The notes below the pieces were generated by a model, which made no database searches, was not told where the DNA came from, and saw nothing but the letters and a program-made list of their open reading frames with translations. A stretch of DNA of 26,895 nt from a virus, in IMG/VR virus record IMGVR_UViG_3300033146_000195, positions 1-26,895 of that record; one strand, 5' to 3'. Made by a program: the position numbers and the translations under genes. Position 1 is the first letter of the stretch, and every line of letters begins with the position of its first letter. Shown piece after piece: positions 1-26,895 of this stretch.

Positions 1-768
1 TTTGTTAAAGCTGGAAACTATAAATATATCAGGCTTAGGTTAAGTGATTCAGCTATTCTTGCAATAAATGCTGAAACAGGTGCTGTCATACACACGAATT
101 CTTTAGATGCTTACACTGTTACAAAGCTAAATAATGGTTGGTATAAAATGAGTTTAGTCGTTACAACGACTAGTAACGGTATAGTTGACATTGTACTATG
201 TACTTCTAACGGTGATGAAGCTTGGACGCCTACTGGCACAGAATATATTTACGCTTGGGGCGCTCAACTGGAAACTAGTGATGTTGCAACAAGTTATATA
301 CCTACAACAACAACAGCTGTAACAAGGGCTACTGATTATATAAAAAATACAAATCTTGGTTATTATAACCAGTCAGAAGGTACTGTACTTGTTGATTTTA
401 CACCATTAGGGTGGGGCAGTTCTTGGCCAGAAAGTTTCAACCTATCAGGAGGTGGTGATTCTTTATTTAATTATTTCAACATTGGTACGTCACACTCTTC
501 TTTGAAACTAAATGGTTATTTTGATGCGGGTTCTCCCAACTATGCATTAACTAAAGACATAAGAACCATAAGTGCTGCGCGTTATAAAAGTGCGTCATAT
601 AGATTATATGTTAATGGCAAGCAATGTATTGGTTCTACCGAAACATATGTACCTACGAGCATAAATACTTTAAAGCTATTAAGTAATAAAATGCAAGGAC
701 ATTTACATACTTTTAAATACTGGAGAACAGCTTTAAAGGATGTCGACCTTGAAAGGATTACAAAATGA
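1..768 (+). CDS. Tail fibre / spike protein, C-terminal part (5' end outside window)
   Basis: The frame is open from the first base, so the gene begins upstream of the window; the ATG at 148 is internal. At least 255 residues are present. The region around 241-345 encodes a motif common in phage fibre, spike and head-spike proteins: YAWGAQLE, then ATSYIPT, then AVTRATD. It sits at the end of a beta-rich domain and is followed by a concanavalin/laminin-G-like beta-rich C-terminal part (LRLSDS and GWYKMSL upstream, YRLYVNGKQ near the end). By analogy it is a virion-surface protein that may contact the host. It overlaps the next gene by ATGA (765-768). Fibre or spike identity is fairly safe; which virion structure it belongs to is not known. 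Confidence 0.75.
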   Translation, partial: FVKAGNYKYIRLRLSDSAILAINAETGAVIHTNSLDAYTVTKLNNGWYKMSLVVTTTSNGIVDIVLCTSNGDEAWTPTGTEYIYAWGAQLETSDVATSYIPTTTTAVTRATDYIKNTNLGYYNQSEGTVLVDFTPLGWGSSWPESFNLSGGGDSLFNYFNIGTSHSSLKLNGYFDAGSPNYALTKDIRTISAARYKSASYRLYVNGKQCIGSTETYVPTSINTLKLLSNKMQGHLHTFKYWRTALKDVDLERITK

Positions 769-1115
769 AAACAGTTTATTTAAAATGTAAAGACGTAGAA
801 GTTTTAAACAAGTTTTTATGTGTCCCCTCAGAACCGATAATCAATAAAGAAACTGGTGAAGTATCATTCCCTAAACCTGTTAAACAAAATCCAAATATCA
901 TTGGATACATTCAGCCACAACGTGGTGTCAAAGCCCAAAAAGCTATTACAACTACAGCAGGTATTGAATACCCAGCGCAAGAACAAATAGGTGATCCTGA
1001 GTATTGGTATACTTGTGTGCAATTTAAAGAAGATAAATACGAATTATCAAAAGGTATACAAGAAGTTGATGAAAAGATTGGTAAACAGATTGTAGGAGTT
1101 TGGGCTGGTGAATAA
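765..1115 (+). CDS. Hypothetical small phage protein between fibre and portal
   Basis: A 116-residue soluble protein with no membrane segment and no motif I recognise. The start is supported by AAAGGA about nine bases upstream and by the ATGA overlap with the fibre gene; the stop overlaps the portal start by one base (TAATG). Its position suggests late expression with the virion genes, possibly as an accessory or assembly protein for the fibre, but nothing in the sequence shows that. Aromatic and acidic residues cluster in the second half (PEYWYTCVQFKEDKYEL). Confidence 0.6.
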   Translation: MKTVYLKCKDVEVLNKFLCVPSEPIINKETGEVSFPKPVKQNPNIIGYIQPQRGVKAQKAITTTAGIEYPAQEQIGDPEYWYTCVQFKEDKYELSKGIQEVDEKIGKQIVGVWAGE

Positions 1116-3277
1116 TGATTGATAACCAACAAGATAAAGATCTACAGTACGCAGCTGAAACTGTATTCGCAATGATAGCAGCCACTGATGGGGAGACAGT
1201 TGTATCAGCTGTTCCTGATGGGTATGATGAAGTGCAGCAAGGTTCTGAAACAATGGACGATACTACTTTACAAGGGGTATTAAAAGCTGCGATAGAAGCT
1301 AGTTATTCGTGGAATGACATCGACTACAGAAGCCAACAACGTATAGATGCTGATAAATATTACAGAGGAGACCCAACTGGCGACGAAAAAGATGGTAGAT
1401 CTAAAGTTGTAAGTCGTGACGTAGCCGAGGCTGTTGATAGTTTGATGCCAAGTTTGATGAGGGTATTTGCTGGCGGTGACAAGATGGTGAAATTCACTCC
1501 AAATGGTCCGGGAGATGAAGAAGCTGCTGAGCAAGCTACGGATTACATAAACCATATATTTATGGAAGAGAACGACGGATTTATGGTGTTGTACGAATGG
1601 TTCAAAGACGCCTTATTGAAAAAGAATGGTATTGTAAAAACTTGGTTTGAAGAAAAGACAAAGAAAACAAAAGAGGTGTACCAAGGATTACCTATTGAAG
1701 AGTTAGAAGCATTACAGTCGAATCCGGATATAGAAATAGTTGAGATTACTGAATATACAGAGACCCAACAAGTAGTAGAAGTACCAACAATAGACCAAGC
1801 AACAGGGGTCCATGCTGTAGACGTACCTCTGTACGATTGCGTAGCGCATGTAGTAGGTGTGGAAAAGAAGATATGTATAGAAAATGTACCACCGGACGAA
1901 TTTATACTGGAGCGTAGAGCTGTTTCGTTGAAAAAGTGTTCATTTTGTGCACAACGCAGTCTTCGCACTGTTTCAGATTTGATCGAGAGTGGGTTCCCGC
2001 CCGATCTTGTAGAGAGTATACCAGCAGCAGACTCTGAAGTAGTCATTGGTAATACCGAGAGAGATGTCAGATTCAATGATGATACAGACGCAACTTTAGA
2101 CGCTTCGGTATCCCCTGACAAATCTATGAAGAAAGTTTGGGTCGTGGAGGCGTATATAAAAGTAGACTATGATAATGATGGCGTTGCGGAATGGAGAAAA
2201 GTAACCCTTGGGGGTAACTCCGACGCAATAGGGTCTGTAATTATAGGTAATGAAGAAGTTGACGACCACCCATTTAGCGGACTTACCCCTGTCCCAATGC
2301 CACATAAGTTTTTTGGCATGTCTGTGTTTGATCAAACTAAGGATATACAGGATATAAAGACTGCGCTAGTTCGTGGTATGCTTGATAATATGTATCTTGT
2401 AAATTCGCCAAGAACAGGTGTTGTTGACGGTCAAGTTAATTTAGACGACTTACTTGATTATAGAATAAATGGTGTAGTCCGGATGAAGCGTACTGATTCT
2501 TTAGTACCTATAACAACCCCGTTTGTAGCTCCGGAAACTATGACACTTGTAAATTATTTTGATAAAGTTAGGCAGGAACGGACAGGGACTAACCCACATG
2601 GAGGAGCAATAAACCCAGACGCACTCCATAAGACTACTATAGTGAACGACTTAGTTTCTCAAGCTGGTATGGCTAGGGAAGAATTGATTGCACGTATTTT
2701 TGCCGAAACAGGTGTTAAAGATATGTTTCGACGTATCTTTAAATTAACATGCATGTACGAAGATAAAGAGAAAGTTGTTAGACTTAGAAATTCGTGGGTT
2801 CAAATTGACCCACGATCTTGGAAAGACAAGCTCGATGTAACAGCTGTCGCTGGTATCGGTATGGGAGATAAACGTCAACAAGCTGCGTCAGCTGTTAAAG
2901 TCTTGGAAATACAACAAGCCATAATGGATAAGCAGGGTGGAACTGACGGTCCATTATGTGGTAAGAAGAATGTACACGCTACGTTGGGTAAATTGATAGA
3001 AGCTATAGGTTGGTATGATATTGATCCATACTTTACAGATCCAGGTACATTCCAACCACCACCACCGCCACCGCCAACACCTACTGAGCAAATGGAGTTT
3101 GAAAAAGTTCGGATAATACAAGAATACGAAAAACTACAACTGAAGGAAAAAGAAATAGAGTCGGTGGACAAAGCTAGAAAAGCTGAGCACGAAGAGCGTA
3201 TGCGTAACATTGACTATATGATAAAGAAGCTTGAACTTGCTGTTCAAGGAATTAAGTTGGAGCAGACTAATGAATAA
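1115..3277 (+). CDS. Portal protein (P22-like)
   Basis: A 720-residue protein, close to the 725 residues of P22 gp1. The portal forms the dodecameric ring at one head vertex through which DNA is packaged and ejected. The N-terminal third carries the pattern typical of this family: YYRGDP (about residues 84-89), a GRSKVVSRDV stretch, VDSLMPSLMRVFAGGD, an FTPNGPGDEEAAEQATDYIN stretch, then WFKDALLKKNGIVKTWFEE. A run of seven prolines (residues 648-654) separates the core from a charged, probably helical C-terminal segment that could form part of a barrel or tail contact. The start overlaps the preceding stop by one base (TAATG). It is followed by a small gene, scaffold and capsid, the usual order. 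Confidence 0.85.
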   Translation: MIDNQQDKDLQYAAETVFAMIAATDGETVVSAVPDGYDEVQQGSETMDDTTLQGVLKAAIEASYSWNDIDYRSQQRIDADKYYRGDPTGDEKDGRSKVVSRDVAEAVDSLMPSLMRVFAGGDKMVKFTPNGPGDEEAAEQATDYINHIFMEENDGFMVLYEWFKDALLKKNGIVKTWFEEKTKKTKEVYQGLPIEELEALQSNPDIEIVEITEYTETQQVVEVPTIDQATGVHAVDVPLYDCVAHVVGVEKKICIENVPPDEFILERRAVSLKKCSFCAQRSLRTVSDLIESGFPPDLVESIPAADSEVVIGNTERDVRFNDDTDATLDASVSPDKSMKKVWVVEAYIKVDYDNDGVAEWRKVTLGGNSDAIGSVIIGNEEVDDHPFSGLTPVPMPHKFFGMSVFDQTKDIQDIKTALVRGMLDNMYLVNSPRTGVVDGQVNLDDLLDYRINGVVRMKRTDSLVPITTPFVAPETMTLVNYFDKVRQERTGTNPHGGAINPDALHKTTIVNDLVSQAGMAREELIARIFAETGVKDMFRRIFKLTCMYEDKEKVVRLRNSWVQIDPRSWKDKLDVTAVAGIGMGDKRQQAASAVKVLEIQQAIMDKQGGTDGPLCGKKNVHATLGKLIEAIGWYDIDPYFTDPGTFQPPPPPPPTPTEQMEFEKVRIIQEYEKLQLKEKEIESVDKARKAEHEERMRNIDYMIKKLELAVQGIKLEQTNE

Positions 3278-3542
3278 CGACGAGGTAATTTTAGAACAAG
3301 GAGCAGCGGCGAAGAGGCTACTTGAGTCTGAAGATTATAGACTAGTTATACAGGGCGTACAAACGTCCACGTATAGACAGTTTATGGACACAGAACTTGA
3401 TGAAATTGACAAACGAGAACAATTATACCATATATTACACGCATTCGGTATGATAGAAGAGTGTTTGTCAGCTTTAGCGGATAACCGCGAAATTGAGTTG
3501 CGTAGAAAACAGCATGATGAAAACCAAAAGGGAGATAACTAA
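3270..3542 (+). CDS. Hypothetical small protein after portal
   Basis: A 90-residue, charged and mostly helical protein. An in-frame ATG lies 39 bases further upstream (3231), but 3270 is preferred: GGAG (3259-3262) sits seven bases before it, and this start gives a normal 8-base overlap with the portal stop. The product begins MNNDEVILEQ. The stop overlaps the scaffold start by one base (TAATG). A small helical gene between portal and scaffold occurs in many podoviruses; a role in head assembly is inferred only from position. Confidence 0.6.
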   Translation: MNNDEVILEQGAAAKRLLESEDYRLVIQGVQTSTYRQFMDTELDEIDKREQLYHILHAFGMIEECLSALADNREIELRRKQHDENQKGDN

Positions 3543-4600
3543 TGGATATAGAATTTACAGAACGCCTAGATAAGGCTATGGACTTGGTTGATGGAGACGA
3601 CACAAACGTTGAAAATAAACTTGAACAAAAAGCGTCTGAGCATCAACCAACACTACAAGAAGATGGCGCGAATGAGGACGCCGCCACTAATACAGAAATT
3701 CCAGAAGAGTCTGGAACAGCTACTGTTGACGATAAAGTTGACAGTGACGTCAAATCTCAACCTCCCACGGAAGAGACCATTGATGACAAATCCAATGAAG
3801 ATGGAACGGGCGAATCTGATGAAGATCAGACCATCGAACCACCTAATTCTTGGTCGGGTGAGGATAAGGAGCTTTTTAATGAATTACCAGAGTGGGCGCA
3901 AGAAGCTATAAACACAAGGGAATCACAACGAGAAGCGCATTTTTCTCAACGCACGGCTGCCGTGGCTACTAAAGAGCGAGAGCTTGATAGTCAGTTACAA
4001 CAAGCGCAGCAATTACAGCAGAGACATTTTGCTGAACTGAAAAACTTGTCTGAAGTAGCTACAACGCTACTCCCAGCCAAATTCTCAGACATTAAGAACG
4101 AGGCAGACTACTTGCTAATGAAGTCGAACGACCCAGCACGCGCAAGCCAGTATGATGCGTTTCAAAGACTAGTCCACAACGCGAAGCAGCAACAAGCTCA
4201 GCTTCAGCAAGAACAGTTAGAAAAGCATCTCGCTAATGAGTTCACGCAACTAGCTTCTAAATATCCCGAATTCCAAGATCCTGAGAAGGGTGGGGAAATA
4301 CTTGACACAGTTAGAAAAGTTTGTGTCGAGAATTACGGGTTTTCACCGGAAGAAGTTGCGGTCATTGCAGATCATAGGCATGTACCTATAATTCGCGATG
4401 CTATGAAATGGAGAGAACACGAAAGGAACCTTAAATCGGCAGCTACAAAGAAAGTTGTTAGGAGCCAGACTAAGACCATCCGACGGGCTAGTACAGACGG
4501 TACTTCTAAATCAGTTACGCAGGATTCTCATATCATAAACAAAGCTAGAAAGGCTGGTTCAATGGAGGATCAAGCTAATTTACTAGCATCATTACTATAG
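3542..4600 (+). CDS. Capsid scaffolding protein
   Basis: A 352-residue protein, very acidic over its first ~100 residues (many Asp and Glu), with a NSWSGEDKELFNELPEWAQ segment near residues 101-120, then long Gln-rich coiled-coil stretches, and a basic C-terminal region (KKVVRSQTKTIRRAS). This architecture, together with its place directly between portal and major capsid genes, is typical of phage scaffolds, which bind the coat protein through a basic C-terminus and leave the procapsid before or during packaging. Homologues often share the W-x(4,6)-LPEWAQ-like element. Its TAG stop lies inside the Shine-Dalgarno sequence of the capsid gene, suggesting coupled translation. No protease motif was seen. 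Confidence 0.8.
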   Translation: MDIEFTERLDKAMDLVDGDDTNVENKLEQKASEHQPTLQEDGANEDAATNTEIPEESGTATVDDKVDSDVKSQPPTEETIDDKSNEDGTGESDEDQTIEPPNSWSGEDKELFNELPEWAQEAINTRESQREAHFSQRTAAVATKERELDSQLQQAQQLQQRHFAELKNLSEVATTLLPAKFSDIKNEADYLLMKSNDPARASQYDAFQRLVHNAKQQQAQLQQEQLEKHLANEFTQLASKYPEFQDPEKGGEILDTVRKVCVENYGFSPEEVAVIADHRHVPIIRDAMKWREHERNLKSAATKKVVRSQTKTIRRASTDGTSKSVTQDSHIINKARKAGSMEDQANLLASLL

Positions 4601-4605
4601 GAGGT
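4599..4605 (+). promoter_or_regulatory. Strong Shine-Dalgarno site of the major capsid gene
   Basis: AGGAGGT, seven bases before the ATG at 4613 and overlapping the scaffold stop codon (4598-4600). It is among the best matches to the anti-Shine-Dalgarno sequence in the window, as expected for the most abundant virion protein. Confidence 0.8.
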
Positions 4606-4612
4606 AATACAA

Positions 4613-5551
4613 ATGACCATTGAGTCAGGTACATATCTTACATATTCTGCCGTGGGTAACCGCGAGGATTTGGCGGATATAATTTATAATATTTCACCAA
4701 CGGATACACCTTTTCAAGCACGTATCCCAACTACTACAGCTACTGCTGTTAAACATGAGTGGCAGACAGATTCTCTTGCTGCTGCAGGTGTTAACAAACA
4801 GCTGGAAGGTGATGAATTTGGGTATTCAGATCCAGCTAAAACAAGTCGTATTGATAACCAATGTCAAATTAGTTACAAAACAACTCTTGTTTCTGGTACA
4901 CAAGACGCGGTTAGCAAAGCAGGTCGTAAACGTGAAATGGTATACCAATTGATGAAGAGAGCGAAAGAATTGCGTCGCGATATGGAGTTTACATTGACAG
5001 GTAACTACTCTAAAGTTTCTGGTAATAGTTCAACTGCAAGAGCTTTGCGTTCTTTATGTTCTTGGTACACTACTAATGCGCAACGTGGTGCAGGTGGTGC
5101 AGACGGTTCATCTTCAGCAGCAGCAACAGACGGTACTAAACGCCCTCTTTCAGAAGGTCTTTTGAAAGCTGGGTTACAAGCTACATGGACTGCTGGTGGT
5201 GACGTGGATATGATCATGACAGGGGCTTACAACAAGCAAGTCATTTCTGGGTTTAGTGGTAATACTACTAGAACTCAGGATACAAGTGATAAGAAGCTTT
5301 CCACAGCTATTGATATCTACGTGTCTGATTTTGGGTCACACCAAATAGTGCCTAATAGGTTTAGTCGTGATCGTGATGTTCATTTAGTAACAACTAATTT
5401 ATGGGCATTAGCACAACTTAGACCTATGCGTACAGTTGACATAGCAGCGACTGGAGACGCTACAAAAGGTGTTATCATTTGTGAATACACACTTGAATCT
5501 AGAAACGAGGCAGGTTCAGCAGTTATAGCTGATTGCACAACTTCTGGATAA
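4613..5551 (+). CDS. Major capsid protein, SU10-like (DUF5309 type)
   Basis: A 312-residue protein that builds the icosahedral head. Its opening is typical of the SU10/DUF5309 coat family: a short N-terminus, then REDLADIIYNISPTDTPF, followed by a KHEWQTDSL segment and, near residue 120, a long helix with ELRRDMEFTLTGN. The C-terminal part has VSDFGSHQIVPNRF and a RTVDIAATGD element, also usual for the family. Length fits HK97-fold coats without a large prohead protease domain. It is preceded by scaffold, has a near-perfect ribosome binding site, and is followed by a perfect hairpin (5561-5591). Family assignment is by motif recognition, but position and length agree. Confidence 0.85.
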   Translation: MTIESGTYLTYSAVGNREDLADIIYNISPTDTPFQARIPTTTATAVKHEWQTDSLAAAGVNKQLEGDEFGYSDPAKTSRIDNQCQISYKTTLVSGTQDAVSKAGRKREMVYQLMKRAKELRRDMEFTLTGNYSKVSGNSSTARALRSLCSWYTTNAQRGAGGADGSSSAAATDGTKRPLSEGLLKAGLQATWTAGGDVDMIMTGAYNKQVISGFSGNTTRTQDTSDKKLSTAIDIYVSDFGSHQIVPNRFSRDRDVHLVTTNLWALAQLRPMRTVDIAATGDATKGVIICEYTLESRNEAGSAVIADCTTSG

Positions 5552-5560
5552 TGTTCAATT

Positions 5561-5591
5561 AGCAGCATGGGGCTAAGTACCCCATGCTGCT
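5561..5591 (+). terminator. Perfect 12-bp hairpin downstream of the capsid gene
   Basis: The arms AGCAGCATGGGG (5561-5572) and CCCCATGCTGCT (5580-5591) pair perfectly around a 7-base loop (CTAAGTA). No T-run follows on the plus strand, so it is not a textbook intrinsic terminator. It could partly terminate, protect the 3' end of capsid mRNA, or be an RNase processing site that sets capsid expression apart from the genes downstream. Confidence 0.6.
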
Positions 5592-5609
5592 ACAATAGCG
5601 GAGAGTAGA

Positions 5610-5924
5610 ATGAGTAATAAAGTAGAGGAAGCAACTCCTGAATTATTAACAGAGCTTAGCAAGCAAGCGGAAGACCCGCGTAGAAAACCAGCGGTTGTAG
5701 AGAAGCAAGAAAAAGTTAAATCTGCGCACACAGTCGAAGAACTTGAGGAAAAAGTAGCCGACGACAAGATTTGGGTTAAGTGCGTGTCAAAACTTCACCC
5801 ATGTGCCGAAAACAATATTCGCATGGAGTATTGGAAAGACTATAAAATTAGTATTGAGATGGCTATAAAGTTTGAAGAGTCAAGATTTGCTGTAATATTA
5901 GAAACACCAAGTGAGAAGGATTAA
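5610..5924 (+). CDS. Hypothetical protein downstream of capsid
   Basis: A 104-residue protein. The first half is charged and probably helical or disordered (EKQEKVKSAHTVEELEEKV); the second half looks like a small alpha/beta domain (KIWVKCVSKLHPCAENNIRMEYWKDYKISIEMA). GGAGAG about six bases upstream supports the start. It is the first gene after the capsid hairpin and is presumably a head-related or head-completion factor, but no family is recognised. Confidence 0.55.
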   Translation: MSNKVEEATPELLTELSKQAEDPRRKPAVVEKQEKVKSAHTVEELEEKVADDKIWVKCVSKLHPCAENNIRMEYWKDYKISIEMAIKFEESRFAVILETPSEKD

Positions 5925-5929
5925 CATAA

Positions 5930-6307
5930 ATGACTATACCAAGATTAAATGAAGCTGGTAATGTTGTACTTAACGCATCGTCCGACACTATAACTGAAAC
6001 GGTATATATGGGGTTACCAGTGGCTGGCGCAGTCTCGTATTTCAGTGTGGTGGCTGGTAGTGACTTGGGTACATCAACAAAAACTTTTACACTAGCGTAC
6101 GCCCCTCCGGGAAGTGCAACATATACTGATATAGGTAGCGCTGAAGTTACATTCGCATCAGATGATGCGAAAGGTACAACACAATATGTAGAGATTCCAG
6201 GAAGTGCTACAAATTCAGTGACTCAGCAAGGTTCTTTACGTATAACACCGTCCGGAACAGGGACAGGTGCAGTTCCACTTCATTATACAGTTATTATCGG
6301 AGTATAG
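5930..6307 (+). CDS. Hypothetical beta-rich virion protein
   Basis: A 125-residue protein composed almost entirely of short beta-prone stretches with many Gly, Ser and Thr residues (VVAGSDLGTSTKTFTLAYAPPG, split here at the family-neutral core TKTFTLAY). No signal peptide, Cys or membrane segment is present. Such composition and the location just after the capsid suggest a head decoration or minor virion protein. That is an inference from composition and position only. The next gene starts two bases after its stop. Confidence 0.5.
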   Translation: MTIPRLNEAGNVVLNASSDTITETVYMGLPVAGAVSYFSVVAGSDLGTSTKTFTLAYAPPGSATYTDIGSAEVTFASDDAKGTTQYVEIPGSATNSVTQQGSLRITPSGTGTGAVPLHYTVIIGV

Positions 6308-6308
6308 T

Positions 6309-6647
6309 ATGTCGGAAATAGACACAACTGGTGGTATGTATGTATCGGCCGATCCTAATTCTGATGTACGCGAGTATATTCATTATAACGAGGTAGATGA
6401 TACAATTACACAACAGCGTGTCCAAGATATAGAACCTATTCTAGATAATGTAAAACAACTACGGGAATTCGGTGGTAGGGGTGAAACTGGGGAATTTTAC
6501 CACGCGGCCCAAGTTCCCGTAGTAGTTGTTGAAAATTGGTTGAACCTAAGAGGTCTTTCAATGAGTCAATTTAAAGGTTCTGTCGTTACAGAGTTTTTAA
6601 ACGACACCGACAATAAACCTTTTAGAGTATGGCAGGGGAGAGTGTAA
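6309..6647 (+). CDS. Hypothetical head/neck protein
   Basis: A 112-residue protein. The longest open frame begins at 6267, inside the previous gene, but GGAG (6299-6302) is placed six bases before the ATG at 6309, giving the product MSEIDTTGGMYVSADP. It contains EYIHYNEVDDTITQQRVQDI and a C-terminal FLNDTDNKPFRVWQGRV. It lies between capsid and adaptor genes, where head-completion proteins are often found, but I do not recognise the family. Its stop overlaps the adaptor start (TAATG). Confidence 0.55.
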   Translation: MSEIDTTGGMYVSADPNSDVREYIHYNEVDDTITQQRVQDIEPILDNVKQLREFGGRGETGEFYHAAQVPVVVVENWLNLRGLSMSQFKGSVVTEFLNDTDNKPFRVWQGRV

Positions 6648-7273
6648 TGTCTCTAGACACATATGATAATTTAAAGACTGCTATTCTTACAAAACTGCGT
6701 AGAACAAATGATTCTGCTGCTGTATCTAATGTTACTAACTGGGTTACATTAGCGGAAGACGAACTTAGACTTGCATTCAGGGATATAAAAGTATCTGACG
6801 GTGAAGAAATAGACACAGCTTTTACAATTTCTAGCGAGTATACGGATCTACCAGACGACTTCATAGGAATTAGGCTAGTAGTTGACGGAAGTGGAAATTC
6901 ACTTGACTATATAACACCACAAGTTTTATCAGAAGCATACACACCGACCACAGGAACGCCGAAATACTATACAATCCAGGGCAATAAGTTAAGAGTTTAC
7001 CCATCTCCAGACAGTTCTAGCGACTACACACTTACATATTATAAATTACCATCACTATCCGATACTGTACAAACAAACTGGTTGCTGACAGCACATCCGA
7101 AAGTTTATTGGAGAGCTGTTCTATCTGAAGCTTATGAGTGGTACGATATGGGTGATAAAGTTGTAGCGTCTAACCAAGATAGGGATAGACTTTTAAGTAG
7201 GTTGTATACAACTGGAAGTGCGTCCGTATTAGCTGGTGCGTTGACGATAAGTAGGCAAGGGGAGACTCCGTAA
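6647..7273 (+). CDS. Head-tail adaptor protein (SU10/P22-gp4/T7-gp11 functional class)
   Basis: A 208-residue protein that should bind under the portal and connect it to the tail nozzle. It has the typical adaptor opening (LDTYDNLKTAIL, then a VTNWVTLAEDELRLAFR helix), followed by a beta-rich middle (YTDLPDDFIGIRLV, TPKYYTIQGNKLRVYPSPD, YTLTYYKLP), and a C-terminal helix with HPKVYWRAVLSEAYEW. The start at 6647 is chosen over the in-frame ATG at 6629 because it forms the TAATG junction seen throughout this block and GGGGAG lies just upstream. The neighbouring nozzle gene fits the assignment. Confidence 0.75.
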   Translation: MSLDTYDNLKTAILTKLRRTNDSAAVSNVTNWVTLAEDELRLAFRDIKVSDGEEIDTAFTISSEYTDLPDDFIGIRLVVDGSGNSLDYITPQVLSEAYTPTTGTPKYYTIQGNKLRVYPSPDSSSDYTLTYYKLPSLSDTVQTNWLLTAHPKVYWRAVLSEAYEWYDMGDKVVASNQDRDRLLSRLYTTGSASVLAGALTISRQGETP

Positions 7274-8796
7274 TGAATGTTCCGCAAAGAATGACGATAG
7301 CAAAGTTTGGACCGGACCAACCAGAAACTTCTGCTGGGGTTTCTAGGACAATAGAAAATGTACTGCCGAAAACAAGTTTAAGCTATAGTCCGTTACCTAA
7401 TTTTGCACCATTTTCATCAGCGATGAGTAATAGGTTTCAAGGCGGGTTAGCATTCTCAACTACTTCTGGCGATGCTCGTGTGTTCACTGGCGATGTTTCT
7501 AAGCTATATAGGTACGCTGGTGCAGGAGACACACCGATAGATGTATCAAAAACAGGTGGTTATACAACGCCTGCTTCTTATCGGTGGGGTATGGCTTTGT
7601 TTGGAGAACGCGTAATAGCGACGAATGGTACGGACGCTATACAAAGCTATGTTGAAGGAACTTCTTCAGTATTTGCGGATATGATAACAACTGGTATTAC
7701 AAGTCTTAGATCGAAAGTTGTTGATGTTGTTTCTGATTGGGTCGTGCTCGGGGACACAACCGATTCTACGTATGGCGATAAGGATCAAAGGGTGTGGTGG
7801 TTAGCTGTGAATGATCCTACAGACGCACCTATTCCTGGAACTGAAGACGCTGCGAATAAACTTAGCGATTTCCAAGATATTCCCGGAGACCATGGTAAGC
7901 TTATCGGGATAGCTGGTAACTTAGGGTTTTCTAATGCAGGATTATTTTTTGAAAGAGCTGTATTTAGAATGAATTACTCGGGGTTGCCAAAAATATTTGA
8001 GATAACGCCAGCTGAAGGGGCGCGGGGACTATTAGCTCGTGGGGCGTTATGTAAGTTTGGACCGAAAGCTTACTACGCTGGTGAAGATGGGTTTTATGTT
8101 TTTGATGGAAATTCATCAACACCTATAGGTAAAGAGTGGGTTGATGAATTTGTGTACAACGATATGGATTCAGCGTATTTAGATAGAATAACATGCACAC
8201 AAGATCCAGCTAGAGGATTAATTTTTTGGGCATACCCGAGTAGTGGTAGTGCTGACGGTATTGTTAATAGACTACTATGTTACAGCCCTGCATTTAATAA
8301 GTGGGCTATTTCTGATGTCACTTCTCTTTCGTTAGAAGGGTTGTTGAACGCGCCTACGTTTGGTAAAACGCTTGAACAACTGGATACATTTGGGACAATA
8401 GACAGCTTGCAATTCTCTTTAGACTCCACTGTGTGGCAGGGTGTTCGTAGATCACTTGCTGCTGTGGATAGCGATCATAAACTTGGGTATTTTAGTGGTG
8501 AAGCTTTACCAGCTAAGATAGATACTGAAAATATTTCTCTCGGACCAAGACGTACAATATTGACTAGAGTACGCCCGCTAATCGATAATTCTTCCGCTAA
8601 AGTTGCTGTATGTAGCAGAGTTAGGCTCAGTGATTCTAACACATACACAGATCTTCAAGCACAAGAAGACGATGGGTCTGTTGCTGTCGATTCTGAGGGA
8701 AGATATCACAAAGTTAGAGTTGAAACAACTTTAGGTGAAGAGTGGAGTGAAATGAGTGGTGTTGATGTTGAAGAATACGCAGATTCAGGAGTTTAA
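7273..8796 (+). CDS. Tail nozzle protein (P22 gp10 / T7 gp12 functional class)
   Basis: A 507-residue, beta-rich protein with repeated blade-like segments, expected to form the hexameric nozzle or needle platform of a short tail. Diagnostic elements are an N-terminal segment (PKTSLSYSPLPNFAPF), a GLAFSTTSGDARVFTGDVSKLY blade read in two parts, LFGERVIATNGTDAIQ, GNLGFSNAGLFFERAVFRM, YYAGEDGFYVFDGNS, and LLCYSPAFNKWAISD. Similar short motifs with WxxxNP or YNPxxxxW occur in nozzle and stabilisation proteins of podoviruses. It directly follows the adaptor with a one-base TAATG overlap. Assignment rests on architecture and order. Confidence 0.7.
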   Translation: MNVPQRMTIAKFGPDQPETSAGVSRTIENVLPKTSLSYSPLPNFAPFSSAMSNRFQGGLAFSTTSGDARVFTGDVSKLYRYAGAGDTPIDVSKTGGYTTPASYRWGMALFGERVIATNGTDAIQSYVEGTSSVFADMITTGITSLRSKVVDVVSDWVVLGDTTDSTYGDKDQRVWWLAVNDPTDAPIPGTEDAANKLSDFQDIPGDHGKLIGIAGNLGFSNAGLFFERAVFRMNYSGLPKIFEITPAEGARGLLARGALCKFGPKAYYAGEDGFYVFDGNSSTPIGKEWVDEFVYNDMDSAYLDRITCTQDPARGLIFWAYPSSGSADGIVNRLLCYSPAFNKWAISDVTSLSLEGLLNAPTFGKTLEQLDTFGTIDSLQFSLDSTVWQGVRRSLAAVDSDHKLGYFSGEALPAKIDTENISLGPRRTILTRVRPLIDNSSAKVAVCSRVRLSDSNTYTDLQAQEDDGSVAVDSEGRYHKVRVETTLGEEWSEMSGVDVEEYADSGV

Positions 8797-8800
8797 ATAA

Positions 8801-9112
8801 GTGGCTATAGATTTAACAACAGTTGATCAAATTCCTGTAAGTTTACCAGATGAACGTGAAGGACAGCGTATCATAGCAAGAAAAGTAAATGATTTGTTAG
8901 GTGGGCGGGCGTCTACAATTATGTTCGGCGTTACAAGCAAAGCGCAATTAGGTGTGTGGGGAGCTACACCTATATCACAACCTACTACAGCAAGCTCGTC
9001 AGCCACATTTGTATCGGGGACTGGGTCTGGGGTTACAATCGATGCAACATTTGATGGATACACTATAGGACAGACAGTTAAAGCTTTAAGAGATTTAGGA
9101 GTACTAGAATGA
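8801..9112 (+). CDS. Small fibre-stalk / head-fibre-like protein
   Basis: A 103-residue protein with a GTG start (8801), supported by AGGAG at 8787-8791. The second half has the motif FGVTSKAQLGVWGATPISQPT (about residues 42-62), then Ser/Thr-rich linker, and ends IGQTVKALRDLGVLE. The pattern FFGATPxxQP...LRxLGLI is widespread at the ends of small phage structural proteins that trimerise on heads or tails. It overlaps the next gene by ATGA. Its exact attachment site on the particle cannot be told from sequence. Confidence 0.55.
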   Translation: MAIDLTTVDQIPVSLPDEREGQRIIARKVNDLLGGRASTIMFGVTSKAQLGVWGATPISQPTTASSSATFVSGTGSGVTIDATFDGYTIGQTVKALRDLGVLE

Positions 9113-9918
9113 CATTTTATAACCCAAGAAGACGAAGACCTCAAGAATATGATCCAAGAATTACACCTAGACAACAAAATCCGTTGGATCAACGTGGTAC
9201 TATTGTGGAGGAAGAACGCCCACAACAAAACCAACAAAACCCTATGATGAACGCCGTTAATATGTATAGTAAAGGGCGACAAATGACAAATGCTGGGAAA
9301 GGTGCTGGTGGGCAACTTAGTAGATTGTACGGGCGGTATACTATGGATTCCGGAGTTAACCCAGAATCCCTTATGTACGGTAGCGGAGAAGCAACAGCAC
9401 AACAATCTGGAGCAACTAATTTACTTGGTGGTGCAAATGCTACAATGCCTACTGCGGAAGCTGTGCAGAGTGCTAACACGGCTAATTTCTTAAATGCTGG
9501 CGGAAATATTGGAACATCTGCAGCAGGTAATATAGGGAGTAATGCGGGAGGAGCTGGGTATGGTGTGTTGTCTGCTCCAGAAACGACCCCGTGGCTTTCT
9601 GGACTAAGTGAAACAGGTGCGTTGACAAGCGGTATGGAAGGTGCTGGGTCTGGAGCTGGTATGGCTGGTATAACAGGTGGGGCGGAAGGGGCTGGATCGC
9701 TTGCTGCCGCTGAAAGTGCCGCTGCCGCTGAAAGTGTCGCCGCTACTTCTGCCGCTGCCGCTGAGGGTGCTGCCGCAGCAAGTTCTGCTGGCGCAGCAGC
9801 TGCTGGTTCTGGCGCAGCTGGGGCAGGGTTGGCAGCAACAGCTGCGACAACTATACCTATTGTAGGTGCTGTTGGGGCAGCTGTGTATGGTGTTGGGAGT
9901 GTGTTAGATTGGTGGTAG
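9109..9918 (+). CDS. Ala/Gly-rich internal virion (ejection) protein candidate
   Basis: A 269-residue protein with a basic, disordered N-terminus (NPRRRRPQEY) and a long low-complexity C-terminal half made mostly of Ala, Gly and Ser (from about residue 175), ending in a hydrophobic segment TIPIVGAVGAAVYGVGSVL. Such composition, with a hydrophobic end that could insert into membrane, is usual in proteins released from podovirus heads during infection. It stands first in a run of likely ejection proteins, just before a gp13-like gene. A membrane-active role is inference. Confidence 0.55.
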   Translation: MTFYNPRRRRPQEYDPRITPRQQNPLDQRGTIVEEERPQQNQQNPMMNAVNMYSKGRQMTNAGKGAGGQLSRLYGRYTMDSGVNPESLMYGSGEATAQQSGATNLLGGANATMPTAEAVQSANTANFLNAGGNIGTSAAGNIGSNAGGAGYGVLSAPETTPWLSGLSETGALTSGMEGAGSGAGMAGITGGAEGAGSLAAAESAAAAESVAATSAAAAEGAAAASSAGAAAAGSGAAGAGLAATAATTIPIVGAVGAAVYGVGSVLDWW

Positions 9919-10310
9919 TAGGTATAAAAAATGACGGTGTAGAAGCTGTGTGGGGCAGAGTTGAACCCCTGTTGAAAAATGCAGTTGGGAAGAGTCAAGG
10001 TGATTACAGTGTTGCAGATATAAAAGATTGTCTATTGTCTAGAGGCATGCAACTGTGGATATGGGTAGTTGATGATAAAATAGAAGCTTGCTGTATAACA
10101 CAGATAATGGACTACCCTAGACGAAGAGTACTACAACTACCTTTCATAGCAGGAGCTGGTATGAAAGATTGGCTGAAAGCTGAAAAGTTGTTCGAAGCGT
10201 ACGCTATTTCGCAAGGGTGTACGCAATTTGAAGGCTTCTGCAGAAAAGGATGGACACGCGTTTTAAAAGATTGGAAAATCGCGTGGATAACAATGAGAAA
10301 GGAGCTATAA
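9909..10310 (+). CDS. GNAT-like protein resembling T7 gp13 internal virion protein
   Basis: A 133-residue protein with a TTG start (9909); GGGAG at 9895-9899 is nine bases away, and GTG at 9912 is an alternative. The core follows the phage GNAT-like pattern: MQLWIWVVDDKIEACCITQI, YPRRRVLQLPFIAGAG, then AEKLFEAYAISQGCTQFEG and the GRxGW-like RKGWTRVLKDW. The family includes T7 gp13-type proteins needed for internal virion protein assembly, which have the acetyltransferase fold but no proven enzyme activity. Flanking genes are likely ejection proteins, so a virion-morphogenesis role is favoured over metabolism. It overlaps the previous stop by ten bases. Confidence 0.6.
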   Translation: MVVVGIKNDGVEAVWGRVEPLLKNAVGKSQGDYSVADIKDCLLSRGMQLWIWVVDDKIEACCITQIMDYPRRRVLQLPFIAGAGMKDWLKAEKLFEAYAISQGCTQFEGFCRKGWTRVLKDWKIAWITMRKEL

Positions 10311-10311
10311 T

Positions 10312-11115
10312 ATGGGCGGATCAAGTGGAGGTGGAAATACCACAACTGTTCAACAGGCTGATCCATGGGTTGGGCAACAACCGTATTTGAAATACGGGTT
10401 CACACAAGCGCAGGATCAGTATAAAAATCATATGCCGCAGTACTATCCAGAAAATACTGTGACAGACTTGTCCCCTACTACGCAGACATCAATGGGGTTA
10501 CAGACAAAGCGCGCTCTTATGGGCAACCCAGTGCAGAATGCCGCTAATACGCAGTTGCAAAGTACAATAAAAGGGGATTATTTAAATAGCAATCCATATT
10601 TAGATTCTATGTTCAATAAAGGTGCGAATAGCTTAGCTACGGCGTATAATGATACGGTAAGAGGTAATACTGCAGGGTTTACTGCTGGTGGTAGGCTCGG
10701 CTCTGGTATGCAGGCGTTTTATAATAACAGGGCACAAGAGACACTTGCTTCAGGTCTCGGTAACTTAGCGACAGAGACGTACGGTAATAACTACGCACAG
10801 GAACGTAAGAATCAACTTGGTGCTATAGACCAGGGAATGCCATATGTGAACCAAGATTACACAGATCTAAGTAAACTTAGTGATGTTGGTGCTGCGAGAG
10901 ACACACATAACCAAGCTGTACGAGACGCAAGTATCGATCGCTGGAACTTCAATCAAAACATAGGTATGAATAGATTAGCGCAGTATATGGGGCTTGTCCA
11001 AGGTAATTATGGTTCTGACGTTATGAAATCAACAAACACTCCAAGAGCTAATACCACTATGAACGATGCAGGTGGTCTTGCTGCGCTTGGGGCGGGGTTA
11101 TACAGCTCTATGTAG
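10312..11115 (+). CDS. Internal virion / DNA-ejection protein candidate
   Basis: A 267-residue protein beginning MGGSSGGGNTTTVQQADPWVGQQP, read as a Gly/Ser-rich leader followed by PWVGQQPYLKYGFTQA. Further on come NSNPYLDSMFNKGANSLATA and FTAGGRLGSGMQAFYNNRAQ, a pattern (NPYLD, then GGRxGSG) common in podovirus proteins encoded beside gp13-like genes. Helical Gln/Asn-rich repeats follow, and the end is a short hydrophobic AAGGLAALGAGLYSSM-type segment. AAGGAG upstream supports the ATG. Ejection function is inferred from this motif set and position. Confidence 0.55.
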   Translation: MGGSSGGGNTTTVQQADPWVGQQPYLKYGFTQAQDQYKNHMPQYYPENTVTDLSPTTQTSMGLQTKRALMGNPVQNAANTQLQSTIKGDYLNSNPYLDSMFNKGANSLATAYNDTVRGNTAGFTAGGRLGSGMQAFYNNRAQETLASGLGNLATETYGNNYAQERKNQLGAIDQGMPYVNQDYTDLSKLSDVGAARDTHNQAVRDASIDRWNFNQNIGMNRLAQYMGLVQGNYGSDVMKSTNTPRANTTMNDAGGLAALGAGLYSSM

Positions 11116-11126
11116 GGAGGAATATT

Positions 11127-12188
11127 TTGGGATTACTTGATTTAGATATGTACGCACCTAGTGCAAAATACATAGATCCGGACGAGCGGAGAAGGGCGTC
11201 AACTATGGGTTGGTTCTCCGCTGCGGATAAGATTGCTAACGCGCCTATAGGCATGTCGCCTGTTGGCGCTTTAACAAGCGGTGTAAGTGGCTACGCGCGT
11301 GGAGCTGAAGCATACGCTCAACAATTGCAACAGCAAAAAGAAGCTGAGCGGATTAGGCAAGAAAAGCTTGCGCAACAGCAATATTTAGACACGCATAAAG
11401 ACCAGATAGCTACGCAAATGGGGCTCCCTCCAGACACGCCAGTAACATCGGACATGTTGGCTTCGTTTTATAAATCAACTGCTGAAGGTGCTGGGAAAGG
11501 TAATGCCGATTTGAGGTATGCTGGACAGATAGTCGACGCTAAGGAAAAAGCGCAACAACCATATAAAATTGCAACAGAGCAGCGGGCGCTTGAAAATGCA
11601 AGAAGACTAGAAACTGTAAAAAGCGAATTGTCACGCGCTGCGGAAGAACAGGATCCGTCAAAAGTATTTGATAAAAGTACAAAATTAAGGAAAGAGTATA
11701 CAGCGCTTACAAAAGATTTCAGAACTGTGCAAGACTCATTTAATAAACTGAAAAGCACATCTCCATCGGGGGCAGGTGATTTATCGATGCTATTTGCGTA
11801 TATGAAAATACTTGATCCTGGATCAGTTGTTAGAGAAAGTGAATTTGCATCTGCAGCGTCTGCTGGTGGACTTGGTGAAAAACTACAGAACGCTGTTAAA
11901 CGGATTCAAGAAGGTGGGTGGCTTGGTCCTGAATTGAGACAAGAGTTTATAGACGAAGCAACAAATGTGTACAAAGCACAACAACAAAGTTATGAACAAA
12001 TAAGAGGTCAGTATACAGGTCTTGCAGAACGCTCTGGATTGAAACCTATTGATGTTCTTCCCGAATGGTCTACAGAAGAGGCAAAGGGTAAACCACCAGC
12101 AAAAATTGCGACGAAGGAAGAAGTTGAACAACTTCCAAAAGGTGCTAGATTTATAGCGCCAGATGGTAAAATAAGGACTAGAAAATGA
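11127..12188 (+). CDS. Internal virion / DNA-ejection protein with conserved LDPGSVVRE module
   Basis: A 353-residue protein. TTG at 11127 is the likely start because GGGAGG (11115-11120) is six bases upstream; the first in-frame ATG is at 11148. A Gln-rich coiled coil occupies about residues 60-90, and a second helical stretch 140-210. Residues 217-241 hold the motif GDLSMLFAYMKILDPGSVVR followed by ESEFA, which recurs in internal or ejected proteins of many podoviruses. The C-terminal end (LPKGARFIAPDGKIRTRK) resembles a small GARY-like tail element. It overlaps the next gene by ATGA. Expected to lie inside the head and leave with the DNA. Confidence 0.65.
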   Translation: MGLLDLDMYAPSAKYIDPDERRRASTMGWFSAADKIANAPIGMSPVGALTSGVSGYARGAEAYAQQLQQQKEAERIRQEKLAQQQYLDTHKDQIATQMGLPPDTPVTSDMLASFYKSTAEGAGKGNADLRYAGQIVDAKEKAQQPYKIATEQRALENARRLETVKSELSRAAEEQDPSKVFDKSTKLRKEYTALTKDFRTVQDSFNKLKSTSPSGAGDLSMLFAYMKILDPGSVVRESEFASAASAGGLGEKLQNAVKRIQEGGWLGPELRQEFIDEATNVYKAQQQSYEQIRGQYTGLAERSGLKPIDVLPEWSTEEAKGKPPAKIATKEEVEQLPKGARFIAPDGKIRTRK

Positions 12189-14191
12189 CAGTAAACTGGG
12201 ACGACTACGGTGATGTAGTAGAACAGAAAAAAGAAAGTGTAAACTGGGACGACTACGGTGATGTAGGTTCCGAAGCTAAGGCTGTAAAACCTGTTGAAGA
12301 AGGTAAGAAGTCCAAGCCTAGTGTTGTGATGGATATTATTAATTCCGCGGGGCAAGGTAGTATCGAAGGGTTAGCTGCTATGACTGGCTTTCCCACAGAT
12401 GTGTACAATTTCGCTCAAAATAAAATTGGTAAGCTTGGTTGGGAGGCTGCGAATGCTGTACTTGGGGAAGACCGTCCATATGAATCGCCTACTGAGCTAC
12501 CGTTTGGGTCGAGGAATATTATAAACGCGGTTAATAAAGGGATACCTGAATACACCCCGAAGACGACTGCAGGGGACTACACTAGAACATTGATGCAATT
12601 TGCCCCCGCAGCTGGGAAAGCTGGCGCGGAAGGTGTATGGAGTGGAGCTAAGCACTTGGCATCTAGAGTTGGAGCGCCTGCAATAGCAAGCGAGACTTCT
12701 GGACAGCTGACAAAAGGTACAGAGCTAGAGCCGTACGCAAGGGTAGCTGGTGCTGTGCTAGGTGCTGGGGGTGCTGGGCTTGTTAATAGAGCTAGGGATC
12801 CAGAATCTTTTCTTTCTTCTAGAGTTGGTAATGTTACAAAAGAAGAATACGCGCAAGCGCAAGCATTAATGGATAAAGCTGCTGAATTTGGCACTCCTAT
12901 ATCTGTTTCTGAAGCATTATCTAAAGTAACCAACGGTCGAACTATGCTTCCAGAAGCACAAAGAGTGTTGGAACAAACACCAAAAGGAGGCCCAACATTA
13001 AGAGATTTTTATAAGGATAGACCGCAAAGTAATACACAAGCAGCTGGTAAAGTTATGGATACCGTATCTAATAAAACAGCTAACCCTAGTATGATAGCTG
13101 AGGGGGTTCGTAACGCAGCATCTGAAGAGCTGAGTAATGTGCGCGCATTTATAAACAAACAAACTAAACCGTTTTATAAAGCGTCCAAGACAACAGAAAT
13201 TCCCATGGACGCGTATGAAGAATTATCTAAAAATCCATCTTTCCAAAAAGCACTGGCTGATGTTCAAGGCGATCCTGAATTAGCTCAAAAAATAATCGGG
13301 TTACCAAGTAATTCAGTAGGTGTGCTGAATGAAGTTAAAAAGCGGTTAAAAACACTAGAGAACAAAGTTTCAAATGTCGGTACGGAAACATATGATCAGT
13401 ACAAAGCGTCTATGAGGGGTACTACAGGAACACAAGTTAGAAATACCGCAGCTGAAGCAAGCCCAGAATATGCGCAGGCGCTAGAACAACAAGCGTCTAT
13501 GCGTAATGAATTATTATCCCCATTAGAGCAAGGGCCTCTAGGAAAATTAGCAAAGTCAAAAGATATAACACAACAGCATAGAGCCCTGTTTCCACAAAAT
13601 CCTCCAGTAGTTGGTATGGAGCAAGAAGTATCAGACGCTATTTCTAGGATAACAAATATAGACCCGAAAACAACTCAAGCGCTTGTCAGACAACACTTAG
13701 AAACGTCGTTTAACAAGGCTACAAAAGATTTAGTAAGTGGTCCAAATCAATACGGCGCTGCGAAATTCGCGTCTAATATAGCTGGTACAGAACAACAAGC
13801 GTCTAACTTAGAAGCAGCGATACGGGCGTTACCTGATGGCGAGGCTAAATGGAGTCAAGTGTCTAATATGTTAGATGTATTTAAAGCGCAGGGACACAGG
13901 TTGCCAGTTGGGTCAGCTACAGAGTTTAATAAGATGATAGCAGCTGATTTAGGTAAAGGTACAGCCGTTCAAGAAGCTGTGGACACAGCAATGTCACCAT
14001 CTAAGTGGTTCTCTGCTGTTGCAGATAAAGGTAGGGAAATGCGTGCAAGGGCTGTGTCTGGTGATGTTGCTAAATTACTTACAGATCCAAAAGGTGCCGA
14101 GAAACTTATGAACATGCAACATAACCCACTTACAATAGAGGATTATTATAAACTTGCGCCATACCCATATCAATACAGGAGTTCAAAATGA
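12185..14191 (+). CDS. Large internal virion / ejection protein (668 aa)
   Basis: The largest protein of the ejection set here. The N-terminus has two exact copies of VNWDDYGDV, 16 residues apart, in a disordered acidic leader. Then comes an Ala/Gly-rich segment with amphipathic or hydrophobic stretches (about residues 50-215: AGQGSIEGLAAMTGF, VAGAVLGAGGAGLVNRA), and the rest is helical and Gln/Asn/Lys-rich. No lytic transglycosylase or peptidase motif was found, unlike T7 gp16. The gene starts with an ATGA overlap and is followed by a 31-codon membrane ORF and the tail fibre. The role as ejection protein is inferred from size, composition and order. Confidence 0.6.
   Translation: MTVNWDDYGDVVEQKKESVNWDDYGDVGSEAKAVKPVEEGKKSKPSVVMDIINSAGQGSIEGLAAMTGFPTDVYNFAQNKIGKLGWEAANAVLGEDRPYESPTELPFGSRNIINAVNKGIPEYTPKTTAGDYTRTLMQFAPAAGKAGAEGVWSGAKHLASRVGAPAIASETSGQLTKGTELEPYARVAGAVLGAGGAGLVNRARDPESFLSSRVGNVTKEEYAQAQALMDKAAEFGTPISVSEALSKVTNGRTMLPEAQRVLEQTPKGGPTLRDFYKDRPQSNTQAAGKVMDTVSNKTANPSMIAEGVRNAASEELSNVRAFINKQTKPFYKASKTTEIPMDAYEELSKNPSFQKALADVQGDPELAQKIIGLPSNSVGVLNEVKKRLKTLENKVSNVGTETYDQYKASMRGTTGTQVRNTAAEASPEYAQALEQQASMRNELLSPLEQGPLGKLAKSKDITQQHRALFPQNPPVVGMEQEVSDAISRITNIDPKTTQALVRQHLETSFNKATKDLVSGPNQYGAAKFASNIAGTEQQASNLEAAIRALPDGEAKWSQVSNMLDVFKAQGHRLPVGSATEFNKMIAADLGKGTAVQEAVDTAMSPSKWFSAVADKGREMRARAVSGDVAKLLTDPKGAEKLMNMQHNPLTIEDYYKLAPYPYQYRSSK
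12191..12266 (+). repeat. Two identical 28-bp coding repeats (VNWDDYGDV)
   Basis: GTAAACTGGGACGACTACGG plus TGATGTAG occurs at 12191-12218 and again, without mismatch, at 12239-12266 (48-base period). Identity at third codon positions suggests a recent duplication. The encoded short aromatic-acidic motif may be a docking peptide. Confidence 0.85.
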
Positions 14192-14283
14192 TTATATACA
14201 TATTATTAGGATTTTGCGTACTGGCTGTAATAATGTCACTTGTTGAATCTATAAGTAGAAAGGATTTTATAAAATGGCGGTAA
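14188..14283 (+). CDS. 31-aa single-span membrane protein
   Basis: A small ORF encoding MIIYILLGFCVLAVIMSLV followed by ESISRKDFIKWR: one hydrophobic helix (residues 2-19) and a short charged tail, inside-positive at the C-terminus. AGGAG (14177-14181) lies six bases before the ATG, and the gene overlaps both neighbours (ATGA with the upstream stop; ten bases with the tail fibre start), as expected for a translated gene in this block. Function is not known; a small lysis-related or membrane-associated peptide is possible. Confidence 0.6.
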   Translation: MIIYILLGFCVLAVIMSLVESISRKDFIKWR

Positions 14284-15512
14284 CTGACTATAGCACAACT
14301 CCAGGAAGCAACACATCTATAAGTGGAATAAACATAGCTGAAGGGTGTCCTCCATCTGGTATAAACAACGCGCTTAGACAATTAATGGCGGATACTGCAA
14401 CTGCTATGTTGAATGGTGATATGATAGCTGATGGGCAAGTTGATACAGCGAAATTAGCTGCATCAGTAGTAACTGCCGATAAGCTTGCAACAGACGCGGT
14501 TGAAACAGCTAAGATAAAAGACGTTAATGTTACAGCAGCAAAACTTGCAACAGACGCAGTTGAAACAGCTAAGATAAAAGACAACGCGGTTACAACTGAT
14601 AAGCTTGTAAATAGTGCAGTTACAACTGATAAGCTTGTAAATAGTGCAGTTACAACTGATAAGCTTGTAAATAGTGCAGCTACTACAGGCAAGATAGCTG
14701 ATGGTGCAGTTACTACAGACAAGATAGCTGATGGTGCAGTTACTACAATAAAATTAGCTGATTCTGTTGGTGCAAATAGTGCAAATGGTGGTTGTAAATT
14801 ATTCTATTCATCTGCAACAGAGCTTAACATGTCGCTATATAATGGTAATAAATTAAATATCAATGGCACATTAGAAACTGTTGTATCGACAAACGTAAGT
14901 AATTCTGGACTATCTGCTGATACGTTATACTACGTGTATGCGTATATGGACGGCTCTACAATGAAGCTCACTTTGTCCACCACTCCATACACCACAGGTG
15001 CGTATGGAGTTATGATTAAAACAGGGGATGGATCACAAACATTAGTTGGTATGATCTATACTAATAGTTCTAGCGAGTTTTCTAATGTTGTTGGGGATAT
15101 CGCTAATTACTACAATAGAGAATCTAAAGTCATAACTAAGAAATTACTTGCAACTGAATCTATCTCATCTTCTACACTCGTGGAACTCACACAAGATCTT
15201 AGATGTAATTTTTTATCTTGGGGAGATAGTGTACAAAGTTCCTTTACAGGAGTATGCCTTGGTTTTAGTGCAGGTTCACCTATCACTACGACTCTGTGTA
15301 TAGATGGGACAAACTCATTTGTTGGGCATGCTCGGGTAGTGTTCAATGGCGCATCTGGCCACCCTACTGATCAACCTGATGATCTATCTGCTAGTGTACA
15401 AGTAACTAAAGGTAGACACTATATAACACTATTTGGTTTAGGTACAGTTGAGTGGAAATCTGATGCTACATACCCAGCATGTGGTAAATTAACCGTGCTT
15501 ATTAAAATATAA
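14274..15512 (+). CDS. Tail fibre protein with decapeptide repeats
   Basis: A 412-residue protein. The N-terminus (DYSTTPGSNTSISGINIAEG, then CPPSGINNALRQLMAD) is a well-known phage tail-fibre attachment domain. Residues ~50-165 form a repetitive shaft of about ten-residue units such as AVTTDKLVNS and AVTTDKIADG, which usually fold as a trimeric stalk. The C-terminal ~240 residues are beta-rich and look like a receptor-binding or tip domain (YYVYAYMDGSTMKLTLST; HARVVFNGASGHP). AAAGGA nine bases upstream supports the ATG. The tip should set host range; no enzymatic motif was seen. Confidence 0.8.
   Translation: MAVTDYSTTPGSNTSISGINIAEGCPPSGINNALRQLMADTATAMLNGDMIADGQVDTAKLAASVVTADKLATDAVETAKIKDVNVTAAKLATDAVETAKIKDNAVTTDKLVNSAVTTDKLVNSAVTTDKLVNSAATTGKIADGAVTTDKIADGAVTTIKLADSVGANSANGGCKLFYSSATELNMSLYNGNKLNINGTLETVVSTNVSNSGLSADTLYYVYAYMDGSTMKLTLSTTPYTTGAYGVMIKTGDGSQTLVGMIYTNSSSEFSNVVGDIANYYNRESKVITKKLLATESISSSTLVELTQDLRCNFLSWGDSVQSSFTGVCLGFSAGSPITTTLCIDGTNSFVGHARVVFNGASGHPTDQPDDLSASVQVTKGRHYITLFGLGTVEWKSDATYPACGKLTVLIKI
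14484..14678 (+). repeat. Tandem coding repeats in the tail-fibre shaft
   Basis: Two 39-base copies (14484-14522 and 14544-14582, period 60, one mismatch) are followed by three exact 30-base copies (14589-14618, 14619-14648, 14649-14678; unit begins GTTACAACTGATAAGCTTGT). Further diverged units continue to about 14765. The exact identity, including synonymous positions, shows recent expansion, probably by slippage or recombination. Confidence 0.9.
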
Positions 15513-15523
15513 GGAGGATAACT

Positions 15524-15844
15524 ATGAGTAAATTCAGTTCTATAATGGAAAAAGCTTGGGACGAGATATTAGCATTCTTAGAAGAGGCGTGGGATTGGTC
15601 GCTACCAATTGTAAAGGCTGCTCTAACGCATCTTGCAAAAAGTGGTGGGGCTACTTTGGTATCAGCTGCAGAGGCAGCTGTAAAAGCAGCGTCTTCAGAC
15701 AGTTCAGCATCTGGTAAGGAAAAGTTTAATATGGCGTTTGAAGCTGTTAAAGCAACTGTAGAAAATAGTGGTGAAAAAGCTGTTACATCTGCAATAAACT
15801 TGGCAATAGAAATGGCTGTTGCTAAATTAAAGCAGGAACTATAG
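15524..15844 (+). CDS. Small helical protein, possible lysis-region (holin-like) protein
   Basis: A 106-residue protein with an excellent ribosome binding site (AAGGAGG, 15511-15517). It begins with an aromatic amphipathic region (KAWDEILAFLEEAWDWSLPI), continues as Ala-rich helices, and ends GEKAVTSAINLAIEMAVAKLKQEL-like, read as SAINLAIEMAVAKLK. Phage proteins with this Ala-rich layout and a closing AIExAVAKLK are often found next to endolysins. No clear transmembrane helix is present, so calling it a holin would be speculative. First gene of the probable lysis group. Confidence 0.5.
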   Translation: MSKFSSIMEKAWDEILAFLEEAWDWSLPIVKAALTHLAKSGGATLVSAAEAAVKAASSDSSASGKEKFNMAFEAVKATVENSGEKAVTSAINLAIEMAVAKLKQEL

Positions 15845-15845
15845 T

Positions 15846-16061
15846 ATGCCGTCAATCTTGACTTCTATTCTTTGGAAGATAATCGTTCCGGTAGCTATAA
15901 AACTACTGGAACGATCTGGAGCTGTTAACAAAGCGGAGGCATTGGCTGCTAAAACTTATACAGTATTGCGAAACGAACTTAGTGAAATAGAAACTTACGC
16001 GGAGTACGATAAACCCGCTGAAGAGAAATTGTCAAAAAGTGTTCAAACATGGAGAAAATAG
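15846..16061 (+). CDS. Small protein with N-terminal hydrophobic helix (lysis region)
   Basis: A 71-residue protein. Residues about 4-21 (ILTSILWKIIVPVAIKLL) are hydrophobic and could span or associate with the membrane; the remainder is a charged helix. It starts two bases after the preceding stop and is followed two bases later by a second membrane-anchored gene. Position suggests a lysis accessory or small holin-like protein; sequence alone does not prove it. Confidence 0.5.
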   Translation: MPSILTSILWKIIVPVAIKLLERSGAVNKAEALAAKTYTVLRNELSEIETYAEYDKPAEEKLSKSVQTWRK

Positions 16062-16062
16062 T

Positions 16063-16485
16063 ATGCCAGCAGTATCGGTTGAAATTGGGCTACTTAAGTG
16101 GGTTGTCGAGGGGTTTTTGACAATCGCAGCAGTTGTAATAGGGTATGTGGTAAAGCGTAATGATAGTAGAGTTGATAGAAGATTTTCATTACTAGAGCAA
16201 GAACAAAAGACTCAAGCTACCGTTGCCGCTAACTTATTGACAGCCACAAAAGACTTGGCTTTGTCTATTCGTGTAGATTTGGACAAAGCTATCCTTGATA
16301 TGGAGAAAAGATATGCAGATAAAGAAACTGTTAATAAAAGCTTGGACAGAGTTCACGACCGCATGGACGCACAAGACAGAGCGCTTAACAAGGTTGCGGT
16401 CGGAGTCAGTAGAGTCGCCTCCACAACAGAAGCAATCCTCAGAAAATGTAGCGAAAATTCCTGTAAAACATTACAAGGCGAATAG
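16063..16485 (+). CDS. Membrane-anchored coiled-coil protein (spanin- or holin-like)
   Basis: A 140-residue protein. An in-frame ATG exists at 16039, but GGAG at 16051-16054 is correctly placed for 16063. Residues ~11-30 (LKWVVEGFLTIAAVVIGYVV) form one transmembrane helix, followed by a basic KRNDSR stop-transfer and a long charged coiled coil (residues ~40-120). Two cysteines close the chain (CSENSC). The layout, one N-terminal helix plus a periplasmic coiled coil, resembles inner-membrane spanin subunits (Rz) or one-span holins. The final 173 bases are shared, in another frame, with the endolysin gene. Confidence 0.55.
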   Translation: MPAVSVEIGLLKWVVEGFLTIAAVVIGYVVKRNDSRVDRRFSLLEQEQKTQATVAANLLTATKDLALSIRVDLDKAILDMEKRYADKETVNKSLDRVHDRMDAQDRALNKVAVGVSRVASTTEAILRKCSENSCKTLQGE

Positions 16486-16927
16486 AAGAGCGTTTTTGGA
16501 CACAATAGCAATAGCCGAGGGGACTGTTAAATACGGGAATGCTATTGGGTATAATGTACTTGTTGGTGGGGGTGTCTTTTCAGATTATTCAGATCACCCG
16601 CGGATAAAGGTATATATAAAAGGTTATAATGTGTATTCAACAGCAGCTGGGAGATACCAACTTTTAGCTAGATACTTTGACTTTTATAAAAAGAAATTAA
16701 ATCTTAAAGATTTTAGTCCATCGTCACAGGACAAAATAGCGCTCCAACAAATAAAGGAGCAGCACGCATTGCAAGATATAGACGACGGAGTATTTAGATC
16801 TGCTGTTACTAAGTGTAGTAATATATGGGCTTCATTTCCGGGAGCTGGGTATGGGCAGCGTGAACTTACCTATGAACGGCTAACGGAAATCTTCACAGCT
16901 TGTGGAGGCGTCTTGAAGGACGGGTGA
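16313..16927 (+). CDS. Endolysin, lambda R-type lytic transglycosylase (GH104)
   Basis: Cuts the glycan strands of host peptidoglycan to release progeny. The catalytic domain (residues ~58-204) closely follows lambda R: RAFLDTIAIAEGT with the catalytic Glu at residue 69, GYNVLVGGGVFSDYSDHP, STAAGRYQLL, LKDFSPSSQDKIALQQIKE, and KCSNIWASFPGAGYGQ. The start at 16313 is supported by GGAG (16302-16305); a TTG at 16295 is less likely. This adds about 57 residues before the lambda-like domain, with no clear signal peptide, encoded within the upstream gene. The true start could be later, but no better site was seen. Indicates a Gram-negative host. Confidence 0.9.
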   Translation: MQIKKLLIKAWTEFTTAWTHKTERLTRLRSESVESPPQQKQSSENVAKIPVKHYKANRRAFLDTIAIAEGTVKYGNAIGYNVLVGGGVFSDYSDHPRIKVYIKGYNVYSTAAGRYQLLARYFDFYKKKLNLKDFSPSSQDKIALQQIKEQHALQDIDDGVFRSAVTKCSNIWASFPGAGYGQRELTYERLTEIFTACGGVLKDG

Positions 16928-16955
16928 GGTCTGGTTTTCTCCTTTACCAGACCTC
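16926..16955. terminator. Bidirectional hairpin between the convergent gene blocks
   Basis: GAGGTCTGGT (16926-16935) pairs perfectly with ACCAGACCTC (16946-16955) around a 10-base pyrimidine loop. It overlaps the endolysin stop and lies just beyond the last minus-strand gene, where both transcripts must end. A CTTCT tract follows on the plus strand; no strong T-run on the minus strand. Confidence 0.7.
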
Positions 16956-16963
16956 CTTCTCAC

Positions 16964-17422
16964 TTACTTGTTAAGGTTTTCTTTTGTAGAAAATTGTAAG
17001 TCTAATTCTTCTTGGGCTTCTTCGCGCTCCTTATTCATTTTGATTGTGTAATCGTTTAAAATGATGCGTAATATGCGCACAGCATTCGTGATCTGGTTAA
17101 TTTCTTGCTGGATAGGGGTCGTAAGTATATCACGTATAATCGCTACCGTAGAATCGTCTTTTGCAAGGTAACTTTCACACATTCTTGAAATATCAGTATC
17201 GATATTAGCATGCTTTTCAAAAAGTATTTCTACTCGCTTGTTTAAGAAATGGATAGCTTTCTTTAAATCAGTTACACCATCTTTTCGCTTATAGCGAATG
17301 AGGTACTTTGTAAACCCGTACAAAGTAGGGCTAAGATTGTACTTTTCAGCAAAATCCCAATGTTGGAATTCACCAGCTACGGCATAGTGCTCCCCGCCTA
17401 TTTGTTCTTCATTTGCGCTCAT
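16964..17422 (-). CDS. DUF3310 protein (T7 gp1.7 nucleotide-kinase-like)
   Basis: A 152-residue protein. The N-terminal half has the DUF3310 signature: QIGGEHY (residues 7-13), HWDFAEKYNLSPTLYGF (21-37), KYLIRYKRKDG (39-49) and DLKKAIHFL (52-60). T7 gp1.7, in the same family, phosphorylates dTMP and dGMP without a P-loop. The C-terminal half is helical and charged. AAGGAG upstream supports the ATG; it overlaps the HD-domain gene by 14 bases. In this operon it could phosphorylate a modified monophosphate such as hydroxymethyl-dUMP, which is an inference. It is the last gene of the minus-strand block. Confidence 0.75.
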   Translation of the reverse strand: MSANEEQIGGEHYAVAGEFQHWDFAEKYNLSPTLYGFTKYLIRYKRKDGVTDLKKAIHFLNKRVEILFEKHANIDTDISRMCESYLAKDDSTVAIIRDILTTPIQQEINQITNAVRILRIILNDYTIKMNKEREEAQEELDLQFSTKENLNK

Positions 17423-17969
17423 TTTCTAACTCCTTCATTTCTGATACTAACGCTAATCGATATTTATTACAATTAGATCTTCTATTAAGTAACTCTCCGT
17501 ATTTTATTGGCGGAAACTTGTTATCTATATAAGATTCCCACCTATAAAACATGTCCTTAGCTGGTGGATACCCAGCTCTATACTCCTCCAGAGAGAACAG
17601 CATCCCCTCTAACATATCACAGAATTTCAAAATTACTTTTTCATCTTCTGTGATACTAGTAGTAAGCCACAACGTTTCCATAAAATCACGCTCCAAGCAG
17701 GCGCACATTTCTCCGAGTTTCTTATTGTTTGTTTTCACAGGCGCTGGTATATCACCAGTTACGCACTCAGCTATGTCGTGAAACAATGCGGCACTTAATA
17801 ACTCGGCGCTTGGGTTTAGGGAACACAAAGCACATAAAGACGCTACACCATAACTATGCTCGGCTACGGACTGTTTTCTTGGAAACGTTGTGGAATGGTA
17901 TCTTACAACTCTTCCACCATTATAAATTGCGTTGACTTGGTTAATGCGCAAAGGTCTACCATTAAACAT
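17409..17969 (-). CDS. HD-domain 5'-deoxynucleotidase (YfbR-like)
   Basis: A 186-residue HD-superfamily phosphohydrolase. Metal-ligand and catalytic residues visible: H25 (VRYHS), H38 (VAEHSYGVA), H64-D65 (LFHDIAE) and D118 (KFCDM), with TGDIPAPVK at residues 71-79, as in YfbR-type dNMP phosphatases. The start at 17969 is preferred to 17996 because AGGAG (17978-17982) is eight bases upstream; it overlaps the hydroxymethylase stop by eight bases. YfbR hydrolyses deoxyribonucleoside monophosphates, so beside a dUMP-modifying enzyme it may remove competing nucleotides (inference). A dNTPase role like that of other phage HD proteins is the alternative. Confidence 0.75.
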   Translation of the reverse strand: MFNGRPLRINQVNAIYNGGRVVRYHSTTFPRKQSVAEHSYGVASLCALCSLNPSAELLSAALFHDIAECVTGDIPAPVKTNNKKLGEMCACLERDFMETLWLTTSITEDEKVILKFCDMLEGMLFSLEEYRAGYPPAKDMFYRWESYIDNKFPPIKYGELLNRRSNCNKYRLALVSEMKELENERK

Positions 17970-19044
17970 TATCACTTCTCCTGCTAAGCCATTCAACGCA
18001 CGCTCTTCTCCATAATGGATTTTTAATATTAGCTACAGCGTATTCAGACATAGGTGCGTCTTTGTTTTTTCGCTTTTCCCAACACATGAGCATAGGGAGG
18101 GCTACATTCTTTAGAAATGGGCTGTCGTCTAATTCAGATGGAGGTGTGAATGCACCGTAGCGCATAAAAGCCGTCAAAGCCTTATCAAATTTTTCTTTTG
18201 TAGTGCTGAAGAACGGTACATCTATTTCGTCTATACACGCTTCAGCAACGCCGCCGTACGGAGCATAGTCCCACAATAAACATTTTACTTTTTCATACGC
18301 TTTAATAGATTCCTCTTGTATCTTCACAAGCTTCTCTCTTGGAAATATATCAAGATAGACATGTAGGTTATTAGTAAATTGCGTGTACATACCAATCTTC
18401 ATTTTCAAAGATTCCGCAATGTACTTTTGCAACATAGCAAAATGAACTGCATTAGCACCAATAGCACCCCACATCATGTCGTTTGATCTATTACTAACAG
18501 TCATATCAAGCCTCAATTCCCCAGCTCTTTTGACTATCCTAAAATACGCTGTTGTGTTGCATGGTACATCTTTGGCTCCGATACCTGTTATACGTCCCTC
18601 GTCTAGTTTTTCAACATCCGCAGCTCCATCCCACATCTGCAACACACAACGCCTACTTTTTGGATCTCTTGTTAATTCGTCTATTATCCAATTTATTTGA
18701 TCATACCCGAACCACTCCCTCCAACGTTTCCCGTAAGCGCCCCAGCATGTTTTACCGTCATCACTGTAATCTTTAAAATTACTATTAAACCTTAGAGGCC
18801 ATGCAAGATCGTCCCTTCCTTGCAACATCCACATGGATTCCATTACATGGAAGAATGGATTTGCATCTCTGGTTGGTGAAAGTAATGTTGAAAGTTTTGG
18901 ACGTTCGTACTCTATAGAGACAGGCTGTTCTATTGACAACACTCTACCATTTCTACTATTTTGCACACGTCCTTCACGTAACATGATTGTTATAGCTTTA
19001 CTAAGTACCTGATTGACCTCTAACCCTTTTATACATATAGTCAT
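17962..19044 (-). CDS. Thymidylate synthase-fold protein, probable dUMP 5-hydroxymethylase
   Basis: A 360-residue homologue of thymidylate synthase and phage pyrimidine hydroxymethylases. Aligned by eye: E69 (HVMESMWMLQG), YGKRWREW (104-111), SRR (130-132), catalytic C162 (VPCNT), RSNDMMWG (186-193), base-recognition N198, and LHVYLD (227-232). The Cys is followed by Asn-Thr rather than His, and RSND replaces the RSxDVFLG of bacterial ThyA; both resemble T4 gp42 dCMP hydroxymethylase. T4 gp42 has Asp at the base-recognition position, whereas Asn here favours uracil. The usual TS C-terminus is absent, replaced by an extension of about 60 residues. It overlaps the aGPT-PPlase-like gene by ATGA. 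True thymidylate synthase activity cannot be excluded. Confidence 0.75.
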   Translation of the reverse strand: MTICIKGLEVNQVLSKAITIMLREGRVQNSRNGRVLSIEQPVSIEYERPKLSTLLSPTRDANPFFHVMESMWMLQGRDDLAWPLRFNSNFKDYSDDGKTCWGAYGKRWREWFGYDQINWIIDELTRDPKSRRCVLQMWDGAADVEKLDEGRITGIGAKDVPCNTTAYFRIVKRAGELRLDMTVSNRSNDMMWGAIGANAVHFAMLQKYIAESLKMKIGMYTQFTNNLHVYLDIFPREKLVKIQEESIKAYEKVKCLLWDYAPYGGVAEACIDEIDVPFFSTTKEKFDKALTAFMRYGAFTPPSELDDSPFLKNVALPMLMCWEKRKNKDAPMSEYAVANIKNPLWRRACVEWLSRRSDNV

Positions 19045-19886
19045 TTTACTACGCCTCCTCTGTATAGTTGTTTTGGGCGTCCTTCTCCAAGACGCGCTCT
19101 TTCATATTTATCGAATTCGCACAGACAGTTCTGGTAATCTTGAGCGTGAGTTTTCCCAATAATTTCTTCTACTTCGTACTGTACCCTGTCAATAAACTCT
19201 ACCAATTCAGCTTTCCACGCATTCTCTGTCCACCCTTTATTTACGGGTCTTCCGAGGATTCTATTAAGCCCTCTGCGACTTCCCGGACCACTCTTAGCAA
19301 ATGTCCACCAATCAGGGCATGTTGTATAGGGGGACGCATATTTAAAATCTGCTACTACTTGCGCAGCTATAAAAGACCCTATACCATTGAATTCATCAAC
19401 TATAGCTTCGTGCCACATACACAATTGCGTAGCTGGCTTCGGGGCTATGTGATCACGAGCTTGCCACAATGGTTCCAGAATCCAGTCTAATACATAGTCA
19501 ACTTTAGACATACGCACACCACAGGTAGACACTATGTACGCACCATTAAATACTTTAGTACCTGCCGATTGTACAGATTTCAACTTCTTTCGCCACAGCT
19601 CTCTATTGAATTTGTGCGGGTATCCAATTGTATCTAGTGTTGATGGTAAGTTGAACAATCTTGCAACAACCATCGCGAACCATAAGTTTTTATCATACTG
19701 GTACGGATCACGCCAATGCTTAGCAATCCATTTTGTAACTTTATCGTCTTCTCTATGTACGTTGCAAAATCTGTATTTTTCTATTATTGGGTCACCTGTG
19801 TATACTTCACCAGCTTCTTTTTTACAGCGTGCGTCTTCACGAGCTTTTACGAATTGGATGAACGTTTTTTCAGCACTGCTAAGCAT
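19041..19886 (-). CDS. aGPT-PPlase / amino acid:DNA transferase-like protein (thymidine hypermodification)
   Basis: A 281-residue protein resembling the alpha-glutamyl/putrescinyl-thymidine pyrophosphorylase group, HhH-glycosylase-related proteins of hypermodified phages that replace the pyrophosphate on 5-hydroxymethyluracil in DNA by an amine. Seen: DPIIEKYRFCNVHREDDKVT (residues 32-51), VFNGAYIVS (112-120), a helix-hairpin-helix-like FNGIGSFIAAQVVADF (166-181), SGPGSRRGLNRI (199-210), and near the end LCEFDKYER (255-263) then GEGRPK (267-272), the most diagnostic pair. AAGGAA upstream supports the ATG. It overlaps the glycosyltransferase gene (8 bases) and the hydroxymethylase gene (4 bases), implying one operon. 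No P-loop kinase domain is present in this chain. Family call is by recalled motifs. Confidence 0.7.
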   Translation of the reverse strand: MLSSAEKTFIQFVKAREDARCKKEAGEVYTGDPIIEKYRFCNVHREDDKVTKWIAKHWRDPYQYDKNLWFAMVVARLFNLPSTLDTIGYPHKFNRELWRKKLKSVQSAGTKVFNGAYIVSTCGVRMSKVDYVLDWILEPLWQARDHIAPKPATQLCMWHEAIVDEFNGIGSFIAAQVVADFKYASPYTTCPDWWTFAKSGPGSRRGLNRILGRPVNKGWTENAWKAELVEFIDRVQYEVEEIIGKTHAQDYQNCLCEFDKYERARLGEGRPKQLYRGGVVK

Positions 19887-20802
19887 TTTCTATTTCCTTT
19901 CTAGCCTTACTAACTATTGTACGAAGTATATTTTTATACGGTTTCTTAAAAGCTTCAAACTGCTCGCGCTGTATGCGTTTATGGTTACGTAGTGCTTTTT
20001 TCATATCTTGTTCTGTGTCCGCAATCCACGGTGTTACATCAATGCCTGCTTCTTTTAACATAGGAATAGACTCGGATTGAAACACCATACCAAGCTTAGC
20101 ACCTAACATTTCATAAAATCTATTTGCTGGGCTGTGAAATTCAACATGACTTTTTGAATCCTCTATATATAGACCTACAGCAAAAGACCCCAGCCATTTG
20201 TAGAATTGTGATCTAGGTACGGCAGAAACAAGTTCTACATTTTCTGGAGTATACAGTTTTTTAGACGGGCTACTGACTACAAATGGTACATTCATAGAGA
20301 AATATTTGTCAAAGACCTTCATTCTATTTTGTCTACAAGCTCCGTAATAACATACAGCGCGACGTTTTCTAAATTGAACAGGCTGCGGTTCGAACGTTAA
20401 GCTGTTCCAGTTTATATATCTACTAAATTCCGTATTATTTGAATTATTTTTAACAGTAGTCCACATATCAGTATCTGGAAGACCAGCTTTTCTCCTATTT
20501 CTAAAAGCTTTTCTAAACGGACTTTCCGCGTTAGAAATAGGCTTTGGGGGTACGATGGTGTAGTCATTTTGTATCCACACAACCCTACCAGCTTTCTCCA
20601 CAGCTGACCCGAGTTCTGGTAAGACTTTACAAAACGCAAATGCGCCTCCAACTATGTACAGGACATCGTATGTTTCATTAGCTATAGACTTATCGTATAT
20701 TATTTCTAACTCTAATTCATTCTCTAGGAACTTGGCTATACGTGAAGTAGCTACGACTCCTTCCGGGTTAGGTTTACTGAACGTGAATAGTGCTCTTTTC
20801 AT
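19879..20802 (-). CDS. GT-B-like glycosyltransferase (candidate DNA-base glycosyltransferase)
   Basis: A 307-residue protein with two Rossmann-like halves. The N-terminal half starts MKRALFTFSKPNPEGVVATS and has a hydrophobic strand plus Gly turn VLYIVGGAFAF (47-57). The C-terminal half includes RRAVCYYGACRQNRMKVF (147-164), VPRSQFYKWLGSFAVGLYIE (195-214), and SPANRFYEMLGAKLGMVFQS (224-243), the Glu-containing acceptor loop expected for the sugar-nucleotide site of GT-B enzymes. GAGGAG precedes the ATG. Being encoded between the SNF2 helicase and two nucleotide-modification genes, it is more likely to act on hydroxymethylated DNA than on cell-surface sugars. Sugar and acceptor are not known. 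Confidence 0.65.
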   Translation of the reverse strand: MKRALFTFSKPNPEGVVATSRIAKFLENELELEIIYDKSIANETYDVLYIVGGAFAFCKVLPELGSAVEKAGRVVWIQNDYTIVPPKPISNAESPFRKAFRNRRKAGLPDTDMWTTVKNNSNNTEFSRYINWNSLTFEPQPVQFRKRRAVCYYGACRQNRMKVFDKYFSMNVPFVVSSPSKKLYTPENVELVSAVPRSQFYKWLGSFAVGLYIEDSKSHVEFHSPANRFYEMLGAKLGMVFQSESIPMLKEAGIDVTPWIADTEQDMKKALRNHKRIQREQFEAFKKPYKNILRTIVSKARKEIENA

Positions 20803-20826
20803 ATTATTTCTCCTCGGGTAGTGTTG

Positions 20827-20848
20827 GAAGCCCCATATATGGGGCTTC
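20827..20848 (-). terminator. Hairpin between helicase and glycosyltransferase genes
   Basis: GAAGCCCC (20827-20834) and GGGGCTTC (20841-20848) pair around ATATAT, which can itself extend the stem. It lies after the helicase stop and just before the ribosome binding site of the next gene. No T-run follows on the minus strand, so partial termination or mRNA processing is as likely as full termination. Confidence 0.5.
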
Positions 20849-20859
20849 TCTGTTAATTA

Positions 20860-21240
20860 CTAATATAGTGATATGTAACCATTTTGTATTGCGAATAAAA
20901 CATCGCGCTCTGCAACTTTTACAGTTTTACCATTCGCCGCTACTACTTCAGTACCGATAACTTTAATTACAGACTTGCTTCCTAAAATAGCTGCCATAAG
21001 CGCATATCGCACTGTTCCTTCCCTGCATGTAGGGTTTTTCACTAATTTCTTTATTCTAGTCTTTTTCCCCACAGATGTAGATTTTTCAACTTTGGTTTTC
21101 TTAGTTACTTTCTTAGTTACTTTCTTAGCTACTTTCTTAGTTACTTTCTTAGTTACTTTCTTAATAACTTTAGGCTCCACTTCTTGCTCTGAACTTTTTG
21201 TAGCTCTTCTTCGCTTTATCTTTGATGTAAACTTACTCAT
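20860..21240 (-). CDS. Possible internally initiated lysine-rich H1-like protein (same frame as helicase)
   Basis: Inside the helicase frame, ATG at 21240 is preceded by AAAGGAGAG at ideal spacing (six bases after AAGGAG). Translation from here would give a separate 126-residue protein MSKFTSKIKRRRATKSS with KKVTKKV repeats and a C-terminal module ending AIQNGYISLY. In many phages such basic DNA-binding proteins are free-standing, so this may be an in-frame nested gene producing both a fusion and a free form. It is not certain that the internal start is used. Confidence 0.5.
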   Translation of the reverse strand: MSKFTSKIKRRRATKSSEQEVEPKVIKKVTKKVTKKVAKKVTKKVTKKTKVEKSTSVGKKTRIKKLVKNPTCREGTVRYALMAAILGSKSVIKVIGTEVVAANGKTVKVAERDVLFAIQNGYISLY

Positions 21241-22731
21241 TTTTCTCTCCTTTATGTTGATTGACTTGTCTAATTTCTTAGTCATGTTTTCAGTATAATC
21301 TAACTTATCATCAAAGTAAAGAGAAAAGTTAGCCGATTCTTTTGCCGCAATTTTCTTCAGTCCATCTAGAAGACTTTTTTGGGTTTTATCCTTTGATTTC
21401 AACACGGATAGTATAACTTCATCTATTGTGTGTTCTGCGATTATATGATGAATAAATACCTTAGAATGTTTTGACCCTTGGCGCAACACTCTTTGATTAA
21501 ATTGATCGTACCATTCAAGGTTCCACGGAAGCGAATGCCATATAACATGGTTACCTGCATTTTGTAGATTAAGTCCGTGCGCCATGCTGGCGGGGTGTCC
21601 TATTAATACTGGTATTTCACCAGCGTTCCACTTATCAGCTATTATTGATGATTTTTTAGCAGACACCCCTCCTCCTATGAAAGGTACAGCTTTACCAAAT
21701 ACTTTTCTTAGTCTGTCTAAGTCGTGATTGAATTCGTAGGCTATTAAACATGGAGTACCTTGTAATTCATCCACAAGGTCTTTAGTCGCCTCTGCTTTCC
21801 ACATTCCGAGATGGTGTGCTTTACTGTCTTCGTCGTACACCCCGCCGTTGGCTATCTGTCTACACTTTCCGGAGGCAACAGCTGCGCTTACGGCTGTTAA
21901 AAACTTACCTTGTAAAAAAGCAAAGAACTCACTCTGCATCTCTTTGTATATTTTAACAGCTTTATCAGATAATTCAACATATATATTATTCTCTATACGC
22001 TGAGGTAACTCTAGGTAATCTCTGCTCTCAAGGCGTAAAGTTATTGGGTCTATGCGTTGCCGTATCGCAACAGCAGCATTTTCTTGGAGCGTCCAGACAT
22101 ATCCTCCAAATCCTGTTTGTCTAAAATACGAGTTGCGGTAATGCGTAATGTATCTTCCGAGTGCTCTTCCCATGTCCAAGATATAGATCTGTCCAAATAG
22201 ATCAATATACCCATTAGGAACAGGTGTTCCAGTAAGAATATAACGTCTATTGAACGAACTGAGACGATGCTTGATGCTTTTGAACCTTTTTGTTTTGGTA
22301 GATTTGAATTTACTGCTTTCATCAATAATAAGCACGTCGAATCCAAATCGTTTGAAGTGTCTATGGTTAAATAGCCACGATAATCCTTCCGGATTGATGA
22401 TATACAAGTCTGCGTCTTCTTCAAGTCTTTTTTCTTTTTCCTTTCCATGTAGAATAACCGTTTTAAGTTCTTTAAAATCATTCCACTTCTCCACTTCTCT
22501 CGGCCACACAGAGTAGCATACCCGCAAGGGTGCGACTACTAAAGCCTTGTCAAACATTTTAGTGTGCTTAAGAACTTTCAGAGTAGCAAGGGTTATACTT
22601 GTTTTTCCTAGTCCGGGATCTAGAAACAATCCTGCGACTGGATTTTTCAACATAAACTCGATAGCTCTTTCTTGGTACGGATGTGGTGTCCAATCCATTT
22701 TTGATCGCTGTGATTCTCTTTTTGATTGCAT
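20860..22731 (-). CDS. SNF2-type DNA helicase/translocase with lysine-rich C-terminal extension
   Basis: A 623-residue protein. Helicase motifs: Walker A DPGLGKT (38-44), DESS (137-140), LTGTP (166-170), HGLNLQNAG (385-393) and QRVLRQGS (413-420). This places it with phage SNF2-like SF2 translocases used in replication or repair. The helicase part ends near residue 460. The frame continues without a stop through an acidic linker into a basic region: M498, KIKRRR, then KKVTKKV repeats (524-546), and a C-terminal module beginning CREGTVRYALMAAIL. ATG at 22731 has AGAGG upstream; M12 (22698) has none. The start overlaps the VRR-NUC gene. The tail looks like a separate histone H1-like protein joined to the helicase. 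Confidence 0.85.
   Translation of the reverse strand: MQSKRESQRSKMDWTPHPYQERAIEFMLKNPVAGLFLDPGLGKTSITLATLKVLKHTKMFDKALVVAPLRVCYSVWPREVEKWNDFKELKTVILHGKEKEKRLEEDADLYIINPEGLSWLFNHRHFKRFGFDVLIIDESSKFKSTKTKRFKSIKHRLSSFNRRYILTGTPVPNGYIDLFGQIYILDMGRALGRYITHYRNSYFRQTGFGGYVWTLQENAAVAIRQRIDPITLRLESRDYLELPQRIENNIYVELSDKAVKIYKEMQSEFFAFLQGKFLTAVSAAVASGKCRQIANGGVYDEDSKAHHLGMWKAEATKDLVDELQGTPCLIAYEFNHDLDRLRKVFGKAVPFIGGGVSAKKSSIIADKWNAGEIPVLIGHPASMAHGLNLQNAGNHVIWHSLPWNLEWYDQFNQRVLRQGSKHSKVFIHHIIAEHTIDEVILSVLKSKDKTQKSLLDGLKKIAAKESANFSLYFDDKLDYTENMTKKLDKSINIKERKMSKFTSKIKRRRATKSSEQEVEPKVIKKVTKKVTKKVAKKVTKKVTKKTKVEKSTSVGKKTRIKKLVKNPTCREGTVRYALMAAILGSKSVIKVIGTEVVAANGKTVKVAERDVLFAIQNGYISLY
21101..21160 (-). repeat. 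Five tandem 12-bp repeats encoding (KKVT)n
   Basis: On the plus strand the unit TTAGTTACTTTC occurs five times without gaps, with one single-base variant (third copy, TTAGCTACTTTC). On the minus strand it encodes GAAAGTAACTAA-type codons read as KKVTKKV/KKVA. A sixth diverged unit follows. Likely to change copy number. Confidence 0.9.
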
Positions 22732-22984
22732 TTATAGCCTCTTTACTGTCGTGATGTACTTCAACATCGTACCCTAGATTTATTAAATCTACTATTAATA
22801 GTACTTGGTGCTTTTTAAGTTTGTCTGTAATAGATCTTTTGAATTCTATTATAAAGACATTCCCATTTGGCAATAGAAACCACCTATCGAGTAATTCTCC
22901 ACTTTCCTTCCGCTTGACAAAAATATTATTCTTCTTTGCCCAAGCTACAACTTTATTTTCTATTGTGGATTCTAATACTGACAT
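22568..22984 (-). CDS. VRR-NUC domain nuclease
   Basis: A 138-residue open frame. The first ~90 residues match a stand-alone phage VRR-NUC domain (PD-(D/E)XK fold): acidic E9 in an opening helix (ESTIENKVVAWAKKN), LLDRWFLLPNG with D33, VFIIEFKR with E47 and K49, and Q60 (KKHQVLLI), followed by GYDVEVHHD. These proteins act on structured DNA in replication or repair. Beyond about residue 88 the chain becomes Arg/Ser-rich (SRSRTRKNKYN) and overlaps the helicase gene for 164 bases in another frame, so this tail may be an unselected extension. It overlaps the nuclease gene upstream by 13 bases. Shine-Dalgarno is weak. Confidence 0.75.
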   Translation of the reverse strand: MSVLESTIENKVVAWAKKNNIFVKRKESGELLDRWFLLPNGNVFIIEFKRSITDKLKKHQVLLIVDLINLGYDVEVHHDSKEAINAIKKRITAIKNGLDTTSVPRKSYRVYVEKSSRRIVSRSRTRKNKYNPCYSESS

Positions 22985-23652
22985 GGGCCGCCGTTATCTT
23001 TTCTGAAGAAACACCATCTGCACCCGAAATTAGGTTTAGGCTTAAATGTAGTATCGTTCAGCATTGGCTTTACTCTCCCCTCCCACATTTTCTTCAATTC
23101 GTCAACTTCATCTCTACTGAACGTATGTACTAATCGTTTATCAGCTGGGTGATCTAAGTACCAAAGCTCCGTAGTAGCTTCTGTAACATCGGGGAACATT
23201 GAGAATGCTGCAAGAGCGTACAGTGATAACTGCTCTCTATGGCTATCGTTGGGTTTTCCAGTTTTGTGGTCGATAATACGTATTGATGATTCTGAATTAC
23301 CAGCGTGGACATCGACCATAACTCTTACCCAGCAATCTTTGTCAAACCAACCAGTCGGGTGCCAATCTTTAGTGAACGCCCATTGTTCCTCGCATACTGG
23401 GGATTCTTTTAATAAAGCTCTGAACTCTCGTCTATAGTTATTCAATTCTTCTGGCATGTTGTTAAACATACCATTAACCCAATTCTCAGCTTTTTTATGA
23501 ATCGCAGAACCGCGAGACATAGCTTCGTTTGTCGGTTCTTTCAGCCTGTCTATAAACTTACATTTAGCCATGAATGGGCATTTTGTGTAACACGCCCATC
23601 TGCTATAACTCCATGCTGTTATTCTGTTGTATATCTTTTTAAATCTTTTCAT
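22972..23652 (-). CDS. Cas4/RecB-like PD-(D/E)XK nuclease with probable Fe-S cluster
   Basis: A 226-residue nuclease. Visible motifs: ITAWSYSRWACYTKCPF (11-27), RGSAIHKKAE with H52 and E56, D114 (VMVDVH), D128-x-K130 (IIDHKTGK), and Q141-x3-Y145 (QLSLYA). Four cysteines placed as in Cas4 and AddB-like nucleases, C25 and C211, C214, C224 (FGCRWCFFRKDNGGPC), could hold a 4Fe-4S cluster. It should process DNA ends during replication or recombination. ATG at 23652 is chosen over a TTG at 23658 because AAGGA is six bases away. It directly follows the DNA polymerase stop and overlaps the VRR-NUC start. Confidence 0.8.
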   Translation of the reverse strand: MKRFKKIYNRITAWSYSRWACYTKCPFMAKCKFIDRLKEPTNEAMSRGSAIHKKAENWVNGMFNNMPEELNNYRREFRALLKESPVCEEQWAFTKDWHPTGWFDKDCWVRVMVDVHAGNSESSIRIIDHKTGKPNDSHREQLSLYALAAFSMFPDVTEATTELWYLDHPADKRLVHTFSRDEVDELKKMWEGRVKPMLNDTTFKPKPNFGCRWCFFRKDNGGPCQY

Positions 23653-23654
23653 TA

Positions 23655-25517
23655 TCAATCCTTATAAAGTTTAAGTTCGCCCCACCTATCGCCAATCTTT
23701 CCGTCGGTCTTCATCGGGACATCGAATTCTAATCCTTCCATACAATCTTTTAATATCTTCATTTCCTTCTTCTTAGCTCTCTTTGGACTGGATATATTAA
23801 TTTCATCATACACTGTGACTAAGAATCTGCTTTCTTTGTCGATAGAATTGTATCTAATAATTGCTTCTTTTGTAGCATCAGCAGCAGAACCTTGCACTAA
23901 GTAGTTGAGCATTTTGTACTCAAAACTCATTACTCTATTGAACTTTTCAACATACTTGTCTGGTTCGCAATAATATAATCTTCCACCCCACGTTATAAGT
24001 GGCTCTCCATCTGCTGCCAACTGTTTTAAAGTTTGGTCAATATCTGTTAATCCAGGAATCGCTTTGTTTTGAGCATTGCGAATAGACTTAACCTCGTGGA
24101 CTGTTGTATTTAATTTTTTAGCTAGTGCTCCAAGCCCTTGTCCATATAATCTTCCAAAATTAATAGTCTTTGTGGATACTCTGTCAACTTCACGATGCAT
24201 TATACGTTTAATTTCATCCTGGACAAAAGCATGCACATCTAAGTCTGGGTCTTTGTTATAAGCTTCCATTAGCGACCCATCTTCAAAATGTGCAAGAATT
24301 CGTAATTCTTGTTGACTGTAATCACGGTGACCCCATACTTGCCCTTTGTCAGGTGTAACGTACCTCCTGACAAGTGGTAATTCTGCAACTCGTAAAAACT
24401 TAGGGTGCATGTATCCATCGCCCCTGTCGTAAAAAGACTTAGAAACATTTAATAAGTTTGGATCGTCACAACTTGGTCTTCCTGTTCTAGTTCCTTTAGA
24501 AGTACCAGTTGATTTCATTTGTCTAACTTGATTCCAGTTTGGATGGATAGTGCCTCCACTTAAAGTTGCTTTCTCCAACCATGGTTTCATAAACATGTTA
24601 ACACAAGTAGACAGTCTATTTCTGTATCCAAAAACAGCAGCCAGTTTTTGATCTTTTAGTTTATCAAGAGGCATATTATCCTTGCTGACGCTCTTTTTTC
24701 CAGTCTTTGTAAATACCCAGTCTGTAAATACGCCTGCTTTTTCAAACGCTTCGGCAAGCTCCGCATTACTATCTATGTTTAAATCGCTGTTACCAAGTCT
24801 CTTTCTAATCCATCTATTAGCAGATTCAAACGCCTTGTCATAGACTGGTATTTCTTTTTCTAATAAATCTATGTCAACATTCAACCCATTGCGCTCGTTT
24901 TCTAAAAATATAGGCATTAACGCACGCTCCCTGTCGTATGCTTCTTTCATACCAAGCGACACAACTTTTGGATATAACTTATTAAATAATTTATAAGTTC
25001 TAATGACATCTCCATTAGCATATTTCCCAACTAATTTTCCAGGAGCATCACAAATATGCGACCCCCAATTCCTATCGGTTCTGTGGGTTATACCATTAGC
25101 AACTAGCCATTCTCTGACTTCATCCTGTTCTTCAGGAGGCATGTCTAAGTATCTTTCGGCTGAATGTTTTAGACCTAACGACTTTGCATGTGGGTCTAAA
25201 AGAAATAGTAAGTATAGAGTATCGTGCACCATTTCCCAAGGCAATTTTTTACACCCGCAATGCGTCTCTGCAACATCAACATCAAACTTTGCATTTTGAA
25301 ATAGTAATGGTAGCCCACTGCTCCATGCCTTCTTAACAATTCTATACCCGTCTGTTTGCGAACAATTATTTCCTATCACATGCCCCCATCCATAATACTT
25401 AGCTTTTCTGTCTTTTGGGTATTTTATAGAAACACCAACTGGAATCGGTGGGTATTTAGGGCGTGTCTCTATACCCTTCGTTTCAAAATCAATTGTTATT
25501 ACTTTTGGTGGCTTCAT
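23655..25517 (-). CDS. Family A DNA polymerase with 3'-5' exonuclease
   Basis: A 620-residue replicative polymerase without a 5'-nuclease domain. Exonuclease motifs: D10 and E12 (ITIDFETKG), N75-D79 (QNAKFDVD), and Y166-D170 (KYANGD). Polymerase motifs: A at D399 (RDYSQQELR), B with K450, F454 and Y458 (KTINFGRLYG), and C at Y570-D571-E572 (VTVYDEINIS). Phe at the position of E. coli Pol I Phe762 suggests discrimination against dideoxynucleotides. Motif C has YDE where HDE is usual. GAGGA five bases before ATG 25517 supports the start, which lies inside the zinc-ribbon ORF. It would copy the genome, including any hydroxymethyl-dUTP supplied by the modification genes. Confidence 0.92.
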   Translation of the reverse strand: MKPPKVITIDFETKGIETRPKYPPIPVGVSIKYPKDRKAKYYGWGHVIGNNCSQTDGYRIVKKAWSSGLPLLFQNAKFDVDVAETHCGCKKLPWEMVHDTLYLLFLLDPHAKSLGLKHSAERYLDMPPEEQDEVREWLVANGITHRTDRNWGSHICDAPGKLVGKYANGDVIRTYKLFNKLYPKVVSLGMKEAYDRERALMPIFLENERNGLNVDIDLLEKEIPVYDKAFESANRWIRKRLGNSDLNIDSNAELAEAFEKAGVFTDWVFTKTGKKSVSKDNMPLDKLKDQKLAAVFGYRNRLSTCVNMFMKPWLEKATLSGGTIHPNWNQVRQMKSTGTSKGTRTGRPSCDDPNLLNVSKSFYDRGDGYMHPKFLRVAELPLVRRYVTPDKGQVWGHRDYSQQELRILAHFEDGSLMEAYNKDPDLDVHAFVQDEIKRIMHREVDRVSTKTINFGRLYGQGLGALAKKLNTTVHEVKSIRNAQNKAIPGLTDIDQTLKQLAADGEPLITWGGRLYYCEPDKYVEKFNRVMSFEYKMLNYLVQGSAADATKEAIIRYNSIDKESRFLVTVYDEINISSPKRAKKKEMKILKDCMEGLEFDVPMKTDGKIGDRWGELKLYKD

Positions 25518-25650
25518 GACATTCCTCGGGTGTTAAATAACTGTCGGGTGGTGTATTAACTTTTCTAGTATACCCACATCTAGGACATCTAAATATACCT
25601 AGCTTTTTATTCTTGTGTATCTTACGCTCGCATCTTATACATCTGGCCAT
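25489..25650 (-). CDS. 53-aa zinc-ribbon protein
   Basis: A short ORF: MARCIRCERKIHKNKKLGIF followed by RCPRCGYTRKVN and an acidic end TPEECHE. Two CxxC knuckles (C4/C7 and C22/C25) separated by 14 residues form a zinc ribbon. AGGA (25658-25661) lies seven bases before the ATG, and it overlaps the polymerase gene by 29 bases, as other genes in this block do. Such proteins bind nucleic acid or polymerase; here it may regulate early transcription or assist the polymerase. Function is unproven. Confidence 0.65.
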   Translation of the reverse strand: MARCIRCERKIHKNKKLGIFRCPRCGYTRKVNTPPDSYLTPEECHEATKSNNN

Positions 25651-25821
25651 TATAGATTCCTAATTAGTGGGTATTGTGGCGGTATCCTTCGACTTCTAAA
25701 CCCCACGGGTTTCCGCCACAATCCCCTCTGTATAATAACGATAGTTATTATATAAGTGCGCGCATGCGCACTTTACCGCTCCTATGGGGTCAGTCACTAG
25801 GTTACGGTAACATCTCTCATA
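25651..25821. other. Gene-free region dense in inverted repeats (possible origin or structured leader)
   Basis: 171 bases without a gene. It contains: a long inverted repeat ATTGTGGCGG (25673-25682) / CCGCCACAAT (25713-25722), extendable by GGG/CCC past one bulged T, with an inner AAACCC/GGGTTT hairpin (25698-25712); TATAATAAC (25731-25739) / GTTATTATA (25744-25752); AAGTGCGC (25754-25761) / GCGCACTT (25766-25773); and GTTACGGTAAC (25801-25811). TATAAT appears on both strands within the second repeat, but without clear -35 boxes. It precedes the zinc-ribbon and polymerase genes on the minus strand, so it may hold a promoter and leader RNA, a terminator for the upstream gene, or a replication origin. 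Confidence 0.6.
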
Positions 25822-26223
25822 CTAAGAAAGCTTTGTAATTGCCATTGCCTTGACTTCATCATCAGACAATATAGCAAGTGTGTTCTTAGCAATTTCTTCA
25901 CGCTTCTTACGATTCTCACCTTTACGAATTAAAGTAACTGCGTCCTCTTCCATCTTGAGTATCTCTTTATAGCGGGTATAGTCGATTTTGTCTAAAGCCC
26001 ATCTAACTTTTTCAGTACCATCGAAATCTGGTTCAACATCAACCTCAATTACTTTTACAGTAGTCAGCCCCCAGCGCGTACTACTTTCTACAACAACATA
26101 GTCATCAACTTTTATAGTCGAGTCTACAGTCTTGAACAATGTTGCTCTTCCACCATCTTCGTACAATCCTTTTATACAGCGAATGTTAGGATTCGCTATC
26201 ATTACAACCGTAGTATAATTCAT
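25822..26223 (-). CDS. Hypothetical early protein
   Basis: A 133-residue protein. TTG at 26259 would extend it, but AAGGGG just upstream of ATG 26223 favours MNYTTVVMIANPN as the start, 11 bases after the preceding stop. The N-terminal ~80 residues are a beta-rich domain (DYVVVESSTRWGLTTVKVIE, VRWALDKIDYTRY), and the rest is a charged helix with basic KGENRKKREEIAK. Similar small proteins occur in early regions of podoviruses, but I do not know a function. It is the last gene before the inverted-repeat region. Confidence 0.6.
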   Translation of the reverse strand: MNYTTVVMIANPNIRCIKGLYEDGGRATLFKTVDSTIKVDDYVVVESSTRWGLTTVKVIEVDVEPDFDGTEKVRWALDKIDYTRYKEILKMEEDAVTLIRKGENRKKREEIAKNTLAILSDDEVKAMAITKLS

Positions 26224-26234
26224 CTTAGTCCCCT

Positions 26235-26579
26235 TTATATTTTTGTAGCAATTATCCAATCATTTGCAAGCATATCTGCTTGCAGCGGCGTCCATGGCAT
26301 TATAGTACCATCCATCGTCTTCATATCAATGTGACCATGGTATGTTACCTCTGTACCTTCTTCATATATACCCAGCAAAGGAGCTCTGTTCACTTTAAAC
26401 TTTGACCCTTGCACCAAGAATATAAACACCCCAGCGCCTGCCCAGCCAGCTCTATACGCAACAGTACCAGCTTTCCCTTCTTTTATGGCAATCAATGCAG
26501 TTGGGAAATCAACTTTATCGACTTCTTCATACTTGACTTCTGTATCTGCTGGTGGTTGTGTTACTTCTTCTTCTTCCAT
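26235..26579 (-). CDS. DUF2829 / Tad2-like protein (candidate Thoeris anti-defence)
   Basis: A 114-residue protein. After an acidic leader of about 22 residues it has the DUF2829 domain: DFPTALIAIKEGK (24-36), YRAGWAGAGVFIFLVQGSKF (42-61), VNRAPLLGIY (63-72), HIDMKTMDG (83-91), and PWTPLQADMLANDW (95-108). Tad2 proteins of this family bind and sequester the cyclic ADP-ribose signal of Thoeris defence, stopping the NADase effector. AAAGGA upstream supports the ATG. The domain is common in phages, and not every member is known to be active, so the anti-defence role is inference. Confidence 0.8.
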   Translation of the reverse strand: MEEEEVTQPPADTEVKYEEVDKVDFPTALIAIKEGKAGTVAYRAGWAGAGVFIFLVQGSKFKVNRAPLLGIYEEGTEVTYHGHIDMKTMDGTIMPWTPLQADMLANDWIIATKI

Positions 26580-26595
26580 TTTTCATTTCCTTTCT

Positions 26596-26895
26596 CTATC
26601 GTGAAAACTTTGTCTTCTTTTTAACTCTTCGATTAGTTTTTCTCTTCCTTTTCTTAGGTTGTTCATCTTCCTCGGATTTTACATATTTGTAATCTATTTC
26701 GCCAGCAACTTTATCAACAAGTTGTTCAAGTTCGTTCAATACTTCACCGTCTGATATATTTTCCACCCAATCCAAATGTAGTTTAACTTGTGTATGTTTA
26801 TCTTTCCGAACACCTAATTCTGTTATAACTGTCCACCATGGACGACCCATAGTCTTACTTATCTTTGTAGCATAAGATGCCCACACCTTTACAGA
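26596..26895 (-). CDS. Hypothetical protein with basic C-terminal tail (5' end outside window)
   Basis: The frame stays open to the right edge, so the gene starts beyond it; a GTG at 26886 is probably internal. The visible 99 residues include TMGRPWWTVITELGVRKDKH, VKLHLDWVENISDGEVL, a helical acidic part, and a strongly basic end (PKKRKRKTNRRVKKKTKF). The basic tail suggests nucleic-acid binding. The PWWTVITELGVRKDKxTQVKxHLDW pattern is shared by small phage early proteins of unknown role. It precedes the Tad2-like gene. Confidence 0.55.
   Translation of the reverse strand, partial: SVKVWASYATKISKTMGRPWWTVITELGVRKDKHTQVKLHLDWVENISDGEVLNELEQLVDKVAGEIDYKYVKSEEDEQPKKRKRKTNRRVKKKTKFSR

Follow-up and report, generated by a model that had tools for sequence, protein, structure and literature searches.

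Organization of the gene cluster

The window analysed here is a 26,895-base IMG/VR fragment with a portal and capsid of the SU10 type, and it contains five minus-strand open reading frames spanning 20802 to 16964. All have ATG starts with AGGAG-like ribosome sites, and neighbouring reading frames overlap by 4–14 nt. In transcription order they code for a predicted GT-B glycosyltransferase (GT; 307 aa, 19879–20802), a PF18723 protein (281 aa, 19041–19886), a thymidylate synthase (TS)-fold enzyme (360 aa, 17962–19044), a YfbR-like HD 5'-deoxynucleotidase (186 aa, 17409–17969), and a DUF3310 protein (152 aa, 16964–17422). The longest reading frame listed for the nucleotidase begins at a TTG (17996); the ATG at 17969 has GGAG upstream and gives an 8-nt overlap at the third junction. 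The operon boundary is marked by a perfect 11-bp inverted repeat (20827–20848) in the gap between a helicase gene and the GT gene, which could form a hairpin or possibly a terminator, and a 10-bp inverted repeat beyond the DUF3310 gene (16926–16955) lies between convergent transcription units.

The PF18723 protein

The 281-residue protein belongs to PF18723 (E 9.4e-38, 130.6 bits; gathering cut-off 25), a family formerly called aGPT-PPlase1 and now named HMUDK_hel, for hmdU DNA kinase helical domain. There are homologues in phages M6, ViI, W-14, and SN1, and none in SPO1; residues R16, F40, N42, R45, D48, G170, F172, G200-P-G202, C256-E257, and K260 are invariant with the M6, ViI, and W-14 proteins. 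Scanning IMG/VR with the single sequence gave no matches and scanning with an alignment of its family gave at least 550, and a PDB sequence search with the PF18723 profile returned no relatives. The AF2 model (pLDDT 95) predicts an HhH-GPD DNA-glycosylase-like fold, with matches to MjOgg (Z 11.3) and PUGT (Z 10.7), although scores of about 11 are only middling for a helical protein. From this fold, together with the gene swapping described below, we propose the protein as a candidate factor that may recognise hmU in DNA or present the base.

A preliminary description of the locus had suggested an aGPT-PPlase or amino acid:DNA transferase, and this role is rejected. The characterised 5-PmdU glycinyltransferase PUGT (PDB 8z2m/8z2n) is a separate protein that resembles PF18723 in fold only, and the PF18723 profile has no sequence link to its M6 counterpart (ORF051, aGPT-PPlase2; Prob 0.5), of which the window contains no homologue. 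Attachment of an amine, also proposed earlier, is unsupported because the window holds no PLP, radical-SAM, kinase, or PUGT homologue: the PUGT, PLP, radical SAM, kinase, and Nmad5 proteins of M6 match nothing in it, and M6 ORFs 051–054 and 056 have no homologue in this incomplete fragment. Since the window is a fragment, genes elsewhere in the phage genome lie outside its view, and kinase or amine-adding genes could sit beyond its ends.

Nucleotide-level enzymes

The TS-fold enzyme matches thymidylate synthase (PF00303, 8e-21) and phrog_5131 (6e-97), and is 31% identical to the SPO1 gp29 dUMP hydroxymethylase. Cys-Asn replaces E. coli Cys146-His147, as in gp29, and Asn177 of the dUMP type is retained; this pattern is that of dUMP hydroxymethylases (for positions 147 and 177, PMC8670742). 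The sequence thus points to a candidate dUMP hydroxymethylase rather than a plain thymidylate synthase. An equivalent of Trp80 is absent, but this position was discarded as a hydroxymethylase marker because the T4 dCMP hydroxymethylase has Trp there.

The nucleotidase is a YfbR-like protein (PF12917, 1.3e-13) homologous to M6 ORF059 (7e-21), and the DUF3310 protein matches phrog_5839 (1.7e-16), falls slightly short of the Pfam cut-off for PF11753 (2.3e-4), and is homologous to M6 ORF061 (1.2e-12). The earlier proposals for these three proteins, a hydroxymethylase candidate, a YfbR-like nucleotidase, and a DUF3310 protein, are therefore retained.

A BGT-like glycosyltransferase family

Profile searches had been suggested for all five proteins, and four matched families; the 307-residue protein matched none in Pfam, PHROG, or NCBIfam, and a PDB sequence search with its family profile found no relatives. 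Its identification comes from fold comparison and from a profile built on homologues of the T4 DNA beta-glucosyltransferase (BGT). The AF2 model (pLDDT 93.6) has BGT as its top structural match (Z 20.8 over 290 residues, 3.5 Å; Foldseek E 2e-9), and the best four matches in both structure comparisons are all T4 BGT; other families score 17.4 and lower, with T4 AGT at 16.9. Comparison of the GT family profile with the BGT family using hhalign agrees (Prob 96, E 2.4e-9, 255 columns; unrelated control, Prob 0.7), whereas a single BGT sequence compares weakly (Prob 19.8, E 0.0012). The profile alignment pairs GT residues Asp80, Arg157, Arg228, and Glu231, which are invariant or nearly so in 35 family sequences, with the BGT active-site residues Asp100, Arg191, Arg269, and Glu272.

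Structure prediction and profile comparison thus concur with the GT-B assignment made originally, and indicate an enzyme of an undescribed BGT-like family, which we regard as a candidate DNA hmU glycosyltransferase. BGT Glu22, invariant in the BGT set, lies at the extreme edge of the profile match, where the GT family has no conserved Glu; the PF09198 model finds no match among the 35 members at E values up to 1, and no member strongly matches any other glycosyltransferase family. With no clear counterpart of Glu22 and no strong match to either PF09198 or another family, the donor and acceptor may differ from those of BGT.

The GT family is so far found only in viral sequences, comprising 34 IMG/VR contigs retrieved with the GT alone and a few cultured phages. 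No relative turned up when 84,980 bacterial and archaeal species genomes were scanned with the GT alignment, but as the scan is pattern-based it does not prove absence from these domains. PF18723 and/or TS is present in the retrieved stretch of 31 of the 34 contigs, and Escherichia phages vB_EcoM_IME392 and EP_H11 carry the same type of enzyme adjoining PF18723. At one further locus a sugar kinase is added to the cluster, and in the T4-like phage S13 a distant GT homologue lies close to helicase and recombination genes, with PF18723 absent.

Exchange of the decorating enzyme

Dozens of IMG/VR contigs repeat the core order PF18723-TS-HD-DUF3310, and because of this recurrence and the linkage seen in 31 of the 34 contigs retrieved with the GT, the gene set is more than a chance assembly. 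Among 92 non-redundant PF18723 viral loci, the core is partnered by a P-loop kinase (32 loci), by TAGT, a phage DNA-glycosyltransferase family (32 loci), or by the BGT-like GT (26 loci). No locus has both kinase and TAGT (0 of 92; Fisher 1.8e-8), and the GT almost never accompanies TAGT (together in one of 26 GT loci), but a P-loop kinase is also present at 11 of the 26. Along the PF18723 tree the type of partner enzyme changes many times over, and the decorating enzyme of the core cassette has been exchanged repeatedly. Although PF18723 is named for the kinase step, it is present in records with no detected kinase of that family: none was found in the window, nor in a set of 18 records lacking a PF18723-adjacent kinase, some of them 60–101 kb long, and the kinase was detected in three kinase-slot control records.

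Relationships to known modification systems

The closest parallel in gene order is the 5-NedU cassette of Pseudomonas phages M6 and SN1, which has PF18723 (ORF055), a TS-fold hydroxymethylase, an HD nucleotidase, and the DUF3310-like ORF061 in the identical order; a family A polymerase is a further shared feature. The operon for hypermodified uracil that had been postulated is supported. M6 differs in having PUGT/aGPT-PPlase2, a PLP enzyme, a radical SAM enzyme, a P-loop kinase, and Nmad5; in the window a single BGT-like glycosyltransferase occupies the place of the kinase.

The module of HTVC023P-type pelagiphages contains TS, aG/PT-PPlase1, a 5'-deoxynucleotidase, and a glucosyltransferase near PolA (PMC9599517). 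The preliminary description considered a glycosyltransferase beside an aGPT-PPlase-like gene to be a new arrangement, and this is set aside because the pairing is already known from these phages (PMC9599517); IME392 and EP_H11 also carry it. What is new is the undescribed BGT-like family holding the swappable slot. The pelagiphage enzyme, annotated as a 'beta-glucosyl-HMC-alpha-glucosyltransferase', is, going by its name, a GT-A TAGT (phrog_842/PF20691), whereas that of the window is GT-B and BGT-like.

The unannotated clusters of IME392 and EP_H11 share PF18723, TS, a YfbR-like HD protein, and a GT of the same extended family (24% identity), but add a P-loop kinase and a PIG-L deacetylase. 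T4 BGT (PF09198) has the GT-B fold and the donor-site residues in common with the GT, at about 15% identity, and in T4 too a DNA glucosyltransferase gene adjoins that of a TS-fold hydroxymethylase, the gene 42 dCMP hydroxymethylase. T4 differs in using hmC rather than the hmU expected from the Asn177-type enzyme of the window, and in having no PF18723 partner.

A predicted pathway for glycosylated hmU

We propose that the cassette glycosylates hmU in phage DNA after replication, and give this reading as a whole a probability of about 0.66. The TS-fold enzyme would convert dUMP to 5-hydroxymethyl-dUMP, as its residues in common with SPO1 gp29 suggest; the YfbR-like nucleotidase would clear competing deoxynucleotides such as dTMP, and the DUF3310 protein may have an accessory role, both judging from their families and constant linkage. 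In hmU phages the polymerase incorporates hmdUTP instead of dTTP, and here it would likewise build in hmdUTP for some or all dTTP. After replication, the GT would take sugar from a nucleotide-sugar donor and attach it to hmU in DNA at the hydroxymethyl oxygen, an activity predicted from its computed fold and active-site residues. PF18723 may recognise hmU or flip the base out for the decorating enzyme, whose place is taken by a kinase or TAGT in other phages.

A beta-linked glucose as the sugar would make the product base J (beta-glucosyl-hmU), which is not known to occur outside parasites such as trypanosomes. The kinetoplastid route differs in that JBP enzymes hydroxylate thymidine already in DNA, whereas the hmU of the window would arise at the nucleotide level. 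T4 BGT is itself reported to be capable of producing base J with hmU DNA as substrate, which in duplex is confined to hmU:G mispairs (PMC4111573), a restriction that would fit the need for a base-presenting partner.

An M6-like route, in which PF18723 and a P-loop kinase whose gene lies beyond the fragment phosphorylate hmU, is the strongest alternative. As PF18723 takes its name from the hmdU DNA kinase and adjoins the kinase in M6 and SN1, and as a kinase lies at 11 GT loci and in both E. coli phages, the GT might act on phospho-hmU, or beside it by adding a second, separate decoration. We consider this unlikely, given the kinase searches that were negative for the window and the 18 records, and the mutual exclusion of TAGT and kinase. 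A GT acting on a target other than DNA (a host surface sugar or a phage protein), next to an independent nucleotide-metabolism operon, is distinctly improbable: GT-B enzymes are common, phages use such enzymes on O-antigen, and the S13 homologue stands apart from PF18723, but the GT frame overlaps the hmU genes, the linkage holds in 31 of 34 contigs, the closest fold is that of a DNA glucosyltransferase, and 32 other loci use TAGT for decoration. Least probable of all, and very unlikely, is that the genes serve ordinary nucleotide metabolism, with a thymidylate synthase and a nucleotidase accompanied by passenger genes and canonical DNA only, since although the TS family also contains true thymidylate synthases, the TS-fold residues fit hydroxymethylases, and PF18723 is found in M6, ViI, and W-14, all hypermodified, but not in SPO1, whose hmU is bare.

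Implications

The analysis places a predicted DNA-glycosyltransferase family, so far seen only in viruses, in a widespread core cassette, and offers a simple, testable role for PF18723. More tentatively, and with a good deal of doubt, phages may arrive at base J, or at a different glycosyl-hmU, along a pathway with no relation to that of trypanosomes, with PF18723 as a general hmU-presenting platform for interchangeable enzymes (kinase, TAGT, BGT-like glycosyltransferase, radical SAM). Because two cultured phages of E. coli carry the GT and PF18723 together, their DNA offers a direct way to look for the predicted modified base. Protection against restriction is plausible, and a sugar carried by hmU in DNA would be relevant to how phages evade restriction and CRISPR, as well as to an independent origin of base-J-like chemistry.

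Operon organization and conserved core

The window, a 26,895-base IMG/VR virus record, encodes SU10-type portal and major capsid proteins; the portal shares 38–39% identity with its counterparts in Pelagibacter phage HTVC106P and Microcystis phage Mvi-Yong1342-1. Structural genes occupy the plus strand to ~16.9 kb and replication genes the minus strand past that point, where five genes transcribed leftwards (20802 to 16964) overlap successively by 4–14 nt, each with a ribosome-binding-like sequence upstream. They code for a 307-aa glycosyltransferase (GT; 19879–20802), a 281-aa PF18723 protein (19041–19886), a 360-aa TS-fold protein (17962–19044), a YfbR-like HD nucleotidase (17409–17969) and a DUF3310 protein (16964–17422). 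A perfect 11-bp inverted repeat (20827–20848) precedes the GT gene, and a 10-bp inverted repeat (16926–16955) follows the DUF3310 gene. Directly upstream is a leftwards-transcribed SNF2-like helicase gene (20860–22731; phrog_62), which may be part of a wider module. Relatives of this helicase are found upstream of PF18723 in ~16 of the other loci examined. Elsewhere in the window, the product of a minus-strand gene (26235–26579) has a Tad2-like domain (PF11195, E 7e-18) and is a candidate inhibitor of Thoeris defence.

The core order PF18723–TS–HD–DUF3310 is found again in dozens of IMG/VR contigs and is the same in Pseudomonas phages M6 and SN1. Direct comparison with M6 identifies window homologues of its PF18723 (7e-37), TS (3e-64), HD (7e-21) and DUF3310 (1e-12) proteins, as well as PolA, and no homologues of its PUGT, PLP, radical-SAM, P-loop kinase and Nmad5 genes. 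GenBank labels the M6 cassette P-loop nucleotide kinase (ORF054; 4686–5249 of the M6 stretch compared) 'terminase small subunit', and phrog_800, which a relative in another viral record (L059) matches, has the same name; for M6-type P-loop kinases this label is probably a spreading misannotation.

A glycosyltransferase resembling T4 BGT

The GT has no match in Pfam, PHROGs or NCBIfam. Scanning with an alignment of its relatives locates the family in 34 IMG/VR contigs, and a pattern-based scan of bacterial and archaeal genomes (84,980 species) found no relative. The AlphaFold2 model (35 aligned sequences; pLDDT 93.6, pTM 0.90) has T4 DNA beta-glucosyltransferase (BGT) as its top PDB matches throughout (Foldseek E 2e-9; Z 20.8, 290 residues, 3.5 A), followed by SenB (Z 17.4), T4 alpha-glucosyltransferase (16.9) and a large number of cellular GT-B enzymes. 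A comparison that uses sequence alone agrees: hhalign aligns the family to six BGT homologues over 255 columns with Prob 96.2 and E 2.4e-9, against Prob 0.7 for an unrelated control. The alignment pairs Asp80, Arg157, Arg228 and Glu231, all invariant or near-invariant across the family, with BGT Asp100 (mutated in PDB entry 1nzd), Arg191, Arg269 and Glu272; BGT Glu22 has no conserved counterpart. Since no family member matches PF09198, our claim is that the GT is predicted to work like BGT, not that it is a PF09198 member.

The TS-fold and PF18723 proteins

The TS-fold protein shares 31% identity with SPO1 gp29, the annotated dUMP hydroxymethylase of a phage whose DNA carries 5-hydroxymethyluracil (hmU), and 23% with E. 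coli ThyA. Cys146 is kept, as is Asn177, which selects uracil (PMC8670742), and Cys146-His147 of TS is replaced by Cys-Asn, as in SPO1 gp29 and M6-type enzymes; alignment shows no equivalent of Trp80. In PMC8670742, modifying and ordinary TS homologues are best told apart at two positions, of which 147 is one. The likeness to gp29 and the residue pattern at 147 and 177 make a putative dUMP hydroxymethylase the best reading.

The 281-aa protein belongs to PF18723 (E 9e-38), formerly named aGPT-PPlase1 and now 'hmdU DNA kinase, helical domain', and shares invariant residues with M6 ORF055, ViI Vi01_130c and PhiW-14 gp72, all from phages with hypermodified thymidine; the family is absent from SPO1. 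Its model (pLDDT 95) resembles enzymes that handle DNA bases, namely HhH-GPD DNA glycosylases, with MjOgg at Z 11.3, and PUGT, the 5-PmdU glycinyltransferase of phages, at Z 10.7; because Z ~11 is middling for a helical protein, an HhH-GPD-like fold is likely, not certain. The preliminary description had proposed an amino acid:DNA transferase, which fails given the PF18723 identity and the lack of sequence relation to M6 ORF051, the PUGT counterpart. One other viral record (L066) has tandem PF18723 genes (7824–8768 and 8740–9675), the second highly divergent.

A swappable, putative decorating enzyme

Among 92 non-redundant PF18723 loci, with partners counted within ~4 kb, 32 have a P-loop kinase, 32 a TAGT glycosyltransferase (PF20691/phrog_842) and 26 the BGT-like GT. 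No locus combines kinase and TAGT (0/92; Fisher 1.8e-8, the related loci not being independent), one combines GT and TAGT, and 11 combine GT and kinase. Well-supported branches of the PF18723 tree alone give at least six TAGT, at least five kinase and at least four GT changes, the switches including kinase/TAGT sister pairs. A search that detected 3/3 kinase-slot controls finds no kinase of the same family in the window record, nor in any of 18 records that lack a kinase beside PF18723.

The predicted sugar probably differs between phages, to judge from their accessory genes. E. coli phages IME392 and EP_H11 have a PIG-L (GlcNAc de-N-acetylase-like) gene near the GT (7298–7909 in both stretches, L003 and L002), which points to possible attachment, and later deacetylation, of a GlcNAc-derived sugar. 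In a further record (L009), a PfkB sugar kinase resembling, by eye, heptose-phosphate kinases (8105–8995) directly precedes the GT and a TAGT-like protein (9918–11114) directly follows it; another (L118) has a nucleotidyltransferase gene.

Proposed pathway

Computation shows the order of the genes, their families, folds and residues, and their linkage; the steps below are inferred. The TS-fold enzyme would convert dUMP to hmdUMP, the nucleotidase would clean the nucleotide pool, and hmU would be incorporated into DNA, where the BGT-like GT would move a sugar onto it; PF18723 may flip hmU or present it to the decorating enzyme of the phage in question. T4 BGT is reported to be able to glucosylate hmU in vitro, giving base J, but within a duplex only where hmU is mispaired with G (PMC4111573), a restriction that a base-presenting partner would help with.

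What is new is the BGT-like glycosyltransferase family, its location next to PF18723 in dozens of phages, two of them cultured E. coli phages, and the pattern of a slot whose enzymes are swapped. The bold reading is that these phages may carry base J or another glycosyl-hmU in their DNA.
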